Below the pieces are notes generated by a model, which made no database searches, had not been told where the DNA came from, and saw nothing but the letters and a program-made list of their open reading frames with translations. Both the position numbers and the translations under genes were made by a program. DNA of 64,000 nucleotides from a virus. This document shows, in pieces, positions 1 through 64,000 of this stretch. The DNA lies in IMG/VR virus record IMGVR_UViG_3300030101_003968, positions 1-64,000 of that record, one strand, 5' to 3'. Positions within the stretch are counted from its first letter, which is position 1. Each line of letters begins with the position of its first letter.

Positions 1-247
1 CTAGAGCCACGGCTTCGTTCCCGTCTCCGTCTGATGTGTCGAGGGTTTCAAGTACACCTCCTGCATAGAAGCGGTCACCGCCTGTTTCTACGTCGTAGGT
101 TTCGTACCATCCACCATACTGGTGGCGTGGGTCAATCCCGATGGATGTGTCCATCTCTATGTTGGTGTCTCTGTCCTTGTCCACGTCGTATGCTGTGGTC
201 ATAGCTACATGTGGTAGCGTGGTCTTGAAGTTGAGTGTGAATTTCAT
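1..247 (-). CDS. Hypothetical protein, C-terminus cut by the window edge
   Basis: An open frame starts with ATG at 247 and runs off the left edge, giving at least 82 residues (MKFTLNFK...). The N-terminal half is rich in Asp, Thr and Tyr, with a GGWYETYDVETGG stretch around residues 45-57. The ATG overlaps the TGA of the upstream gene at 244 (ATGA coupling), which supports the start. The product is not recognised. It is the first of the chain of small minus-strand genes that continues at the right end of the window. Confidence 0.75.
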   Translation of the reverse strand, partial: MKFTLNFKTTLPHVAMTTAYDVDKDRDTNIEMDTSIGIDPRHQYGGWYETYDVETGGDRFYAGGVLETLDTSDGDGNEAVAL

Positions 248-483
248 GATTCGGAGTTTTCGGAGTTTTCAGCGTCATTAGCCCATCCAACAAGGGTGTC
301 GATGACCGCATCCTTTGCGTCATCGCTCAGGTAGGTGGTGTTGGACAGCATGGAAGCCATGCCCTTTACGTCATCAGGCACAAGCCTAGCACACCGATTG
401 AGGTCATTGAGATGCTTGCCGAAGTGCAAGTCGTTGAGATAGAGGACCGCACGTCCCACAGGTTGTCTAAAGAAGTTGTCCAT
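244..483 (-). CDS. Small hypothetical protein, 79 aa
   Basis: Soluble, acidic small protein with no recognised domain; the tail is rich in Ser, Glu and Asn. The likely start is ATG 483, with the TCAAACTTCAA-type leader motif 11 nt upstream, as at four other genes in this block. An in-frame ATG at 507 would add MLNFKPFL. That extension is encoded by the repeated leader itself, since a near-identical MSNFKP occurs at 1895, so it is more likely untranslated leader. The stop overlaps the next gene's start (ATGA). An early-expressed host-takeover factor is possible but is inferred from position only. Confidence 0.75.
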   Translation of the reverse strand: MDNFFRQPVGRAVLYLNDLHFGKHLNDLNRCARLVPDDVKGMASMLSNTTYLSDDAKDAVIDTLVGWANDAENSENSES

Positions 484-493
484 AAGAAAGGGT

Positions 494-504
494 TTGAAGT
501 TTAA
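494..504 (-). promoter_or_regulatory. Leader motif copy 1 (TTAAACTTCAA)
   Basis: This lies 11 nt before ATG 483 and belongs to a family of TCAAACTTCAA motifs at a near-constant distance from minus-strand start codons. Function unknown; it could be a translation-enhancing element or part of a phage-specific promoter. Confidence 0.5.
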
Positions 505-520
505 CATTGAGTGGTAAGTT

Positions 521-575
521 TCTCTAACTATACACTCTTCATAAATGAAGAGAGTGTATAGTAAGAGATACTAAC
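521..575. repeat. Conserved 55-bp hairpin repeat, copy R1
   Basis: Nearly perfect inverted repeat: arms ACTATACACTCTTCAT and ATGAAGAGAGTGTATAGT (one 2-nt bulge, loop AA), flanked by TCTCT/AGAGA. It lies between the stop of the 577-765 gene and the start of the next gene. Near-identical copies occur at 1910-1964 and 63393-63445. R2 differs by a compensatory T-A to C-G pair, which shows that the fold is conserved. Possible roles are intercistronic terminator, RNA processing site or protein-binding site. Confidence 0.9.
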
Positions 576-576
576 A

Positions 577-765
577 TTATTGGAAGTCCCGAGTGGCAAT
601 GCCGAAGGGACGAAGGTCGATGAAAGTGTCTTCATCGTATGCCTCAGCCACCATCTCCACACCTTCGCGGTCTTCTGCGTCGCTCATGTGCAAGTATGAG
701 AGAACCAACTCATCGTGAGAACACCCACGGAAAGGGTTGAAGAATTTGTTGAAGTATTTTCTCAT
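577..765 (-). CDS. Small hypothetical protein, 62 aa
   Basis: Acidic protein with a basic aromatic N-terminus (MRKYFNKFFNPFRG), no recognised domain. ATG 765 overlaps the TGA of the 40-residue membrane gene (ATGA), so the two are translationally coupled. It ends just upstream of hairpin repeat R1. Function unknown. Confidence 0.75.
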   Translation of the reverse strand: MRKYFNKFFNPFRGCSHDELVLSYLHMSDAEDREGVEMVAEAYDEDTFIDLRPFGIATRDFQ

Positions 766-884
766 AACTCGCTGTCTTTCAAGTTATTAACAGCGTCCAT
801 TGCCATGCCTGCCAGCATGATGAAGCCCACGAATCCGCAGGCACCCGCCAGTGCGAGGTTGATGTTGAATAGTAGTTGTACCAT
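762..884 (-). CDS. Tiny membrane protein, 40 aa
   Basis: The frame from ATG 884 to TGA 762 encodes 40 residues with one hydrophobic stretch (about residues 5-28, rich in Leu, Ala, Gly, Phe and Met) and a short polar tail (AVNNLKDSEL), so it is a likely single-pass membrane peptide. The leader motif TCAAACTTCAA ends 4 nt before the ATG, and the stop overlaps the next ATG. Coupling at both ends supports it as a real gene. A role at the host membrane is inferred only. Confidence 0.6.
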   Translation of the reverse strand: MVQLLFNINLALAGACGFVGFIMLAGMAMDAVNNLKDSEL

Positions 885-887
885 TTG

Positions 888-898
888 TTGAAGTTTGA
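888..898 (-). promoter_or_regulatory. Leader motif copy 2 (TCAAACTTCAA)
   Basis: Exact TCAAACTTCAA on the minus strand, 4 nt before ATG 884. This copy has closer spacing than the other four and no hairpin upstream. Confidence 0.45.
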
Positions 899-907
899 TG
901 GGTTAAT

Positions 908-1078
908 TTACTGATTATCAATGAGTTTGAAGGTCTTGTTCCAGACGGTGTAGCCCGTAAAAGCCCACTCCGCTTGTGCCTTCCAAATGGCACGCTCCAA
1001 CGTTGGTGCTTGGATGGTGTCCTTGCGCCAGTCGTCTCGATCGCGCCCGTAGTAGACGTAGTATGCGTATGTGTTCAT
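908..1078 (-). CDS. Small hypothetical protein, 56 aa
   Basis: Tyr/Trp-rich small protein (MNTYAYYVYYGRDRDDW...). I chose ATG 1078 because it overlaps the stop of the preceding gene (1075) and because upstream in-frame codons would run into that gene. The pattern of aromatic residues followed by an amphipathic helix (around residues 27-40) resembles small single-domain phage proteins. No family was recognised. Confidence 0.7.
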   Translation of the reverse strand: MNTYAYYVYYGRDRDDWRKDTIQAPTLERAIWKAQAEWAFTGYTVWNKTFKLIDNQ

Positions 1079-1476
1079 TTGAGTTTGATTTCGCAGTTGT
1101 TCTTGAAGTCCCAAATGGCTTCCTCTTCGCGCTTCTTGCCTAAGGCGATAGCCTCTTCGCGGTCAAACACGATGTCGGAGACCTCGATGAAGGCGTAGTT
1201 GTCGTCGTTCACCCATGCACCGATTACCTGCGTATAGGGATGTGGTTGAATTTGAAGCTGACGCTTCATGAACTCAATCAAGAGTTCCATCGTGTAGCTG
1301 AAGGCGTTGTAAGACAACAAGTTGTTGTCCACACATTCGACGGAATCCGCCGCTCCGCCCACTGCATACGCTTCCCGTGTGGGGCTGTAGCCGTTGAGGT
1401 CTTTGTCAACGGAGAATCCGTTGCCGCTCTGCACGTTCAGGTAGCGCAGGAGCATAAGGTTGTCAATCATTTTCAT
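1075..1476 (-). CDS. Hypothetical protein, 133 aa
   Basis: Starts MKMIDNLMLL at ATG 1476, overlapping the TGA of the upstream gene (1473); its stop overlaps the next ATG. Mixed alpha/beta composition without signal peptide or membrane segment. The C-terminal part (AFIEVSDIVFDREEAIALGKKREEEAIW) suggests a strand followed by a long charged helix. Function unknown. Confidence 0.75.
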   Translation of the reverse strand: MKMIDNLMLLRYLNVQSGNGFSVDKDLNGYSPTREAYAVGGAADSVECVDNNLLSYNAFSYTMELLIEFMKRQLQIQPHPYTQVIGAWVNDDNYAFIEVSDIVFDREEAIALGKKREEEAIWDFKNNCEIKLK

Positions 1477-1646
1477 TGCTTGATGTTTTTGAGCAAGGCA
1501 TCGAAGATGCAATCTTGCAGGTCAAACGTGTCTGGTGTGTACTCACCGCGAACCTCTGCAACGCTGTCGCTCAGCAGGTCAGGTGCGTAGTCGAGCAAAT
1601 CCTCAGTGATGAGGATAGCCAAATCTCGGATGTCGTCTTTTGTCAT
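1473..1646 (-). CDS. Small acidic hypothetical protein, 57 aa
   Basis: Starts MTKDDIRDLA at ATG 1646, with the leader motif 13 nt upstream. Strongly acidic and probably all-helical. Overlaps the next gene by 4 nt (ATGA). No homologous family recognised; an acidic DNA-mimic or anti-host role is speculation. Confidence 0.7.
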   Translation of the reverse strand: MTKDDIRDLAILITEDLLDYAPDLLSDSVAEVRGEYTPDTFDLQDCIFDALLKNIKQ

Positions 1647-1658
1647 CGTAGATGGTTT

Positions 1659-1669
1659 TTGAAGTTTGA
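1659..1669 (-). promoter_or_regulatory. Leader motif copy 3 (TCAAACTTCAA)
   Basis: Exact motif 13 nt before ATG 1646. It follows a perfect hairpin at 1675-1690, repeating the gene end, hairpin, motif, ATG order seen at R1, R2 and R3. Confidence 0.5.
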
Positions 1670-1674
1670 TACTG

Positions 1675-1690
1675 ACACCCCAAGGGGTGT
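1675..1690. other. Perfect intercistronic hairpin
   Basis: ACACCCC, loop AA, GGGGTGT. It lies between the stop of the 1730-1870 gene and leader motif copy 3. It is unrelated in sequence to R1-R3 but occupies the same position in the module. Confidence 0.75.
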
Positions 1691-1729
1691 TTCGCCTATA
1701 CAAGGCTCATCAGAGTACCTGTACTGCTT

Positions 1730-1870
1730 TCAGCAGTCGATGAGGTCAGCCAAGGTCATCTGCTCGTCGCAGGTCAGCTCGTCCCACTCAGCCGTAGAGG
1801 TGAGGAGGTCGAAGTCGAACGAAGAGGTCAGGAGGTCAGCAATAAGCTGACGGCGTAAGTGCTTATCCAT
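1730..1870 (-). CDS. Small acidic hypothetical protein, 46 aa
   Basis: The frame from ATG 1870 to TGA 1730 encodes MDKHLRRQLIADLL... with a C-terminal half rich in Asp, Glu and Leu and two cysteines. The leader motif lies 12 nt upstream and hairpin R2 sits further upstream. A 10-codon upstream frame ends across this ATG. Codon choice and arrangement match the neighbours. Function unknown. Confidence 0.65.
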   Translation of the reverse strand: MDKHLRRQLIADLLTSSFDFDLLTSTAEWDELTCDEQMTLADLIDC

Positions 1871-1895
1871 AGGATTGGGGTTTGAAGTTTGACAT
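1863..1895 (-). other. Possible 10-codon leader peptide
   Basis: ATG at 1895 begins MSNFKPQSYG followed by TAA, and the stop overlaps the ATG of the 46-residue gene (TATGGATAA). The same first codons occur at 2468 (MSNFQF) and at 507 (MLNFKP), so the leader looks like a duplicated gene start. It could couple translation, or it may be an untranslated remnant. Confidence 0.35.
1882..1892 (-). promoter_or_regulatory. Leader motif copy 4 (TCAAACTTCAA)
   Basis: Exact motif 12 nt before ATG 1870 and 17 nt downstream (minus-strand sense) of hairpin R2. Confidence 0.5.
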
Positions 1896-1909
1896 TTTGA
1901 GTGGTTGTC

Positions 1910-1964
1910 TCTCTAACTACACACTCTTCATAAATGAAGAGAGTGTGTAGTAAGAGATACTAAC
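1910..1964. repeat. Conserved 55-bp hairpin repeat, copy R2
   Basis: Same hairpin as R1, but the stem reads ACTACACAC / GTGTGTAGT instead of ACTATACAC / GTGTATAGT. The paired change keeps the helix, which is direct evidence for selection on structure. It is placed between the stop at 1968 and leader motif copy 4. Confidence 0.9.
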
Positions 1965-1967
1965 CGA

Positions 1968-2468
1968 TTAGAAGGGAACATCGGTGCTAACTTCGTTAGC
2001 AGAAGTCAGAGACGTGGTCTCCATGTGCAGAGCCAAGCACTGCGTAAGAGCCTCAATCTTTGCTTCTAACGAAGCAATCTTGTCGTTATTGTCCGCCTCA
2101 GCTTTCAGCTGAGCTTTCTTGGCTGCTCTCTGAGCAGCTCCTGTGGCTACGCTGACAGCTTTGGCTGACTCAGCAGCTTCCTTAACGGAAGCTGTCTTAG
2201 CCTTCTTCGAAGGCTTGATTGGACCAACTTCGTTGGTCTTGAGTGCCGCTTTGTCTTGGCGGTCTGCCACCTTCTGTGAAGGTGTCCTCTTCGTCGTCTT
2301 ACGACGACGCTTCTTCGCCTTCGGCTTGTCTTTAACCTCTTCGAGGTTAGAGACAATGTCCAAAGCTTCTTGCAAAGCTTTGATTGCGGCGGCTTTGCGC
2401 TGAGCGGTTGGACGGAAGAGAGCTTGGTTGACCGCTTTCTTGCAGTCGGAGAATTGGAAGTTTGACAT
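1968..2468 (-). CDS. Lys/Ala-rich coiled-coil protein with SSB-like C-terminal tip, 166 aa
   Basis: ATG 2468 opens MSNFQFSDCKKAVNQA. Residues about 45-65 are strongly basic (KDKPKAKKRRRKTTKR), the middle is Lys/Ala/Ser-rich, and residues about 125-150 form a predicted amphipathic helix. The last residues, STDVPF, resemble the D-x-P-F tip of bacterial SSB proteins that recruits replication and repair partners; a second D-x-PF protein lies at 57774. A nucleic-acid-binding role is inferred. The coding sequence contains about a dozen consecutive perfect stem-loops created by codon choice, mostly with TTC triloops on the plus strand (GAA in the mRNA), part of the array that continues into the non-coding junction. 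Confidence 0.75.
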   Translation of the reverse strand: MSNFQFSDCKKAVNQALFRPTAQRKAAAIKALQEALDIVSNLEEVKDKPKAKKRRRKTTKRTPSQKVADRQDKAALKTNEVGPIKPSKKAKTASVKEAAESAKAVSVATGAAQRAAKKAQLKAEADNNDKIASLEAKIEALTQCLALHMETTSLTSANEVSTDVPF

Positions 2469-2872
2469 GAGATAATGTATTAAATGAAACTCATAGAGTT
2501 TCGTTTCATTTAATACATATCTCAGTGGTTCGGCATCGGTACTCTAACGAGTTAGAGTAAAGGTCGCGGTACCAACGGTCAACTAGTTGACTCCTAGGGT
2601 ACTGCGTGAAGGGACTGCCAACTCAAATCAGGTCAAGGTCAAGACCTTGAAAGAGTAGTCAGTGAAGCCCCAGTAGTGGGGTTATGTTTGTAACTCACTG
2701 AGTTACAAGGGGGATTGTCCTCTCCTTCGGAGCAACACGCCTGCAAAGTTAGTCAACCAAGGGTTGAACTAACCAGTCCTAACTGACTGAAAGTCAGGCA
2801 AAAAGCTGAAAGTTGTAGCAAAAACTGCACTTTAGTGCAGGGGGTGGGGTCTGCAAACCCGTTTCGGGTTTG
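1986..2872. repeat. Array of about 24 short perfect stem-loops
   Basis: Non-identical hairpins, about one per 36 bp, span the 1968-2468 gene and the junction. Examples: 1986-2000 (GCTAAC-TTC-GTTAGC), 2122-2138, 2174-2194, 2199-2215 (AGCCTTC-TTC-GAAGGCT), 2222-2238 (GACCAAC-TTC-GTTGGTC), 2268-2284, 2291-2307, 2333-2349 (TAACCTC-TTC-GAGGTTA), 2361-2382, 2540-2559, 2578-2591, 2633-2650, 2666-2683, 2688-2708, 2748-2773, 2783-2797, 2824-2841 and 2854-2872. Most stems are 6-9 bp and most loops 3 nt. Seven have TTC on the plus strand, i.e. GAA on the minus strand, usually closed by C-G, the very stable cGAAg mini-hairpin type. Function unknown; candidates are a replication origin, extruded-hairpin promoters or a structured RNA. 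Confidence 0.85.
2468..2524. repeat. Long inverted repeat at the start of the Lys-rich gene
   Basis: TGAGATA(A)TGTATTAAATGAAAC pairs with GTTTCATTTAATACATATCTCA: about 22 bp with one bulged A. The centre can fold alternatively as GAAACTC-ATA-GAGTTTC (2486-2502). It begins at the ATG of the minus-strand gene at 2468, so it forms that gene's 5' region and could be an operator, cruciform or mRNA leader structure. Confidence 0.85.
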
Positions 2873-3168
2873 GTCTGCGCGTGTCTGTGTATGTATATAA
2901 TCCCCACGGTGTACATATCTCACCCCTTTTTTCGACGGATCTCGATTCAGTCCCTAATTTGCCTTGAAACAGGTCAAATAATCTAACTTACTCATAATCA
3001 ATACCGTAAGCGACGTTACATGAACAGTCACTTGACGGTTGACTTTTCAAAAATTGTTTTATAACTTCGCGATGTTATTGTGATCAAGACAAAAATGGCC
3101 TCATTACTGTTGAAACATAGAAAAAAAGAATCGGTATCTTTGTTTTAGACACAACAATAGCTGTATCT
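2469..3168. other. Non-coding divergent junction (700 bp)
   Basis: No credible gene on either strand. The minus-strand block starts leftward at 2468 and the plus-strand block rightward at 3169. Positions 2469-2872 hold the long inverted repeat and the second half of the hairpin array. At 2562-2608 an outer stem (CGCGGTACC / GGTACTGCG, one G-T pair) encloses the palindrome GTCAACTAGTTGAC. Positions 2880-3130 are AT-richer, without obvious repeats, and end in a TAnnTTTG promoter. This is the best candidate in the window for a replication origin or master regulatory region, by inference from structure and position. Confidence 0.6.
3135..3142 (+). promoter_or_regulatory. Bacteroidetes-type promoter (TATCTTTG)
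   Basis: TATCTTTG matches the TAnnTTTG -7 element of Bacteroidetes housekeeping promoters. A TTG at 3110-3112 lies about 22 nt upstream, a plausible -33 element. The first plus-strand gene starts 26 nt downstream. Confidence 0.55.
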
Positions 3169-4848
3169 ATGCCTATACGAGTAATAAAATCACCAAATAG
3201 AGGATCTGAAGCGGTCCAACGGATGCTAGATAGTGGGAACTTTAAGCTTGGTCCCAACGGAGAGCTTCTTAGGGTGAGTGCAGAGGAGGCAAATCAGGCA
3301 GCATTGCAGCAATCGAGAGAGGCAGCCTACCCCGAGAAGTATTCCCCAACTACATCTGGGTTCATGACTCCCGAAAGAAAGGAGTATTTAGAGAATGTAG
3401 ATAGGCGGCTCACACCAGAAGAGGCAAGAGAGTATGCAACGGTGTCTTTTGACCCATCTGAAGGACCAAACATGGTGTTCGGTGCGGTGGCGGGTGAAGC
3501 ACCTATGGAGCCCGTGGCCCTTCTTGCTGGCCAAGCAATAAAAAGAGCAGGTGATGCTTACAGGGTTTTGAAGACTCCAGTAGAAAATATGGGGGTCGGT
3601 CTGGCATCTGCAGAGCCAAGCAGAGTTGGCACACTTAAAAAGTCGGGATATAAGGGGCCTAAAATCAACACGGGCTTTATTCCTTCCAGGAAGCCTCCTG
3701 AAGATATTTTTTCTCCAGCTGTTGTTAGCAAGCACACTCCTCGGGAGGGGCTTGTGGTAGATGAAGTCGCAAGTGAGGGAAACGAGTTCGTAAGAAGATA
3801 CTTTGCTGACCCTCAGGTTCAAGATCACTACAGAAAAACTCTCATTGGGTCTAACCCTACTGCTTCTCAAATGCAAGACGCAATAAACTTGGACTATGAG
3901 GATGCCGCTATGATATCCAAAAAGCAGCTTTTTGACCTTGATTACGATGTAGAAGAATCAAACAAAATATATCGCAACGCACTTCATCCAGACTTCAATG
4001 AGGAAAGGTATGCTCAAACCCTTATTGAAGACAATGATGCAACCAAGCTTGAGGCCCTTTTTCTGAGGGGACAAAGAGCTCCAGACACAACCCTTGATTT
4101 TGATGGCTCCCTTGTTGGTGACGCTGCTGCTGGAATGTATAGACCGCTTCAAGAAAGCGTTGCAATAAACCCTAAGTTTAGGGGAGATAAATCCACTGCT
4201 GCGCATGAAGCTCAGCATTTTGTTGACGCAAACTTCTTAAGGTCAGATTCTGACATTGCAAAAAAGGTTTCGTCAGGTATATCTGAAAGCGTTAATCCTA
4301 AGCTTCAGCAATATGTAAAAGACGGGTCTGGACGAGATGCGCTAAGCAGGTCCGAACTTTATCTTGCAAGCACCCCAGAGATTACAGCTCGAACACGCGA
4401 GCTGCAAAGATCGGTAGCAGAAATTCTTCTTAATAACCCGTCCAACAATCCAAACATAAAAGCCCTAAGTCAAGAGGATAGGGTTGCTTTTCTTTTAGGT
4501 GATTTTTCAAAGCTAGACGAGTCATCCATAATGAATGTGTTCAGACAGGCTTTTCAGGACAACTTATCGAAAGGAAAGATTGGAATTGTAAACATGTTTA
4601 ATGATGTCTTGAAGGGCGGTAAGGCTGTTGATTTTTCTTACTCTGGCAACAGACCCATCAGCCAAATGAATATCAACAATGAGAAAAAAGAAGCTATTTC
4701 TAACTTGTTTAAGTATTCTCTTGCGGCATCAGGCGCAGGGGTAGCTTATGGCGCTATGGACCCTGATCAACAACCGCCTCAAGGAATGTCTTTCGGGGGA
4801 AAGATGAGGGTCAACAAGACTCAACCAATGAAAGTAATGAAGCGATGA
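3169..4848 (+). CDS. Virion-associated protein with metallopeptidase-like HEXXH motif, 559 aa
   Basis: The N-terminal 300 residues are unassigned and lack a signal peptide. A zincin-like signature HEAQH is at residues 346-350 (STAAHEAQHFVD), followed about 45 residues later by ELYLASTPEITAR, which could supply the third zinc ligand. Metallopeptidase-like domains of this kind are known in phage polyvalent and ejected proteins, often beside muralytic domains; here the next gene (4-nt overlap) is a lytic transglycosylase. The C-terminus has a hydrophobic patch (YSLAASGAGVAYGAM) and a basic tail. A role in virion maturation or ejection is inferred. It is the first gene of the plus-strand block, 26 nt after a TAnnTTTG promoter. 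Confidence 0.6.
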   Translation: MPIRVIKSPNRGSEAVQRMLDSGNFKLGPNGELLRVSAEEANQAALQQSREAAYPEKYSPTTSGFMTPERKEYLENVDRRLTPEEAREYATVSFDPSEGPNMVFGAVAGEAPMEPVALLAGQAIKRAGDAYRVLKTPVENMGVGLASAEPSRVGTLKKSGYKGPKINTGFIPSRKPPEDIFSPAVVSKHTPREGLVVDEVASEGNEFVRRYFADPQVQDHYRKTLIGSNPTASQMQDAINLDYEDAAMISKKQLFDLDYDVEESNKIYRNALHPDFNEERYAQTLIEDNDATKLEALFLRGQRAPDTTLDFDGSLVGDAAAGMYRPLQESVAINPKFRGDKSTAAHEAQHFVDANFLRSDSDIAKKVSSGISESVNPKLQQYVKDGSGRDALSRSELYLASTPEITARTRELQRSVAEILLNNPSNNPNIKALSQEDRVAFLLGDFSKLDESSIMNVFRQAFQDNLSKGKIGIVNMFNDVLKGGKAVDFSYSGNRPISQMNINNEKKEAISNLFKYSLAASGAGVAYGAMDPDQQPPQGMSFGGKMRVNKTQPMKVMKR

Positions 4849-5510
4849 TTACAAGAACACGCCGCCCACAGGGGTATCAGGTAAGAAAAACAAGGGTTCA
4901 AGACCCTATGTCATACTTTGCACAGAACGGGTTCAAGAACTCTCCTCAAGGAGACCCCCCGAAAGGCAAAATTGTAGCCCTTGGGCCGAACGGGGAGGTC
5001 ATGTACGTGGATGACCCCGAAACATACATCCACCCTGAAGTGGATTACAGCGGTCAGTTCGTAGATTCTGCCTCAGAAAGGATTGCGCGGCAGATGTTTA
5101 TGGAGAGTGGCGGTGAAAAGAACCCTGACACTGCGGTGTCGCCAGCGGGTGCGCGGGGAAGGTGGCAGATTATGCCAGGAACTCAAGCGGATCTGGAGCA
5201 AAGGGGACTGATTCCTAAAGGTCTTGACCCATTTAACCCTCAGCACAGCAAGCAAATGCGTGATGCCAAAATAGGTGCGCTCATGGAGCTTGATATGATC
5301 TCCAATAGAGATATTCCTGAGGAGAACAAGTTGGCAAGAATTTATGCCTCTTATAATTACGGTGAGGGTAACGTAAGAAAGTTCCTCAACAGGATGAGAG
5401 AACAGGGTGTTGACATTGAGGGAGACCCCAGGGAATGGATACAGTATCTCCCAAAAGAAACTAGGGATTACATCAACTACATCGAGTACGGGATAGACAA
5501 ACCTAGGTAA
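4845..5510 (+). CDS. Soluble lytic transglycosylase (SLT domain), 221 aa
   Basis: Residues about 75-200 carry the SLT fold signatures: the catalytic Glu in MESGG (E87), then SPAGARGRWQIMPGT, and later LARIYASYNYGEGNV, the usual AYNxG-like motif. The family cleaves the peptidoglycan glycan strand to leave 1,6-anhydro-MurNAc. The N-terminal 70 residues are basic and Pro-rich without a signal peptide, consistent with a virion-carried enzyme that locally opens the wall during DNA injection. Coupled (ATGA) to the metallopeptidase-like gene. Lysis from within is less likely, because an M15 endolysin is encoded at 7327. Confidence 0.85.
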   Translation: MITRTRRPQGYQVRKTRVQDPMSYFAQNGFKNSPQGDPPKGKIVALGPNGEVMYVDDPETYIHPEVDYSGQFVDSASERIARQMFMESGGEKNPDTAVSPAGARGRWQIMPGTQADLEQRGLIPKGLDPFNPQHSKQMRDAKIGALMELDMISNRDIPEENKLARIYASYNYGEGNVRKFLNRMREQGVDIEGDPREWIQYLPKETRDYINYIEYGIDKPR

Positions 5511-5522
5511 CTGTAAATAGTC

Positions 5523-5531
5523 TATATTTGC
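5523..5531 (+). promoter_or_regulatory. Bacteroidetes-type promoter (TATATTTGC)
   Basis: A perfect TAnnTTTG element with a trailing C, only 4 nt before ATG 5536, so the transcript would have almost no 5' leader. Confidence 0.65.
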
Positions 5532-5535
5532 ATCC

Positions 5536-5970
5536 ATGGCAGATCTGACACTAACCATTACAGAAGCGGTCACCCTGAACGGGACATCCCACGGGGCAAC
5601 CAACACTCAGACCATCACTGGCGTAACCGAAGTCTTGCATAGAATTGTAGATGTACCGACTTCAGGGTATATCGACCTAGTAAACTTCGCGGCAGCCGCT
5701 TCTGGTATTGCCATCGCTGATTCTACGGCTAAGCATATCAGAATTACCAACCTTGATGCTTCAAATTTTATCACGCTTCGCGTGAGGGAAACAAGTGTTC
5801 AGGAGTACTTCGTCAAGATCGAATCCAAAGACTCGTTTATTCTTGGCAATTCGGTTGGTGACGCCAATGATGCAGGAACGGGAGCTGCCGTATCATTTAC
5901 AAACATTGACGAAATCGAGGCCTTAGCTGACACATCTTCGTGCGAGGTCGAAATCTTTATAGCAAGCTGA
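5536..5970 (+). CDS. Virion decoration-type protein, 144 aa
   Basis: All-beta, Thr/Ala/Ser-rich protein (MADLTLTITEAVTLNG...). The central segment AKHIRITNLDASNFITLRV resembles corresponding segments in the proteins at 19282 (AHKIYLRNPST) and 19701 (LNRAYLYVKNLGN), suggesting a paralogous family of small surface or cement proteins. A promoter sits right in front of it. Precise virion location unknown. Confidence 0.55.
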   Translation: MADLTLTITEAVTLNGTSHGATNTQTITGVTEVLHRIVDVPTSGYIDLVNFAAAASGIAIADSTAKHIRITNLDASNFITLRVRETSVQEYFVKIESKDSFILGNSVGDANDAGTGAAVSFTNIDEIEALADTSSCEVEIFIAS

Positions 5971-5971
5971 T

Positions 5972-6994
5972 ATGAACGCAGGACTTAGAGCACTAAAAAA
6001 GGAATCCCCCGAGGCCTACGAAAAAATTACGGGCAAGAAAGCCATGTATGGAATGAAAACCCCCATGGCGATGGCCGAGTACGGAAAGAAGATCATGATG
6101 GGCATGGGCGGGATGAACAGCCTTAGTGAAAAGGAAAAGCAGCAGTACGCCGCAATGGGCATGAAAGCCATGAAGGAATATGGCATGGGCGGAAAAATGT
6201 ACGAGGACGGAGGAAAAATGTATGAAAACGGTGGTCAGAACAGTGAGGCCATGTATGGAACGAAGACCCCTATGGCTGAATACGGCAAAAAGAATATGAT
6301 GGGGATGGGCGGCATGAATATGTACGCTGATGATGGAAAAAAAATGCCGAAAGAGCTGGTGGAGTACTTTGAAAGAAAAAAAGCAGAGTACGGAATGAAG
6401 GTCATGGGTGATGGGGGTGTTTACGCTGACGAGGGAGACAAAAACGATCCCCCTGAGCTAACAGCTAAGCAGCTCCTGGATATTATTGCTATGCAAAACC
6501 CAGGTCAGGAAGTTACTGGCTCTAGTTCAGATGTTGCAAGATCTATTGCAGACAATATGGGGTACACCACAGCGGTATCTTCAACCGCAGCCCCCATTAA
6601 AGCAATATATATGGATCGAGGATCTGTTGAGGAGGACCCTCAGCCCACACCAGTTAGACCCACTGACTTGTCCCCCATGAAGCCCATGAAGGCAAGCCTG
6701 AGCTCTCAGTCTCCTAAGAAAGAAATCATGGATTCGAAGGCCCCTATGCCAGATCAGTATGAAGAGTCATTTACTGGATATGTGTTGGCCCCTTATCTCA
6801 GAACTGGTCAGGTTCCCACGAACATTAAAGTGAGAAACCCTCAGACGGGACAGTTTCAAGATCGTCAGATGGAGCCAGAGGAGATTGCCAACTACATCTA
6901 TCAAAATCAGGTTAGACAAAGAGTGCCCTCTAGAATGATGTCGCGAGACGACGCCATGGAGAAGGCACTAAAGATCATGAGATTTAGATCATAA
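5972..6994 (+). CDS. Met/Gly-rich repeat protein, 340 aa
   Basis: The N-terminal half is built from degenerate Met-, Gly-, Tyr- and Lys-rich units: MYGMKTPMAMAEYGKK, MMGMGGMN, GMGGKMYEDGGKMYENGG, MYGTKTPMAEYGKKN, MMGMGGMNMYADDGKK. One long unit (about 30 residues) occurs twice, at roughly residues 25-55 and 90-120. The C-terminal half is ordinary and charged and contains MKPMKASL and a helix-rich end. No enzyme motif. Similar Met/Gly-rich proteins occur in virion gene clusters of other marine phages as I recall them; a flexible or membrane-active virion component is inferred. A strong terminator follows. Confidence 0.55.
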   Translation: MNAGLRALKKESPEAYEKITGKKAMYGMKTPMAMAEYGKKIMMGMGGMNSLSEKEKQQYAAMGMKAMKEYGMGGKMYEDGGKMYENGGQNSEAMYGTKTPMAEYGKKNMMGMGGMNMYADDGKKMPKELVEYFERKKAEYGMKVMGDGGVYADEGDKNDPPELTAKQLLDIIAMQNPGQEVTGSSSDVARSIADNMGYTTAVSSTAAPIKAIYMDRGSVEEDPQPTPVRPTDLSPMKPMKASLSSQSPKKEIMDSKAPMPDQYEESFTGYVLAPYLRTGQVPTNIKVRNPQTGQFQDRQMEPEEIANYIYQNQVRQRVPSRMMSRDDAMEKALKIMRFRS

Positions 6995-7018
6995 AAAAAG
7001 GGGCTTGCGCCCCTTTTT
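6993..7018 (+). terminator. Rho-independent terminator
   Basis: AAAAAAAGGGGC, loop TTG, then CGCCCCTTTTT: a GC stem followed by a T run directly after the Met/Gly-rich gene. The A run on the left also makes it able to work on the minus strand, for the convergent gene at 7037-7207. Confidence 0.85.
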
Positions 7019-7036
7019 CTTTCTATATACATCCTA

Positions 7037-7207
7037 TCAATCCCGTTCCCACGGCATTGGAGAATTCAAGTGGTTGATTGCAATGATCAGGTCTTGTGCC
7101 TGAGCTGAGTTGTATCGCTGTTGCAAACGATTTTGCTTTGATGCTGCGTCATCCATAAAGAGGAGTCCTACTGCTACTAAGGCGGCTGCTGCAATGGTAA
7201 ATTTCAT
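7037..7207 (-). CDS. Small membrane or exported protein, 56 aa
   Basis: The frame from ATG 7207 to TGA 7037 encodes MKFTIAAAALVAVGLLFMDD followed by a polar Gln/Asn-rich domain ending MPWERD. The first 18 residues form a signal-anchor or signal peptide, so the polar part would lie in the periplasm. It is the only minus-strand gene between 2.5 and 9.5 kb and converges on the terminator. A lysis accessory or spanin-like role next to the M15 endolysin is possible but unproven. Confidence 0.6.
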   Translation of the reverse strand: MKFTIAAAALVAVGLLFMDDAASKQNRLQQRYNSAQAQDLIIAINHLNSPMPWERD

Positions 7208-7241
7208 TGTGTAAGGTATTAAGGGATTAAACTGAATTTCG

Positions 7242-7249
7242 TAAATTTG
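7242..7249 (+). promoter_or_regulatory. Bacteroidetes-type promoter (TAAATTTG)
   Basis: A TAnnTTTG element 77 nt before the M15 endolysin start, after the terminator; it would drive the 7327-9648 operon. Confidence 0.5.
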
Positions 7250-7326
7250 AGCTGCTTGCTGATCTCATTGTACGGAGAAAAATCAATTCCGTGCAAGTTT
7301 TGGATCGTAAAAATTCGTTAATCGAC

Positions 7327-7806
7327 ATGCAACTATCTAAAAACCTAACACTTAAGGAGTGCACAAAAAGCACTACCGCTTCAAGGTTGGGAATCAATAA
7401 CACTCCAGACGATGAATGGATCATCCAAAATCTCAAGGCGATTGCAGAACATGTATTTCAACCTCTTAGGGAATCTTTCGGGTGCCCTATATACGTGTCG
7501 TCAGGCTATCGTGGGCCTGAGCTCAACCGTGCTATCGGCGGTTCGCTTCGTAGTCAACACATGGAAGGGAGAGCACTCGACCTTGATGCAGACGTATACG
7601 GAAAGTGTACAAACTCTGAAATCTTCGAGTGGATACGAGAAAACGTTGAGTTTGATCAGATGGTGTGGGAATTTGGTGATACAGACAATCCTGATTGGGT
7701 TCACGTCAGTTATGTGCATGATGGCTTTAATCGTGGTCGCTGCCTCAAAGCTTGTCGTGACGATGAGGGAAAGGTTTACTACGAAGTAATGTTTAAGACC
7801 CTCTGA
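7327..7806 (+). CDS. Endolysin, M15-family (M15_3) peptidoglycan peptidase, 159 aa
   Basis: Contains the zinc-site signature H-x3-G-x-A-x-D (H78 in SQHMEGRALDLD, with the Asp at 85) and a second His in DWVHVSY (about H126), both typical of M15A D-Ala-D-Ala carboxypeptidase/endopeptidase-like enzymes. Family members cut peptidoglycan stem peptides. Full length for a single-domain endolysin, with no signal peptide, so release through a holin is expected (candidate at 47994). ATG 7327 was chosen over an upstream GTG at 7291, which would add a non-conserved, promoter-proximal leader. Confidence 0.88.
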   Translation: MQLSKNLTLKECTKSTTASRLGINNTPDDEWIIQNLKAIAEHVFQPLRESFGCPIYVSSGYRGPELNRAIGGSLRSQHMEGRALDLDADVYGKCTNSEIFEWIRENVEFDQMVWEFGDTDNPDWVHVSYVHDGFNRGRCLKACRDDEGKVYYEVMFKTL

Positions 7807-7807
7807 T

Positions 7808-8323
7808 ATGCTTGGACTAGGAAACACACTGACTGCTTCGGGCGTTACTGAATCAATAATTGAATTAGGCAGCTTCGTTGGCTTTTTTGCCGTGGATGCA
7901 CCTGATGATGAAAACGTTGTTTTTGCTCTTTCGTATACGGATTCCGCCATCAATGATGCGTTAAATTTTGAAGGAATTTCGGCTGGGGAAAAAACAAGCG
8001 GCACGTTCAGCGTCACCATAACCAGGCTGGACTCTTCGGACAACCCAGTGGCTGGGGCGTCAACGACAGGGGCTCTTTTTGGATACAAGACTTCTGGAGC
8101 AGGAGCAATCTATCTAAGTGATCAAGATCAAGCAAGCTTTAATCTTAGTGAGTTCGAATCGGGTGGCTCCGCCTTGGTAGACGTTACTACTTTTGGTGAT
8201 GTCACTGATATAACGGACAACTCCGTGGAAACAAGCAACTATACAATCTCAATTACTTTTACCGCTCCAGGATACACCACATCAGCCATTACCCTCGCTG
8301 TTGTGGATCTAGACACAGCATAA
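7808..8323 (+). CDS. Virion structural protein, probable Ig-like/beta-sandwich, 171 aa
   Basis: All-beta, Thr/Ser/Asp-rich (VTITRLDSSDNP..., TISITFTAPGYTTSAITLAV), like bacterial Ig-like sandwich domains of tail or capsid surface proteins. One nucleotide separates it from the endolysin stop. No export signal. Exact role unknown. Confidence 0.5.
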   Translation: MLGLGNTLTASGVTESIIELGSFVGFFAVDAPDDENVVFALSYTDSAINDALNFEGISAGEKTSGTFSVTITRLDSSDNPVAGASTTGALFGYKTSGAGAIYLSDQDQASFNLSEFESGGSALVDVTTFGDVTDITDNSVETSNYTISITFTAPGYTTSAITLAVVDLDTA

Positions 8324-8325
8324 TC

Positions 8326-9051
8326 ATGGCAAGAAGAATAAAATTAGGATTTGTCGCGCACGGCGAAACAAACGGAGCGAAAGTTGCATCAAAGACCAGC
8401 AAGGGTGATAACACAAACAGCTTTACTCAAGCTACTACTTCAAAAAAGCCTACAGCTAAATCAAGAGGTAATGCCCACTCTACTATCAGCACCGCTTTGA
8501 GTAGTTTTGCCTGCGACGGATCGAACGTCATGAGCCTTGCCTCTACAGAAAGCATAAACCCATCAACCACACCATATACAATAATTTGTGCATGGACCAA
8601 TGGTGACTACACCAATGATACGTGGTTGGTTAGCGGGACGTCAAATGATGCTCACTGGGGCATCAAGGCTGGAGGCGCAGCCGTCATTTATGCAGCCGAC
8701 GGAACCAAGGCTGCCTCTGCAGAAAGGGATTACCCCATAAACTCAACCGCCAACAGCACTACTTCTTATACTTTTGGATCAGATGTAGAGATGATTGCCA
8801 TCGTGGTAGACGGAACGAGTTTCGCAACTGTGGGTGACATCTACAACATAGACGGGGACAAGATCGCTGATGCCGTATTGGTAAACCCAAATGGTCTCAC
8901 CGTTGCGCTTCCGATTGATCACGTTTTGGGAAAAAGCGACGGAACGCTTGGATTGAATGGTGAGATTTTAGATATTGCGATCTACAATACAGCTCTTCCT
9001 GTCCACAGCATCAAGGGGAAAGGAAACAAGTACAAGAGCCTCAAGGATTGA
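8326..9051 (+). CDS. Virion protein with LamG/concanavalin-like fold (probable), 241 aa
   Basis: A basic N-terminal 50 residues precede a beta-rich domain with alternating Thr/Ser/Tyr strands (YTIICAWTNGDYTND..., MIAIVVDGTSF) and a last strand GEILDIAIYNTAL, the typical final strand of LamG-type domains. A second LamG-like virion protein lies at 17144. These modules bind glycans on host surfaces or stabilise the virion; which applies here is unknown. Confidence 0.5.
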   Translation: MARRIKLGFVAHGETNGAKVASKTSKGDNTNSFTQATTSKKPTAKSRGNAHSTISTALSSFACDGSNVMSLASTESINPSTTPYTIICAWTNGDYTNDTWLVSGTSNDAHWGIKAGGAAVIYAADGTKAASAERDYPINSTANSTTSYTFGSDVEMIAIVVDGTSFATVGDIYNIDGDKIADAVLVNPNGLTVALPIDHVLGKSDGTLGLNGEILDIAIYNTALPVHSIKGKGNKYKSLKD

Positions 9052-9063
9052 CAATTAAGTTGA

Positions 9064-9648
9064 ATGGAAAATAATGAACGACAGTCATTTTTTGTGACTG
9101 GTTTGCCCCGTACTCGCGGGGCTTGGATGGCTCATTACCTAAACACGATGTGTTGCTGTGAGCATGAGCCTGGACTACGTGTAATGGAAGGTACTATGCC
9201 TGGGGATCTGTGGCCTGGAATACTCTCGCCAATCGGTGGGGTTGACTCCAGCTTCCCGCTGTGGGCAAAGGACTTTTACAACGCATACGGAGATCGTCCG
9301 ATAGTGATTATAAACAGAGACCCTCTTGAGGTTATTGAGTCACTGAAGTCTGAGTTTCCTAGCGGTGTCGGGGGTGCATTCCCGTTTCAATACGGTGAGA
9401 TAATTTCTCAGGCTCTTATTGAACTTGAGGGTGTTCGAGCTCTTTTTACAAATGTGCTAGAGGTAGACTACGACGACATTGACTCAAGTATTGAGGACAT
9501 CGTCAAACACATAGGCCTTGGGTACAGGTTCGATCGTCAAAAGTTTGAGTACATGGATCGATTTAAGATTGCGGTGCATCCGCTGAAGTATCAGCGCCTT
9601 CTAGACAGCGGTAATATGTCTGGACGAGAAGCCTTGCTTTTTGGGTGA
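9064..9648 (+). CDS. Sulfotransferase-like P-loop protein, 194 aa
   Basis: The N-terminal GLPRTRGAWM (residues 13-22) matches the 5'-phosphosulfate-binding loop of PAPS-dependent sulfotransferases, and INRDPLEVIESL (Arg85-Asp86) matches the 3'-phosphate-binding segment. The family transfers sulfate from PAPS to hydroxyls of glycans or small molecules. It is short (194 residues) for the family but has both cofactor motifs. The phage could modify surface glycans of the cell or its own virion; the substrate is unknown. Its 3' end overlaps the convergent minus-strand gene by 86 nt. Confidence 0.65.
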   Translation: MENNERQSFFVTGLPRTRGAWMAHYLNTMCCCEHEPGLRVMEGTMPGDLWPGILSPIGGVDSSFPLWAKDFYNAYGDRPIVIINRDPLEVIESLKSEFPSGVGGAFPFQYGEIISQALIELEGVRALFTNVLEVDYDDIDSSIEDIVKHIGLGYRFDRQKFEYMDRFKIAVHPLKYQRLLDSGNMSGREALLFG

Positions 9649-10015
9649 GAGCGTACCTGACTCTGTAGTTATACTTGGTTTCATCTCTAAACAGATGGTC
9701 TTCAAATGTGTCTGATGGAGTTAGCCTGTTAAAGTGCTTGTATACGTAACCGTTGTTAACTAACTCATATACAATGCGCTCTCCTAGTTTTTTCTTGTTG
9801 TACCCGTAGTCTTGTGACGCATACGCCAACGTCCAGAACTCTAGATCGTATGCCCATAGCATGAACTGCAGCTCTTTTTCAAAGATGTCGTACCTTCTGC
9901 AGAAGTCATTGGTGACGGACCTAAGGTGCTTTAGGTAGTTCTTTTTGACGTACCTTTGATTCAGTTTAGAGAAGTCTCGGAAGAGCTTCTTTTTTGACAC
10001 GGAACTTTTAGGCAT
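9563..10015 (-). CDS. Probable winged-helix (MarR-like) DNA-binding protein, 150 aa
   Basis: Starts MPKSSVSKKKLF at ATG 10015. A basic N-terminus is followed by helices, a recognition-helix-like stretch (GYNKKKLGERIVYELVNNGYV) and a wing ending YALTQKARLLVQTYYRCL, close to the LTxKGxxLV pattern of MarR-type wings. Small phages often encode such regulators near structural or chaperone genes. It is alone on the minus strand inside the plus-strand block, its 3' end overlaps the sulfotransferase gene by 86 nt, and its start lies only 9 nt from the divergent gene at 10025. Target unknown. Confidence 0.55.
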   Translation of the reverse strand: MPKSSVSKKKLFRDFSKLNQRYVKKNYLKHLRSVTNDFCRRYDIFEKELQFMLWAYDLEFWTLAYASQDYGYNKKKLGERIVYELVNNGYVYKHFNRLTPSDTFEDHLFRDETKYNYRVRYALTQKARLLVQTYYRCLEGADTSADAPQS

Positions 10016-10024
10016 AATTGAGGT

Positions 10025-10330
10025 ATGGGGAACTATGAAGATATGGAAGAAGAGGGCTTCTGGTACGAAATACAGGAGATTTCTGGAGCAATTCAAGAGC
10101 TTGTACACAAGTATGGCATGGAGGATCGTATTATTTCTGCTGTTGTGATTGGACTGCTTGAGCCAATAACTGAAGATCAAAGCAACATGAAGGCTTTTTT
10201 CAACTACAACATGCAAACCATAGATGAGCTTGAAATCATCACCGACTTTATGAAAGACTCTTACACTCCGCCCGATAACGGTCCAGACTTAGATGACCTT
10301 TTAAATGGGCTGGGTATATCACTAAATTAA
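10025..10330 (+). CDS. Acidic hypothetical protein, 101 aa
   Basis: Very acidic, helical protein (MGNYEDMEEEGFWYEIQ...), with the C-terminus rich in Asp and Leu. Divergent from the winged-helix gene with a 9-bp gap, so the two promoters or leaders must overlap the coding sequences. One nucleotide separates it from the next gene. Function unknown. Confidence 0.65.
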   Translation: MGNYEDMEEEGFWYEIQEISGAIQELVHKYGMEDRIISAVVIGLLEPITEDQSNMKAFFNYNMQTIDELEIITDFMKDSYTPPDNGPDLDDLLNGLGISLN

Positions 10331-10331
10331 A

Positions 10332-10571
10332 ATGGAAGGACTTATTAGAAAAATTATCATCGGGCGAGACCCGAAGGATGCCATGGCGTATTACGTCGGA
10401 ATGAACGCTGGCAGAGGCAAAGTTAGCGCTATAGTAATGGATGAAAAGCACTTACATGTGCATGGAAAGAAGAGATATCTTGTATATTTGCAAGAGGAAG
10501 ACGAGTCTCAGGTATTGTGGAAAGTCGTAGACGACATGCCATGTTTGCTTGAATTCGATCTCAATTTCTAA
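10332..10571 (+). CDS. Conserved small phage protein, 79 aa
   Basis: Pattern IIIGRDPKDAMAYYVG, then a central beta-rich part with a WK, ending in MPCLLEFDLNF. From memory this arrangement recurs in marine phage genomes next to GroES-like genes, but I cannot name a family. Here too it directly precedes the GroES-like gene. Function unknown. Confidence 0.55.
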   Translation: MEGLIRKIIIGRDPKDAMAYYVGMNAGRGKVSAIVMDEKHLHVHGKKRYLVYLQEEDESQVLWKVVDDMPCLLEFDLNF

Positions 10572-10575
10572 TTTA

Positions 10576-11181
10576 ATGAAGACATTTAATCTCTTCGTCG
10601 TTGAACTTGAAAAGAAAATCAATGACACTATTAAAACTTCGTCGGGCCTGGAGCTATATGTGGACAACCGCTTCAACGAGTTTAAGCATCGCGTTAATGC
10701 TGGCCCTTTGGTTGCTGTTCCTTTTAAGTATGAGACTGGCGCACAGCCAGGAGATACTTTGTTCTTTCACCACCTAGTAGTTCTTAATGAGGGTCAAGTT
10801 CTAACTGGGCATAAAGACCACTACCTAGTAAGGTATTGTGATCCAAGCGTTTCGGTGGTAAACAATCAAGCCATTGCTTACAAATCAAAAGACACTGGCA
10901 AGGTTCATCCTCTTGGAGGATGGGTAGTTCTTTCGCCTGTCGAGGAAGAACAAGAGTCTGAGTCGGAGGTTATCGAGGTGGTTAAACTCAAGGAGGATCC
11001 TGTCACAAAGGGGGTAGTATCATTTGAGTCTGAGAAGACCAAAGAGCTTGGCCTTGAGGTTGGAGACGTGGTGAGCTTCAAAAAGAACATGGACTACCGA
11101 TTCAAAATAGACGATGTAGAGTACTACAGGGTTGATTACACTGATATATACTATGTCGAAGAAGAAGTTCACAACGGTTGA
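10576..11181 (+). CDS. GroES-like co-chaperonin (cpn10 fold), 201 aa
   Basis: The C-terminal part matches the GroES beta-barrel pattern: LGLEVGDVVSFKKN, then FKIDDVEYYRVDYTDIYYV, aligning with the GDxVxF...V(D/G)xxxYxIxxxxDIL signature. The N-terminal part repeats barrel-like features (GDTLFFHHLVVL). It would cap host GroEL to fold the major capsid protein, as phage co-chaperonins such as T4 Gp31 do. At 201 residues it is longer than the usual 95-110. ATG 10576 follows the previous stop closely; its 3' end overlaps the next gene by 29 nt. Confidence 0.6.
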   Translation: MKTFNLFVVELEKKINDTIKTSSGLELYVDNRFNEFKHRVNAGPLVAVPFKYETGAQPGDTLFFHHLVVLNEGQVLTGHKDHYLVRYCDPSVSVVNNQAIAYKSKDTGKVHPLGGWVVLSPVEEEQESESEVIEVVKLKEDPVTKGVVSFESEKTKELGLEVGDVVSFKKNMDYRFKIDDVEYYRVDYTDIYYVEEEVHNG

Positions 11182-11443
11182 AGCTGCACAGCGCCTTATG
11201 GCGTCAATGGAGGTGGCCATCAACAACATGATCGACGAGGTTAAAAAGCCAGTTGATCCAGAGGCTGGAGGTGCTGCGAGAAAAGCAGAGCTTCAGTCAA
11301 TCAAACAAACAGCTACGGATTGTAAAGAGCTAATCGTTGAAAGACAGCGATTGGAGCAAATGATCAAAGACATTAGCACTAATGGATCAATCGAAGAAGC
11401 AAAAGACTACAGCGGAGGTTTCGCTGAAAGATTCTCTAAGTGA
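11153..11443 (+). CDS. Coiled-coil hypothetical protein, 96 aa
   Basis: Start MSKKKFTTVEAAQRL at ATG 11153, inside the end of the GroES-like gene. Long amphipathic helix (EVAINNMIDEVKK, CKELIVERQRLEQMIKDI). A second small gene begins in another frame at 11382 within its 3' end. Unknown function. Confidence 0.65.
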   Translation: MSKKKFTTVEAAQRLMASMEVAINNMIDEVKKPVDPEAGGAARKAELQSIKQTATDCKELIVERQRLEQMIKDISTNGSIEEAKDYSGGFAERFSK

Positions 11444-11525
11444 TTGGAAAAAGATAGTATGGCAGTACAATAGAACAGACTTTAAGTTTTGGGAGGACTC
11501 CTGGAACGATGAGTTTGAGGACTAA
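11382..11525 (+). CDS. Small Trp-rich protein overlapping the previous gene in +1 frame, 47 aa
   Basis: ATG 11382 to TAA 11525 encodes MDQSKKQKTTAEVSLKDS, then a conserved-looking tail LSDWKKIVWQYNRTDFKFW and an acidic end (NDEFED). The first 62 nt overlap the coiled-coil gene in the +1 frame. Four Trp in 47 residues and a helical pattern argue against chance. It ends one base before the tRNA-like element at 11526. Either independent initiation or +1 frameshifting near the upstream stop could express it. Confidence 0.55.
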   Translation: MDQSKKQKTTAEVSLKDSLSDWKKIVWQYNRTDFKFWEDSWNDEFED

Positions 11526-11602
11526 CCGCGAGTATCCCCTCAAGCTTATACCTTGTAGAAAGGGTAACTGGTCACATGTGGGTTCAAGTCCCACCTTGCG
11601 GA
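11526..11602 (+). tRNA. tRNA-like element with non-canonical core (anticodon unassigned)
   Basis: The ends are tRNA-like: a 7-bp acceptor stem (CCGCGAG with CTTGCGG, one G-U), a perfect T arm (GTGGG-TTCAAGT-CCCAC) and discriminator A; length 77 nt. The interior does not give a standard D arm. CAAG-CTTATAC-CTTG would form an anticodon arm reading TAT (Ile), while other registers suggest TTGTAGA (Tyr GTA). No CCA is encoded. It could be a divergent tRNA, a remnant or a tRNA mimic. Confidence 0.4.
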
Positions 11603-11615
11603 CAAATTAAAAACA

Positions 11616-11747
11616 ATGGCAAAACAAGCGTCAACTTACGTTCAAAAAAAAAGAATAAAGAGGGCTGATGTCCACTCTAAGACAAAGCACTCTAATAACA
11701 AGTCCTCTAAGCACTACTCCAAGAAGTACAGAGGTCAAGGTAGATGA
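11616..11747 (+). CDS. Very basic small protein, 43 aa
   Basis: ATG 11616 to TGA 11747 encodes MAKQASTYVQKKRIKRADVH followed by a Lys/Ser/His/Asn-rich tail ending YRGQGR. pI is very high, with almost no acidic residues. One of six tiny cationic proteins clustered around the terminase and portal genes. A DNA-condensing or virion-packaged role is inferred from charge and context. Confidence 0.65.
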   Translation: MAKQASTYVQKKRIKRADVHSKTKHSNNKSSKHYSKKYRGQGR

Positions 11748-11832
11748 TGGTATATTTATACAATCATGTGTCCTTATTGCTTTATTGGTATCTTAGCAGC
11801 TCTGTCTAGTACATGCGGTCTTATTTGGAAAA

Positions 11833-12057
11833 ATGGCAAAAAAACGCGACTACAAAAAAGAATACAGGAAGTACGGGAAGACTCGTGCTGCAAAGAAGTA
11901 TCGTGTTGCCCTGAACAAGTACAACAGAAAGAAAAAGACTTATGGAAATGGAGACGGCAAGGATGCCGCTCACCGAGGATCGAAAATTAAAGGTTTTTTG
12001 AAAGCAAGCATTAACAGAGCCAATAACAGGCCAAAGAAACGAAACAGCAAGGGCTAA
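11833..12057 (+). CDS. Basic conserved phage protein, 74 aa
   Basis: Lys/Arg/Tyr/Asn-rich (KEYRKYGKTRAAKKYRVALN, then YGNGDGKDAAH). The YGNGDGxDxxH core recurs, from memory, in small proteins near terminase genes of marine phages. Probably nucleic-acid binding. It ends 5 nt before tRNA-Arg and just upstream of the terminase. Confidence 0.6.
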   Translation: MAKKRDYKKEYRKYGKTRAAKKYRVALNKYNRKKKTYGNGDGKDAAHRGSKIKGFLKASINRANNRPKKRNSKG

Positions 12058-12062
12058 GGCAT

Positions 12063-12136
12063 GCGCCTGTAGCTCAGCTGGATAGAGCATCTGCCTTCTA
12101 AGCAGACGGTCACAGGTTCGAATCCTGTCAGGCGTA
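12063..12136 (+). tRNA. tRNA-Arg (anticodon TCT)
   Basis: Complete cloverleaf: acceptor GCGCCTG/CAGGCGT (one G-U), D arm GCTC-AGCTGGATA-GAGC, anticodon arm TCTGC-CTTCTAA-GCAGA, variable CGGTC, T arm ACAGG-TTCGAAT-CCTGT, discriminator A; CCA not encoded. It reads AGA, a codon that dominates Arg in the phage's structural genes, so the tRNA would supplement host supply during late expression. Confidence 0.97.
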
Positions 12137-12143
12137 CAATTAA

Positions 12144-14255
12144 ATGAAAAAAATGTCTAGTGATGCGAATGATTTTATCGCAATTTGCCCCAACGGTACG
12201 AAAGGAGAGATTGTTCGAATCGGTGGGTTGGACATTGCACTTCCCGCTCAGCCTCCCAAAAAGAAAATTTATGGATATGGAAAGCCAAACCACATGCAGC
12301 TGTGGGAAAGGGTTTCTATGCCTGAGGAAATGCTTCGGATTAAGAGTATGGATGAGTGGGCCGAGATGCCCCGCCCCTTCAGAGAAAAGTTTCGTCCGTA
12401 TATCGAAGAGGAGTTTCGCCGTAGGCGTGAAGGCTTTTGGTTCTATAACGACGGTGTCCCTACATATATTACGGGCAGGCATTACATGATGCTTCAGTGG
12501 ACCCGAATGGATATCGGGTATCCAGACTATTTAGAGTTCCAAAGAGAAATTTTCGTACATTTGTCTGCGTGTGAGGCGGACCCCCGATGTATCGGGCAGC
12601 TGTATACTAAATGTAGGCGGAGTGGATATACCAATATCTGCTCTGCTGTGCTTCTAGACGAAGCCACACAAGTAAAAGACAAACTCTTGGGGATACAGTC
12701 AAAGACTGGTAAGGACGCCCAAGAGAATATATTTATGAAGAAGGTGGTGTACATGTTCAGACACTATCCCTTCTTCTTTAAACCTATTCAGGATGGAACA
12801 ACCAATCCGCGCATGGAGCTGGCTTTTCGCGAGCCGTCTAAGAGAATCACGAAGAACAATAAGACTACGCAGACGGGCGAGGCTCTTAATACGGTCATAA
12901 ACTGGAAGAATACTACCAACAACGCCTATGACGGAGAAAAGCTACATTTGCTCTATCTAGACGAAGCTGGTAAATGGGAAAGACCTACAGACATAAGGGA
13001 CGCCTGGAGGATTCAACGGACTTGTTTGATCGTCGGGCGAAAAATCGTCGGAAAAGCAATGGTGGGAAGCACCGTCAATCCGATGGACAAAGGGGGAAAA
13101 GAGTACAAAGACCTTTGGAGGGATTCAGATCCAGACGAGAGGAACAAAAATGGGAGGACTAGATCAGGACTCTACCGACTCTTTATCCCTGCAGACATGG
13201 CGCTGGAGGGCTTTTTTGACAAGCACGGAAGGGCCGTACATGAAGATCCTGAGTCCCCCGTTGAGGGCATTGATGGTGTAGACGTTGAGCTCGGAGCCCG
13301 TACTTATCTCAAAAACGAAAGAGAGGCACTGAAGCACGACGCTTCCGAGATGAACGAAATTATTAGGCAGTTTCCCTTTACTACAGATGAGGCGTTTAGA
13401 GATAGTATTGAGGGGAGCATTTTTAATGTGGGTAAGATTTACGAGCAGATTCAGTACAATGATGAGTTGTTCCCTAACCCTGTTGTTACTGGTAATTTTG
13501 TTTGGAAGAACGGAGAAAAAGACAAAGAAGTTGTTTTTTCTGCAGACCCAAATGGAAGATTCAGAGTTTCATGGATGCCACCTAATGAGCTTAGAAACAA
13601 AACTAAGACAGAAAAGGGCAAACGTGTTGCACCTAATGCAGAGCTGGGGGTGGGCGGGGTTGACTCCTACGACCTTGACGCCACCGTCGATGGACGGGGG
13701 TCGAAAGGAGCGCTACACCTTTACAATAAGTTTAGCATGGATCATCCATCAAACACCTTTGTACTGGAGTATGCGTCCCGTCCACCTTTGGCTAAAATCT
13801 TTTACGAAGATGTGCTTATGGCCGCTGTTTTCTACGGATACCCAATTCTCATTGAGAACAACAAGTACGGCATTGCAAGATACTTTGAATCAAGAGGTTA
13901 CGATGGATATCTAATGGATAGACCTCGTCATTTAATGTCCTCTTCTGCCAAGGTCAACGTAAAGACTAAAGGAATTCCATCAAACTCTCAGGACGTAATT
14001 CAAGCTCATGCACACGCTATAGAGGCATACGTTCATGATTATGTCGGAGCAAATCACGAGACTGGAGAAATGGGAAAAATGTATTTTAACAGAACTCTAG
14101 AAGATTGGGTGGGGTATAAGATTGACAACAGAACAAAATTTGACCTTACAATCAGTTCTGGACTTTGCCTTCTGGCGTCTCAGAAGTACAAGCCAAAAGT
14201 GAAGCCGTCTAATTTCAATGAATCAAAATTTTTTCGCAGATACAAGTATAATTAA
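12144..14255 (+). CDS. terL: Terminase large subunit, 703 aa
   Basis: The packaging motor ATPase/nuclease. A divergent Walker A-like loop KCRRSGYT is at residues about 156-163, Walker B LLYLDEAG has its acidic pair at D273-E274, and the nuclease domain starts with GVDSYDLDATV (D507), followed by a second acidic-region candidate IENNKYGIARYFESRGYDG. It assembles on the portal and pumps DNA into the prohead. Long for TerL because of the N-terminal 130 residues. No small subunit was recognised nearby; the acidic or basic small genes upstream could include it. Confidence 0.85.
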   Translation: MKKMSSDANDFIAICPNGTKGEIVRIGGLDIALPAQPPKKKIYGYGKPNHMQLWERVSMPEEMLRIKSMDEWAEMPRPFREKFRPYIEEEFRRRREGFWFYNDGVPTYITGRHYMMLQWTRMDIGYPDYLEFQREIFVHLSACEADPRCIGQLYTKCRRSGYTNICSAVLLDEATQVKDKLLGIQSKTGKDAQENIFMKKVVYMFRHYPFFFKPIQDGTTNPRMELAFREPSKRITKNNKTTQTGEALNTVINWKNTTNNAYDGEKLHLLYLDEAGKWERPTDIRDAWRIQRTCLIVGRKIVGKAMVGSTVNPMDKGGKEYKDLWRDSDPDERNKNGRTRSGLYRLFIPADMALEGFFDKHGRAVHEDPESPVEGIDGVDVELGARTYLKNEREALKHDASEMNEIIRQFPFTTDEAFRDSIEGSIFNVGKIYEQIQYNDELFPNPVVTGNFVWKNGEKDKEVVFSADPNGRFRVSWMPPNELRNKTKTEKGKRVAPNAELGVGGVDSYDLDATVDGRGSKGALHLYNKFSMDHPSNTFVLEYASRPPLAKIFYEDVLMAAVFYGYPILIENNKYGIARYFESRGYDGYLMDRPRHLMSSSAKVNVKTKGIPSNSQDVIQAHAHAIEAYVHDYVGANHETGEMGKMYFNRTLEDWVGYKIDNRTKFDLTISSGLCLLASQKYKPKVKPSNFNESKFFRRYKYN

Positions 14256-14273
14256 GGCCACCGCTACATTTAC

Positions 14274-14282
14274 TATATTTGC
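14274..14282 (+). promoter_or_regulatory. Bacteroidetes-type promoter (TATATTTGC)
   Basis: Perfect TAnnTTTG element 20 nt before the portal start codon, in the short gap after the terminase. Confidence 0.65.
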
Positions 14283-14302
14283 AAAAATGCACTCCATCAA
14301 CA

Positions 14303-16747
14303 ATGTACGGTAACTCATCAAAGGCGGGTAAGTCCTTTCCAAATCCCCTTGCTCCGCAAGCAGAGAAGCAGTCAATCGAGTATGGGCTAAGCTATGCAAA
14401 GGCAATCGAGGCGCAGTGGAATGGCTCAACTCCAGATGATTCTGCAATAAACAGAAGGAATAGAGAGTTTCACGTAAACAGAAAATACGCTAGGGGAACT
14501 CAAGATGTTGACATCTATAAAAGACTCCTGAACACTCTTGATCCAAACAACAACGACGGAACCCTTTTGAATCTGGATTTTAGTCCAGTTCCTGTTCTTC
14601 CCAAGTTTGCAAAGATCGTATCTAATAAGATACTTTCTAGAGACCCATATCCAAACGTTGAAGCTATAGATCCTCTTTCCTCCTCTTACAAGGACAGGGA
14701 GAAAAAGAAGATGGCACAACTTATGAAGATGAGAGAGCAAATCATGTCTCTTTCACAGAGCACTGGTATTAAGCCATTTGGTGACGTCGAAAAAATTCCA
14801 GCCAGCGAAGAAGAGGCAGAGATTTTTTACGAAACCAACATCAAGGTTGATGCGGAGGTTGCGGCTCAACTTGCAGCTCAGGCAACACTTTCTTGGAACA
14901 AGTTTAATGAGACCACTTTTAGAAGAGCTGTAGAGGATCTTGTTTCTTGTGGCATGGCTGTGGTCAAACGAATCAATGACCCATCTTATGGGATTACCTT
15001 GAAGTACATTGATCCAAAAGACTTTGTTCACAGCTACACAGAGGACCCAAACTTTGGTGACATTAGTTATGCTGGATCCGTTAGAAGAATAAGCATTTCT
15101 GAGCTGAAAAGACTTGCGGGTGACAAGCTTACAGAAGAGCAGTACAAAAAAATTGCAGAAAAGTCTTCTAGTAGATACGGAAATGACTCATCTGCCCTTC
15201 ACAGAACTCACTACGACAATCAGGCAAGAAGAACGGTTTTTGGTTATGATGAATATGTTGTTGAGCTTTTAGATTTTGAGTTTTTGTCAACGGATACAAT
15301 GTTCTTTGAAGAAAAGGGCAATCGTTACGGAAACACTGGTTTTTTTACCAGAGGATACAACTACAAGGAAAGAACTGGGGGAGTATTTAAAAGAGTTCCT
15401 CACACCCTTGAGGTTACCAATGTTTATGGAGGGTTTTACGTTATGGGGTGCGGATACATGTTTGATTACGGCATGAAGACAAACATGCCTAGAAACATAT
15501 ACGACCTGTCTAGAACAAATCTTTCCTACTCAGTGGTGGCGACCAACTTGGAGAACATGGTTCCCAAGTCAATGATTGGAAGCACCAAGGGTTTTGCAGA
15601 TATGCTTCAGCTGACTCACCTCAAGATTCAGCAGGCTATTGCAAAAGCTAAGCCCGATGGATTGATCATTGATATCGAGGGGTTGGAAAACGTACAGCTC
15701 GGCAAGGGTGGAGAGCTTCAGCCACTGGAGTTGCACGACATTTACGAGCAAACAGGTGTTTTTTACTACAGAAGTAAGAATCCAGAGGGAGGTTTTCAAA
15801 ACCCACCGATTAGAGAAATTGGCAACAGCATCAGGAATATCAATGAGCTGATCAATCTATATAATCACTACCTTAGAATGATTCGTGACGTCACGGGCAT
15901 TAACGAGGCCATGGACGCATCATCCCCTAAGGGTGACGCACTTGTTGGTGTAAGAGAGCAAGCTATTGCCGCTGGAAACAACGCCATCTACGATATAACA
16001 AACGCGGCGATGATTCTTTTCCAAAGAGTTTGCGAAGACTTGGTAAAGTGTCTTCAGGTCCTTCCAAGAGAGTCGGTTATTTTTCAGTCGTACTCAAACG
16101 CTATTGGAGACACAAATATGAATGTGATTTCTTCGTTTGAAGATCTTTCTATGTTCAATTTTGGCATTATCGTTAAGAAAAACATGGACGACAGGGAAAG
16201 GCAATTCCTTGAGCAGTCAATTCAGGTATCTATGCAGCAGCAAAAGATTGACCTTGAAGACGCTATGGCAATCAGAGAGATTAGAGACGTAGAGCAAGCG
16301 GAAAGGTTGCTTGCGGTAAGGAGAAAGAAAAAGGCGGCTGAAGCAGCTCAAATGGCTCAGCAAAATTCTCAGATGCAATCCCAACAGGCCCAACAAGCTG
16401 CTCAGCAGGCATCGCAAGCTCGTCAGCAAGAAATGCAGATGCAGTCTCAAATTGAGATGCAAAAAATTCAAGCTAAGGCTCAAGCAGACATTCAAGTTGC
16501 TCAAGCTCTCCATCAGTTCAAAAAGGAGCTGGAGATGATTAAAGCGCAGGCCACTCTTGGATTTAAAACTGACGATCAGGAGTTTAAGGAAAAAATTGAA
16601 GTTCTTAAGGAGGACAGAAAAGACGAAAGAGTGGACAAGCAAGCTGTTGCTCAATCAAAACTTATGAGTCAAAGAAAAGATCAAAGAGGCGAGCTATCTA
16701 CAGACAACACCTCAGAAATCATGAGAAACCTTATTCAAAATGGCTGA
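14303..16747 (+). CDS. Portal protein, 814 aa
   Basis: Located directly after TerL, of podovirus portal size. The N-terminal core has the pattern IEAQWNGSTPDDSAINRRNREFHVNRKYARGTQ (split here by context, residues about 28-60), a wing/clip-like middle and a long C-terminal coiled coil rich in Gln/Ala (residues about 665-760) that would form the barrel in the capsid. Forms the dodecameric DNA channel. ATG 14303 was chosen because upstream TTG and ATG codons lie within or right after the promoter or are in another frame. No enzyme motif. Confidence 0.75.
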   Translation: MYGNSSKAGKSFPNPLAPQAEKQSIEYGLSYAKAIEAQWNGSTPDDSAINRRNREFHVNRKYARGTQDVDIYKRLLNTLDPNNNDGTLLNLDFSPVPVLPKFAKIVSNKILSRDPYPNVEAIDPLSSSYKDREKKKMAQLMKMREQIMSLSQSTGIKPFGDVEKIPASEEEAEIFYETNIKVDAEVAAQLAAQATLSWNKFNETTFRRAVEDLVSCGMAVVKRINDPSYGITLKYIDPKDFVHSYTEDPNFGDISYAGSVRRISISELKRLAGDKLTEEQYKKIAEKSSSRYGNDSSALHRTHYDNQARRTVFGYDEYVVELLDFEFLSTDTMFFEEKGNRYGNTGFFTRGYNYKERTGGVFKRVPHTLEVTNVYGGFYVMGCGYMFDYGMKTNMPRNIYDLSRTNLSYSVVATNLENMVPKSMIGSTKGFADMLQLTHLKIQQAIAKAKPDGLIIDIEGLENVQLGKGGELQPLELHDIYEQTGVFYYRSKNPEGGFQNPPIREIGNSIRNINELINLYNHYLRMIRDVTGINEAMDASSPKGDALVGVREQAIAAGNNAIYDITNAAMILFQRVCEDLVKCLQVLPRESVIFQSYSNAIGDTNMNVISSFEDLSMFNFGIIVKKNMDDRERQFLEQSIQVSMQQQKIDLEDAMAIREIRDVEQAERLLAVRRKKKAAEAAQMAQQNSQMQSQQAQQAAQQASQARQQEMQMQSQIEMQKIQAKAQADIQVAQALHQFKKELEMIKAQATLGFKTDDQEFKEKIEVLKEDRKDERVDKQAVAQSKLMSQRKDQRGELSTDNTSEIMRNLIQNG

Positions 16748-17144
16748 TTTAAATCTCGATATATCTCAGGAGCTAAACATCACAATAAGAAGGGGTGACA
16801 CTCTGTCTTTTGATGTTACCGTAAAGGATACGGATGGAGACGCTGTTGACCTGACCGCGTACAACTTTGATATGGATATTAGATCTTCGTCAAACGTAAA
16901 CTCAGCGTCAAACAGAAATGATGTAGTTCTTTCCAATACTCCTGGCGGTAAGAATAAGTTGCTTTTGTCTATTTCTGGGGCAGCTGACGGAACCCTTAGT
17001 GTCGATGCAACTAGAGAGGCTATTTCTCAAATTTCTCCTGGAACCTACAACTACGACATCTCAGCGAATCACGCCGTTAATGCCACGTCTCAGACTTGGT
17101 TTTTCGGAAGGTTTACCGTCAACAAAGACTTTACTCTTAGATAA
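16740..17144 (+). CDS. Beta-sandwich virion protein, 134 aa
   Basis: Overlaps the portal stop by 8 nt. Pattern NITIRRGDTLSFDVTVKDTDG...VDLTAYNFDMDIRS, typical of small Ig-like N-terminal domains of phage baseplate or fibre proteins (BppU N-terminal-like). Probably a capsid or tail decoration. Its TAATG overlap with the next gene suggests co-translation. Confidence 0.5.
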   Translation: MADLNLDISQELNITIRRGDTLSFDVTVKDTDGDAVDLTAYNFDMDIRSSSNVNSASNRNDVVLSNTPGGKNKLLLSISGAADGTLSVDATREAISQISPGTYNYDISANHAVNATSQTWFFGRFTVNKDFTLR

Positions 17145-18199
17145 TGTCTGTGGAGTTTACCCTTCAGAAGAAAAAGAATGTGACCTTCAGTAAGAAAAGC
17201 GGAGAGTCAGAGACTCTTTCGGCAACTATTTTGGGGGGTACCTCTGTGAACTTTTCTATTACTGATCCAGAATCCTTTGACGAGGGCACCACTGGAGATT
17301 CAGTTGAGCTGAGTGACATTGTTAAAAACATAGACATCAGATTTGTTGCATCTACTACTGGTCTTTCAAACGGGGACGTAGTTCAAACATGGCTAAACAG
17401 CGGAAAAGAAACGGGCAAGGATTTGTCTCACCCAGAAAAACTTAATTTTAGATCCGATGTAGACAAGCCTATTTTTGACATAGGTAGTTCTAACAATCCA
17501 TTTGTCAATGGTGCGGTTAAGTTTGTAGCTGACGCCACCAGTGATACTCACGAATCTAAGTTTCTTCACTTTGGAGGAACCGCCGAAGACGGCAGCAACG
17601 GAGAAAGATTGACGATTAGTGGCGAGTTTACAATGTATGCGGTGTTCTCTTTTGACAAATCTGTGCTTAAGGCCGCAATGTCTCCCCTTTGGGTCTACAG
17701 CACTATTAGAGAAACAACAAATCCAGTTTTTGAAGTTCTTTCGAGCGGAGGTGTCTTAAGAGTAAGGGTAAGAGGTAACAATCAAATATCTTCGGATCTC
17801 GATTCAATTATTGACGTGGCTACTACTGGTGATGTTCAATCTAATATGACCACGGGTAATGGCGAATTGGTAGTCGTTGTTATTTCCAGGGATTCAAGCG
17901 GCAACTTATTATGTCATGACTTTAATGCTAAGGCATTTGTAAACGAAAAAAAGAGCATCGGTAGAATTAACAGTGACACACGCGAGGACATCTTTATAGA
18001 CAGCTTTGGACCCAAGTGTGAAGTCAGAGACACTACTCAGGACCTTGGTGCGGCGGCAACGGATCCTGCTTCAGTTGCTCAAATTGCAGATGGGGATGCG
18101 GTGTATTTGGCAGAGTGGGGATTGTTTAGAAAAGCCATTGATGGTCAGAAGTCAGCAGCCCTTTCCAGGCTCCTTAAGAGTAAATATGAAATTACGTAA
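17144..18199 (+). CDS. Virion protein with LamG/concanavalin-like fold (probable), 351 aa
   Basis: After about 60 residues the sequence follows a LamG-type layout: NIDIRFVASTTGLSNGDVV, FTMYAVFSFD, LVVVVISRDSSGNLLCHDF and a terminal strand-helix (YLAEWGLFRKAI...LSRLLKSKYEI) as in phage LamG-like surface proteins. A similar but shorter protein is at 8326. Possible glycan-binding on the virion surface. Confidence 0.5.
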   Translation: MSVEFTLQKKKNVTFSKKSGESETLSATILGGTSVNFSITDPESFDEGTTGDSVELSDIVKNIDIRFVASTTGLSNGDVVQTWLNSGKETGKDLSHPEKLNFRSDVDKPIFDIGSSNNPFVNGAVKFVADATSDTHESKFLHFGGTAEDGSNGERLTISGEFTMYAVFSFDKSVLKAAMSPLWVYSTIRETTNPVFEVLSSGGVLRVRVRGNNQISSDLDSIIDVATTGDVQSNMTTGNGELVVVVISRDSSGNLLCHDFNAKAFVNEKKSIGRINSDTREDIFIDSFGPKCEVRDTTQDLGAAATDPASVAQIADGDAVYLAEWGLFRKAIDGQKSAALSRLLKSKYEIT

Positions 18200-18204
18200 A
18201 TTTG
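18197..18204 (+). promoter_or_regulatory. Bacteroidetes-type promoter (TAAATTTG)
   Basis: A TAnnTTTG element overlapping the end of the previous gene, with the ATG only 4 nt downstream (18209). Confidence 0.5.
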
Positions 18205-18208
18205 TCTC

Positions 18209-18511
18209 ATGCACTGTATGAAGAACAATAATGCGTCTAACACTCCTAGAACCGCAAAAAAGGGCGGAAGGGTCAAAAAGAAAAGCGTAAAGCTTAGAAT
18301 GGGCAAGCACAAGTCTCGCACTGGTGGCTTGACCAAGGCTGGCCGAGAGAAGTATAACAGGGAGACAGGCGCTAACCTCAAGGCACCACAGCCAGGAGGC
18401 GGTGCAAGAAAAAGATCTTTCTGCGCTCGAATGAAGGGCGTAAAAGGTCCTATGAGAAAAAACGGGAAGCCTACACGTAAGGCTCTTGCCCTTAGAAAAT
18501 GGAAATGCTAA
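18209..18511 (+). CDS. Small cationic protein, DUF6321-like, 100 aa
   Basis: Basic protein with the pattern RTGGLTKAGREKYNRETGANL, then QPGGGARKRSFCARM, GPMRKNGKPTRKALALRKWKC. I recognise this from memory as the DUF6321-type family common in marine phages. An alternative start is ATG 18218 (MKNNNASN). First of four consecutive cationic genes. A DNA-binding or virion-internal role is inferred. Confidence 0.65.
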   Translation: MHCMKNNNASNTPRTAKKGGRVKKKSVKLRMGKHKSRTGGLTKAGREKYNRETGANLKAPQPGGGARKRSFCARMKGVKGPMRKNGKPTRKALALRKWKC

Positions 18512-18523
18512 AAACAACATAAA

Positions 18524-18778
18524 ATGCCACAAGGACCAGGTACATACGGTAATAAAGTAGGTAGACCCGCTGAAGCAAGAAAGGGAATGAAGGTTATCAA
18601 AAACCCAAAGGTAAAGGGGGTTTCAACTGAAGGCCTAACAAAAAGACAGGCCGACACCCTGAAAAGACACTCAAAGCATCACACTTCAAAGCACATAAAG
18701 GCCATGGTAAATGCTATGCTTAAGGGTTCTACTTTTTCTCAATCTCACAAAAAGGCTCAAAAGTCTGTCGGGTCGTGA
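18524..18778 (+). CDS. Small cationic protein, 84 aa
   Basis: Opens MPQGPGTYGNKVGRP; the rest is Lys/His/Ser-rich with a helical segment (TKRQADTLKRHSKHHTSKH, then MVNAMLKGSTFSQSH). This opening is, from memory, typical of a small conserved phage family. The stop overlaps the GTG start of the next gene. Confidence 0.65.
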   Translation: MPQGPGTYGNKVGRPAEARKGMKVIKNPKVKGVSTEGLTKRQADTLKRHSKHHTSKHIKAMVNAMLKGSTFSQSHKKAQKSVGS

Positions 18779-18996
18779 GAGCAACAAAGAGGTGCCCTAA
18801 GACGGGAGAGAATAAGTGCTCATGCCGTGTTCAACCGATGAGCATGAATAAAGGCGGCAAGACCAGAAAAGACGCTTGCTATCACAAGGTAAAGGCTAGA
18901 TACAGAGTGTGGCCTTCTGCATACGCCTCTGGCGCTGTGGCCAAGTGTCGAAAAGTCGGTGCTAAGAACTGGGGCAACAAGGGCAAAAAGAAGTAA
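18775..18996 (+). CDS. Small cationic Cys-containing protein, 73 aa
   Basis: GTG start at 18775 (GTGA overlap with the previous stop). Contains the cysteine pattern C-x6-C-x-C near the N-terminus and the block DACYHKVKARYRVWPSAYAS followed by GAVAKCRKVGAKNWG, a family I recognise from phages and giant viruses without known function. The cysteines could bind a metal. The TAATG stop/start overlaps the next gene. Confidence 0.65.
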   Translation: MRATKRCPKTGENKCSCRVQPMSMNKGGKTRKDACYHKVKARYRVWPSAYASGAVAKCRKVGAKNWGNKGKKK

Positions 18997-19250
18997 TGGC
19001 AGTTAGGAAAACAGCAAAGGGGCTTGCCCTCAAGCGCTGGTTCAAGGAAGACTGGCGTACACCACGCGGCAAGAAAGGATATAGCGGAAGCGACAGAACC
19101 TTTCGCCCCACGAAAAGAGTTTCTTCTAAAACACCCGCTACATGGTCTGAGCTGACCCCTGCTCAAAAAGCTAGGGCAGCAAAGGAAAAGAAGACAAAAG
19201 GAAGAGTGTCAAGGTATAAGCCAAAGCTTAGAAAGAAGAAAAAGAAATAA
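18996..19250 (+). CDS. Small cationic protein, DUF5872-like, 84 aa
   Basis: Pattern LALKRWFKEDWRTPRGKKGY, TFRPTKRVSSKTPATWSELT, then KTKGRVSRYKPK and a poly-Lys end. I recognise it from memory as DUF5872-like, found in phages and large DNA viruses. Very high pI. It closes the run of four basic proteins between the portal and capsid modules. Confidence 0.65.
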   Translation: MAVRKTAKGLALKRWFKEDWRTPRGKKGYSGSDRTFRPTKRVSSKTPATWSELTPAQKARAAKEKKTKGRVSRYKPKLRKKKKK

Positions 19251-19254
19251 CACT

Positions 19255-19263
19255 TATATTTGC
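19255..19263 (+). promoter_or_regulatory. Bacteroidetes-type promoter (TATATTTGC)
   Basis: A perfect element in the 31-nt gap before the 19282 gene, heading the decoration, scaffold and capsid operon. Confidence 0.65.
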
Positions 19264-19281
19264 AAAAACTACCAAACAAAA

Positions 19282-19701
19282 ATGGCAACTACAACTGCAA
19301 CTATTACGCTCTCTAGCTCAGATTTGACTGGCGATGCGTTGTCTCTCTCAACCTCAGCTACGCTGACCAAGGCTGACTCTGTGACTGGTCTCGATCAGAC
19401 CACAGGCGTTTCTCGCAAAATCTTTACATCAACGTCACTCGTTAACATTTACGAGGGCAGTGAATACACAGCTGCAAAGGCTCACAAGATTTACTTGAGA
19501 AACCCAAGCACTGTGGCTACGGAGTTCTTTACCATTTCTATCGGTGACAGCGGAGGTACACCCGAGGAAATTGGAAGACTATACGCTGGAGACTGGATGT
19601 TCATGCCCTGGAGTGCTCACGATGCCAATAACGACATCTGCGTTACTCCCAGCGTTGCAACCGCTATGACTCTTGAGTACTTGCTCATCTTCGAAGCCTA
19701 A
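19282..19701 (+). CDS. Virion decoration-type protein, 139 aa
   Basis: Thr/Ser-rich beta protein; the central AHKIYLRNPSTVATEFFTIS and AGDWMFMPWSAHD segments give a small beta-barrel-like pattern shared loosely with 5536 and 19701. Located just upstream of scaffold and capsid genes. The TAATG overlap couples it to the next gene. Confidence 0.55.
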   Translation: MATTTATITLSSSDLTGDALSLSTSATLTKADSVTGLDQTTGVSRKIFTSTSLVNIYEGSEYTAAKAHKIYLRNPSTVATEFFTISIGDSGGTPEEIGRLYAGDWMFMPWSAHDANNDICVTPSVATAMTLEYLLIFEA

Positions 19702-20111
19702 TGGGTAGCGTAAGAGTAAATATCAGATTATCATCTACTGACGTTCTTGCCACGTCTGTTGACATAAACTCGTCTAATACCGTAAACGCGGATAGCGGAA
19801 ACATCAACAGACTTAAGGTTCTTGCTACGGCCAAGGGGGACGCTTCCGTCCAAACAATTCACAAAGCAAATGAAAAGCTAAATAGAGCATACTTGTACGT
19901 GAAAAACCTTGGCAACGAAACAGAAAAGTTTGCATACGTTTTCGCTGATACATCATCAGACGATCCAATTATTGCAAAGCTTGGAGGTGGGGAGTTTTGT
20001 TTTGTTCCAGTAGAGCCAGCGACAACCTTGAAGATTTTCGCTACAGATGTTGATCAAGTCGTTGAGTATGCAGTGTTTGGTCTGGATAGCTCAGCAGTTA
20101 GATACTCATAA
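19701..20111 (+). CDS. Virion decoration-type protein, 136 aa
   Basis: Same layout as the preceding gene: Ser/Thr-rich N-terminus, AYLYVKNLGNETEKFAYVF, then GGGEFCFVPVEPATTLKIF. Probably a paralog formed by tandem duplication. Likely on the capsid surface. Confidence 0.55.
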   Translation: MGSVRVNIRLSSTDVLATSVDINSSNTVNADSGNINRLKVLATAKGDASVQTIHKANEKLNRAYLYVKNLGNETEKFAYVFADTSSDDPIIAKLGGGEFCFVPVEPATTLKIFATDVDQVVEYAVFGLDSSAVRYS

Positions 20112-20121
20112 TTCATAAGAC

Positions 20122-20490
20122 ATGGCAAAACTTACAAATACCAGCAACTTCAATAACGCAGCCTTTGGCCAGTATGGTAGCACGTACAGCAACACCATCG
20201 GCGAGTCGGTTCAGCCGCCTGCGGGCAGAGTTATTGTGGCCATTACGTTTCTTGAGGACTTGAAGCTCGACGAACTCACTGCTGAACATGAAGCCACGAG
20301 AGTCAACAATGATATTTCGTTCAACCACACCAACGAAGGTGCGGCATTGGCAGCAGCAAATGGTGAGCCGATTGGAACTGGAACTACCTTTCCTAAGGGC
20401 TTGACCATTTACGGAAGATGGACTGCAGTTAGTTTGCAGACCGCAGGAACGACGGCAGGTATCATCTGCTACTTCGCTCCTGAACACTAA
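20122..20490 (+). CDS. Virion protein, 122 aa
   Basis: Beta-rich, ending in ICYFAPEH. Contains VIVAITFLEDLKLDELTAEH and TIYGRWTAVSL. The region is typical of small phage structural proteins just before the scaffold. Not assigned to a family. Confidence 0.5.
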   Translation: MAKLTNTSNFNNAAFGQYGSTYSNTIGESVQPPAGRVIVAITFLEDLKLDELTAEHEATRVNNDISFNHTNEGAALAAANGEPIGTGTTFPKGLTIYGRWTAVSLQTAGTTAGIICYFAPEH

Positions 20491-20510
20491 GAAAAAAAAC
20501 AATTTAATTT

Positions 20511-21641
20511 ATGGAAAACGAAAACATTACTACCGAAGCTCCTCAGGTGGAGCAACCACAAGTAGAACAACCTCAAGTTGAAGCTCCTCAAGTTGAACAA
20601 ACTCAGGAGTCTCAGCCAGAAGTACAGTTCTTTGACAACGCGGAAGACTTTGCTAAGTCCATGCAGCAGACTCAGGCCCAGCCTGATCAGCCACAGGAAA
20701 CACAATACGTAGATCCTGAGGCCGCACCTGCTGAACCGACTCCACAGCAAGGTCAGCCGCAATACACGAATCAACAAGTCGAAGAGGCTATGTTCGGATA
20801 CCTCAGCGAAAGGCTGGGTAGAGACATTAACTCTTTCGACGATTTGACATACATGGAGCAAGAAGCTCCACAACTGGACGAAAGAATTCAGAAAATCTCT
20901 CAGTTCGTACAAGACACAGGGCGATCTCCAGAGGACTATTTGGCTTATCAGAAAATGGACCCCTCTAACATGGATGATATGTCTGTGCTTCTTGTCAACA
21001 CTTCGTTTGAATATCCAAATCTTTCAAATGAAGAGGTAAGACTTTTGGTAAGCAGCAAATACAAGACTGACCCAGAAGTTTATTCTGAGCAAGAGGTTCA
21101 AATCTCTAGACTCCAGATGAAGGTCGATGCTGAAACGGCTCGCAAGAGTATTGATGAAGTTCGGGAAACGTACCGAGCGCCAATGCAAGAGCAGGCTGAT
21201 TCAGAGGAGTCCTTTATTGATGACGAATGGTTGGCTAACATGCGACGCGAAACATCCGCGCTTACGGGATTGGAGTTCGATCTCGGAAACGGAAGCAGTT
21301 TTCAGTTCGGTTTGGACGACAACTATCGGAATCAACTAATTCAGAAGAATGCTCAAATTGAGGATTACTTCGACCCTTACGTCAGTGAAGACGGTACATG
21401 GGATTACGACAAGCTTAATTCACACAGAGCTGTGGTAGACAACATTGATCAGATCGTTGCCAACGCATACCGACAGGGTATCAGCGACGGTCAAAGAAAC
21501 GTTGTTACCAAGGTCGCTAATTCTAGTGTTGAGTCTCCACAGACAAACCCAAATCAAAACCCCGTTGACCCAATCAACGAACAGCTCAAAGGAGTAATCG
21601 GAAGCATGGGTCGCGGACTTTCTTTCAATCCTAGAATCTAA
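20511..21641 (+). CDS. Scaffolding protein (probable), 376 aa
   Basis: Position directly before the major capsid gene, high Gln/Glu/Pro/Ala content and coiled-coil composition fit a capsid scaffold. The first 40 residues contain a short tandem repeat of (A/Q)PQVEQ units (APQVEQ, QPQVEQ, QPQVEA, PQVEQT). No protease motif seen. Removed or degraded during maturation in typical systems. Confidence 0.65.
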   Translation: MENENITTEAPQVEQPQVEQPQVEAPQVEQTQESQPEVQFFDNAEDFAKSMQQTQAQPDQPQETQYVDPEAAPAEPTPQQGQPQYTNQQVEEAMFGYLSERLGRDINSFDDLTYMEQEAPQLDERIQKISQFVQDTGRSPEDYLAYQKMDPSNMDDMSVLLVNTSFEYPNLSNEEVRLLVSSKYKTDPEVYSEQEVQISRLQMKVDAETARKSIDEVRETYRAPMQEQADSEESFIDDEWLANMRRETSALTGLEFDLGNGSSFQFGLDDNYRNQLIQKNAQIEDYFDPYVSEDGTWDYDKLNSHRAVVDNIDQIVANAYRQGISDGQRNVVTKVANSSVESPQTNPNQNPVDPINEQLKGVIGSMGRGLSFNPRI

Positions 21642-21646
21642 AAATT

Positions 21647-23089
21647 ATGTCTTTAGTAAATCAGGTAGACGGTGGTTCTACCACTTCAGGCGGATCATTT
21701 GATCCGTCATCCAATTCGTTTATTACGAACGCATCCACCACGGCCCCAAATTTCAGACCATCACCCGAGAAGTACGATACTATTGGTAATCTCATTGGTG
21801 AATACGCTAAGCCTGATATTCGCGAGCAACTCGTCAAGACTTACGGTGATCAAGGTATCACTGGTTTCTTGAAGTTGACTGGCGCCATCAACGCTGCAGC
21901 TACTCAAGACGAAGTTACTTACTTCGAAGAGGGTAGACGTCACCACTTGCTTGACCCAGCTAACACTGTTGCAAACTCTTCAGGTGTTTGTGATAACGTT
22001 ACTTTTGCGGTTGGTGATGGCCCACAGTTGCACGATGTCTTGTTGGACGTTAGCACTGGTCAAAAGTTCCTCGTTGTTCTCGTTGACGTAGACAACACAG
22101 CAGGCGGCACTCCTCAGGTTCACATGGAGACTTTGGACGGCAACACTTCTAACGGCGTTACTGCCAACACTAAGTTTGTTGTTCTCGGAAACATGTACCC
22201 ACAGGGAAGTGAGCAGCCCAAGGAGTACTCTGAGCCAGGATTGGTGAAGCGTATTAACCCATTCATGATCATCAAGGATCGCTACCAGGTTACTGGTTCT
22301 GCCGCAACCAACGTCGGTTACGTGAACCTCGGAGGTGGTGACTACAGATGGTACATCAAGGGTGAGCAAGAGGCTCGCGCTAAGTTTGAGGACAAGAGAG
22401 AGATGATGATGCTCTTCGCGGAAGAAAATAAAATCGCAACTACGGCTGACCGCGTTGCTACTGGTTCCGAGGGATACTTCGCTGCCATTGCAAACAGAGG
22501 TATCACTAAGAGTGGTTTGTCTACCTCTCCATTCTCTGCTATGTCTGACATCGACGACATCATCAAGGAGTTGGACAAGGAGGGAGCTCCTGCTGAGTAC
22601 GCTATGTACCTCAACAGAACTCAGGACTTGGCTATCGACGACTTGCTCGCAAACGGTATCGCCACTCAGGTGACTGCTGGTTTGGCTGGTCAGTTCGGTG
22701 CATTCAACAACTCTGCTGATATGGCTGTTGAGCTCGGATTTAAGAGCTTTACTCGCGGTGGCTACACTTTCCACAAGCATGACTGGAGATTGTTGAACGA
22801 TCCTACTTTGTTGGGTGCTATGTCAGGCACTGGTTCTTTCCAGGGGGCTATGGTTCCAATGACGCAAGTTGTTGATCCTCAGTCTGGCGCTAAGGCTCCT
22901 GCTTTGGAAATGAACTACAAGGCTTCTAACGGTTACAGCCGTGAAATGGAGCACTGGGTGTCTGGTGGTGGTGTTCTCGGTTTCAACAATAACGGAGACC
23001 TCGGTAAGGACGTTGCTACGTTCCACTACCGCTCTGAGATTAACTTGATCACGAGAGCTGCCAACCAGCACGTTGCGCTCAAGGGATAA
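21647..23089 (+). CDS. Major capsid protein, 480 aa
   Basis: Size, position after the scaffold, codon usage (strongly biased, e.g. GCT, GGT, AAC) and a following strong terminator fit the most highly expressed structural gene. N-arm Ser/Thr/Gly-rich; the central part (EARAKFEDKREMMMLFAEEN) forms a long helix like the HK97-fold spine helix; the C-terminal half is beta-rich. HK97 fold inferred, not proven. Large antisense frames inside it are shadows. Confidence 0.8.
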   Translation: MSLVNQVDGGSTTSGGSFDPSSNSFITNASTTAPNFRPSPEKYDTIGNLIGEYAKPDIREQLVKTYGDQGITGFLKLTGAINAAATQDEVTYFEEGRRHHLLDPANTVANSSGVCDNVTFAVGDGPQLHDVLLDVSTGQKFLVVLVDVDNTAGGTPQVHMETLDGNTSNGVTANTKFVVLGNMYPQGSEQPKEYSEPGLVKRINPFMIIKDRYQVTGSAATNVGYVNLGGGDYRWYIKGEQEARAKFEDKREMMMLFAEENKIATTADRVATGSEGYFAAIANRGITKSGLSTSPFSAMSDIDDIIKELDKEGAPAEYAMYLNRTQDLAIDDLLANGIATQVTAGLAGQFGAFNNSADMAVELGFKSFTRGGYTFHKHDWRLLNDPTLLGAMSGTGSFQGAMVPMTQVVDPQSGAKAPALEMNYKASNGYSREMEHWVSGGGVLGFNNNGDLGKDVATFHYRSEINLITRAANQHVALKG

Positions 23090-23104
23090 TTAACCTGAAG
23101 TAAT

Positions 23105-23130
23105 GAGTGAGGGCCTTCGGGCCCTCGCTC
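23105..23130 (+). terminator. Strong hairpin terminator after the capsid gene
   Basis: GAGTGAGGGCC, loop TTCG, GGCCCTCGCTC: 11-bp stem (one T-G) closed by a UUCG tetraloop, 15 nt after the capsid stop. No long T run follows. Confidence 0.8.
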
Positions 23131-23152
23131 TGATCTTCATAATCTTTGAATT

Positions 23153-23521
23153 ATGGGACTAGTAAATACTGAAAGAGAAAATCATGTTTTCCCCCTGTAC
23201 CTTAAGGCACCTGCGGTAGAACTTAATGATGATTCAACTCCTGCGTTGCCTCTTGACACCAGCCTTATTGTTTTTGATATTGACAGTGGCGGAACTCAGT
23301 CTTTCACACTTGCTGATGGGACTATTCCAGGTCAAATCTTGACGATGATTATGGAAGGCGGAACCTCGTCTAACGACGTTGTTGTAACGATTGCCACGTA
23401 TGTTTTTGCTGACTTTGTAAAAGTTAAGCTTGACCTTACAGACGAATCTTGCACGCTGATCTGGAATGGTGAGGCTTGGGCCCCACTTGCACTTGGTGTT
23501 GGTGAGCTCGACGCATCGTAA
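23153..23521 (+). CDS. Virion decoration-type protein, 122 aa
   Basis: Begins MGLVNTERENHVFPLYLKAP and ends in IWNGEAWAPLALGVG. The protein at 53120 shares the plan (KKNVFPLFMD ... FWNGENWVPIGL), so these are distant paralogs about 30 kb apart. Beta-rich throughout. A capsid cement or tail-surface role is inferred. Confidence 0.55.
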   Translation: MGLVNTERENHVFPLYLKAPAVELNDDSTPALPLDTSLIVFDIDSGGTQSFTLADGTIPGQILTMIMEGGTSSNDVVVTIATYVFADFVKVKLDLTDESCTLIWNGEAWAPLALGVGELDAS

Positions 23522-23536
23522 TCTAAATCGGTAACT

Positions 23537-23566
23537 GAGGGGGAGGAAACGGCCTCCCTCTCTTTT
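23537..23566 (+). terminator. Rho-independent terminator
   Basis: GAGGGGGAGG, loop AAACGG, CCTCCCTCTC then TTTT: 10-bp stem with one G-T pair. It is immediately followed by the promoter at 23569. Confidence 0.85.
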
Positions 23567-23568
23567 AC

Positions 23569-23577
23569 TATCTTTGC
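23569..23577 (+). promoter_or_regulatory. Bacteroidetes-type promoter (TATCTTTGC)
   Basis: TAnnTTTG element directly behind the terminator, only 3 nt before the GTG start at 23581. Confidence 0.6.
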
Positions 23578-23580
23578 AGG

Positions 23581-24420
23581 GTGAAGCAATTTCTATTCAT
23601 CAAGTCGGCTACAGAGTCTATCTCTATACCGTCGTCGGCTCTACTTCAAATAGAGTATACAAGCACAACATCTGTCAGCCTTTCTTTTAGAACAACAAAG
23701 GCGGGCAAGGGGGCCACAACAGTTGTGGTCCTGTCAGTAACCTCTGGCAAATCAAATGACGTAATTGCCAGAATAAATGGATTGGTTTCTGGAAACAACA
23801 ATGTCCTTTCATTTAACGACGTAACAGATGTTTTTCCCGACGCTAACATTACGGGTGTATCGTCTATTACAACAACAGCAGACCCAAGTTCTTCAGCGGG
23901 GCCAACAGGAGCTACAGGAGCTACAGGAGCCACGGGGCCCACAGGGGCAACTGGTCCAGCAGGCCCCTTGTTTGGATCAATTACATGTGGATTTTTTGAC
24001 GACATAGGAACCAGCACCCACTACCTTCCCCTAAACGGACCCCCAACAGAGACCACTTCAGACAACAACTCATTTACGGACTGGCTTTGCCCATGCAACA
24101 TTGTTGTGAAGAGCGTGCAGCTTAGATTTTCTAATTTGAGCGGAGCAGGAAATCTCACGGTGACCGTTGAGAAGGATGCCATTGGAAGTGGGGTAGACAC
24201 AGATGTAGAGTCAGAAACGGTGGCTGTAACGGCTACAGACGATCAGGACGTAGTCCACTTTTTGTTTGACAACGCAGCCCTTACAAAGGGTGAGAAGCTG
24301 AAGATCAAAATTACAGCTGATGCCGACGTAACTGGTAGCTCAAACAACTTTGCTGTTGTCGTTTACGAAGCAGACTGGGACACTAGATACACGCAGTCAA
24401 GCGGGGTAATCAGTTCTTGA
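23581..24420 (+). CDS. Collagen-like repeat virion protein, 279 aa
   Basis: GTG start. Residues about 105-129 are Gly-X-Y collagen-like (GPTGATGATGATGPTGATGP...), able to form a trimeric triple helix. They separate a globular N-terminal domain from a C-terminal beta-sandwich (VVKSVQLRFSNLSGAGNLTV, LFDNAALTKGEKLKIKI). Phage collagen-like regions usually link domains of trimeric fibres or capsid spikes. Host-binding fibre or decoration is inferred. Confidence 0.65.
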   Translation: MKQFLFIKSATESISIPSSALLQIEYTSTTSVSLSFRTTKAGKGATTVVVLSVTSGKSNDVIARINGLVSGNNNVLSFNDVTDVFPDANITGVSSITTTADPSSSAGPTGATGATGATGPTGATGPAGPLFGSITCGFFDDIGTSTHYLPLNGPPTETTSDNNSFTDWLCPCNIVVKSVQLRFSNLSGAGNLTVTVEKDAIGSGVDTDVESETVAVTATDDQDVVHFLFDNAALTKGEKLKIKITADADVTGSSNNFAVVVYEADWDTRYTQSSGVISS

Positions 24421-24421
24421 T

Positions 24422-24430
24422 TATATTTGC
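24422..24430 (+). promoter_or_regulatory. Bacteroidetes-type promoter (TATATTTGC)
   Basis: Perfect element 22 nt before ATG 24453. Confidence 0.65.
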
Positions 24431-24452
24431 ATAAGTTTTTAATTCTAATTCA

Positions 24453-25286
24453 ATGTCACAAACAACTAGACGGGCTCCTGGGCGCCCCAAAAAAGCTCAG
24501 ACAGAGGCTAATGCTCTGCCAGCAACACCGCCTCCAACTAAGAAAAAGGTGTCGCTCAAAAGAAAGGAGCAAGACACTCATCTCGCAAGAGTTTACGAAA
24601 TTCCAACTGGAGGGGGTATTGCGTTTATGATTCCTCAAAGCGGAATAACTGTTTACGATTCTGAGATGGATTCAGTTAGAGAAATCAGATACTGCCCCAA
24701 TGAACCATCTATTTGGGTTGACGAGCAAAGCCCTAACGCAAAAAGAGAATCTATCGTATTCAGGGACAGTAGAATTATTGTTCCGAGAGAAAAGCCAAAC
24801 CTTAGAAATTTTCTGGACAAACATCCAGACAACATTGCCAATGGAGGCTTGGTTTTTAAGCAAATGGATCAAGCAAAAGACGCTGAGGTTAAGCTCAGCG
24901 AAGAGATGAATCAATTTGAAGCGGTTGCAATGCTTAGAAGCTCAGAGATAGAAGATCTTCTTGCTGTAGCCCTGTTTTTTAACGTCAACATTGACAGAAA
25001 AACCAGTGAGATAAAGTACGACCTTCTTCAGATTGCAAAAAAAACCCCATCTAAGTTTATCAACTCCTTCGATGACCCTGCGGTTAAAATGAAGGCCCTT
25101 GTGAGACAGGCAAAGGACTATCAGGTCATTAAGATTGCCAAGGATTCTGTTCGTTGGTTTGACTCTAACAGTTTGATTGTTTCTGTTCCCCACGGACAAA
25201 GTCCAGAGGACATCATGGTGAGATTCTTGCTCACAGAAAAAGGCTCGTCAGCAGTCGAAGATATCGAGAAGCAACTCGACCTCTAA
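24453..25286 (+). CDS. Hypothetical protein with AT-hook-like N-terminus, 277 aa
   Basis: Residues about 6-14 (RRAPGRPKK) match the GRP core of an AT-hook, followed by a Pro/Lys-rich linker and a globular alpha/beta part (VYEIPTGGGIAFMIPQSGI..., then helices). Single-gene unit with its own promoter and terminator. DNA-binding late regulator or head-completion protein are both possible; not assigned. Confidence 0.5.
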   Translation: MSQTTRRAPGRPKKAQTEANALPATPPPTKKKVSLKRKEQDTHLARVYEIPTGGGIAFMIPQSGITVYDSEMDSVREIRYCPNEPSIWVDEQSPNAKRESIVFRDSRIIVPREKPNLRNFLDKHPDNIANGGLVFKQMDQAKDAEVKLSEEMNQFEAVAMLRSSEIEDLLAVALFFNVNIDRKTSEIKYDLLQIAKKTPSKFINSFDDPAVKMKALVRQAKDYQVIKIAKDSVRWFDSNSLIVSVPHGQSPEDIMVRFLLTEKGSSAVEDIEKQLDL

Positions 25287-25310
25287 GACCGATTCTATAC
25301 CAAAACGAAG

Positions 25311-25334
25311 GGCCAGCCTAGTGCTGGCCTTTTT
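25311..25334 (+). terminator. Rho-independent terminator
   Basis: GGCCAGC, loop CTAGT, GCTGGCC then TTTTT; perfect 7-bp GC-rich stem. The next promoter begins 2 nt later. Confidence 0.93.
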
Positions 25335-25336
25335 CG

Positions 25337-25345
25337 TATATTTGC
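25337..25345 (+). promoter_or_regulatory. Bacteroidetes-type promoter (TATATTTGC)
   Basis: Perfect element immediately after the terminator, 14 nt before ATG 25360; start of the tail operon. Confidence 0.7.
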
Positions 25346-25359
25346 CCAAACACCTAAGA

Positions 25360-26166
25360 ATGATCAGCATATCGCTAGTATATAACGCAGTTAAGGCCTT
25401 GGCCAATGAAGATCAAAAGGGTTTTGTGAATCCGTACACGTTTAACGCTATGGCCTCTGTTGCCCAAATGAACGTGTACAACGAGATCATGAATGGCGCT
25501 TTCGAGGCTTCTAGATTTACCACCTCAAGGTCTGACGTTAGGGGCACAAGCTCTAAGTTAAACTCAAATAAGCAGCATAGAAGCTTTTATGTGTCTACCG
25601 ATACGCTTATAAACGACTCACAAAATCAGTTTTTACTTCCCGTTGACTGCAACAAGGTTGTTTCTGTTTACAAAACAAACACTCTTTCTGAAGTTGGATC
25701 CTCAAACATTATACCTATTCCTATTTCTTTTGACTTTGAAAAATCTGGACTCTATAAAAGGGGCAGATATGCTTCTCTTGGGTCACCCACCAGCGACGAC
25801 ACTAAGTTTTTAAACCTGGCAGCATTTGTTTCTGGAAGAACGATAAAGGTGCCAAAATTAAGTGGCTCTGACGATATTACTATTGAATACTATAGATCTC
25901 CAGGTTCCTTTAATCCAAACGGAGTTTTGTCTTCTTTAAAGCCAGCTCTTTCGTTTGATGTAATTGACCTGCCCACTCTTGACGGCACTGTAAGCGAGTA
26001 CGTTATAAACGATGCAGATTCTCAAAACTTTGATGTTCCACCTGCGTTTCTTAGTGAGGTTGTTAATGAGGTGGCCAAGCTCGTAGGAGTTCAACTTGAG
26101 GAGTCAATGGTATATCAGTATGGGGCAGTAGAAGAAGCTGGAAAAGAAACAAAACAAATTAACTAA
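25360..26166 (+). CDS. Head-tail connector/tail structural protein (probable), 268 aa
   Basis: Starts MISISLVYNAVKALANEDQK; an upstream GTG at 25321 would lie within the terminator and promoter and was rejected. Mixed helices and strands, with QFLLPVDCNKVVSVYKTN similar in style to the LPSDCVDIVKIG motif of the next gene. The position before the adaptor and nozzle genes suggests a head-to-tail ring component. Its stop overlaps the next ATG (TAATG). Confidence 0.5.
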   Translation: MISISLVYNAVKALANEDQKGFVNPYTFNAMASVAQMNVYNEIMNGAFEASRFTTSRSDVRGTSSKLNSNKQHRSFYVSTDTLINDSQNQFLLPVDCNKVVSVYKTNTLSEVGSSNIIPIPISFDFEKSGLYKRGRYASLGSPTSDDTKFLNLAAFVSGRTIKVPKLSGSDDITIEYYRSPGSFNPNGVLSSLKPALSFDVIDLPTLDGTVSEYVINDADSQNFDVPPAFLSEVVNEVAKLVGVQLEESMVYQYGAVEEAGKETKQIN

Positions 26167-26954
26167 TGTCAAATAAGGGCAGAATAGCAATTTCAGACAT
26201 CGTGCAGGACATTATGTTCTCAATAGAAGACGATGATTTTTTGTCAAACACTTCGGAGGTTGTTGTAACAAACTACGCTAGAAGGGCACTTAAAGACATG
26301 GATTTTGACTTTGGTCAAAACATTAAGTCCAGCAAGCAAACTGTCAACACAGTAACGCAGACTGTAAACCTCCCTTCTGACTGTGTAGATATTGTAAAAA
26401 TTGGTGTTGTAGGATCTGACGGCATGGTGTACGTTCTTGCAAATAACAAGAACATAAACTATTCCCATTCAGAACCCACGACTGGAGGCACGGACTCAGT
26501 TCCCGATAAAACGCCTACGGCCACCCCAGGTGGCTCTTCTGACTCAGAATTCAATCAGTTTATCTTTCACAACTATTTTGCCAATGGCACATACGGTCAG
26601 CTCTATGGGCTGGGTGGGGGACAGAGGTACGGTGAGTATAGGGTTAATTGGGATCAACTAAGAATTGAGTTTTCTTCTACAAACAATCTAACCGAAGTTG
26701 TTCTTGAATACTTGACTGATAACTATCTAGACGCAAGTCCATTTATACACACCTACGCAGAAGAGGCTCTTAGGGCCTACATCTATTACCGACTCATTGA
26801 GCGAAAGGCAAGTGTGCCTATGGGCGAGAAGCAAAGAGCAAGAAAGGAATACTACAACGAGCTTAGAAAAGCAAAGGCTAGACTGTCCTCCTTCACGAAA
26901 GAGGATGCTCTTCAGGTCATTAGAAAGAATTTCAAGCAGTCTCCTAAATTATGA
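26166..26954 (+). CDS. Tail adaptor (tail tubular protein A-like), 262 aa
   Basis: Contains VNLPSDCVDIVKIGVVGSDG, typical of podovirus and crAss-like adaptor/ring proteins, and a C-terminal helical bundle (TYAEEALRAYIYYRLIERKA, ARKEYYNELRKAKARL), also typical. Forms the ring between portal and nozzle. A Pro/Thr/Gly-rich insert (SEPTTGGTDSVPDKTPTATP) sits mid-protein. Coupled to the nozzle gene by ATGA-type overlap. Confidence 0.65.
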   Translation: MSNKGRIAISDIVQDIMFSIEDDDFLSNTSEVVVTNYARRALKDMDFDFGQNIKSSKQTVNTVTQTVNLPSDCVDIVKIGVVGSDGMVYVLANNKNINYSHSEPTTGGTDSVPDKTPTATPGGSSDSEFNQFIFHNYFANGTYGQLYGLGGGQRYGEYRVNWDQLRIEFSSTNNLTEVVLEYLTDNYLDASPFIHTYAEEALRAYIYYRLIERKASVPMGEKQRARKEYYNELRKAKARLSSFTKEDALQVIRKNFKQSPKL

Positions 26955-29900
26955 TTACAAACCTTAGGCCTAGGATTCTTAACAAAGAGTCCTCTCCTAG
27001 TGTCATAAAAGGCACGGATATGCTTGATGCTGTCAACATTGTAGCTGACGGCTTGGAAACCAGCGAGCAAAATACTGTCAAAAAGATTCCAGGAACCATT
27101 GATGTTTTTTTCAATGATTCTGATGATGCTTTTCTAAACACCGTTCTTGGAGTAAGCGTCAACAAAACTGCTGTGGTTTTGGGTCACTGCGTAGACAAAG
27201 AGAGAAACAGAGTTTTCTACTTTACTAGCGAGTACACAGCAGGTTCTGACACTCAGTCAAATGGAAAAATCTACATGATGGAGCAATTCGCTCCTGATGA
27301 GATTAAAATTGTAATTCTTGGACTTATTAGCGATATACTTCCAGAGGACTTTGTTGCTGCAAATATCATTCGAGTTCCCGTTTTAGAAGAGGAGTATAAT
27401 CTTGATGAAAACTTTGGCGGAGTTCAGGAGGATCAAGACACTATCATCGAGTTTGATGACTCGGTTGACGTCACGGATATTCAGGGAGAAATAACCGTTA
27501 TATCTACTCCTAACTTCCCCAATCTGGTAGTCAACCCCCTCGAAGAGGCACCCAGCACAACTGGATTTTTAACAATTCAAAATACAGGGGGTGCCATTGC
27601 TTACCAAACACTTTTTGAGTTTGGGGAGGGAATAAACGCCGAAGACCCTCAGGACCACTCAAGAATAGAGATGTCTATAGGGCAAGAGGCTTTATCAGAG
27701 CTTGCTCCTGGAGATACTTTTAATTTACCAATAACCATCACCACGGAAGGTGGAGTAGAGGCTGGAACTTATGAATTTTTTGTGACTGTAATTAGTCAAA
27801 ATTACACTCAGGTCATACCCGTTCAATTTGCCTTGAATATAGAGGTTAAAACATTGGTTGATCCTAAGTTTAGCATATCTATTCAAACGTCTGGGCCTTC
27901 AAGTGCTGACTATACTTATGGAGAAAACGTAACTCCGTCAATCTCTCTTGGCCCAATAGAAGAAAACAGCGGTATTGATTCTGAGGCCACAATCACCTTT
28001 GTCAGAGAGGTCACACCCGATGACGAGGTGTCTCTTCCTTTGGGAATATCTTTTGAAATTGATACCGCGCAAGAAGCCTTAGAGCTTTCAATAGGCGAAT
28101 CCGACATCGCGGGATCTGAAGTAATAATGGGAGGATTTGAGGCAACCTTGACTGACGAAAACACTGTTGCTCAGTTTAAAATTAAGCTTAGGGACAATAA
28201 TGGTCCGTTTGAAAATGTTGTATACGACAGAACCATACAGTTTTCAACTTCTGCAAATTTGATTGCCTATCCAGGCTTTAACTCTGATGGCTTCTCTTAC
28301 GAAGATATAGATGTGCAAATAGCTGTTTCAGTGCTTGAAGAGGTCATTGTGCTTCCAGCAGACATTGGAACAACAGGATTTAACAATCAACAATTTGGGT
28401 TGCTTCCTCACCTCACTAACGAAGAAAATGAGTCTGAACTAGGGGTTGATGCGGAAACTCTAGATGGCAGCTCCGTCACAGTGACAGTAGGCACAATTTA
28501 TAATAACGGCGATGAAGATGGTCACTTTTTCTTAAACCTTAGGGGCTCCACCCAGGGATATGGGTTGGAGCAGCTTGCTTCTCTGAACAAAGTCGGCCTA
28601 AGATATAAAATAGGAAATGTAAATTCGGGAGACTGGAAGCAGATGTTTAGTATGACATCAATCTTCAATGCTGTTAGTGGTCTTGACGATGGATTTCCAC
28701 CAGGTTCTGATATAAGTTTGTTTTCAGAAACCCTTGCGGGGGGCAACAGCCAACAGCTTCATATTAGAATTGAAAATATCGACGATACTTGTCGGGCAGG
28801 AGTTTTGGACACTATTGGAGAGACCTATGAAGGTGATGTTATTCTCTTTGAAAACAGTTGGATTGGGGCTCTGGGTGTTTTGGAAATGCTTCGAGTTGAG
28901 GTTCATCAAATTCCTTCTCCAGACACAAACCTTACTGATGTAGGCAGTGAAACGTATAACAATTCGGGTTCTACAAACCCATCAGTAAAAGGTTTTATGG
29001 ACATAGAAACCATAATATCTACGGCGGAGCCAATAATTGGCCCTACCATTGTAGAGTCTAGAGGTCGTCAAACAACTGCTCAGCTTGACTCTACTGGTGG
29101 AGGTCCACTTGGGGGTGGCTTGACAACATACTACCCTAAGCAATTTGCCAGCATTTTTACAGATCCAAACCAACAGCTTTTGGATAGCATTCAAGCCAAT
29201 GATGGATCTGTGTATAGCGGATCCACTGACGACGGCGACGGCGTTGGGTTTGCTGTTGCAAACACCTCAGTTGCAGCGTCAGGTGCAGCCGACCCTACCA
29301 TAACCATATCTGTAAGTGTTACTTTTCAGGAGCCAAACTTTTTAGGGCCTTTTGGATCTGGCTTTGAAAATCACGATCCCAACCCCTTCCAGGGCACTTT
29401 TGGAGCTGTAGGCAGTCTAGGGCCAGTTCTTGTTTATACAGAGCCTTATCTTATTGGAAGTCAAGAACTTACTGACTTTGATAGCAAAGACTTGTCCAGC
29501 TATCCTTTCTCAGCGTACAATTCGTCCCTAGCGTATGGTAACAACGGAGACGGTCACGCTGAATTTGGCTCTTGTAGGCAGTTCTTTACTACAATTCCTT
29601 CATCAAGTGTTGTTTTCTTTGCCGTAAAACCAGAGTTCAGCAGTTATATAACGTTTCTACAGACCCCCTCAAGCGAGTATTCATACGCTTTTGAAGATGA
29701 CCATTATGGGTCTTTTTGCGGAGTAAACGTAAACGTAAACGGTAACTCAACCACCTTGGGTAACAACACCAACAGAGTTGTATTTCCGCTTACGAACGAG
29801 CAGTGGGACTGGGTGCATTCACAGCCTGACTTCGGAGGGGCTCCACCTACACCTTCAAGGTTTGATGTTGACCCCACTCCTTCACCCCTACCGTTTAATG

Positions 29901-30040
29901 ACGAGTCCATTCAACAGGTTGTTGCAAGGCCATCATTTAGAGACTCAAGTGAAGTTGGATCGCTAACTTCACGCCCTAAAAAGATTGTAAAAAAGTCTGC
30001 TAGTTCAAACAAGACGAAAAAAAGAGGCTATGGCAAGTAA
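26951..30040 (+). CDS. Tail nozzle/stabilization protein, N-terminal part, with Ig-like inserts, 1029 aa
   Basis: The first 150 residues follow the start of the podovirus/crAss-like stabilization (nozzle) protein: NIRPRI-type start, VNIVADGLETSEQNTVKKIPGT, then RNRVFYFTSEYTAG. From about residue 180 long Ig-like segments follow (PNFPNLVVNPLEEAPSTTGF, PGDTFNLPITITTEGG), resembling cell-surface sandwich domains. The rest is Ser/Gly/Asn-rich, ending in a basic tail (KKSASSNKTKKRGYGK). The rest of the nozzle core continues in the next gene, overlapping by 11 nt. Host-surface contact by the inserts is inferred. Confidence 0.55.
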   Translation: MITNLRPRILNKESSPSVIKGTDMLDAVNIVADGLETSEQNTVKKIPGTIDVFFNDSDDAFLNTVLGVSVNKTAVVLGHCVDKERNRVFYFTSEYTAGSDTQSNGKIYMMEQFAPDEIKIVILGLISDILPEDFVAANIIRVPVLEEEYNLDENFGGVQEDQDTIIEFDDSVDVTDIQGEITVISTPNFPNLVVNPLEEAPSTTGFLTIQNTGGAIAYQTLFEFGEGINAEDPQDHSRIEMSIGQEALSELAPGDTFNLPITITTEGGVEAGTYEFFVTVISQNYTQVIPVQFALNIEVKTLVDPKFSISIQTSGPSSADYTYGENVTPSISLGPIEENSGIDSEATITFVREVTPDDEVSLPLGISFEIDTAQEALELSIGESDIAGSEVIMGGFEATLTDENTVAQFKIKLRDNNGPFENVVYDRTIQFSTSANLIAYPGFNSDGFSYEDIDVQIAVSVLEEVIVLPADIGTTGFNNQQFGLLPHLTNEENESELGVDAETLDGSSVTVTVGTIYNNGDEDGHFFLNLRGSTQGYGLEQLASLNKVGLRYKIGNVNSGDWKQMFSMTSIFNAVSGLDDGFPPGSDISLFSETLAGGNSQQLHIRIENIDDTCRAGVLDTIGETYEGDVILFENSWIGALGVLEMLRVEVHQIPSPDTNLTDVGSETYNNSGSTNPSVKGFMDIETIISTAEPIIGPTIVESRGRQTTAQLDSTGGGPLGGGLTTYYPKQFASIFTDPNQQLLDSIQANDGSVYSGSTDDGDGVGFAVANTSVAASGAADPTITISVSVTFQEPNFLGPFGSGFENHDPNPFQGTFGAVGSLGPVLVYTEPYLIGSQELTDFDSKDLSSYPFSAYNSSLAYGNNGDGHAEFGSCRQFFTTIPSSSVVFFAVKPEFSSYITFLQTPSSEYSYAFEDDHYGSFCGVNVNVNGNSTTLGNNTNRVVFPLTNEQWDWVHSQPDFGGAPPTPSRFDVDPTPSPLPFNDESIQQVVARPSFRDSSEVGSLTSRPKKIVKKSASSNKTKKRGYGK

Positions 30041-33000
30041 TACAGATAGAGCCAAGTTTGTAAACACGAACCCAAAAGAAAACACAATACTTGCGTTTAC
30101 AAACGGAAGGGGAGAGCCTCGTGCCATAAATGTAGAAAGGTGCATAGATGAGCTCGGTCAAATCCCGTCCCTTAACGCGATATCTCTTGACGAAACGGAT
30201 CAAAACGATTTTAAATTTGCTTGCCCAAGAGTTCACTTGTTGCCAATTTCTTTTGAGTTTGATTTTGATCCAGATAAATCTTCTGGGAACTTTGAAAACA
30301 CAGATGGATTTCAGTTTTCTTATCAAGTTGTTTACAAAAACGGATCTACGAGTGCCATTGCCCCGTACTCCGACGTTGCATATCCGCCAGCAATAATTAA
30401 CCTTGGTCTCAAGACTTTGGCTGAGACTGAGGTAGAAAACAGGTGTGTGCTATTTATTCCCAAGCTGTCTGCAGAGGCCAAACTTATAAGGCTCATATCC
30501 AGAGAGGGGAATAACGACAATCCTAGGGTTATAGATCAATTTAGAGTAGACGTACAGTCTAATGACTTCATAATTACCGATGACGATTTTCTTGGTCAGT
30601 ACAGCTTTTACAATGACAAAATCGGTGCGCTTCTCTCTGAGATTGACGCTACAAAAACGTTTGATAACGTTCCTAGAAACGCTAAGGCTCAAACCGTCGC
30701 GGACAACAGGGTTATGTATGGAAACTATACCGAGGGATACGCCAACATAACCACTGACGTAAACTTAAGTGTAGAATTTAAACAAGCACCGCCTCCTGGG
30801 TTTTCATTTGAGCTAAAGGCAGTTCCTTACGTATTCAGAAAAAAAACAGATAAGGCTTCTGGAGAAGCTGGTTCGGCAGATCTTGGAAGACAGAGATTTA
30901 AAACAAACTCTGGTTTTGTACTGGATACAAGTGGGTTTCCCGAAAGCGTACCCGTGGGAGTTTACACAGTTTCTATAACTATTGCCCCTAAAAACAATTA
31001 TCACATTTTTCTTGGAACGGGTGAATCCCCTAACTCTAGAGAAAATCCGATTGTTGGAGCTGGTCCTACCGCCTTAAGTGATTTTATTTTTAATCAATCT
31101 ACAAGTGCTCTGGCGGGTTCGTCTGCTGCTCCCTCTAAGGTGATTAGAGGTAGAGAAATGGGTGCGGCATCTCAGTCCGACACAGCTGGACTTCCTGTTG
31201 ACGGAGCTCTAAGAGCATCCTATTTTAACGGAGGTTACAACACAGCCTCAAGCGTGACTTGGGATTCAAGCAATGGAGACCTGCACCTTACGGATATAGG
31301 AAGGTCGTTTAGCTCTCCGCTCGTATTTAAGGGTGAACCAGTTACTTTTTCTACAACAATTCAAGTAAACTCATCCACTGAAAGGGATGTTTTTTCTAAG
31401 GCTCTCATTCATGGGCTTTGCGGATTGCACCCTAACTCAAGCCCTATAGATGTATTCGGTTCTCAAGTAGCTCCCACATCTAGTCCTGCAAATTACTTTA
31501 AGGAGGTTGCCTATGATTTGGGCCTTAATGATGACTCAACTTTTTCAGCAGAGGGAAGCTTCTTATCTGACCTTGTTTGTTCCGTTTCAAGCGGATATAA
31601 CAACTCAGACGTATCTGGCGACATGTGCTCAAGAGAGCCAGATGGGTTTTTTGTAATCAATAAGGCCACGATGAGGTTTTGTGGTGAGCCAGCAAGGGGT
31701 TATGCTGGACAGATAGATGATCTTCTCTATGAATATGATCAAGACAAAAGCGGATATGGAATGTTTATGTCTTTTGCTCATGCGAAGGATGTAAATGTAA
31801 AAACTGTTGTGCCTCTTCCAGAGGGTAAGTTTGGGTCAGCATCTAGTCCAGGTGCAGCTGCTCAGTCTTTCGAACTGTTTACTAACAATATAAATGGATC
31901 TAATGACGATGTAGTAAGAGCAAGAAGATTTTTTGCTATGGGAACTGGGGACTGGGACTACAGGGTTGATTCTAACGGAAACAATCAAATAATGTGGCCG
32001 TCTTGCTATAGGCAGTGGCAAACCCCAGACGGCGCCCTAAATGGACCGTCTAGGATTCAAAACACAAACCCAGAAGATCTGCAAACCTATTTAGAGTCAG
32101 CTACAATAGATCAAGGGACTGTTGCTCTTTCTTCAAGTCAACCCGATCCAATGCCCGCTCCTGTATTACCAACAAGGCAATACGATGACGGTAAGATTTT
32201 TGAATCAAATGATTCCTTTAGAAATACGTTGTATCATCCAGCGCCTATAAAAAAATGGATTATTGCTGGCGACGAAAACAGCGAAGTATTACCTAGTGAC
32301 AAATCAGACTCATACTGGAACACTATACACGGTGGCGCGGGCTTTACAGTTAACATCGACGTGCCAAACGACTCGTTTGACAATGCCTTTCAAGATGCGG
32401 GTCAATTCTTCGTCGCGGGAAATCCATCAACAATGCTGGGAGACATAAGTAAGCATTACTGTGGGTACCTTAAAAACTACAATAATGCTGGTTATTTTCA
32501 GTTCGGCAGAGATATTGAGTACACCGCCCCCCCTGACACCGTAAACGTTTCTAATTACTTAGATAGGGGAACTCTTTCGTTGGTTGATGGAGAGATGGGG
32601 CCTGGAGGTATGAACGGGTTAGCTGCATCTCAGTTTGGAAACAGATCTGATAACTCTTCATTTGGGCTTCCTTTTGTCATGGGAACCCACGACATTAACG
32701 GTGATACATCATCAAACGTGATGGGGTCCATGGCAAACATACGTGGAACTGTTACAAATTTTGGGCTTTTAGGATATGTAGATAATTGCCCAGGATACCT
32801 TGTATCTGAAATTGTAGCTAGAACTCCAGAAACAGTAAACTCCAATTATAATGGAGCTTTTGTTTTAGGAAACAGCAGTGGAAGTTCTCAACTTGCTCAA
32901 AGCTTTGCTGTTGTAGTACCACAATATGCAGACGTTGGTTTTGCCTTAAATGATGTATTGCTGGGTGAGGCTCAGCCGCTTGGTGTTGTCTTTAGGTCTC

Positions 33001-36000
33001 CGCTGACAAGTGGATACTTTTCATCTTTTTACTCCGACCCAGGGGCGCTTGTAAGTTGTATTGACACTAGAGATACTGCTGATATGGCGGGCACCATAGC
33101 TCAGGGTAATTACTTGAGCACAATTCAACCCGTTCAGACAAGGCAGCCTCCAGCGGGTTCAACTGGATCAGCAATAGTGGTTTCTGGGGCATCTATAAAC
33201 ACCTCTTCAGAAGAGCTTGGATACAACTCGTTTAAGACAAAAGCAAATCACGAATTTGGTATAGTTTACTATGACGAAAGGGGGAGACATGGGGCTGTTC
33301 AGCCCGTAGGCTCTGTATATGTGCCTGGATATGATACAGAAGACCGAGGCAGTTCCTTAAAGGGAGCAGCAAAAGTCAAAATGGAAATCAATCACGCTCC
33401 TCCCTCTTGGGCGACAGAATATAGGGTGGTTTACTCTGGAAACACTTCGGTTAGTGAATTTATTCAACATACCGTCGCTGACGCTTTTGTATCCTCAAAA
33501 GCTCCAGGCAGAATATACGTTTCTCTAAATCACCTTCAGTCTAACAAGATTTCATACGCCGAGTCATACGGAGCAGTCAGCCTAGATGATGGCACCAAGT
33601 CGCTATACCGATTCAATCAGGGTGACAGACTTAGGATTATAAACTATTCCAATGTGTCTGCGGAGCTAGAATATGCTCCAAAAGATTACGACTTTAGAAT
33701 TGTTGATTTAGAGATAGTTGGTCCAGACATGGACAATCACCCTTTTCCAAACGAGTCTGATCAGGCAAGATTTAATGGTGAGTTTTTGGTCTTGGAGGAC
33801 AACAAAGAGGCTAGTGGGTTTAGGGTTGAAGACATTTTGGCTGACACCTCTGGTAACGTAACTAGTTTTTGGGGAAACAGATGCCTTGTAGAGATATACA
33901 GACCATCCAAGGGGCTTGGAGATGAGTCTAGGCCTTATTTCGAGCTTAATTATGGAGGAAAAATTTTAAGCGGTCCCACACATCAGTTCAACACTATCTT
34001 GATGACTAAGGGTGATGTTTTTTACAGAAGCGTACCCATGAACGCTCAAACTATAACTTCTGACGCATCTACAGAGCAGACTATTGGCGAGTACACTAGT
34101 CTTATTCAAGGAAGCACAGACAATGAAACATCCGTGCCCAATCCTGTTTCGTATTACGTTGAGTCTGAAACAGTTACAGATTTATATAAGTCTGATGCAA
34201 AGAATTATGGGAGAGTGCATTTTGTAGACCGATTTGCCGATGAGGTAGAAAGGCCTTCTAGCATATCGTTTTCTGAAAAAACATTTCAGGGCTCTTACGA
34301 TCTTAGATATTTCTCTTTTCCAAAAATAGGAAACTTCAAAGACCTTCCTAGGTACAGTGGAGGCATTGATGTGATGGACTTTCAGGGAACTAACATAATG
34401 AGTTTTAATGACTCAAAAGTATACTACATTCCAGTCTCTAGAGACGTCCTCACAACAGGCAATACGGATGCGATTGTCGCAAGTACAAAGGTGCTTGGGT
34501 CTGAAATAGCAATACCGATTGACGGGGGCTCATCAAAAAGACCTGAGTCGGTTATCTCTATTAACAACGACTTTTTCTTTTTTGATGAAAGGAATGAAAG
34601 AATAGTCATGATTAAAGGGGGTAGAACTCCAGTAATTGTTACAGACGCAAATGTTGATGCTTACTTCAAGTCTGAAGTTCAAAAATGGAAGCAAAGTGGT
34701 GCGTTCAAAGCACCCTCTGGGTACGACCCGATGAGGTCAGAGTACTTAATATCTCTCTCTTCGCTGGAAGATGGCTACATATATCACGATCACGTCTCAG
34801 CAAGAGATCGAATGCTTACAATGGGGTTTGACTTAAAGACGAATAAGTTCTGGAAGTCAAGGTATTCTTTTGCGCCTCACTTTTACTCTACCCTTAACGG
34901 AAAGCTAATTTCTTATCACTCAGAAAAAACTCTAACTCACCCAAACACTGTTGGAGATGAAATAGAGTCTCCATTTGTTCTTCCGCAGATTCACAATGAC
35001 ACTTCAAAGAGGAATAAGATCTACGGAAAAAAAGTTAGATCCAGCCTATGTGTTTCTGCTAATGCCAACAACTCAAAAACAAAGGAATTTAACGTTGTTG
35101 TTTTGGATTCTGACAACAGGTGGGAGGCTAACCTGTACACACCCACTGGGGCCTCTGCAATACCGTTTGGCAGGTTTAAGGGTTACAACGATAAGTACTA
35201 CGGAAAAATTGTTGGAGACACCACCGTTGCGGCAGAACAAAGAAAGTCCCAGATAACAAAGAGAACAATTCAGACTATGCCCTATGCTTTTGACGAAAGG
35301 CTTATTCCGTCTACGGGGCAACTTCTTCAGTCTCAATTTTTGGGTCCAAGAGGGTTTACTTTTGTTGACGAAAATGGAGAGATTTATGGAGTTAATTCAA
35401 CTGGAATTAAGTACATGGAGTTCCAAGTTGTTATGTCTAAGTCAAGCTCTGCGTTTACGGCTCCACTGGCCATTGGGAAAAACTCTATTCTTTATGAATC
35501 TTCACCTGGAGGATCTCAAATGGTTCCTTTGGGATCAGGACCTAAAAACACTCACTCTTTTAATAGAAAGGCGTTTATAGCTGCAGACACTGAAGACACG
35601 AACAGAACAAGAAAACTCGTAATAAGGGCTCCTTGGAATCAAGTTGAAAACTACTGCTTGCAAAACGGTCACGAAGACGTAATTGAAAGAGTTACTACTG
35701 ATGAGTTTACTTCAAATCCGAGCGTAGTCTTCGGGTTCTTTACTTCTGTCAATAATGACGAAACAGGTTACAAGATATTTGATATAATTTTTGCCCCGTA
35801 CTACTCCATGTTTTTTGGAAAATCTGTGCAACAAGATGGGTCACTAAACAACCTGATAAGCCTTTTTGACGGTGAAGGCATTTTCAGTGGAGGCGATCAA
35901 GCTGAATATGTGTGGGACTTGAACGAAGACGGCCTCGTTAATGTGAGCGACCTCTTGATATTCTTGACAGGGTTTGGAGAACCATTTGGAACAGAAGATT

Positions 36001-36296
36001 TGTTGGGCTTACTTGCGGAATTTGGTTCAGGCGTGGAAGATGAAAGCACAGTTGATTTTGATACTATAGGCTCTTTTACTGCCGCACAATTTTTAAATCT
36101 TTATAATGGTGAGCGAAAAGAAATTCACTCTGTGTATAGCAATCAGCTAAACGCTCCTGAGCTTACGGGCAGATACATGAAAATAGACCTTGTTTCAGAC
36201 GACGCACAAGATGATGCTCAGTTGTATGAGATTATGGTTGATCACGACAACAGAGTAAAGTCTCTTTCAAGAGGAACTAAATCGAAAAAGAAGTAA
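30030..36296 (+). CDS. Tail nozzle/stabilization protein, main part, with dockerin-like insert, 2088 aa
   Basis: Starts with segments that are internal in one-piece nozzle proteins: TNGRGEPRAINVERC, FQFSYQVVYKNGSTSAIAPY, LIRLISREGNNDNPRVIDQF, FDNVPRNAKAQTV, RVMYGNYTEGYANI. Ring-forming beta-propeller with large Gly/Asn/Ser-rich insertions (residues about 280-1080), then core again (RFADEVERPSSISFSEKT). Near the C-terminus, residues about 1958-2000 carry a dockerin-type repeat (DLNEDGLVNVSDLLIFLTGF, then EDLLGLLAEFG) with the calcium-loop pattern D-x-N-x-D-G. Very large for the family. ATG 30030 lies inside the previous gene's end. Confidence 0.6.
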   Translation: MASNTDRAKFVNTNPKENTILAFTNGRGEPRAINVERCIDELGQIPSLNAISLDETDQNDFKFACPRVHLLPISFEFDFDPDKSSGNFENTDGFQFSYQVVYKNGSTSAIAPYSDVAYPPAIINLGLKTLAETEVENRCVLFIPKLSAEAKLIRLISREGNNDNPRVIDQFRVDVQSNDFIITDDDFLGQYSFYNDKIGALLSEIDATKTFDNVPRNAKAQTVADNRVMYGNYTEGYANITTDVNLSVEFKQAPPPGFSFELKAVPYVFRKKTDKASGEAGSADLGRQRFKTNSGFVLDTSGFPESVPVGVYTVSITIAPKNNYHIFLGTGESPNSRENPIVGAGPTALSDFIFNQSTSALAGSSAAPSKVIRGREMGAASQSDTAGLPVDGALRASYFNGGYNTASSVTWDSSNGDLHLTDIGRSFSSPLVFKGEPVTFSTTIQVNSSTERDVFSKALIHGLCGLHPNSSPIDVFGSQVAPTSSPANYFKEVAYDLGLNDDSTFSAEGSFLSDLVCSVSSGYNNSDVSGDMCSREPDGFFVINKATMRFCGEPARGYAGQIDDLLYEYDQDKSGYGMFMSFAHAKDVNVKTVVPLPEGKFGSASSPGAAAQSFELFTNNINGSNDDVVRARRFFAMGTGDWDYRVDSNGNNQIMWPSCYRQWQTPDGALNGPSRIQNTNPEDLQTYLESATIDQGTVALSSSQPDPMPAPVLPTRQYDDGKIFESNDSFRNTLYHPAPIKKWIIAGDENSEVLPSDKSDSYWNTIHGGAGFTVNIDVPNDSFDNAFQDAGQFFVAGNPSTMLGDISKHYCGYLKNYNNAGYFQFGRDIEYTAPPDTVNVSNYLDRGTLSLVDGEMGPGGMNGLAASQFGNRSDNSSFGLPFVMGTHDINGDTSSNVMGSMANIRGTVTNFGLLGYVDNCPGYLVSEIVARTPETVNSNYNGAFVLGNSSGSSQLAQSFAVVVPQYADVGFALNDVLLGEAQPLGVVFRSPLTSGYFSSFYSDPGALVSCIDTRDTADMAGTIAQGNYLSTIQPVQTRQPPAGSTGSAIVVSGASINTSSEELGYNSFKTKANHEFGIVYYDERGRHGAVQPVGSVYVPGYDTEDRGSSLKGAAKVKMEINHAPPSWATEYRVVYSGNTSVSEFIQHTVADAFVSSKAPGRIYVSLNHLQSNKISYAESYGAVSLDDGTKSLYRFNQGDRLRIINYSNVSAELEYAPKDYDFRIVDLEIVGPDMDNHPFPNESDQARFNGEFLVLEDNKEASGFRVEDILADTSGNVTSFWGNRCLVEIYRPSKGLGDESRPYFELNYGGKILSGPTHQFNTILMTKGDVFYRSVPMNAQTITSDASTEQTIGEYTSLIQGSTDNETSVPNPVSYYVESETVTDLYKSDAKNYGRVHFVDRFADEVERPSSISFSEKTFQGSYDLRYFSFPKIGNFKDLPRYSGGIDVMDFQGTNIMSFNDSKVYYIPVSRDVLTTGNTDAIVASTKVLGSEIAIPIDGGSSKRPESVISINNDFFFFDERNERIVMIKGGRTPVIVTDANVDAYFKSEVQKWKQSGAFKAPSGYDPMRSEYLISLSSLEDGYIYHDHVSARDRMLTMGFDLKTNKFWKSRYSFAPHFYSTLNGKLISYHSEKTLTHPNTVGDEIESPFVLPQIHNDTSKRNKIYGKKVRSSLCVSANANNSKTKEFNVVVLDSDNRWEANLYTPTGASAIPFGRFKGYNDKYYGKIVGDTTVAAEQRKSQITKRTIQTMPYAFDERLIPSTGQLLQSQFLGPRGFTFVDENGEIYGVNSTGIKYMEFQVVMSKSSSAFTAPLAIGKNSILYESSPGGSQMVPLGSGPKNTHSFNRKAFIAADTEDTNRTRKLVIRAPWNQVENYCLQNGHEDVIERVTTDEFTSNPSVVFGFFTSVNNDETGYKIFDIIFAPYYSMFFGKSVQQDGSLNNLISLFDGEGIFSGGDQAEYVWDLNEDGLVNVSDLLIFLTGFGEPFGTEDLLGLLAEFGSGVEDESTVDFDTIGSFTAAQFLNLYNGERKEIHSVYSNQLNAPELTGRYMKIDLVSDDAQDDAQLYEIMVDHDNRVKSLSRGTKSKKK

Positions 36297-36302
36297 ATTT
36301 GC
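36294..36302 (+). promoter_or_regulatory. Bacteroidetes-type promoter (TAAATTTGC)
   Basis: TAnnTTTG element overlapping the stop of the nozzle gene, 13 nt before ATG 36316; would drive the internal-protein operon. Confidence 0.6.
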
Positions 36303-36315
36303 AAAAACACTAATC

Positions 36316-37701
36316 ATGCCAGCCTTAATTATAGCAGGTGTAGTAGCAGTTGGATCTACACTTTTTGCCAACCATAAAAGAAAGAAAGCAGCGGAGGACG
36401 CTCAGGATTTGCTCCAAGCTCAAGTCAACGCGAGAAACGAGCTTATCGATGAATATGAGAGCGGTTTGGCTCAGCTTATGCAAGACTACGAGGATGGGAA
36501 ACTACCTGTTCATAAGGTGGTTCCAGAAAAGGGAAAGGTTGGTGAGTCCGCTTATGATGCCGTAGAAACCGCAAAGTCAGACAGGGCTATTGAGTCGGTT
36601 ATAAATGAAGGGAAAGATATGGTCACTCAAGCGGCCAACGTTTCCGACCCACGAATTAAGCAATTTGTGATGCAAAAGGCTCACAAAGATCACGTAAGAA
36701 ACGTGGAAAAGGCTCAGGCAGAAAGTGTTGATAGAATTATGTCAGCCCAAACTCAACTTGGTGCTGCAGAGACTGATGTAAACAAACAGTTTGCTCAGGC
36801 CAAAAATCAAGCTGAGTCTCAGTACGCGCAGCAGGTTCAGTCTTACATGCAGAACGAGCAGAACCGACTCAACAATCTTATTGCCCAGCAGGGCGAAAAT
36901 GTGATGGGGGCAGAATATGATGCTGGCATGGTTGTCCCAATGGCTCAGGCTCAGAACGCTGCGGACTTCGGGGCTACCGCAACTAGCGTTGCTGGTTCGT
37001 TTGTACAGGACGGTATTAAAGTTCCCTATGCGGATGAGGGATACAAGGTACGCCTTCCTGAAAAAAACAACGTAGACTACCTTGCTAGGTTTGATCAAAT
37101 GATGGGTGATTCTGGGTCAAGTGTAGCGGACGCATTTTCTTCTATTTCAGATGAAAAAAGACAGGCTGTTTTGGATAAATACAAAGCAAATAGAGACGAG
37201 GGAAAATTCTTTATGAGCAAAAGAGCTCAAGAAGGGCTTAGAAACGGTGGTTTTACTCAGGGTGAATTTAATCACGGAGATCCAGACAAGCCAGAAACGG
37301 GCAATGATCAAGTCCTTCTCGACCAAGAAGATCTTAAAAGAGTAATGGATGAGGGCGGTGTCAATAGCTTTGATGATTTAATGGCAGCTGTGCCACCTCA
37401 AATTATTACAACTGGAGGGGAGATTGTTAAAAACGACAAGAACTCTGGAGATGAAGAGGACTTGACCGACGCTACTGATATTAACAACCCGATAAAAGTT
37501 GAAGATATAGATTTTAGGGATCAAGACATTGCTCAAAAAGCAATGAATGATATTCTAACGGCAAAGGATGGTCGCAAGCTTTTTGCCAACACAGGAAAAA
37601 AGAACAACAAAAAGACTCAGCAGGACGTAAGAAAGGCTGAGATGATGCTTGCAGCATATAACCGACACCTTTTGGCTCAGCCACAGTTTCAAAACACATA
37701 A
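36316..37701 (+). CDS. Internal virion (ejection) protein, 461 aa
   Basis: The N-terminal hydrophobic helix (PALIIAGVVAVGSTLF, residues 2-17) is followed by long coiled coil with Gln/Ala repeats (residues about 20-200) and a hydrophilic C-terminal region. This architecture is typical of podovirus ejection proteins that leave the capsid with the DNA and build a trans-envelope channel. First of three such genes. Confidence 0.6.
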   Translation: MPALIIAGVVAVGSTLFANHKRKKAAEDAQDLLQAQVNARNELIDEYESGLAQLMQDYEDGKLPVHKVVPEKGKVGESAYDAVETAKSDRAIESVINEGKDMVTQAANVSDPRIKQFVMQKAHKDHVRNVEKAQAESVDRIMSAQTQLGAAETDVNKQFAQAKNQAESQYAQQVQSYMQNEQNRLNNLIAQQGENVMGAEYDAGMVVPMAQAQNAADFGATATSVAGSFVQDGIKVPYADEGYKVRLPEKNNVDYLARFDQMMGDSGSSVADAFSSISDEKRQAVLDKYKANRDEGKFFMSKRAQEGLRNGGFTQGEFNHGDPDKPETGNDQVLLDQEDLKRVMDEGGVNSFDDLMAAVPPQIITTGGEIVKNDKNSGDEEDLTDATDINNPIKVEDIDFRDQDIAQKAMNDILTAKDGRKLFANTGKKNNKKTQQDVRKAEMMLAAYNRHLLAQPQFQNT

Positions 37702-37703
37702 AA

Positions 37704-39599
37704 ATGGGCGAATACTTAGATCAGTTTCAAAGGTTCTCTGAGGGCATTTCTCAAACATCCCAACAGGGTATTCAGGGTTCATACAGAAAAATAACTGAGG
37801 CTCAAAGAGCTAAGGCTGTCAGCGCTCAAAATCAAGCCAAGTCAAGAAGAAAGCAAGAGCTCGACCTGTACAAATCCCTGTACGGGGAAAATCGTTTGTC
37901 TATGGCTGATTGGCAACAGGCGGACATTGAAATGCAGTCTCAAACACTTCTTGATGATTGGAGAAACGAAAGGGTCTCTGACGAAGAAATGATGAAAGAG
38001 CTTCAAAGCATAGGCACTGCAGCTGATCAATATCACAAGTCGTGGGAAAGCGCATTGGGAGATCCTGATGATTCAGGAGATACAGCTACGTACTACGGAA
38101 ACGTAAATATGGTGACCGATTTTGCATCAAGGGGCATAAATGATTACGAAGATTCAGATCAAATTCCTGTAGGTTTTCAAAATGGATTTGAAGGGATTAC
38201 AGCCATCAACAACGACCGAGAAAGCAAGCTAACTGCTATAAACGTGGGTGTCGGGCAAGAGCGTTTTATAAACAGCTTTAAGGACCCAGTCAGCGGGGAG
38301 TGGATGATTACTATGGGAGACCCGTCTGATCAAAACTCTCACAAAACTATGCCTAGAAAGGCTTGGATTGAACAGCTTCCAGGGCCTGGAACGTTCTTGC
38401 CAGAGCTTACCGACATAAACCTTCGGACAATGCCTGAGGTTGCTGCATCAACCGTAGTTTCTAACTACGTAAAAAACAGACAGGATGTAGACGCAGCCCT
38501 TACAGAGTGGTTTAACAATGAGATGATGACCAACAAGCGTTTCAAAAAAGAAATTTGGAATCAGTTTGGCGAGAGCTTTTTTGGAGATCAAGACACCAAG
38601 CTTAAAACATCTAAGGACCAGTGGCTTACAGATGGGTTGCTGGATATAAAGTACGACACAAGAAGCTATCAGCTTGGTTTCGAAGGAGTTGGAGGATCAT
38701 GGGAGGCTATGGTCAACGACGCTAGGGACGAGTTTATACAAAAGTACAAGGCTCAAAACGCTGAAAAGGTAGAGCAACTTGACATGTCGATGGAGGCTGC
38801 TGACAGCAGAATTAAGTTCGAGATGTTCGAAAAGGACAACCCAGCGGAAAGAGAAAAGATTTTCAAGGCCTATGAAGATGCGGACAATAGAAGTCTGCTT
38901 CAGAGGGGAGCTAACGCCATGTTTGGTGCATTCCCTGCCTACAGCCCAGACGTAATCGACAACATCGACAGAATGGTTGAGATCCCACCGACGCCGCTCA
39001 AGGCAGGCTCGGACTCTCAGGTTCATGCAGTAGCGCTGGACAGAGACAAAAGAATGATTGCTAAGGTTGTTACCATGATTCCTGGTGAGCTTAGTGAGAT
39101 TCAAATTGCAGCTGGACTTAGCGAGGCTCCAGAGACTGAAAGTGTTGAGTACGTTTTGATTGACGAGACCATTGAGCCTAACTTCTTCCAAGAGGTTGGC
39201 AAAAAGGTTGATCCAAAGTCTGGAAATGCAGTGGAAACTGGTAGGGAACACCTTGAAAGAATGTACCTTAAACCAATTCAACAAGGCGAACAGCGGCCCA
39301 TGATTCCAGAGGTGCAGACTGGAGAAACTCAGTTATTGCCTGGAGAGCCAGCAGACATTCAGCCAGATCTTGAATCCGTGTACGGAAATCAAGACAGCAC
39401 AATGACCAGAGATAGAGACCTTGCCAGAGCCCTGAAAATAACTTTTGGTAACAATCCTAATTGGGGTTTCTTGTACAACGACCTTGTTGAGGCCATGAAT
39501 GAAGATCCGTCATTGACCAATAAAATAATGCAGGGCGCTCTTGAGGGTAGAATCCCGATGGTCATAAACGGAGAGGTTGTCTACGAAACAGTTAGATAA
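37704..39599 (+). CDS. Internal virion (ejection) protein, 631 aa
   Basis: Helical, Gln/Glu/Lys-rich, no signal peptide or enzyme motif. Sits between the membrane-anchored coiled-coil protein and the giant polyvalent protein with 2-nt spacing upstream. Contains an IDRMVEIPPTPLKAG segment and a C-terminal DLARALKITFGNNPNWGFLY. Role as middle component of an ejection complex inferred from position. Confidence 0.55.
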   Translation: MGEYLDQFQRFSEGISQTSQQGIQGSYRKITEAQRAKAVSAQNQAKSRRKQELDLYKSLYGENRLSMADWQQADIEMQSQTLLDDWRNERVSDEEMMKELQSIGTAADQYHKSWESALGDPDDSGDTATYYGNVNMVTDFASRGINDYEDSDQIPVGFQNGFEGITAINNDRESKLTAINVGVGQERFINSFKDPVSGEWMITMGDPSDQNSHKTMPRKAWIEQLPGPGTFLPELTDINLRTMPEVAASTVVSNYVKNRQDVDAALTEWFNNEMMTNKRFKKEIWNQFGESFFGDQDTKLKTSKDQWLTDGLLDIKYDTRSYQLGFEGVGGSWEAMVNDARDEFIQKYKAQNAEKVEQLDMSMEAADSRIKFEMFEKDNPAEREKIFKAYEDADNRSLLQRGANAMFGAFPAYSPDVIDNIDRMVEIPPTPLKAGSDSQVHAVALDRDKRMIAKVVTMIPGELSEIQIAAGLSEAPETESVEYVLIDETIEPNFFQEVGKKVDPKSGNAVETGREHLERMYLKPIQQGEQRPMIPEVQTGETQLLPGEPADIQPDLESVYGNQDSTMTRDRDLARALKITFGNNPNWGFLYNDLVEAMNEDPSLTNKIMQGALEGRIPMVINGEVVYETVR

Positions 39600-39601
39600 C
39601 T

Positions 39602-39610
39602 TATATTTGC
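39602..39610 (+). promoter_or_regulatory. Bacteroidetes-type promoter (TATATTTGC)
   Basis: Perfect element 3 nt before ATG 39614; the initiation site would fall at or next to the start codon, predicting a leaderless mRNA for the giant gene. Confidence 0.65.
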
Positions 39611-39613
39611 AGC

Positions 39614-42600
39614 ATGCCACTACGTTCAGGATTTAGCTCGCCTCAGTCTGAGGTACAATCAATAATTGAAGACTACAGAAATCAGGGACTGCCAGACGAA
39701 CAGCTTGAAAAAAGACTTTCGGAGGAGTTTGCCCCTGAGATGTGGGAACCGATTCTTCACCCCAAAGAAGAACCGAAGGATGACCTTGAGTCAAGACTCG
39801 TGTCTCAAATAGGGGAGAAGCCTGAACAGCCGTCGTTTCCTCAGGATATATACGACGAGTTTCAATATGACTTTAGGAACCCGCTGATTAAGCCATTGCC
39901 TCCGAAAGGAGGCTTTGTCACGACTGACGGTACGTACAACAAAAGTCTTGAGGCATATAACTCTCAGGCTGAAAAAAGAAACTTTAGAGCTAAGAAGCAG
40001 TCCGCTGTGTTTGAGCTCTACAACAATCAGGTAGATGAGTACAACTACAATGCTCAGGCCTGGAATGACGCAGCAGAGGATATTCTTGAGGACGAAAACA
40101 GGGAGTTTTACGAGTCCACAATCAAAATAGACAAGTCTCTTGCTGCAATCACGCAGCTTCCAGAGAGGGTAAACCCCTACAGCTGGAAGTCAGCACTGGG
40201 GGAACAGCGCAATACAGGAAAGTTTTCTCCGCTGGACTTTGGCACACATATCTTCGCACAAAAGACTGATACTGACATTCATAACGAAATGCTCAGGGAC
40301 GAAGGCTATTTAAGCGCCATGAAGAATCCCATGGACGAAAGCTTCAACCTCGGATCGTCTGACTATCCTGTTCTTGTAAGCGGATCACCTGACGACGTTA
40401 TGTCTCAGGTCAAGATGATTTACGACGAACGAAACGACAAAAACTTTGCAAGTGACCCCGCTTTTGTGGCTGCCCTTAAAGAGAAGATGAAAAGAAAGGA
40501 TTCGTACCGATCCGCATACATGAAAGAGTGGTTTTCTAAGTACGCTAAGGAGAACGTCTTTGACCTAAAGAATATGACCCCAGAGGAGATGGCTCAGGCA
40601 GAGCAAGACATCTTTGACGACACTGGGCTTTACATCAATCTTGACGGCAACAACACTGTTGGAGCCGCAAAGGAAGGCGACTTCTGGACCAACATGAGCG
40701 CGGCCACAATGAGGTTGAGAGCTACTGGCAACAACGTCATGTTTGTGGCCAATGCCATGGGTAAGGCTCTTGACTTTGTGATGAGTGAAGACACCAAGAG
40801 TTACGAGCGCTATGACATTAGATTAGATGAGCTTAGGGATAGAAAAAATGAGCTCGAAAGGGCTGCCGAGGAGATAAGTCAGGGCATGACCAGATACTAC
40901 ATGACTCGCACCGAGGCTATGTTGGCTGGAGACGACTTGTCTTTGGACATAGACGATGTGGAGCAGGCAAGCATAATTACTGTCCTTAAGGGCTTTGTTG
41001 GTCTTGAAGATTCTTTCTCTAAAATGGAGAGGTTGGAGGCCCTTCAAAGCCTCCCTCAGTCTCAAACTGGGAACCTTATCGGTATGTTATTTGCTCTTGC
41101 AACCAGAGGTAAGGGCTCCAAGGCGGCTAAGGGAGTTACAGGACTTTTTAACTTTTTTGCAAAAACGTCACTGGGCGCCTCGGTGCCCATGGCAACCATG
41201 GTGGGTGCAGACAAGTTTGCAGAGATTTACGACGATCCTTTCTTTTCAACCTTTACCGACTCCGAAGGACTTGAGGTGTCACCTATTGCTGCCCAGAGAA
41301 TGCTTGAAGAGGCACAGTTATTTGGAAACTCAAACGCCACCTTTGAAAGCCTTGGGCTGACAAGAAATAGAAACGACGCTGCCATCCTTGGCTACACCAC
41401 CGTTCACGCTGGAGGTGAAGCTGCAGGAGAGCTTGCTGGTGGTCTTTTATTCAAGGGATTTGGCAAGTACGCTACTGGCACACCCCTTGACAGAGCAGCA
41501 AAGAAAAGAATCGGTCAATACCTTGTGGGGATGTTCTCCGCTGTGGGCATTAGCATGCCTGAAGAGTACCTCGAAGAAGCCATAACTGAGGCTATTCAGT
41601 ACTCTGCAGAGCTTGGATTTGAGGACAGAGAGTTCAACATGGATGAGTTTGTTTCTCGGGTTCGCAAGGCTGGTCTGAGCGGGTTTACTATGGCTCCATT
41701 GATGGGGACAGCGACATCTGTTGTTGGGACCGCAATGCAGGAGCGTCAGATACAGCAAATGAGTCCAGAGGAGTTCAACCTGTATCAGCTTCGATTTGCG
41801 TACAACAGTGAGTACGACAGGCTTGACAAGACCGCTAGGGACATCATTGAGATGGAGCAGACTAGGGACGCATCTAACGACCCCTCGTTTGTTCAGCACA
41901 TGAACGAGGAGATTGCTCAAAAAAGAAAAACGCTCAAAAAGAATCAAAAGGCAAGGATGGATAAGGCCTTTGCTTTGCTCGAAAAGGATGCTCCTCTTGC
42001 AAACAAAATCATGCTGTCTGGTCAAAAGATTTCTGGCCTTGCCAGCATGGTCAAGGAAGAAACCAATGAAGATATAAAGAAGATATACGAAGAGGAGCTA
42101 GAAAAGGCCATCGGAGAAAGAGCTCAGCTTGACGACGCAGTAGCCGAGGCTCTTAGGGAGCAGCGCACTATTGTTGTAAAAGACAGAGATGGAAACGACG
42201 TAAAAACATCGTTTACCGAGCGATCAGCCACTACGGAGGAGAAGAGGGAGATGGAGGGTCTGAGCTCAGCCCAAAGGCCAAACGCAGAGGACGCTGCAGC
42301 ACAAGACGAGCTCGACGAAGAGTTTGACCTTGATTACGATGCTGGTATGGAGGACGATCAAATCGTCATGCTTTCTGGCATGGACGGGGTCACCATGGAG
42401 CAGGGTAGCATTGACGAGTCCAAGATGCAGAAGGGGGTCATGGACTTCCTGAGAATGGTAGCCCCAGACCTAGCAAGCGAAGATCTCACTATCATCACTT
42501 ACGGAAGTCAAAAGGCATACGAGGCTGATCCAGACATTGCTAGAGCAATGAGCAGGGACGGAGCGTCTCCACGCGCATACGCCGCAAGAAACGAAGAGGG

Positions 42601-45600
42601 CAAGATTACTAGAATTATAGTTGACCCAAGATCTACAATCGGAGACGCCCAACACGAGGTGGGACACGTCGTCCTGAGAACCGTTTATGACAACCCTGTT
42701 CAAAGAACTGCTCTTGTTGAGAAGATTCTTGACATGGCCAACATAAAGGGCAACGAAACATTCAGGGCTTGGGTCAACTCCACCATTGACCTTTACAACT
42801 CGAACAGAGAACAGCTGGGCAAGGATGATGTGGCTCAGGAGGAGCTTATCCAAAACTTCTTCCAAGCATACGTATCTGGAGAGTGGAATGTATTCAATGA
42901 CGCTGGGAAGCAAATAGAAGTTAAAAAGAAGGTTAGAGATAGAATCGCCGAAGGCTTTTGGGACTTCTTGGCTATTCGCAACCCATCTGTCAGGAGCCTT
43001 AACATCAAGGACACCGACGGACTTATTGCTGTTGCGAAGAAGTTTCAGCGTTTTGTTTCTGATCAGCCAAACTTTTCTCCGACTACAGAAAAAGTCGCAA
43101 GCCCAATGGAGCGGATGGGCAAGATGGTTGCGGCCCCAGAGCAGGAGCGCCCTGAGCCAAAGAAAGAAAAGCTTGACCCCGCCTCTCTTTTCAAAGAAAA
43201 ACCAGCAGAACCTGCTGAAGAAGCACCAGCATCCGAAGAGGCTAAGCCACAGGATGACCTTACTGAAACAGCAGTACCGACTCCAGTCATGGGACCGCGT
43301 CAGGACACTGAGTCTGAGGCTGATTACAGGGCAAGGTTGCAGAGGGAGGCAGATGAGATGCTAAAGGGCACGGAGGGCATCGAAACATCTGCAGAGGACG
43401 CGCTGTCTCAAGAGACAGAGGGCCTCAGATCAAAGCAAAGAGGCAAAGACTTTGTAGCAGGAAAAACCATTAAGGCGGTTTACCTTAGAAACTACGACGC
43501 AAGAGTCTTTGAGCTGAAGGCAAAGGATTACGGTCACTACAGAAACTGGGTCGCAAAAATTACTGGAAACGGATCGCAGCCATTTGATCGCATTTCATAT
43601 CAGAAAGAAGACGGTTCTTTTGCTGATCTTCGCGCACCAAAGCCTGTTTACAACAGGGATGGAACCCTTAGGCAGATGAGACCAGTGGACATCAGAACCT
43701 TTAAAATGAGGTTTATAGAGTCTCGCAATGCTATTCTGCAAGCAAGAACCGATGCTAAGGTGTCCAACACGAAAAGACTCACAAGACTTAGAGATCTCGC
43801 AAGAGAAAATAACATCAATCTTGACGAGTACTTTGATTACAACTACGGCAACTACACGCTGTCTAACCTTGAGTACGCCGAGGTGCAGATTCTTTCAAGG
43901 ATTTCAGAAGAGCCAGGAACCACACACGACATTGGGATTATTGGCCCCAATCTCGATGCCACTGGAAGAATAAGCTCCAGAGACCCACTTCCAAAAGACC
44001 TTGAGATTTACAACAAGGGAAGGGAGCTTGGATACAGATCCAAGAGAAGGAAGGTAGAGGGAGTTGGTACGCACACTACCTCCTTTAGCGAAAGAAGCGC
44101 TATAGAGCAGGGTGTTTTAACCAGAGTTAAAAACATTGATGAGTTTAGAAGTGAGCTAACAAGGCTTACTGGCGACGGAAGCATTTTTGCGATGATCGCA
44201 AAGTACGCCCCTACGTCATACGGCACAGCCACGTTTGAGGTTGGAGGAAAAAAGGTTAAGGTCCCTGTAAAGAGCGGTGTTTACACTCCTGTTGTAGACT
44301 ACTTCGATTTTATGAAAAAGAACGGCAGAGCACCATCTCCTTCTGAGATTAGCGCAATCACCAATACCAACAGCGGAAAGCAGTCGGAAGTGTTTGACGC
44401 CATCAAGGAGAGGGCTATGAGGTTTGCCGACAACGACAAGCAATCAGTCATCTTCATCAAAAACCTTGGCGCAGAAAATCCCGCAGGAGATCCAGGAATC
44501 TTTGAGGCAGCATTTAAGATTATTGATGCAGCCATAGAGAGCTCGTCTAACCCAGGCGTAGCCGTGGAAATGGTTGTTGATTCCATCAACAAAATCATGG
44601 CGAAGACTTACAAGTCAAAGCTAAGCATCGGTGGCGGTGAAAAAATTGCCATAGACAAGGAAAACGGCAGAACACTGTTCCAAAGACTTTCAGATAAAGA
44701 GATCAAGGGTAGCGGTCTTTACGATCAGGACGGATCCCTCAGGCTCAACAGAGCGGAGCCTGAACTTGCGTACAAAAACTTTAAGAAGTTTTTCGTTGAT
44801 CAAAAGTCAAACAAGATTGGCTTTGAAATAAGAAAGCCGCTTCTTCTTAAGCTGCTGAATAGCAAGCACTTAGGAAGCACAGAAAGCAAGGAGTACTTGA
44901 CCCTTCCTTCGTCCAAAGAATTTTTGGATCTCGTTAGCTCAGAAGAGCACCTCAACACAAGCTCTGCTACGGGCGATATCATTGGCGCAGTAATTGTTGA
45001 CAATGCTGCCGCAAAGCTCAAGACTGAGGACCCGTCTACGGGTAAACCCTACCTATATGGTGTAACTGGATTTAAGGGGCTTGTCATGTTTGATGAGTTT
45101 GCTACAGAAGCAAAGGTTCAGGAGATGATGATTGCCAGAAACCCAGAAAGATACACTGGTGGTATTGGCGCTCAGGCTTCAGGGCTCGCGGGGCTTATGT
45201 CCAAGCGCAGGGCTGGACGCATCTACCACCATGGCGCAGGTCAGTGGGAAAAGTCCACCAGCAACATGTTTGGAAACGCCCTTTCTGCTATTGCACTGAA
45301 GTTTCAGGACAAGTACTTTGATGTCATCATGCTTCAGAGCGATGTAGAAAACTACAAGAAGCAAAGAGTAGAGGCTGGGCAAGACTTTGACCTTGCGCTC
45401 GACCTCATGTACGGAAAGACAAGAGATAACCTTGAGTCCCTTGAAACTACCTTGGACATGATTAAGGATCTGATGGCTCAGTCTGAGATTACATCAGATC
45501 AACTTTCGGACTACCTCTACGCTAAGCATGCACCAGAAAGAAACGCATACGTAGCCTCTAAGAACCCAGACAACAAGGCTGGTTCGGGTCAGAGTGACGT

Positions 45601-48019
45601 ATGGGCAGCTCAGACGGTAAGAGAGCTAGAGACTCCTGAGATGAAGCGCGTAGCTGGACTTGTTTACTCGATTATCGACAACACGAGAAAGACCATGGTC
45701 AAGTTTGGTCTGGAAACTCAGGAAACAATCGACGCATGGCAGGATTTGTTCGGGAACTACGTTCCACTCGCAGGGCTTGCCACTGATGAAATGGATGAAA
45801 ACAACATCGCCTACCCAACAGGCGGTGCTGGTATGGGGGTTTATGGCACTACCCAGAAGAAAATCAAGGGACGTAAGAGCGAGGTAAAGGCAAACATCGT
45901 GGCTCAGGTCGTGATGCAAAACGCCATGGTCATTCAGACCGCAAGGAAGAACGAGGCCATGATGCACCTGTACCGACTCATCAAGGAGAACCCCAATGCA
46001 AACGTCTGGGGCATCAATACGTCTACTTTCCCTCTCACTAGGTTGAATGAACAGGGGCAACAGGAAGGCATGTCTGTTGCAGAAATGAAACAGAACCCTC
46101 ACACCGTTCCAATCAGGGTAAATGGCAAGACAGAGTTCTTGTACTTCAAGGACAAAAACTATGCTAACACCCTTAACGGCATGACCGTTGAGAGGGCATC
46201 TATCTTCACGAGAGGCCTCAACTCCATGACTGGCTTCATGCGAAACATGCTTACGGTGTATGACCCTAACTTCATGATCAGCAACTACGCTCGCGACATT
46301 CAGGCAGCCGCCTACAACGCGATGGCAGAGGCTGAGATGGATGGTGGATACATACAAGGTGTTAGCCACGCTAAGTTCGCAAAGGACCTTATGTCCAACA
46401 TGTATCTTTCTACTAGTCAGTTGTTTAAGAACGCCGCCTTTGGCATCGAAATGGACGCTGAAATCCAGGGGTATATGGCGGAGTGGTCAGCAGATGGAGG
46501 TAAGACTGGATGGGGGTATACCAAGTCCCTTAACGATATCACTGCTGAGCTTGAGCAAGCTTCTAAGTTTTCGGGAGATTCCGCGTCAAGGGAGTTTGAC
46601 ATCATCATGGGTACGCCTAGGAGGTTTGCCAACTACATCGAAGGCATTAACGAGGCATTCGAGGCCTCTACTAGACTTGCATCTTACATCGCTGCAAGGC
46701 AGAACGGAATCAGTAGAGAAAGAGCTGCACAGCTTTCAAAGAATGTCACCGTAAACTTCAATAGAAGCGGAGAGTGGCAGTTCTTGAACAGCGTGTATCT
46801 ATTCTTCAATGCCGCCATGCAGGGTAACTACAGGTTCCTAAGATCCATGACGTACCTGAAGGACGTGCGGAAAGAAAATGGTGAGCTTGAGTCTTGGCAC
46901 AAAAGAGTTTCTGTACCGCAGAAAATCGCGTTTGCCATCAGCTCATTCAGCGGCCTCGTGGCTACTCTCAACATTGCAATGAGTGGCACCGATCCCGACG
47001 ACGGAGAGTTGTGGTACAACAAGATTCCAGACTACCACAAGGAAAGAAACCTGATCTTCATGCACAGGGACGGGAAGAACTACAGCATGATCCCCCTACC
47101 ATACGGGTACAACATTTTCAACAACCTTGGAACCGTGCTTGCTGAAACATCTACAGGAAATAGAGAGTTTTGGGATGGTGCTATGTTCCTCGGAATGTCT
47201 GGCTTTAGTGCTTTCTCTCCGATTGGATTCGGTCAGAGCAAGAACTTTGCAACATACCTTGGCAAGGCTGCAGCCCCCACGCTCGTCAAGCCATTGGTGG
47301 AGATTGCGGCAAACGAAACCTACTTCGGATCTCAAGTTTATCAGGAGCGCCTTCCGTTCTCAACAACTCCCTATTCCCAGCTGGCTTTCCAATCGCCAGA
47401 GCAAGTTCAAGAGTTCTTCCAGTGGATGAACGAAGCTACAGGCGGCAGCAAGTACAAGTCGGGATCACTTGATATGAATCCAGATCAGCTCTGGTACCTA
47501 TACGAGTACTACATCGGCAGCGCGGGAAGGTTTGTGGGCAACACAGGAGAGCTTGCAACGAACATGTACGAGATGTCAAAAAACTCCTACAGACTCGCTG
47601 CTGAGCAAGGAATGAGCTACGATGCGTTTAAGAAAATGACAGCTGGATTCCAGGGCAAAAACAGAATTAGAATGCGCCCCAGTCAAATACCGATTATTAG
47701 AAAGGTATACGGGGAGCCATCTAGATACTTTGATAGCGACAAGTACAAGGAAAACACCTTTGAAATACAACAGCTCAAAAAAGAACTTGATAAGGAGCCA
47801 ATCTACACTCCAGGAAGATACCGAGGTGTTCAGGAACTTCACAAGTTATTTAAGGAGACCAACAAGACCCTTAAGACAATTAGAGCTCAAAGAAGGCTGG
47901 CTAAGGACATAAAGGACAGAACGGAAAAAATTAACAGGCTTTACGAGCTTGATGAGAGACAAAGAAGAGTAATGACCATTTACAACAGAAAACATGAAGA
48001 ACTCAGAGGACAAGATTAA
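39614..48019 (+). CDS. Giant polyvalent internal virion protein, 2801 aa
   Basis: Domains in order: N-terminal 0-400 helical; two hydrophobic stretches at about 495-530 and 590-680; coiled coil at about 690-860; a metallopeptidase-like site HEVGH at 1014-1018 (AQHEVGHVVLR); a Pro/Glu/Ala-rich linker at about 1170-1240; unassigned domains at 1250-1900; then a large-polyvalent-protein (LPD38-type) region with YAKHAPERNAYVASKNP (about 1970) and IPLPYGYNIFNNLG (about 2492); a basic coiled-coil end. Such proteins are injected with the DNA and carry effector or peptidase activities. No single-subunit RNA polymerase catalytic set was identified. One of the longest phage genes; preceded by its own promoter. 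Confidence 0.75.
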   Translation: MPLRSGFSSPQSEVQSIIEDYRNQGLPDEQLEKRLSEEFAPEMWEPILHPKEEPKDDLESRLVSQIGEKPEQPSFPQDIYDEFQYDFRNPLIKPLPPKGGFVTTDGTYNKSLEAYNSQAEKRNFRAKKQSAVFELYNNQVDEYNYNAQAWNDAAEDILEDENREFYESTIKIDKSLAAITQLPERVNPYSWKSALGEQRNTGKFSPLDFGTHIFAQKTDTDIHNEMLRDEGYLSAMKNPMDESFNLGSSDYPVLVSGSPDDVMSQVKMIYDERNDKNFASDPAFVAALKEKMKRKDSYRSAYMKEWFSKYAKENVFDLKNMTPEEMAQAEQDIFDDTGLYINLDGNNTVGAAKEGDFWTNMSAATMRLRATGNNVMFVANAMGKALDFVMSEDTKSYERYDIRLDELRDRKNELERAAEEISQGMTRYYMTRTEAMLAGDDLSLDIDDVEQASIITVLKGFVGLEDSFSKMERLEALQSLPQSQTGNLIGMLFALATRGKGSKAAKGVTGLFNFFAKTSLGASVPMATMVGADKFAEIYDDPFFSTFTDSEGLEVSPIAAQRMLEEAQLFGNSNATFESLGLTRNRNDAAILGYTTVHAGGEAAGELAGGLLFKGFGKYATGTPLDRAAKKRIGQYLVGMFSAVGISMPEEYLEEAITEAIQYSAELGFEDREFNMDEFVSRVRKAGLSGFTMAPLMGTATSVVGTAMQERQIQQMSPEEFNLYQLRFAYNSEYDRLDKTARDIIEMEQTRDASNDPSFVQHMNEEIAQKRKTLKKNQKARMDKAFALLEKDAPLANKIMLSGQKISGLASMVKEETNEDIKKIYEEELEKAIGERAQLDDAVAEALREQRTIVVKDRDGNDVKTSFTERSATTEEKREMEGLSSAQRPNAEDAAAQDELDEEFDLDYDAGMEDDQIVMLSGMDGVTMEQGSIDESKMQKGVMDFLRMVAPDLASEDLTIITYGSQKAYEADPDIARAMSRDGASPRAYAARNEEGKITRIIVDPRSTIGDAQHEVGHVVLRTVYDNPVQRTALVEKILDMANIKGNETFRAWVNSTIDLYNSNREQLGKDDVAQEELIQNFFQAYVSGEWNVFNDAGKQIEVKKKVRDRIAEGFWDFLAIRNPSVRSLNIKDTDGLIAVAKKFQRFVSDQPNFSPTTEKVASPMERMGKMVAAPEQERPEPKKEKLDPASLFKEKPAEPAEEAPASEEAKPQDDLTETAVPTPVMGPRQDTESEADYRARLQREADEMLKGTEGIETSAEDALSQETEGLRSKQRGKDFVAGKTIKAVYLRNYDARVFELKAKDYGHYRNWVAKITGNGSQPFDRISYQKEDGSFADLRAPKPVYNRDGTLRQMRPVDIRTFKMRFIESRNAILQARTDAKVSNTKRLTRLRDLARENNINLDEYFDYNYGNYTLSNLEYAEVQILSRISEEPGTTHDIGIIGPNLDATGRISSRDPLPKDLEIYNKGRELGYRSKRRKVEGVGTHTTSFSERSAIEQGVLTRVKNIDEFRSELTRLTGDGSIFAMIAKYAPTSYGTATFEVGGKKVKVPVKSGVYTPVVDYFDFMKKNGRAPSPSEISAITNTNSGKQSEVFDAIKERAMRFADNDKQSVIFIKNLGAENPAGDPGIFEAAFKIIDAAIESSSNPGVAVEMVVDSINKIMAKTYKSKLSIGGGEKIAIDKENGRTLFQRLSDKEIKGSGLYDQDGSLRLNRAEPELAYKNFKKFFVDQKSNKIGFEIRKPLLLKLLNSKHLGSTESKEYLTLPSSKEFLDLVSSEEHLNTSSATGDIIGAVIVDNAAAKLKTEDPSTGKPYLYGVTGFKGLVMFDEFATEAKVQEMMIARNPERYTGGIGAQASGLAGLMSKRRAGRIYHHGAGQWEKSTSNMFGNALSAIALKFQDKYFDVIMLQSDVENYKKQRVEAGQDFDLALDLMYGKTRDNLESLETTLDMIKDLMAQSEITSDQLSDYLYAKHAPERNAYVASKNPDNKAGSGQSDVWAAQTVRELETPEMKRVAGLVYSIIDNTRKTMVKFGLETQETIDAWQDLFGNYVPLAGLATDEMDENNIAYPTGGAGMGVYGTTQKKIKGRKSEVKANIVAQVVMQNAMVIQTARKNEAMMHLYRLIKENPNANVWGINTSTFPLTRLNEQGQQEGMSVAEMKQNPHTVPIRVNGKTEFLYFKDKNYANTLNGMTVERASIFTRGLNSMTGFMRNMLTVYDPNFMISNYARDIQAAAYNAMAEAEMDGGYIQGVSHAKFAKDLMSNMYLSTSQLFKNAAFGIEMDAEIQGYMAEWSADGGKTGWGYTKSLNDITAELEQASKFSGDSASREFDIIMGTPRRFANYIEGINEAFEASTRLASYIAARQNGISRERAAQLSKNVTVNFNRSGEWQFLNSVYLFFNAAMQGNYRFLRSMTYLKDVRKENGELESWHKRVSVPQKIAFAISSFSGLVATLNIAMSGTDPDDGELWYNKIPDYHKERNLIFMHRDGKNYSMIPLPYGYNIFNNLGTVLAETSTGNREFWDGAMFLGMSGFSAFSPIGFGQSKNFATYLGKAAAPTLVKPLVEIAANETYFGSQVYQERLPFSTTPYSQLAFQSPEQVQEFFQWMNEATGGSKYKSGSLDMNPDQLWYLYEYYIGSAGRFVGNTGELATNMYEMSKNSYRLAAEQGMSYDAFKKMTAGFQGKNRIRMRPSQIPIIRKVYGEPSRYFDSDKYKENTFEIQQLKKELDKEPIYTPGRYRGVQELHKLFKETNKTLKTIRAQRRLAKDIKDRTEKINRLYELDERQRRVMTIYNRKHEELRGQD

Positions 48020-48434
48020 AAACACCAAGCTAGGGGCTTGGCTAAAGGGCAAAGCTCCCAAAGTGCTTGACGTGGTAGGCGACCTGCTCCCAGATCAAGG
48101 CGCACTCGGCGTAGTAAAAAACCTGCTGGACAAGGAGCCAGGTGTAGACCCTGCAGAGGCTCAGGCCATGGTGGATGCAGAGGTAAAGTTTCAGGAGAAC
48201 GTAACGGAGCGATGGAAGGCTGACATGGGTAGTGACGTAAAGCTCGCTAAGCTGATCAGACCAGTAACTTTGATTGCTCTTATGACCATGTTTATGGTCA
48301 CCATGGTTGCAGACAGCATGGATGACTGGCCATTTAACGTAAAAGATAGTTACGTATCTTTACTTGAGATACTTATGCTCACCGCCTTTGGTGCGTATTT
48401 CGCAGGAAGAACCATTGAAAAAGCCAAAAAATAA
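47994..48434 (+). CDS. Holin candidate (3TM/GTA-holin-like), 146 aa
   Basis: Hydrophilic first 80 residues, then a short amphipathic segment and two membrane helices (residues about 88-106 and 121-138), ending AFGAYFAGRTIEKAKK. Arrangement and the RPVTLIALMTMF / AYFAGRTIEK pattern match small holins of the GTA/3TM type. Would form the inner-membrane hole for the M15 endolysin. ATG 47994 lies 26 nt inside the giant gene. Confidence 0.65.
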   Translation: MKNSEDKIKNTKLGAWLKGKAPKVLDVVGDLLPDQGALGVVKNLLDKEPGVDPAEAQAMVDAEVKFQENVTERWKADMGSDVKLAKLIRPVTLIALMTMFMVTMVADSMDDWPFNVKDSYVSLLEILMLTAFGAYFAGRTIEKAKK

Positions 48435-48435
48435 C

Positions 48436-48567
48436 ATGGAAGAGGACTTCGACGACATCAGCTTTTTGGATCAAGACAAGCTCAAGAAGCAAGAAAAGAA
48501 GATTGAAGACGGTGATATCACCTGCAACATCGACAACCCAGAGGATTGCGAGTCATGCAGCGGATAA
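48436..48567 (+). CDS. Small acidic protein, 43 aa
   Basis: MEEDFDDISFLDQDKLKKQE... with three Cys near the end (CNIDNPEDCESC). Starts one base after the holin stop and its last codons overlap the T9SS-cargo start. Short, acidic, no membrane segment. Its tight placement in the lysis/envelope cassette suggests a regulator or chaperone-like partner; unknown. Confidence 0.6.
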   Translation: MEEDFDDISFLDQDKLKKQEKKIEDGDITCNIDNPEDCESCSG

Positions 48568-50618
48568 TATCGTTGTTGTTTTTTTTGCCCCTGTTGGCTG
48601 CAGCACAGCCCAGCTGGGTAAGAGTTGAGTTTCAGAGTGACGCCTACGGAGAGGAAAGCAGCTGGAACATATATCCAGTTGGCTCCGATGAGTCTGTGGC
48701 CTCTGGGGGCCCATACGCTGATTCAACGTACTTCCAACAAACAATCCCGCTTCCATCTGGTGAGTACAACATGGTTGTTGACGACGCCTTTGGGGACGGG
48801 ATTTGTTGTGGGTTTGGAGAAGGATGGTTCAAGCTGAACAATGACTGCGAGCTTGATATCGCTGTTTTTGACTTTGACACAGCTCAGATAACAGTTCCGT
48901 TTACCCTTACCCCGTGTGAGCTGCCAATGCCTGGTTGTATGGACGAGTCGTCCAACAACTACAACCCATGGGCCACCGTAGACAACGGAACATGTAACGT
49001 CAGCGAGTGTCCTGAGGGTCAGGCATTTGTGTCTATGGAGCTTACACTAGACAACTGGCCTAACGAAACTGGATTTACATTGGTGGACCTTGCTGTCGGT
49101 CAGTTCTACGAGCAGGTGCTTCCAGGGGGTTTTAACTTTGGAGATCAATTAGCCACCTACACTTACGACTTCTGCGTTGCACTTGGCTTCGAGCTTATTC
49201 TGACAGACACATACGGAGACGGTCTCAATGGTTCTGCAAGCGGAGGTCAAGATGGAGGAGTGGTCATCACTGCATGCGACGAAGAGGTTGTCTGGGAGCT
49301 GGAAGATCTATCCTACTCAGACAACGACGGAAACGTTCACTACTCAGGTGCCGTGTTTGTAGAGCCGTGCGCCATCGAAGAGCCCGTAGTGGGCTGCATG
49401 GACGACGATTACGTTGACTACAACCCAGAAGCTACAGAAGCAGGGGACTGCCTCACCCTACACAACTGGGGGTGCATGGACCCAGGATCATTTAATTACG
49501 ACTCAACCGCCACAATTTCAGACCTCAACAGCCCGTGCGTCACGACCATAAGAATCGGTGATGCAGCAGGAGATGGATGGGGCAATTCACACATAGGTGT
49601 AAAGCAGGGGGACCTGCAGTGGATCTTTACCATGGGGCCTGGAGAGTTTTCTCAGTCCTGGGACCTGATCCTTGACTCAGACGAAAAGGTAGACGTGTAC
49701 TACTTTGAGGTTGGAGGACCACAGCAACCGCCTCAAGAGACTGAGTTTCAAACACTTCACAACTCCATCCTTGTTACAAACGAGCTTGGAGACACGCTGA
49801 TGGTGGAGGGTCTTAACCCGTTCTTTGACAATGGTCAGGGGGCGCTTCAGCCTTTCAAGAACCCAGAGTGGAACGTATACAGCTTTATGCCCTACTGCGG
49901 TACAAGCTGCATTCCGTTTATGTACGGATGCACTGACGACACCGCACAGAACTACGATGACGAAGCTAATACAGAGGATGGGAGCTGTTACTACAATGCT
50001 GGATGCACGCAGGCTGGATACGTCGAGTACTACAATCAGGGATACGAAGCGGACTATGACGACGGCAGCTGCGAGACGCTCGCTGTATTTGGGTGCATGG
50101 ACTCCGAAGCCCTTAACTACGATTCAGAAGCAAACGTAGATACGGGAGACTGCATTGAAGTTGTACTTGACTGCATGGACCCTAACGCATTTAATTACAA
50201 TGAGTTAGCTAACGTTTCTAATGAAGAAGCATGCCTGTATGATGCGGGCTGCATTACAGGTCCAGGACAACCATATTGGGCCAACGACTACTGCTACTCG
50301 TGGGTGATCGAGGTTGACCCATACTGCTGCGAAACAGCGTGGGATGCGGTGTGTGCAGAGATGTACAACTACTGTGGCGCTGGAGTGACGTCAGTGGAAA
50401 TGGCTGTAAGGTCATTGCTTCAATTTTTTCCAAATCCAACATCAGGGTTGGTAAACATTCAGGCACCCGTGGGCACTCTAATAACCTTGTTTGACGCAAG
50501 GGGTAGGGTTGTTGAAACAACCACAGGCAACACAGTTGAGCTGCCATCTCCAGGACCGTATGTAATCATGGCCAACTACAAGGGTAGAATCAAGAGAGAA
50601 ACAATCGTAAGACAATGA
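48555..50618 (+). CDS. Secreted T9SS cargo protein with GCMD-type repeats, 687 aa
   Basis: Signal peptide MQRIISLLFFLPLLAAA cut before Q18, typical of Bacteroidetes. Six units of the GCMDxxAxNYxxxAxxxxGxC type occur at about residues 125, 278, 305, 457, 512 and 538; two beta domains lie at 17-120 and 140-270; then a VDPYCCETAWDAVC motif (about 593-606); the C-terminal 65 residues (QFFPNPTSGLVNIQAP ... LPSPGPYVIMANYKG) match the type A T9SS sorting domain, which directs export across the outer membrane and surface attachment or release. Such proteins are normal in Flavobacteriales but not expected in a phage. ATG 48555 was chosen over TTG 48546. Co-transcribed with the holin and an outer-membrane-type gene. 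Confidence 0.85.
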   Translation: MQRIISLLFFLPLLAAAQPSWVRVEFQSDAYGEESSWNIYPVGSDESVASGGPYADSTYFQQTIPLPSGEYNMVVDDAFGDGICCGFGEGWFKLNNDCELDIAVFDFDTAQITVPFTLTPCELPMPGCMDESSNNYNPWATVDNGTCNVSECPEGQAFVSMELTLDNWPNETGFTLVDLAVGQFYEQVLPGGFNFGDQLATYTYDFCVALGFELILTDTYGDGLNGSASGGQDGGVVITACDEEVVWELEDLSYSDNDGNVHYSGAVFVEPCAIEEPVVGCMDDDYVDYNPEATEAGDCLTLHNWGCMDPGSFNYDSTATISDLNSPCVTTIRIGDAAGDGWGNSHIGVKQGDLQWIFTMGPGEFSQSWDLILDSDEKVDVYYFEVGGPQQPPQETEFQTLHNSILVTNELGDTLMVEGLNPFFDNGQGALQPFKNPEWNVYSFMPYCGTSCIPFMYGCTDDTAQNYDDEANTEDGSCYYNAGCTQAGYVEYYNQGYEADYDDGSCETLAVFGCMDSEALNYDSEANVDTGDCIEVVLDCMDPNAFNYNELANVSNEEACLYDAGCITGPGQPYWANDYCYSWVIEVDPYCCETAWDAVCAEMYNYCGAGVTSVEMAVRSLLQFFPNPTSGLVNIQAPVGTLITLFDARGRVVETTTGNTVELPSPGPYVIMANYKGRIKRETIVRQ

Positions 50619-51661
50619 AGAAACTTGTAGCCATCGCCTTTATGCTTTTGCCCTTGCTCGCGCTTGGGCAAAGTGACTTTTACAAGAATGTGTTGAGAAG
50701 AGCTACGTTCTACGCAGCCGTGAACGGAGGCAACTCCGTATCAGATCAGGATGTGTTTTCTGTGGCGACAGGACCGCTTACTACAGACATTGTTGAGACG
50801 CCGTTTGACTATTCTCTGACTATTGGAGTTAGAAAGATAGCAAGGTTTGGATATGAGAACAGAGCCAACATCTTTTACGACGGAACAGAAAAGACATACG
50901 GTGACGCAGCAACGGTAGGTAAGTACGATGGCTTTGAGTTCTTGGCCGAGGCTGACTGGAGAAGGCAGCAGGGCAAGAACTTTCTCGATCAAGACTACTT
51001 TGCTAGGTACGTAGCTGACAGCTGGGTTGTGAAGGCAGAATACCTGCAAGACGGCTTTGCTGACGTTAGATACTTTGAGGCCTCAGAGCGGGGAAGATTG
51101 AAGATCGGTAAGAAGCTTTCTCTGAACGCAGGTGTTGTGCAGAGAATATCTGAGCCCTACGGGTACGACCCGCTTCAGCAATGGCTTCTGGACAACAATC
51201 AGATACACTACACCGCTTTGGCTTTGGAGCAGGGGTATAGCGTGGATGTAAACACAGGAGAGTTCTTCTCTCCAGACGGCACCATGGTTGCAAACGACCA
51301 AGCGGTATGGGAGCAAGTGGTCATCCCACAAGTTCTAGATGAGTATGTATCTAAGAAAAGATCTGAGCTTGAAAGCCAGTGGCTGTACTCAGCGGTTATT
51401 GGATTTGACTTCTACCACTACGAAAAAAACTTTTGGTTGCACTCCTGGGGCAATGTAATGCCCTATCACCTTGACACAGGCGACGAGTACTCGTATCACA
51501 ACTTCGTGAACAGCAGCCAGTGGGTTGACCTGGGCTTTGGCCTGGTGTTTGGAACCAAGCTTACAAAGAGCCTCGGCGTGTTTGCTGAGGGCAAATACAA
51601 CAGATACTGGAACAGAGAGTGGCACGATTTCTCTGTAGGACTCAACTACATACTACTGTAA
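50615..51661 (+). CDS. Exported outer-membrane-type beta-barrel protein (probable), 348 aa
   Basis: Signal peptide MKKLVAIAFMLLPLLALG before Q19. The mature part is rich in Tyr/Phe/Trp/Gly with alternating strands (VKAEYLQDGFADVRYF, WVDLGFGLVFGTKL, HDFSVGLNYILL), as in outer-membrane barrels. ATGA overlap with the T9SS cargo gene implies coordinated synthesis, so it could be a partner at the cell surface. Function (pore, receptor block, superinfection exclusion) unknown. Confidence 0.65.
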   Translation: MKKLVAIAFMLLPLLALGQSDFYKNVLRRATFYAAVNGGNSVSDQDVFSVATGPLTTDIVETPFDYSLTIGVRKIARFGYENRANIFYDGTEKTYGDAATVGKYDGFEFLAEADWRRQQGKNFLDQDYFARYVADSWVVKAEYLQDGFADVRYFEASERGRLKIGKKLSLNAGVVQRISEPYGYDPLQQWLLDNNQIHYTALALEQGYSVDVNTGEFFSPDGTMVANDQAVWEQVVIPQVLDEYVSKKRSELESQWLYSAVIGFDFYHYEKNFWLHSWGNVMPYHLDTGDEYSYHNFVNSSQWVDLGFGLVFGTKLTKSLGVFAEGKYNRYWNREWHDFSVGLNYILL

Positions 51662-51945
51662 TGGCACAACAAATTGGAGAAGATACTAAGGTAACGCTGG
51701 ATCTCAAGACGCTTGGGATGGTGGCAGCAGGGATAGGCACAGTTGTGGCTATGTGGTTTGCGTTGCAAGCGGACATCGCAGAAGCAAAAGAATTGCCGCT
51801 TCCTGCTGAACCAGAGATTACGCGCATGGAGTTCGACATGAAAGACCAGCTAGTTCGTCAAACGATTATGACTACTCAAGAAGATGTAACTGAAATCAAG
51901 CAAGATATCAAGCGCATTGAAGAGAAAATAGATCAACTAAAATGA
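51661..51945 (+). CDS. Small TM/coiled-coil protein, i-spanin-like, 94 aa
   Basis: A TM helix at about residues 18-36 (MVAAGIGTVVAMWFALQAD), then a Pro-rich hinge (LPLPAEPEI) and a C-terminal coiled coil (TEIKQDIKRIEEKIDQL), the layout of an inner-membrane spanin. The lipoprotein at 52748 could be the outer partner, but it is on the opposite strand. Stop/start TAATG overlap with the previous gene. Confidence 0.5.
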   Translation: MAQQIGEDTKVTLDLKTLGMVAAGIGTVVAMWFALQADIAEAKELPLPAEPEITRMEFDMKDQLVRQTIMTTQEDVTEIKQDIKRIEEKIDQLK

Positions 51946-51948
51946 CAC

Positions 51949-52314
51949 ATGAAACTCATATCAACCCTATATGTCTGCTGTGCATTGTTACTGGCGGCAG
52001 CTTTTGTAACGCCTGCAGAGGATAAAGAACTGTGCGGATCAGGAATCTGCGTGGTAGAGTTCAACGCAAGTTTTAACTCACAAAACAGTGTCCCATGGAT
52101 CGAGAAACTTGACGACTGCGAAACTGCCCGTGTGGACATCGCTACTGCTCCAGAGCTTCAGAAGAAGCACAAGATTGTTGTCGTCCCGACCATTGTTGTT
52201 TTCAAAGAGGGAGAGGAGCAGGAGAGGTTTCAAGCGAACATCATGATGACGATGGATGCGACCATTGAAGAAGTTCAAGAGGCCGTAGACGACATCATGC
52301 TAAACGACTTTTAA
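51949..52314 (+). CDS. Secreted thioredoxin-fold protein without CxxC, 121 aa
   Basis: Signal peptide MKLISTLYVCCALLLAAAF. The core follows thioredoxin: VVEFNASFNSQNSVPW where the WCGPC site should be (no active-site cysteines), and a cis-Pro loop VVVPTIVVFKEGE (P80). Retained fold with lost redox site suggests a binding or scaffold role in the periplasm. The two remaining Cys at 29 and 34 precede the fold. Ends convergently with the minus-strand gene at 52311 (4-nt overlap). Confidence 0.65.
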   Translation: MKLISTLYVCCALLLAAAFVTPAEDKELCGSGICVVEFNASFNSQNSVPWIEKLDDCETARVDIATAPELQKKHKIVVVPTIVVFKEGEEQERFQANIMMTMDATIEEVQEAVDDIMLNDF

Positions 52315-52553
52315 ACCCACGTCACTTTGATCGTGAGGGCCATGTCCTTTAAGTCGTAGAACTCCGACCTTACCATCTGCTCAATGATTGGGTACAGGTA
52401 AACGTGAGCCACTTCTTCCTCGCTTGTCTCTGTAAATATGCGCTGAAAGCCGTTTTCGTTTATTCCCGCGTCAACGTGGATGAACTTAAAGTCCTTTGAC
52501 ACTACGGCTTTTACTATCTGGTGATACTGCTTTTCGGGGCGATAATCATCCAT
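52311..52553 (-). CDS. Hypothetical protein, 80 aa
   Basis: Alpha/beta protein (MDDYRPEKQYHQIVKAVVSK, then FKFIHVDAGINENG) ending in strands (ALTIKVTWV). No signal peptide. Coupled with the dockerin-like gene immediately upstream on the same strand. Function unknown. Confidence 0.6.
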   Translation of the reverse strand: MDDYRPEKQYHQIVKAVVSKDFKFIHVDAGINENGFQRIFTETSEEEVAHVYLYPIIEQMVRSEFYDLKDMALTIKVTWV

Positions 52554-52555
52554 GC

Positions 52556-52699
52556 TTAGACTATTGGAGGCTGTTGAGACAGCATTTCTAAAAAGTCAAC
52601 CATGTCAATGATGCCGTTGCCGTTAAAGTCCAGCGCAGCTGCTTGACTCCCAGGAGCGGGACATGAACCATACGCCTGAAGAAGGAGAAGAAAATCCAT
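52556..52699 (-). CDS. Stand-alone dockerin-like protein, 47 aa
   Basis: ATG 52699 to TAA 52556 encodes MDFLLLLQAYGSC, a PAPGSQAA linker and LDFNGNGIIDMVDFLEML. The D-x-N-x-N-G-x-I-x-x-x-D loop and following helix are a type I dockerin/EF-hand-like calcium site; the whole equals the C-terminal module FLxLLxxYGxC...DFNGxGxVDxxDxLxxL common on Flavobacteriales secreted proteins. Here it lacks any carrier domain or signal peptide. Could be a remnant of a larger gene or a functional module. Confidence 0.6.
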   Translation of the reverse strand: MDFLLLLQAYGSCPAPGSQAAALDFNGNGIIDMVDFLEMLSQQPPIV

Positions 52700-52747
52700 T
52701 ATGTAAGTTGACCACATACCTTTGGTACGTTATCTAATTACAAATGG

Positions 52748-53008
52748 TTACGGGTTGGCTACTTGCACTCTAAGCACAAAAACTCCAGGCGTATCGGTGT
52801 CCATAAGGGTGTATTGCATGCCCATGTAATCGTAGTAAGTCATACCGATTAAAAGCTCGTGCTGAAAGTGCTTAACTGGATGACTACCATCCCAAATCGT
52901 GGGGATAATTAGATCGCAGTTGTAGCGCTCTGGGTGAATGTAGAGGTTCTTGGGGGCTGTGCTGCATCCAGCAGCAAGCAGCGCCAACATTGCTAGTGTT
53001 GTTCTCAT
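52748..53008 (-). CDS. Predicted lipoprotein, 86 aa
   Basis: Signal MRTTLAMLALLAAGC with lipobox LAAG-C15, so lipidated and anchored in the envelope; the mature part (STAPKNLYIHPERYN...) is small and beta-rich. Typical options in phages are superinfection exclusion or an o-spanin; the latter would pair with the TM/coiled-coil protein at 51661. Expressed on the minus strand. Confidence 0.7.
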   Translation of the reverse strand: MRTTLAMLALLAAGCSTAPKNLYIHPERYNCDLIIPTIWDGSHPVKHFQHELLIGMTYYDYMGMQYTLMDTDTPGVFVLRVQVANP

Positions 53009-53097
53009 GAGGCTAAACTACCTCGACCCCAATCAACAACCAAGAGAAACCTGTATAATGATGATTATGTTGCAATAATCACAAGCTCAATATGTCT

Positions 53098-53105
53098 TAT
53101 ATTTG
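53098..53105 (+). promoter_or_regulatory. Bacteroidetes-type promoter (TATATTTG)
   Basis: Perfect TAnnTTTG 14 nt before ATG 53120; drives the two-gene virion-type unit. Confidence 0.65.
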
Positions 53106-53119
53106 TAAAAAACACAAAG

Positions 53120-53506
53120 ATGCCAGGGCATTACAAAAAAAATGTATTTCCCTTGTTTATGGACGACAGGGAGCCAGTTCAGGTCATTGACTCTGCTGGT
53201 ACAGACAAAGAATGGAACAAGAGAACAAGCAGGGTTCTCATCAACCCTTCCCCAGCAGGAGCTGTAAAGATCAAGCTCGGCAAGCCAGAGACTCCTGGGA
53301 TCATGGTCGAGGTCGGTAAGGACACTGGAAACTTCTCTTGCATCGTAGTCCTTGGGGATTCTACTGATCCATACGGACCATTTAACAATGACGCTGACTT
53401 CAGAGAGGTCCAGCTTCAGTACGCGGGAAGCACTGAAGCCTCTGTGTTCACATGCTTCTGGAACGGAGAGAACTGGGTTCCGATTGGCTTAACTGCAACT
53501 GTGTAA
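53120..53506 (+). CDS. Virion decoration-type protein, 128 aa
   Basis: KKNVFPLFMDDREPVQV start and FWNGENWVPIGL end mirror the protein at 23153 (HVFPLYLKAP ... IWNGEAWAPLAL). Beta-rich. Probable capsid or tail surface protein, placed far from the main structural block with its own promoter. Confidence 0.5.
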   Translation: MPGHYKKNVFPLFMDDREPVQVIDSAGTDKEWNKRTSRVLINPSPAGAVKIKLGKPETPGIMVEVGKDTGNFSCIVVLGDSTDPYGPFNNDADFREVQLQYAGSTEASVFTCFWNGENWVPIGLTATV

Positions 53507-53509
53507 GTT

Positions 53510-54088
53510 ATGGCTAAGAAAAACGTATTTCCATTTGTCGAGTCTGGACTCAAGGTCGTAGACAACGACGTCATCACTGGCCTAGGACCTGCGTCGGATA
53601 TTGTTTTAGCCGCTTTCAATGCCAACGAAGACAAAAATGTTGAGTGGTTTATTAGCTCAGACGGCAAAGAGGGGGCTGCACAGATGTACCCAGACAAAAA
53701 AGATCATGAGATTCTTTTTGACTTTAATCAGATTCCCAGTGATGTCTACTCAGAAATCGATATAACGATCGGTGACAAGATTCTGCAAATCTTCCATGGT
53801 AGCAACCGCGCGGATGGGGATAGTGGTGAGATTGATGTTGACGCTAAACTTATCCCAGGATCTATTTTTTGTATAGGAGTAAAAAATAAAAAAGCAGGCT
53901 ATTTAATTAGGAATTTCCTTCTTTATTCTGAAACCATACCTCCAAACTTGGACGACCTTCAATACCCGTTTCGTTCTAGAAACCTTATTCCAGGCCTTAA
54001 CAATGGAGTTATAGATGTTGGAAACTGGCTTACTTATATGTTTGACGGCAAAAGACTTGTCTTTTTAGGTTCTAACAACTGGGTTTAA
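53510..54088 (+). CDS. Virion-type protein, 192 aa
   Basis: Begins MAKKNVFPFVESGLKV, sharing the KKNVFPxF opening with the preceding gene, then beta strands and a C-terminal GNWLTYMFDGKRLVFLGS. Likely a third member of the same surface-protein family. The stop overlaps the convergent minus-strand gene (54085). Confidence 0.5.
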   Translation: MAKKNVFPFVESGLKVVDNDVITGLGPASDIVLAAFNANEDKNVEWFISSDGKEGAAQMYPDKKDHEILFDFNQIPSDVYSEIDITIGDKILQIFHGSNRADGDSGEIDVDAKLIPGSIFCIGVKNKKAGYLIRNFLLYSETIPPNLDDLQYPFRSRNLIPGLNNGVIDVGNWLTYMFDGKRLVFLGSNNWV

Positions 54089-54291
54089 TCGCTCTGCTTC
54101 TTAATGATCCCAAACCACTCAGGATCAATGTCCTCTATAGGCTTGATGAACTTTTCGTTGCAGTAGTCGTTGATTTCTTTCTGCTGCTCAGCAGTATTTG
54201 TAACGCATACGTTTGCTGCCTGATACTTAGCGTTTGCCTCTAAAAGTCTGTCGATATTCATCTTGATCTTTTTGTGTCTGTTTATTCTCAT
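54085..54291 (-). CDS. Small hypothetical protein, 68 aa
   Basis: Basic N-terminus MRINRHKKIKMNIDR, otherwise polar with two Cys and an acidic C-terminal half (IEDIDPEWFGII). An alternative start is ATG 54261 (MNIDRLLEA). First gene downstream of the nuclease genes in the minus block. Unknown function. Confidence 0.6.
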   Translation of the reverse strand: MRINRHKKIKMNIDRLLEANAKYQAANVCVTNTAEQQKEINDYCNEKFIKPIEDIDPEWFGIIKKQSD

Positions 54292-54307
54292 GGACCGATA
54301 AAGATAC

Positions 54308-54811
54308 TCAATATCTTTGATCGTATTCCCAGACTCGGTAAGACATTAACCCCTTGAGATCGTGTAACTTAAGGATAGAGATGACATCTTCGCGTCCCTT
54401 TCGGGTGTACTTTCTTAGGTACGCATTCTTCTTGTCTGTCACTTTTTCGTCACGTACATGCTTCTCACAAAAAAAGGCGAGTTCATCTCGATCTACGATC
54501 GCGAACCCACCTTCTTCAGGCATATCAAAAGCAATAATGGTTGCACCCCCATAGAGCCAACCATCATTTCCTCTTACATTCTTAAATTCTACCCAAACCT
54601 CATCAGGAAGGTTGTTGCCCTTCACATCTACACCCCAGTGCTTGCCGTCATGATTCATGGCAAGCCAGTAATCCACATGATCGTGGATGTCTTGTTTGGC
54701 CGTCGCCTTGGTTACGAGCAAGCCCTTGTTTCTTGCTGCCCTGACAAATCTAACCTCAGCCATGCGTCCTGTAGCATTGCTGTATGCTCTTCGCTTAGGA
54801 CTCGTGCTCAT
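54308..54811 (-). CDS. PD-(D/E)XK nuclease-like protein, 167 aa
   Basis: Basic N-terminus, Glu19 in the first helix, then HDHVDYWLA (D47) and GVDVKGN (D62-x-K64): the E-D-DxK spacing of PD-(D/E)XK nucleases, similar to small Holliday-junction or repair endonucleases. Substrate unknown; it may process replication or recombination intermediates with its neighbour at 54991. Confidence 0.6.
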   Translation of the reverse strand: MSTSPKRRAYSNATGRMAEVRFVRAARNKGLLVTKATAKQDIHDHVDYWLAMNHDGKHWGVDVKGNNLPDEVWVEFKNVRGNDGWLYGGATIIAFDMPEEGGFAIVDRDELAFFCEKHVRDEKVTDKKNAYLRKYTRKGREDVISILKLHDLKGLMSYRVWEYDQRY

Positions 54812-55004
54812 CTACGGCACTTCTTATAAGGTCTATCTCGTGCCAGATTAGCGTCTTTACATCACCCAATGCCTTTTCCACCTCGTCAGACGTTTCTACT
54901 GGCCCTCCAAACTCGTCATGAACCGCTTCATACAGATCGTCTACGATTTGATGGATGCGGTCACATGCCAGGTAGTAGTAGGAGCTCAGTTTAGATTTCT
55001 CCAT
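54795..55004 (-). CDS. Small hypothetical protein, 69 aa
   Basis: Helical acidic protein (YYLACDRIHQIVDDLYEAVH...) sandwiched between two nuclease-like genes, overlapping both (17 nt and 14 nt). Perhaps an accessory or inhibitor. Unknown. Confidence 0.6.
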   Translation of the reverse strand: MEKSKLSSYYYLACDRIHQIVDDLYEAVHDEFGGPVETSDEVEKALGDVKTLIWHEIDLIRSAVDEHES

Positions 55005-55452
55005 CTTTGATTGATTTTAGGATTTCCTGAATAGCATGATCTACTTGACCGCTGTTCTTGGCTAAAAATACAATCGTTTTTGCCTGATTTCCAACTAAAT
55101 GGCGCAAAAAAAGCTTCCACCTCATTGGAAAGTCATGATGAGACGGTAGATATCCCTTTGTTTCTATAATCCAATCGTGGTCTCTGCCCACAAAGTCAGG
55201 CTTGTAAGTGATAGGGAGGACGACAGATCCAGATCGGTCTGTCATCTCCTTACCTTTTGCAGTCATCTTGAAATACTTGTTGGGGAACCTGAATCGGTCC
55301 ATCAACTCGAACTGATGTTCCTCATAGTCGAAAGCTAACCCGTATTCTTTTAACTGATCCGCGCAGTACTTCTCAAGACTGCTTGCGTAACGGCCTAGCT
55401 GTTTTTTTCGGGAAGAACGACGTTTGGTTGTCCGTGCCTTTTGTTTCTTCAC
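54991..55452 (-). CDS. PD-(D/E)XK endonuclease, T7 endonuclease I/DUF1064-like, 153 aa
   Basis: Basic start (KKQKARTTKRRSSRKKQ), Glu27 in SSLEKYC, then YKPDFVG (D86) and WIIETKGY (E97-x-K99), followed by MRWKLFLRHL. This is the layout of small junction-resolving endonucleases that cut branched DNA in a metal-dependent way. Would resolve recombination intermediates before packaging. Confidence 0.7.
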   Translation of the reverse strand: MKKQKARTTKRRSSRKKQLGRYASSLEKYCADQLKEYGLAFDYEEHQFELMDRFRFPNKYFKMTAKGKEMTDRSGSVVLPITYKPDFVGRDHDWIIETKGYLPSHHDFPMRWKLFLRHLVGNQAKTIVFLAKNSGQVDHAIQEILKSIKDGEI

Positions 55453-55484
55453 GAAGGCGAAGTTACACCTGCCGACTTACAATG

Positions 55485-57281
55485 TCAACCTAAAAAGCTT
55501 ATGTTCATAGGCATCTGTGTGGGTTCGCTTATCGTAATGGGCTGAAACAGAGGCTTTTTAGACAGCCAGCCTGTGAATCCAGTGTGGGAAAGATTCATCA
55601 CCACCTTGTATGGATCGTCCAAAGGAGTGGGTTGACCGCCTGTCTCTACCTCGCGAACCTTGCGAACGTGTAACTCGCTGAGCTTACGAATGCTAGGGTC
55701 TTGCGATTGAACCTTTCGGTGAATAGTAAGAAAGCAATCCGCTCTGTTTACGAACTTTCCGCCACCCTCTGTGTCTTCAGCGTAGGGGGCGACAGGAAGA
55801 CCGTCTTCACCCTTACGTCGTTGTGCCTCGGTCACAGCGTGCATGTTGAGCCATACGGCTACGTCATGTGTCTTGCTGAACGTGAGAAACTCTGAAGCAG
55901 CTTCGTAGTGGTAGTCATGGGTCTGGAGACCGCTTCCCTTCATATCTAGCTTCAGGCTGTTGTAGGGGTCTACAAAGATCGCATCGCATGGCTGTTGGCG
56001 CATGACCTTTTCCATGAAGAGGATGATATCGCTGTAGCTGTACACCTGATTGTTGCTGATGATAGTGAAGTGCTCGTTGACCCACTTGTATGCCTGCTTG
56101 CGATCGTTGTAGTTCATGTCGCCCACCTTGCGGTTGACTGCGAACTGCATTAGGGACATCTTCACGGATGCGGTGCGGTTCTCTGATGAGTAGATAATCC
56201 ACTTCCAACCATGACGGATGGCTGAGTTCGCAATCATGTACAGAGCTGTAGTCGTCTTGCCTACATTGCTGTGCCCGTTGATAATGACAAACTCCTTCTT
56301 GTATCGGAAGTACTCGTCAAGCATGGGGTCGCCAGTGTCCAAGCCGATTGGAATCATGCCTTGAGCGTAGTCGTCAATCCATCTCCAGTCCTCGTCGTCA
56401 GACGAAATAAAGGACATGTCGCCATCGTTGAGTAGCATCTCGCGTTGCGCGGTCTTCTCCTCGTCGATGATCTCCCTGATGGGCATCTTCTTGCCCAACT
56501 CAATACCATCTAGGATGGTGTTCATGGCATGCGACTCTGACTCAACGTCACGCTTGCAAATCTCGCGGTGCAGGATGCGAACAACCTCGTCCTGCTCCAT
56601 CTTTCCAGCGGCCACGTAACCACCACACAGTCGCGCTGCACGTACAAGTGTGCTGTGCTTCTCACCATCGGCTGCATTGCGGATCATACGCGCAGCCAAG
56701 TTGAGCTTCATGTAGTCGGTGTAGTCGTAGGCTTCGTTGGTTGGTGTCTGCGCCTCGGCAAACTCCGTTGCAAAGTGACCAAACTTCTGACAGTCATTTT
56801 TGATGATGATGTCGGGGTCGTAGGACTCAAAGCAAGCCCGTGACTCATTGATACCCGACTCGTCTAGTTCAAGTCCGTGTGTTCTTTCGAAGTACTTGAT
56901 GAGCGCACGGAAGTGGTCCCTGTGACGCTCGGGGTTCGTAATCTTGACCAACGCCTTGACGCCGTTTCCGCTAGGCGAAGTCCAGCATGAATGAATGAAA
57001 TCATCCGTGGCAAGGGACGTCTTGGTCGCGTCAACGTCAACGTGGTCAAAGTCCAGAACAACAAGTCCCGAATGCTCGAAGAGCGCGTCATCGGAACGCG
57101 ACGAAAACTCCCCGCTGAAACAGACAACGGGGAGCTCCTTCTTTTTCTCTTTGTCGCCATCTCTGACCTCAGATACTAGCGTACTGGACTTCCCACTCTG
57201 AATCCTCTCCAACGCTTGTTGTAGTGGGATGTAGTGTGGTGTTGTCTTGTCGAAGACGTTTTTGAATATCGTTACTTGCAT
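55485..57281 (-). CDS. BT4734/VirE-N domain-DnaB-like helicase fusion, 598 aa
   Basis: Residues 1-180 follow the BT4734/VirE N-terminal family (MQVTIFKNVFDKTTPHYIPL, VVLDFDHVD with acidic residues, HSCWTSPSGNGVKALVKI), a primase-polymerase-like domain common in Bacteroidetes. Residues about 300-560 form a RecA/DnaB-type motor: Walker A GHSNVGKTT (about 334-342), Walker B CDAIFVDPYN (about 433-440), then a VAVWLNMHAVTEAQRR sensor-like segment. Likely replicative primase-helicase. No DNA polymerase gene was seen in the window. ATG 57281 lies within the end of the preceding gene (113-nt overlap). Confidence 0.8.
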   Translation of the reverse strand: MQVTIFKNVFDKTTPHYIPLQQALERIQSGKSSTLVSEVRDGDKEKKKELPVVCFSGEFSSRSDDALFEHSGLVVLDFDHVDVDATKTSLATDDFIHSCWTSPSGNGVKALVKITNPERHRDHFRALIKYFERTHGLELDESGINESRACFESYDPDIIIKNDCQKFGHFATEFAEAQTPTNEAYDYTDYMKLNLAARMIRNAADGEKHSTLVRAARLCGGYVAAGKMEQDEVVRILHREICKRDVESESHAMNTILDGIELGKKMPIREIIDEEKTAQREMLLNDGDMSFISSDDEDWRWIDDYAQGMIPIGLDTGDPMLDEYFRYKKEFVIINGHSNVGKTTTALYMIANSAIRHGWKWIIYSSENRTASVKMSLMQFAVNRKVGDMNYNDRKQAYKWVNEHFTIISNNQVYSYSDIILFMEKVMRQQPCDAIFVDPYNSLKLDMKGSGLQTHDYHYEAASEFLTFSKTHDVAVWLNMHAVTEAQRRKGEDGLPVAPYAEDTEGGGKFVNRADCFLTIHRKVQSQDPSIRKLSELHVRKVREVETGGQPTPLDDPYKVVMNLSHTGFTGWLSKKPLFQPITISEPTQMPMNISFLG

Positions 57282-57534
57282 TGTCTTGGGCGATCATTAA
57301 AAGTATTAGGTATCCTGCTAGGTCTTGCAGGGTGTCTTCTGTGTCATCTATTGGGCCTGCGTTCATTATGCGCTTAAGCTTGTCGTCTATACGCGCCTTG
57401 ATGCTGGCAACAGCATTGCACTTGGAGAATATGTTAATCGGTTCAAGCGAGGCATCGCCATACTTGTCGTTCTTCTCAAGCAGCAGGGCTTCCAACTTTT
57501 TACACTTCGATTTTATTTTGCTTTTTGTGTTCAT
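57169..57534 (-). CDS. Nmad1/DUF1599-like protein, 121 aa
   Basis: Residues 15-85: LLEKNDKYGDASLEPI, ARIDDKLKRI and DTLQDLAGYLILLMI match the Nmad1 (DUF1599-type) helical pattern, known as an accessory domain in phage nucleotide and DNA-modification gene neighbourhoods. Whether this phage's DNA is modified is unknown. The C-terminal 37 residues are encoded in the region that overlaps the helicase gene in another frame. Confidence 0.65.
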   Translation of the reverse strand: MNTKSKIKSKCKKLEALLLEKNDKYGDASLEPINIFSKCNAVASIKARIDDKLKRIMNAGPIDDTEDTLQDLAGYLILLMIAQDNASNDIQKRLRQDNTTLHPTTTSVGEDSEWEVQYASI

Positions 57535-57790
57535 CTAACGAGAGTGTTGAGTGTGATATAAACTTCTTGTCTATGATTTCCCTAATGATGATTTGCCTTT
57601 CAGACTTGGAGTTTTTGCCGTACAGCTCTGTCTGTAATCGTGACATTGTTTTGTAATCGTACTGGCGTATGTCGTTAGGATCGTCAAAGACGGATACTAT
57701 CCACACGACACGCTCGTGTACAACCTTCCGTTTCTTGAAGGCGACACGAGCGGTCATGAAGTAGATAGGAGCCTTAGAAGGGGAGGTCAT
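57500..57790 (-). CDS. Hypothetical protein, 96 aa
   Basis: Basic alpha/beta protein (YFMTARVAFKKRKVVHERVV, then YDYKTMSRLQTELYG). Overlaps neighbours by 35 and 17 nt, typical of this dense block. Function unknown. Confidence 0.6.
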   Translation of the reverse strand: MTSPSKAPIYFMTARVAFKKRKVVHERVVWIVSVFDDPNDIRQYDYKTMSRLQTELYGKNSKSERQIIIREIIDKKFISHSTLSLDEHKKQNKIEV

Positions 57791-58079
57791 CCCCTACTGC
57801 CTCAGCTTGCTTGGCCTTCTTTTCGGCACGTCGTGCCTTGGCAGCCTCGCTGTGAGGGTTGTACACTGAACAACATGGCTTGCCATTCTTGCTCATGAAG
57901 AGCTTGAAGTAGGCCTTGCCGCCCTTGCCGTCCTCTTGGACCTTGGAGGCGTAGTTGTTGATCACATCTTGGAGTTCGTCAACAGTCATGCTGAAACTCC
58001 AGTTACCGAGCTCGCCTTCGTAGTAGCGAGGTTCGTCCACGTATCCAACGAGGACTGAATCATATTGCTTATCGCTCAT
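57774..58079 (-). CDS. Small protein with SSB-like C-terminal tip, 101 aa
   Basis: Compact alpha/beta domain with FKLFMSKNGKPCCSVYNPH, a charged Lys/Ala/Glu helix, and the ending EAVGDDLPF, the acidic-hydrophobic tip used by SSB to recruit partners. Located between nucleotide-modification and recombination genes, so a ssDNA-binding or replication accessory function is likely. The OB-fold cannot be confirmed by eye. Confidence 0.55.
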   Translation of the reverse strand: MSDKQYDSVLVGYVDEPRYYEGELGNWSFSMTVDELQDVINNYASKVQEDGKGGKAYFKLFMSKNGKPCCSVYNPHSEAAKARRAEKKAKQAEAVGDDLPF

Positions 58080-58151
58080 GAGAATAAAAAATTAGTTATG
58101 GTGTAATGAAATGAAAGGAATACGGTGGTGTACCAAACCACCTTCCATGAT

Positions 58152-58922
58152 TTATACAATAAATTCTGCATAGTGTTTGTCTGATTGTCTGTCGCCATCG
58201 AGCCATGCGTTGATGTTCTCTACGGCTTCGTGAAACTTCATCTCTCCTTTAAAGAGAGTTTCTTCTGAGCACTTGACGTCGGCAGGGAAGTATGGGAATG
58301 TCTTCTCTTGCACGACCCAGTAGAAGTCTTTGATGTCAAAGACCTTGGTGTAAATGTACGCTTGGATGTCATAGCTCCAACCGCTTACGTCCCACTTAAA
58401 CTTGTTAATACCACGGGAAGACTTGGAGTCAATGATGCAATCGTCTTGCAGGCAGTCCAAGAATCCCTTCAATGGAATGCCATCTAGGTCAACATTGAAC
58501 TCTACCTGATACTTGCCTCCAGCAAATCGCTTGTCATACAAGCCACTCACCTTCAGACGCTCGATCATCTCTTCCGCTGTTTTCCACTCCTCCGTGCTGA
58601 CCAGTTCCTTGTCCGCGTTCTGCGTTGTCTGGAGTGCTTCCGCTTTCCATTCACGGTACTTCTTCGTATTTCTAGGATTGCGGCCACCAATAGTAGCGAC
58701 GATATCAGAATCGTCAAGGCAATAGAAGCGGTCTCTAACATTGTCTGGTTCAAATAGCATCATGTCATACAATGAGCCAAAGGTCAGAGCCTGTGACTCC
58801 TTCTTGAGTTGTCCTCGCATGTACATTTCCCAGAGACGCATGTCTCCGAGTGCATACTTGAGAGAGGAGTAAGAGAGGTGGGGCTTGCCCACGCTCTCCG
58901 TCAACCTGTCGCGCATGTTCAT
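58152..58922 (-). CDS. RecE-like exonuclease (PD-(D/E)XK, DUF3799-like), 256 aa
   Basis: N-terminal HLSYSSLKYALGDMRLWEMY and LTFGSLYDMMLFEPD match the RecE/exonuclease VIII-like family; nuclease residues E141, D156 (GFLDCL) and D165-S-K167. Degrades one strand of dsDNA ends to give 3' tails for the annealing protein encoded just upstream (4-nt overlap). Complete and full length. Confidence 0.78.
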   Translation of the reverse strand: MNMRDRLTESVGKPHLSYSSLKYALGDMRLWEMYMRGQLKKESQALTFGSLYDMMLFEPDNVRDRFYCLDDSDIVATIGGRNPRNTKKYREWKAEALQTTQNADKELVSTEEWKTAEEMIERLKVSGLYDKRFAGGKYQVEFNVDLDGIPLKGFLDCLQDDCIIDSKSSRGINKFKWDVSGWSYDIQAYIYTKVFDIKDFYWVVQEKTFPYFPADVKCSEETLFKGEMKFHEAVENINAWLDGDRQSDKHYAEFIV

Positions 58923-59473
58923 CGCACGAACTTCTTGAGACCCGCTACCTGCTTCTCAGTCAGCTGGTCCCCGTACTTCTTTGTGATGGACTCAAAGGCC
59001 TTTCGCTTGTCTGACTGACCCTTGATGTATGCAACTGCTTTGTCCATGATGTTCTCGACTGGCGCATCGAGTTTCTTGCTAAGCTTTTGAACGTGAGGGT
59101 TCTCAACGATGGCTTGTTGCTTTGCGATTGCGTCTTCGACTTCATTAGCCGACGCAATAGACGTGTCGATTCCGATTCCGAGCATTGCCAAAGCTCGTCC
59201 GACTGCGGATGTCTCACAGTTTTCAATGTAGCTTGTTTTGTTAATGTTGGAAGACCCTTGCACCTCGTGTGCATGGCCCTGAGCGATTACCTCACCGCTT
59301 GTATTTGTGATCGTGCACTTGCAAAGGCATTGAGTGCCATCAAGCATGTTGATGTCGGTGTGTATACCCCACCCATCATACTTATTTTCCTGTCGAAAGA
59401 ACTTGATGCGTTCGTTGACTTCAACGTACTGCTTGCCACGAATGTTCGTGGTCTTGAACTTGTAATTAGACAT
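58919..59473 (-). CDS. Single-strand annealing protein (phage recombinase), 184 aa
   Basis: KQYVEVNERIKFFRQENKYD, then INKTSYIENCETSAVGRALA with MLGIGID: the pattern of phage ERF/Sak-type annealing proteins. It would coat ssDNA exposed by the RecE-like nuclease and pair complementary strands, useful for concatemer formation and repair. ATGA overlap confirms a nuclease/annealase operon. Confidence 0.75.
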   Translation of the reverse strand: MSNYKFKTTNIRGKQYVEVNERIKFFRQENKYDGWGIHTDINMLDGTQCLCKCTITNTSGEVIAQGHAHEVQGSSNINKTSYIENCETSAVGRALAMLGIGIDTSIASANEVEDAIAKQQAIVENPHVQKLSKKLDAPVENIMDKAVAYIKGQSDKRKAFESITKKYGDQLTEKQVAGLKKFVR

Positions 59474-59476
59474 GTA

Positions 59477-59947
59477 TTAAATTGTTGATTCGTTGTGCAA
59501 GATAGCCATTTTCCTCTTCTTATCCAAGGATTCAATGAATCCATCTCGTCTTTTTTGTAGTGCAATGATGGTGCTGTTGAGGGCGTCAATCTCGTGCTCG
59601 TATGAGGACAGAGCTTTGCCTTGCCCGTTAACCCTGGGCAGTAGATGATGCCTTCGTGCAAACTTCTCAACCACACCCAATGCGACTGCGTAGTTCTGTC
59701 GATACTTCGGGGAGTAGTTGTAGTACACCTCGTGTTCACGACAAATGTGGATAGCGGTTGTATGATTGGTTTTGCCCACCATCTCGGCAAGCTGTCTGGT
59801 TGTCCCGTATGGACGGGCGGCATTTACGAGAGCGTTGCGAAGCTCTACCTTTTCTCTCCGCCTGTTGTCGGGCTCAAGGTACTCGCCCACCTCGTACTCG
59901 TAGGCAATGCGTATGTTTTTTAGTATCTGTTCAATATCAGTTTTCAT
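59477..59947 (-). CDS. DnaA domain IV-like DNA-binding protein, 156 aa
   Basis: Residues about 43-72 (AARPYGTTRQLAEMVG, KTNHTTAIHICREH) match the DnaA C-terminal helix-turn-helix with its basic loop and NHTTxxH signature. The AAA+ ATPase part is absent; a charged helical C-terminus (EIDALNSTIIALQKRRDGF) could oligomerise. May bind DnaA-box-like sites, either to recruit the host initiator to a phage origin or to titrate it. 4 nt before the annealing gene. Confidence 0.65.
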   Translation of the reverse strand: MKTDIEQILKNIRIAYEYEVGEYLEPDNRRREKVELRNALVNAARPYGTTRQLAEMVGKTNHTTAIHICREHEVYYNYSPKYRQNYAVALGVVEKFARRHHLLPRVNGQGKALSSYEHEIDALNSTIIALQKRRDGFIESLDKKRKMAILHNESTI

Positions 59948-60311
59948 GGATTAGGGAGTTTGCCATGCGTTGGACGTCGATGTAGCATAGCAACGACCTC
60001 ATTATGTCGGTCATGCCATTACGCATGGCGGTTACACATTCCGTGGGATCGAGCGTAAAGTTCTGCTCGATGCCTAGCTGTTCTAGTTCTTGTTCTTGTG
60101 CGAACATGGTGGTGAAACTATCCACTAGCTCCTGTGAGATTTCTTCTGATACCTCCAGGTATGTGTGGACAATAGTCTCGGGTGGCAATTCAAGCCAGGT
60201 CTCAAACCCGTGCTCGTTGATGTCAGCTTTTATCATCCCGAGGGCTGAGGTCTCTGCCTTCGTCCCGTTGAGATACTTTTCCATCCAGTCCATCACTTCT
60301 TTCTCCGTCAT
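59937..60311 (-). CDS. Hypothetical protein, 124 aa
   Basis: Acidic helical protein (MTEKEVMDWMEKYLN, ISQELVDSFTTMFAQEQELE). Overlaps the DnaA-like gene by 11 nt and the previous basic gene by 89 nt. No recognised family. Confidence 0.65.
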   Translation of the reverse strand: MTEKEVMDWMEKYLNGTKAETSALGMIKADINEHGFETWLELPPETIVHTYLEVSEEISQELVDSFTTMFAQEQELEQLGIEQNFTLDPTECVTAMRNGMTDIMRSLLCYIDVQRMANSLIHEN

Positions 60312-60417
60312 TCTGTCTTAGTTTTTGTAGTTCACGTTCCATTAGTCTGCGTCTTGAGCGGGCGCTACCGCCTTCGCCTTTGGCTAGGTTGCGAAGAAAC
60401 CTCGTGTACTTATCCAT
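60223..60417 (-). CDS. Very basic small protein, 64 aa
   Basis: MDKYTRFLRNLAKGEGGSAR and RSRRRLMERELQKLRQ give a highly basic helix. The last 30 residues are encoded in the overlap with the 124-residue gene in another frame and are low-complexity Arg/Asp/Ser. Good fit to local spacing (8-nt overlap with the upstream stop), but the long overlap lowers certainty. Confidence 0.45.
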   Translation of the reverse strand: MDKYTRFLRNLAKGEGGSARSRRRLMERELQKLRQNDGERSDGLDGKVSQRDEGRDLSPRDDKS

Positions 60418-60790
60418 ACACCTTGCGTTTGTTGGTTACCATGATTTTGAATTTTCTGCCATCAGCGTTGTTGGTATTGTCGGTAAACCAGTGGGGGTTC
60501 TTCCGTGGGTTGTACTTGTAGTGCTCCATGCGATTCAAAGAGGGTACCGAATCTACGACAACAACCTCTTCACATGCAACCCAAGCGCAAACTGTTTTAT
60601 TATCTCCGTTAAAAATTTTTTTCGCAGTAGATGGCTGATTGCCTAACATGCAGTTACGCATAATTATACTGCGCGTCTCAGGATCGTGGTAATCCTTGGT
60701 GTTTTTCTGCTTGTCGAACACCTGCCATTGCATGAAGTGGTCACCCTTGGCTAGGTGGAAACGGACTCTGTATCTCTTTAAGTTTTTCAT
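60410..60790 (-). CDS. Hypothetical protein, 126 aa
   Basis: Basic alpha/beta protein with YRVRFHLAKGDHFMQWQV and VCAWVACEEVVVVDSV. Ends in MVTNKRKVYG. Overlaps neighbours on both sides. Unknown function. Confidence 0.65.
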   Translation of the reverse strand: MKNLKRYRVRFHLAKGDHFMQWQVFDKQKNTKDYHDPETRSIIMRNCMLGNQPSTAKKIFNGDNKTVCAWVACEEVVVVDSVPSLNRMEHYKYNPRKNPHWFTDNTNNADGRKFKIMVTNKRKVYG

Positions 60791-60935
60791 TTTGCATCAT
60801 TAGTCTTTGTTTTGCTTCGTAGTCACGCAACATGCAGTCAAGTATCATTGCGTCGTTTGGGTTGCGCTCCTTCTCATACCTCTGCATCATCTTGCATATT
60901 CGCTCTTGGAGCATGGTCATGTATTCGTCAGTCAT
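60741..60935 (-). CDS. Small helical protein, 64 aa
   Basis: MTDEYMTMLQERICKMMQRY then helical DAMILDCMLRDYEAKQRLMM. ATG 60935 overlaps the upstream stop at 60928; a longer frame would run into that gene. Coiled-coil-like, function unknown. Confidence 0.6.
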   Translation of the reverse strand: MTDEYMTMLQERICKMMQRYEKERNPNDAMILDCMLRDYEAKQRLMMQNEKLKEIQSPFPPSQG

Positions 60936-61515
60936 TCTTCTTTTCTTCTTGGTCGTCAACCCCGTGGATGCGGCACTCGAACTTGTTGTCTGCACACAGG
61001 GTCTTGAGGCAGTCTACAACCCACTCTTCGTCACTGTTGTCAACGGCCTTGCTACGTAGGTGGTCAAGGTCAAGCTCATCGCTGAGGTCAAAGTACTTGG
61101 TGAAGTTCACCTCGAACCCGCCTGTATATCCAGTCTCATTGATTTCGATGTCAGTTGCATTGTCAAGCTCATCGCAAACATTGCCCGCACCATACGCCAT
61201 ACCCTCGCGGAAGATGGCGATGGCTACTGCCTTGGGGATGACGGGCATAGTAGGGGTGTCTTTCTGCTCGCGCAGTTGCTTGATGGTGGCGGCATCGCCC
61301 ACCATGTCGGAACTCATGTCCGCAATTCGCTCCTCTAGTAACTTAACCTGAGCTTGTAGGGTTTGCTCACGGCCTGTCTGCTCGGAGTACTGCTTCTTAG
61401 CCATCTCTTGACGGAACTCCATCGACTCGATGGTTTCTTTGGCAGAGGAGATAGCGTTCTCTGCGTAGCGGATAGCCGCGTTAAGCTCGTTCTTGGATTC
61501 TTGTGCTGAATTCAT
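60928..61515 (-). CDS. Coiled-coil hypothetical protein, 195 aa
   Basis: The first 90 residues are a heptad-like coiled coil (AIRYAENAISSAKETIESME, TLQAQVKLLEERIADM). The C-terminal 100 residues are a globular alpha/beta part with Cys at three positions. Located among early-type genes; unknown. Confidence 0.65.
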   Translation of the reverse strand: MNSAQESKNELNAAIRYAENAISSAKETIESMEFRQEMAKKQYSEQTGREQTLQAQVKLLEERIADMSSDMVGDAATIKQLREQKDTPTMPVIPKAVAIAIFREGMAYGAGNVCDELDNATDIEINETGYTGGFEVNFTKYFDLSDELDLDHLRSKAVDNSDEEWVVDCLKTLCADNKFECRIHGVDDQEEKKND

Positions 61516-61706
61516 GGGTTGATGGGTTTTTTGAGTTTGAGTTTTAATTGTTCTGCCGCATAGTTGATGTGTCGCTGGGTTGTAACTGACACAATACCAG
61601 GTAGTTGCTGTAAGTTACCCCCCTGGATTGTAGCCACAGGTGTGCCGTAACTACACACCTTGTTGCCCACCACCCACAGGTTCTTGGTGAATCGTGGGAA
61701 TCTCAT
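61512..61706 (-). CDS. Small basic hypothetical protein, 64 aa
   Basis: MRFPRFTKNLWVVGNKVCSY start; beta-rich centre and a Lys-rich end (LKLKLKKPINP). ATG 61706 overlaps the stop of the upstream gene by 4 nt, which selects this start over a longer reading. Unknown. Confidence 0.6.
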   Translation of the reverse strand: MRFPRFTKNLWVVGNKVCSYGTPVATIQGGNLQQLPGIVSVTTQRHINYAAEQLKLKLKKPINP

Positions 61707-62014
61707 GCTTGGTAGATGAATGAGAAGTGTTCTGTGATTGCCCTGCCGTAGCGGGTGTGAAACCCATAGCTGTGTGTGCCTACCATTGGTTCGTTGGCAA
61801 GTACGAAGCGAAGGACTTTCCACTCGTCAAGCTCAAAGGCGGATGCGGTTTCCTGTGTTGCTTCGAGGAGCATGCACGGATCGTGACGCATGTCTTGTCC
61901 AAGGTCAATCTCGATGTAGTCTTGTATGTCTTTACTAGTCATTGGTGTTTCGATTTGGTCAGGCAGTTCTGCCCAGTGTTGCTTGAGATGAGCGCTCCAT
62001 TCTTCATTCGTCAT
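61703..62014 (-). CDS. Hypothetical protein, 103 aa
   Basis: MTNEEWSAHLKQHWAELPDQ start at ATG 62014 (a TTG at 62023 is less likely). Acidic helical N-terminal half, then a mixed C-terminal half with GTHSYGFHTRYGRA. Overlaps the upstream stop by 11 nt. Unknown. Confidence 0.65.
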   Translation of the reverse strand: MTNEEWSAHLKQHWAELPDQIETPMTSKDIQDYIEIDLGQDMRHDPCMLLEATQETASAFELDEWKVLRFVLANEPMVGTHSYGFHTRYGRAITEHFSFIYQA

Positions 62015-62216
62015 TGTCTTCAATTTTTATCCAGTTAATAATAAATTCTTCTAGGTCGAAGGTCAAGTTCTCCATGTCGCTGTGAAGTATCACCTCTGCT
62101 TGGTCAACGAGTAGCTTGTATAGTGCTGTGTAAGCACCAGAGTCATTGAGAACATTGCTGATGTCAACCATCAACGCGCGTTGTTTGGCTTCAGAAAATT
62201 CAGATATGTTTTTCAT
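62004..62216 (-). CDS. Small acidic helical protein, 70 aa
   Basis: MKNISEFSEAKQRALMVDIS; all helix, acidic end (NWIKIEDNDE). ATGA overlap with the upstream gene. Unknown. Confidence 0.65.
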   Translation of the reverse strand: MKNISEFSEAKQRALMVDISNVLNDSGAYTALYKLLVDQAEVILHSDMENLTFDLEEFIINWIKIEDNDE

Positions 62217-62392
62217 TGTATGTTGTCGTTGTAAAGGTTTGAAAGGTCTTCGTACAGCTCCATCAGGTGCTGTTGCACGTCGAAGTCAGGTGTGTCTTGT
62301 AGCTCCATGTACTCTTGCATCCTGTCCATGAACACACATCCCACTGCGGCGGCAATAGCTGTTCCGTTTGTTCTTTCGAATTTGTTAGTCAT
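62213..62392 (-). CDS. Small hypothetical protein, 59 aa
   Basis: ATG 62392: MTNKFERTNGTAIAAAVGCVF then acidic helix QHLMELYEDLSNLYN. A short non-polar segment (AIAAAVGCV) is too short for a sure TM helix. The start overlaps the stop of the 55-residue gene. Unknown. Confidence 0.6.
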   Translation of the reverse strand: MTNKFERTNGTAIAAAVGCVFMDRMQEYMELQDTPDFDVQQHLMELYEDLSNLYNDNIQ

Positions 62393-62552
62393 TGTCTTCA
62401 AAGTATTCGTTGTATAGGTCTTCGATGTATTCGTCTGATTCAAATCCAAGCGACTCATAGATGTACTCATAGAGGCTCTCGTACATGGTCTTGTGGTCCA
62501 TGTTCTGCACTACGGCATCGACGTAGCGTTCAATCTTTTCTTCACGAGTCAT
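62385..62552 (-). CDS. Small acidic Tyr/Glu-rich protein, 55 aa
   Basis: ATG 62552 to TAA 62385: MTREEKIERYVDAVVQNMDH then YESLYEYIYESLGFESDEY. Highly acidic amphipathic helix. Overlaps the next gene by 8 nt, as is typical in this block. Unknown. Confidence 0.65.
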   Translation of the reverse strand: MTREEKIERYVDAVVQNMDHKTMYESLYEYIYESLGFESDEYIEDLYNEYFEDND

Positions 62553-62559
62553 AGCTGTT

Positions 62560-63126
62560 TTAGTTTTTGGGTTTGGGGATACGGAAAGCGTGCATTGAGT
62601 AGTCGTCTACGTCGATGAATGCGTGGTTACCCATGTACACACTATGGATGAAATCTGTCAGTTGTTCAAGGTTGTCGATGGCATCCGTGGTGGTGTCCAT
62701 CACATCGGAGGACACACGAGCTACCAAGGACATACACAAGGGGGTGTAGTCCCATGCTTGGTCAGCTTCGAGTTGGTCCCACGTCAACCAACATGACTCG
62801 GTGGAGTCAGAGCGGTTGGACATATCAAGCTCGATGATTCGGAAAACCTCGACACTAACGTCGTCTCCGTTCTCTGCCACCCAGTCGTCGTGCTCCATGT
62901 CGAAGGGGACACAAGCGTGGTAGTCCTCGTAGTCACGAGTGAGGGTGACGTAGATGTCAAGCTCTCGGTGGTCGATGTTGACACACATCCTGTCCTGTCG
63001 GTAGTCCTTGAGTATGTCAAGGATGTGCTTGTCTGCAAGCCCCCGCTTGGGGAAGAACTCACAGGTGGTGTCGGAGTAGCCTTCAAAGAGGCCAGCTACC
63101 GCATGGATTACTGCGTACTGCTTCAT
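62560..63126 (-). CDS. Hypothetical protein, 188 aa
   Basis: Acidic alpha/beta protein (MKQYAVIHAVAGLFEGYSDT, HRELDIYVTLTRDYEDYHA) with a Trp-containing centre (CWLTWDQLEADQAWDY). Overlaps the upstream gene by 4 nt. No recognised family. Confidence 0.65.
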   Translation of the reverse strand: MKQYAVIHAVAGLFEGYSDTTCEFFPKRGLADKHILDILKDYRQDRMCVNIDHRELDIYVTLTRDYEDYHACVPFDMEHDDWVAENGDDVSVEVFRIIELDMSNRSDSTESCWLTWDQLEADQAWDYTPLCMSLVARVSSDVMDTTTDAIDNLEQLTDFIHSVYMGNHAFIDVDDYSMHAFRIPKPKN

Positions 63127-63350
63127 GATGAGAAAGGATTATTGTAAGTTTTTTCGATGATGAGGTCAGATGCCTCGTCGATGTTAGACAGGAGTGTGGC
63201 AAGGGGAGTCCTGCACTCGTGAACCCCTGATACGTCTTTGCAACAGGCGTCCATCAGATTCAGGTTTAGATACTGAATGATGTGGTTGACCTTACCCAAG
63301 TCCTCTTGGATAGCTTCGGCAAGTTGCCGTGTGTTCATGTCTTGTAGCAT
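63123..63350 (-). CDS. Small hypothetical protein, 75 aa
   Basis: MLQDMNTRQLAEAIQEDLGK, helical, two Cys pairs in the middle (ACCKDV, HECRT). Preceded by leader motif (12 nt) and hairpin R3, showing the same start module as 483 and 1870. Unknown. Confidence 0.65.
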   Translation of the reverse strand: MLQDMNTRQLAEAIQEDLGKVNHIIQYLNLNLMDACCKDVSGVHECRTPLATLLSNIDEASDLIIEKTYNNPFSS

Positions 63351-63361
63351 GATGGATTGAA

Positions 63362-63372
63362 TTGAAGTTTGA
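63362..63372 (-). promoter_or_regulatory. Leader motif copy 5 (TCAAACTTCAA)
   Basis: Exact motif 12 nt before ATG 63350, followed upstream by a second near copy (CTTCAAATTTCAAA) and hairpin R3. Confidence 0.5.
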
Positions 63373-63392
63373 AATTTGAAGTCGTATAAGTC

Positions 63393-63445
63393 TCTCTAAC
63401 TATACACTCTTCATAAATGAAGAGAGTGTATAGTAAGAGATACTA
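63393..63445. repeat. Conserved hairpin repeat, copy R3
   Basis: Identical stem and loop to R1 (ACTATACACTCTTCAT-AA-ATGAAGAGAGTGTATAGT), 63 kb away, in the same orientation and position relative to leader motif and ATG. The identity stops at the A of ATACTA. Confidence 0.9.
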
Positions 63446-63719
63446 GATGGAGATGTTGAAGGAATCGAACCTTCGAGGATAACCTCCCTAATCCATAGGA
63501 ACACCTTGCGGGCTATGCCCCTCGTGAGTAGCTTTCTCACGACACAGAAGGGAGGAGGGGAATCGAACGCCTCGTGTACCCATCCGTTGTGCTTTGCCCG
63601 AAGTGCTTTGCCGTTGGATTGTACGCTCCCTTGAAAGAGTCGGGGGGAAGGTGTGACGTTTCACACCCAAAGAGAACCTTTGGTTGCATCCCGAAAGGCG
63701 TCCCCCCTATGGTCAAACT
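63446..63719. other. Non-coding structured region with tRNA-like T arms (minus strand)
   Basis: No credible gene. On the minus strand, two GGTTCGATTCC-type T arms appear: GAAGG-TTCGATT-CCTTC (63459-63475), preceded by an anticodon-like arm TTCCT-ATGGATT-AGGGA; and GAGGCG-TTCGATT-CCCCTC (about 63553-63571) with flanking AAGGGAG/CTCCCTT forming a 7-bp closing stem. Further upstream GGGGGG...CCCCCC brackets hairpins CCAAAG...CTTTGG (63667-63684) and GGTGTGA...TCACACC (63650-63667). None gives a complete canonical cloverleaf, so these may be degenerate tRNAs, tRNA mimics or another structured RNA. CGTGAG...CTCACG is at 63523-63541. Confidence 0.4.
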
Positions 63720-63863
63720 TCAATCAACCAAATCTTTCTGTTCGTTTTGCCACTTGTCGTGGGCTTTCTCTACGGCAGTGTTGAGAGCCTCTGCCTGTGC
63801 TCGGTCGATCGCCTGTCCCTGCATACGGGCAAGCTGAATAATTACGTTTACAATATCAGTCAT
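63720..63863 (-). CDS. Small helical hypothetical protein, 47 aa
   Basis: ATG 63863: MTDIVNVIIQLARMQGQAID, then AQAEALNTAVEKAHDKW. All-helical; overlaps the stop of the Cys-containing gene (63856) in ATGACTGA style. A longer reading upstream would overlap that gene out of frame and is rejected. Confidence 0.6.
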   Translation of the reverse strand: MTDIVNVIIQLARMQGQAIDRAQAEALNTAVEKAHDKWQNEQKDLVD

Positions 63864-64000
63864 CGTCGTTGTTTCTGTCGTAAGGTCTGAGTTCAAAGCT
63901 AACATCCCATGTTGCTTCGCATTCTTCACATTCGTAGTCGTAGTGCCACGCCTCCCCATCTGATTCAGAGTTGAGAAGGATTCCGTGACCACTGCACTTG
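63856..64000 (-). CDS. Zinc-ribbon-like protein, N-terminus cut by the window edge
   Basis: The frame runs from the right edge to TGA 63856; the visible 47 residues are KCSGHGILLNSESDGEAWHY, DYECEECEATWDVSFELRPY and an Asp/Asn tail. CxxC (CEEC) plus an upstream Cys-x-x-His suggests a zinc ribbon whose first half is mostly visible. Typical of small phage zinc-finger proteins; partner unknown. Confidence 0.6.
   Translation of the reverse strand, partial: KCSGHGILLNSESDGEAWHYDYECEECEATWDVSFELRPYDRNNDDD

Follow-up and report, generated by a model that had tools for sequence, protein, structure and literature searches.

Introduction

Why would a phage carry a gene whose product is addressed to the surface of its host cell by the secretion machinery of that host? 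The question is raised by a 687-codon gene in a 64-kb stretch of viral DNA, which was analysed as a whole (the window, from an IMG/VR virus record of 64730 bases). On this gene, the original prediction recognized both labels for export by the type IX secretion system (T9SS), a main surface-export route of Bacteroidota. The labels proved to be there, but the single-gene view was incomplete, as it missed a conserved gene module and the exchange of a large part of the protein between phages. Phage-encoded T9SS cargo itself has been known since the description of Cryophage in 2020; what is new here is the conserved module with its exchangeable passenger.

Domain architecture of the cargo protein

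The reading frame is uninterrupted, as predicted, and can be divided into the following parts.

48555..50618, + strand: cargo protein of 687 aa, with a signal peptide, three beta-rich stretches with xGDG motifs, seven repeat units, a Cys domain and a sorting domain
48555..48605, + strand: Sec signal peptide, residues 1-17, with cleavage before Gln18 (from the sequence, the conservation of Gln18 and the Q-rule)
48609..50234, + strand: passenger, residues 19-560, which moves between phages as a single unit
50235..50384, + strand: Cys domain, residues 561-610 (YWANDYCYSW..VDPYCCETAWDAVC..YC), which tracks the partner genes and not the passenger
50412..50615, + strand: T9SS type A sorting domain (CTD), residues 620-687 (TIGR04183, CTD matches in the PDB, Foldseek)

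Six units of the form GCMD...NY...GxC had been expected. The repeats are present, but there are seven of them (GCxD...NY...C), four beginning with GCMD and one each with GCTD, GCTQ and DCMD. The expected motif VDPYCCETAWDAVC is also found and is almost invariant among the relatives, and the protein ends in FFPNPTSGLVNIQ...RQ. A Pfam search found no protease domain, and no catalytic domain was detected. The cargo was not found to share domains with other proteins of the window. When the model of the whole protein (pTM 0.30) was used for a fold search, only generic Ig/FnIII-type matches were obtained apart from the CTD, and thus no ligand could be derived from the fold.

Two conserved export labels

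The Bacteroidetes-type signal peptide, predicted to be cut before Gln18, takes the form of MQRIISLLFFLPLLAAA followed by Q18, its hydrophobic leader being judged by eye. Of 101 distinct relatives, 99 retain Gln18, in line with the Bacteroidetes Q-rule, according to which cleavage by signal peptidase I exposes a Gln (PMC5837995).

The second label, the C-terminal T9SS sorting domain, for which a profile search had been proposed as the check, is borderline in the 687-aa copy and certain across the family. A six-frame search matched TIGR04183 to the C-terminus (50427-50612) with 24.9 bits, above the cut-off of 23 bits, while whole-protein scans gave 20.3 bits for TIGR04183 and 18.4 bits for PF18962 (cut-off 27 bits), both under their thresholds. 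PF18962 matched 44 of the 48 related phage records tested, exceeding the cut-off in 36 and reaching a maximum of 56 bits. The profile of the cargo family also matched solved T9SS CTDs in the PDB, such as 8glk (NucA), 8glj and that of gingipain RgpB. Because the relatives match both PF18962 and the solved CTDs, the doubt over the borderline copy in the window is removed.

The AlphaFold model of the CTD has an Ig-like beta-sandwich fold and resembles the translocon-bound CTD of NucA (8glk_D; Foldseek TM 0.73, rmsd 2.4) as well as that of RgpB (TM 0.62). P626, P628 and G650 are kept in all 101 distinct cargo proteins, and G650 aligns with the glycine of the loop between strands 3 and 4 of T9SS CTDs. 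Replacing this loop glycine by arginine stopped the secretion of RgpB, indicating that the residue matters for CTD function (PMC11285876). Like RgpB and NucA, the cargo thus combines a signal peptide with a C-terminal Ig-like CTD bearing the PNP motif and the loop glycine; unlike them, it is encoded by a phage, has no detected catalytic domain and is linked to genes for a barrel and a thioredoxin-like protein. From the two conserved labels, the cargo very probably leaves the infected cell via the host T9SS.

The cargo gene belongs to a four-gene module

The cargo gene was predicted to be coupled to phage genes on both sides. This holds for the downstream side, where the next gene overlaps by 4 bases, but not for the upstream side, where a gap of 120 bases separates it from the holin gene. 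Its neighbors are as follows.

47994..48434, + strand: holin directly upstream of the cargo gene (phrog_3427, 2.1e-22), late gene context
50615..51661, + strand: exported outer-membrane beta-barrel-like protein of 348 aa with a signal peptide, overlapping the cargo gene by 4 bases (ATGA)
51661..51945, + strand: small protein of 94 aa with an N-terminal transmembrane segment and a C-terminal coiled-coil-like region, its ATG overlapping the barrel stop codon by one base
51949..52314, + strand: exported thioredoxin-fold (Trx-like) protein of 121 aa with NxxN in place of CxxC (Pfam Thioredoxin 7.6e-5, just under the cut-off)

The barrel protein, with a mean column identity of 72% in its family alignment, was modeled with a pLDDT of 66, and its best fold matches were the porin and autotransporter barrels NanC, NalP, EstA and FapF. 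The BFVD entry A0A516LKJ4 matches the same fold (E 1e-21, 21% identity). Assignment of the barrel to PorP/SprF or PorV was rejected, as there was no match in Pfam or NCBIfam and no sequence match in the PDB, only generic barrel folds. Among cultured phages, the barrel and the small protein had no match at E 0.01, and a second search with the barrel, at E 10, returned chance hits only. The small protein, with a mean identity of 85%, matched no spanin family, and its PHROG matches were all weak and either of unknown function or annotated as 'lipoprotein'. For the Trx-like protein, the thioredoxin fold is supported by a sequence profile that matches 52 thioredoxin-type chains in the PDB; N43 and N46 are invariant in the family alignment, and the CxxC active site is absent.

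Among the loci collected first, 43 contigs showed the order cargo-barrel-small-Trx and 9 the order barrel-small-Trx-cargo, with neighboring genes mostly overlapping by 4 bases or separated by gaps of a few bases. Scanning viral contigs with the barrel alone yielded at least 599 stretches, of which the best 80, including contigs of 122 and 156 kb, were examined: all 80 also carry the cargo, 76 of them in the order cargo-barrel-small-Trx. Purifying selection acts on each of the four genes, with dN/dS values of 0.05-0.07 for the cargo, 0.02-0.03 for the barrel, at most 0.05 for the small protein and 0.06-0.24 for the Trx-like protein, to be read with the caveat that dS is saturated in distant pairs. 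Co-occurrence and co-variation make it somewhat more probable than even that the cargo cooperates with the barrel, small and Trx-like proteins.

The principal alternative is that the four genes form a module for envelope disruption during lysis, in which the partners would bridge the envelope in the manner of spanins and the cargo would weaken or tag the outer surface for the burst. The holin directly upstream would fit this role, and an M15 peptidase adjoins the module in several contigs. Moreover, on a related 56-kb phage contig (G416 C16; L243 7677-10001), an M15-like peptidase gene is coupled to the barrel-small-Trx trio where neither cargo nor CTD is present, which indicates that the partners can act without the cargo and may serve lysis. 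This trio may have existed before it became linked to a T9SS cargo. In another contig (L081), an Rz-like spanin and an amidase endolysin flank the module; this contig, however, already has its own spanin beside the module, and the 94-aa protein resembles none of the spanin families. Some copies of the module have terminase, portal and head genes as their neighbors instead of lysis genes, and a lysis function would leave the independent exchange of the passenger, described below, unexplained. We therefore regard the lysis module as unlikely, although it is the main competitor of an exported surface protein.

Further T9SS-type genes were observed near the module. In five loci (L010, L012, L013, L016 and L056), the cargo gene is directly followed, with a 4-base overlap, by the gene for another, shorter T9SS type A protein, which is weakly CARDB-like in the two loci that were scanned. 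In L073 (10077-12769, - strand), and also in L005, L076 and L079, a pappalysin-type M43 metallopeptidase (PF05572, 70 bits) lies next to the module and overlaps by 4 bases a gene for a 311-aa exported protein with a CHU_C type IX signal domain (51 bits), a pair that can be read as a putative further T9SS-type cargo set. CHU_C was found in 7 of 13 phage records tested, four of the 13 having been chosen because they carry this gene pair. Some phages encode two or three T9SS-tagged proteins.

The module resides in phages of probable flavobacterial hosts

The window derives from a tailed phage, as it encodes a terminase (phrog_6681), a portal, virion proteins, a tail-fibre-like protein and the holin. 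A tRNA-Arg (tct) gene is located at 12063-12137, just upstream of the terminase gene. A virion protein of 2088 aa, encoded at 30030-36296, weakly matches the crAss muzzle C-terminal domain and, judged by eye, carries a dockerin-like repeat (DLNEDGLVNVSDLLIFLTGFG) close to the C-terminal end. Several flavobacterial proteins that have domains in common with the cargo terminate in comparable tails.

A scan of viral contigs identified 94 other viral stretches encoding relatives of the cargo, with identities of 38-94% among the matches listed, and the full-length relatives have both the leader and the C-terminal PNP-type domain. The unannotated record of the single-cell Marine virus AG-345-P14 (MH319765.1; L161) encodes a segment that shares 55% identity with the GCTD...NY repeat region. 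When 396 genomes were drawn from the order of one Flavobacteriales metagenome-assembled genome (MAG) bearing the module, the barrel was detected in two, and both copies are located on phage contigs. One of them, L081, encodes a DnaB-like helicase, a UvsX-like recombinase and a ribonucleotide reductase in addition to the Rz-like spanin and the amidase endolysin; the other, G416 C16, has relatives of the terminase, portal and capsid proteins of the window. The four-gene module belongs to phages.

These data also bear on whether the cargo might be a host surface gene, either recently acquired with no phage function or joined to the phage by misassembly. Marine Flavobacteriales do have surface proteins with domains of the cargo, and some of these proteins are trypsin-like or subtilisin-family proteases. 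The misjoined host contig, named at the outset as a finding that would overturn the prediction, is excluded by the 94 viral stretches with their varied phage backgrounds and by the conservation of the module. A gene lacking a phage function is likewise at odds with a dN/dS near 0.05, the ATGA coupling to the barrel gene and the detection of the barrel in only 2 of the 396 genomes of the order, both times on a phage contig. Both versions are refuted by the data and retain a negligible probability.

The relatives of the window terminase are mostly from Flavobacterium and Cellulophaga phages, and module phages have been binned in Flavobacteriales MAGs, from which we infer Flavobacteria as the hosts. 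The T9SS CTD profile gave 42 and 49 matches in the two Flavobacteriales genomes that have module phages in their bins; one of the matches in G001 is the phage cargo. A T9SS is therefore to be expected in such hosts.

The passenger is exchanged between phages on a fixed chassis

Comparison of the module across phages revealed that residues 19-560 are swapped between phages, whereas the signal peptide, the Cys domain and the CTD stay with the partner genes. Across 91 phages, identity in residues 19-300 co-varies with that in residues 301-560 (rho 0.75), while residues 301-560 barely co-vary with the Cys domain (0.17), the CTD (0.09) or the barrel (0.07). By contrast, rho was 0.59 between the Cys domain and the barrel, 0.63 between the CTD and the barrel and 0.49 between the Cys domain and the CTD (Mantel p 0.001).

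Individual loci illustrate the exchange. The signal peptide, CTD and barrel of L046 are 91, 90 and 89% identical to those of L031, but the two parts of its passenger are 97 and 92% identical to those of L037, and a sliding comparison placed the break near residue 600-640 in L046 numbering, around the Cys domain and the CTD. The gene order in L046 is barrel-small-Trx-cargo, which places the passenger between the Trx gene and the CTD. Physical linkage by itself therefore offers no ready explanation for the CTD keeping to the type of the barrel. L006 and L173 share only 40-42% in the passenger, with 100% in the CTD and 93% in the barrel, and L020 and L205 show the same pattern. Chimeric assemblies are an unlikely source of the mosaic, as the same break is found in independent contigs (L037 and L039; L046; L006/L173; L020/L205).

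The chassis also co-varies with the holin, helicase and nuclease genes (rho about 0.34-0.68), more so than the passenger does (0.14-0.22). The terminase and portal correlate weakly with chassis and passenger alike, and the statement that the chassis follows the phage is accordingly one about the holin, helicase and nuclease genes.

A passenger that is traded in this manner suggests the recognition of a variable partner, although its exchange may also reflect host switching or simply recombination hot spots. A block on superinfection, aggregation or disguise of the cells and jamming of the T9SS had been put forward in the original prediction as possible roles. The mosaic pattern bears on two further explanations. 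The cargo could occupy or divert the host T9SS, such that fewer adhesins, for example SprB-type gliding proteins serving as phage receptors, are displayed and superinfection is blocked. This would agree with the phage resistance of T9SS and gliding mutants of Flavobacterium (PMC9233685) and with the presence of several T9SS-tagged proteins in some phages. A mere competitor, however, would need only the CTD, and the passenger is strongly conserved and exchanged as a unit; recognition or masking fits better than jamming for this reason, and we consider diversion of the T9SS improbable. Alternatively, the cargo could be a virion component, a decoration or adhesin that becomes part of the particle on the cell surface or as the cell lyses. 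It is encoded among late genes, and its mosaic exchange may be likened to that of tail-fibre adhesins, but a signal peptide and a T9SS CTD would steer the protein away from assembly in the cytoplasm, and PHROGs contain no such virion family. We hold this to be very unlikely.

Discussion

Our preferred explanation, which we consider probable on balance, is a T9SS-exported phage surface protein with an exchangeable recognition part. In an infected flavobacterial cell, the cysteine-rich cargo would cross the inner membrane by the Sec pathway, be cut before Gln18 and then pass the outer membrane through the host T9SS by means of its C-terminal sorting domain. The same operon would supply three further proteins, namely a barrel in the outer membrane, a coiled-coil protein in the inner membrane and, in the periplasm, a redox-dead protein with a thioredoxin fold. 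These partners might help to fold, hold or anchor the cargo in the envelope. The exposed residues 19-560 would serve as the recognition part traded among phages, while the labels and partner genes remain with the phage lineage.

Late in infection, the cargo might then coat the dying cell and its debris, masking receptors against rival phages and the phage's own progeny. Such receptor masking is favored by the location among late genes and by the phage resistance of T9SS and gliding mutants; it is speculative, and we put it forward only tentatively. Phage T5 offers a functional analogy in Llp, a small lipoprotein exported to the envelope that acts on FhuA, blocks receptors and protects the progeny. 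No homology is claimed, and Llp does not involve a T9SS. It is also conceivable, though rather less than probable, that the module as a whole is a dedicated device for surface display, in which a fixed chassis of signal peptide, Cys domain, CTD, barrel, coiled coil and redox-dead Trx chaperone would use the host T9SS to present an adhesin-like, traded passenger and thereby control phage adsorption.

How does this module relate to systems already described? Cryophage encodes T9SS type A cargos that vary among its variants, for which secretion by the host was proposed and superinfection exclusion was considered possible (Bellas et al. 2020, PMC7468147). The window likewise has a T9SS-tagged gene inside a phage genome, and in both cases genes of Bacteroidetes phages bear type A sorting domains and are variable between phages. 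However, the Cryophage cargos are an endoglucanase, a GH39 protein and a PA14-domain protein of one phage type (PMC7468147), whereas the module cargo is one non-enzymatic-looking family with three conserved partner genes, found in many marine phages, in which the exchange is localized to the passenger. T9SS sorting domains have also been noted near BACON genes in crAss-like phages (PMC6949934); there, the passengers are BACON domains, and the sections of that article considered here do not mention a module of barrel, coiled-coil and Trx-like proteins. Phages of Porphyromonas gingivalis encode proteins with Q-rule leaders, of unknown function, which were suggested to modify the outer membrane of the host (PMC10367356). 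They share the Q-rule signal peptide with the cargo, but type IX secretion is unmentioned in that report. A description of the four-gene module was not found in the open-licence papers searched.

Earlier links between phages and the T9SS were brief remarks on single phage types; there is now a conserved module that can be cloned and tested in F. johnsoniae. If the explanation given here is true, phages of a very common marine family would rebuild the surface of the infected cell by using the secretion system of their host.
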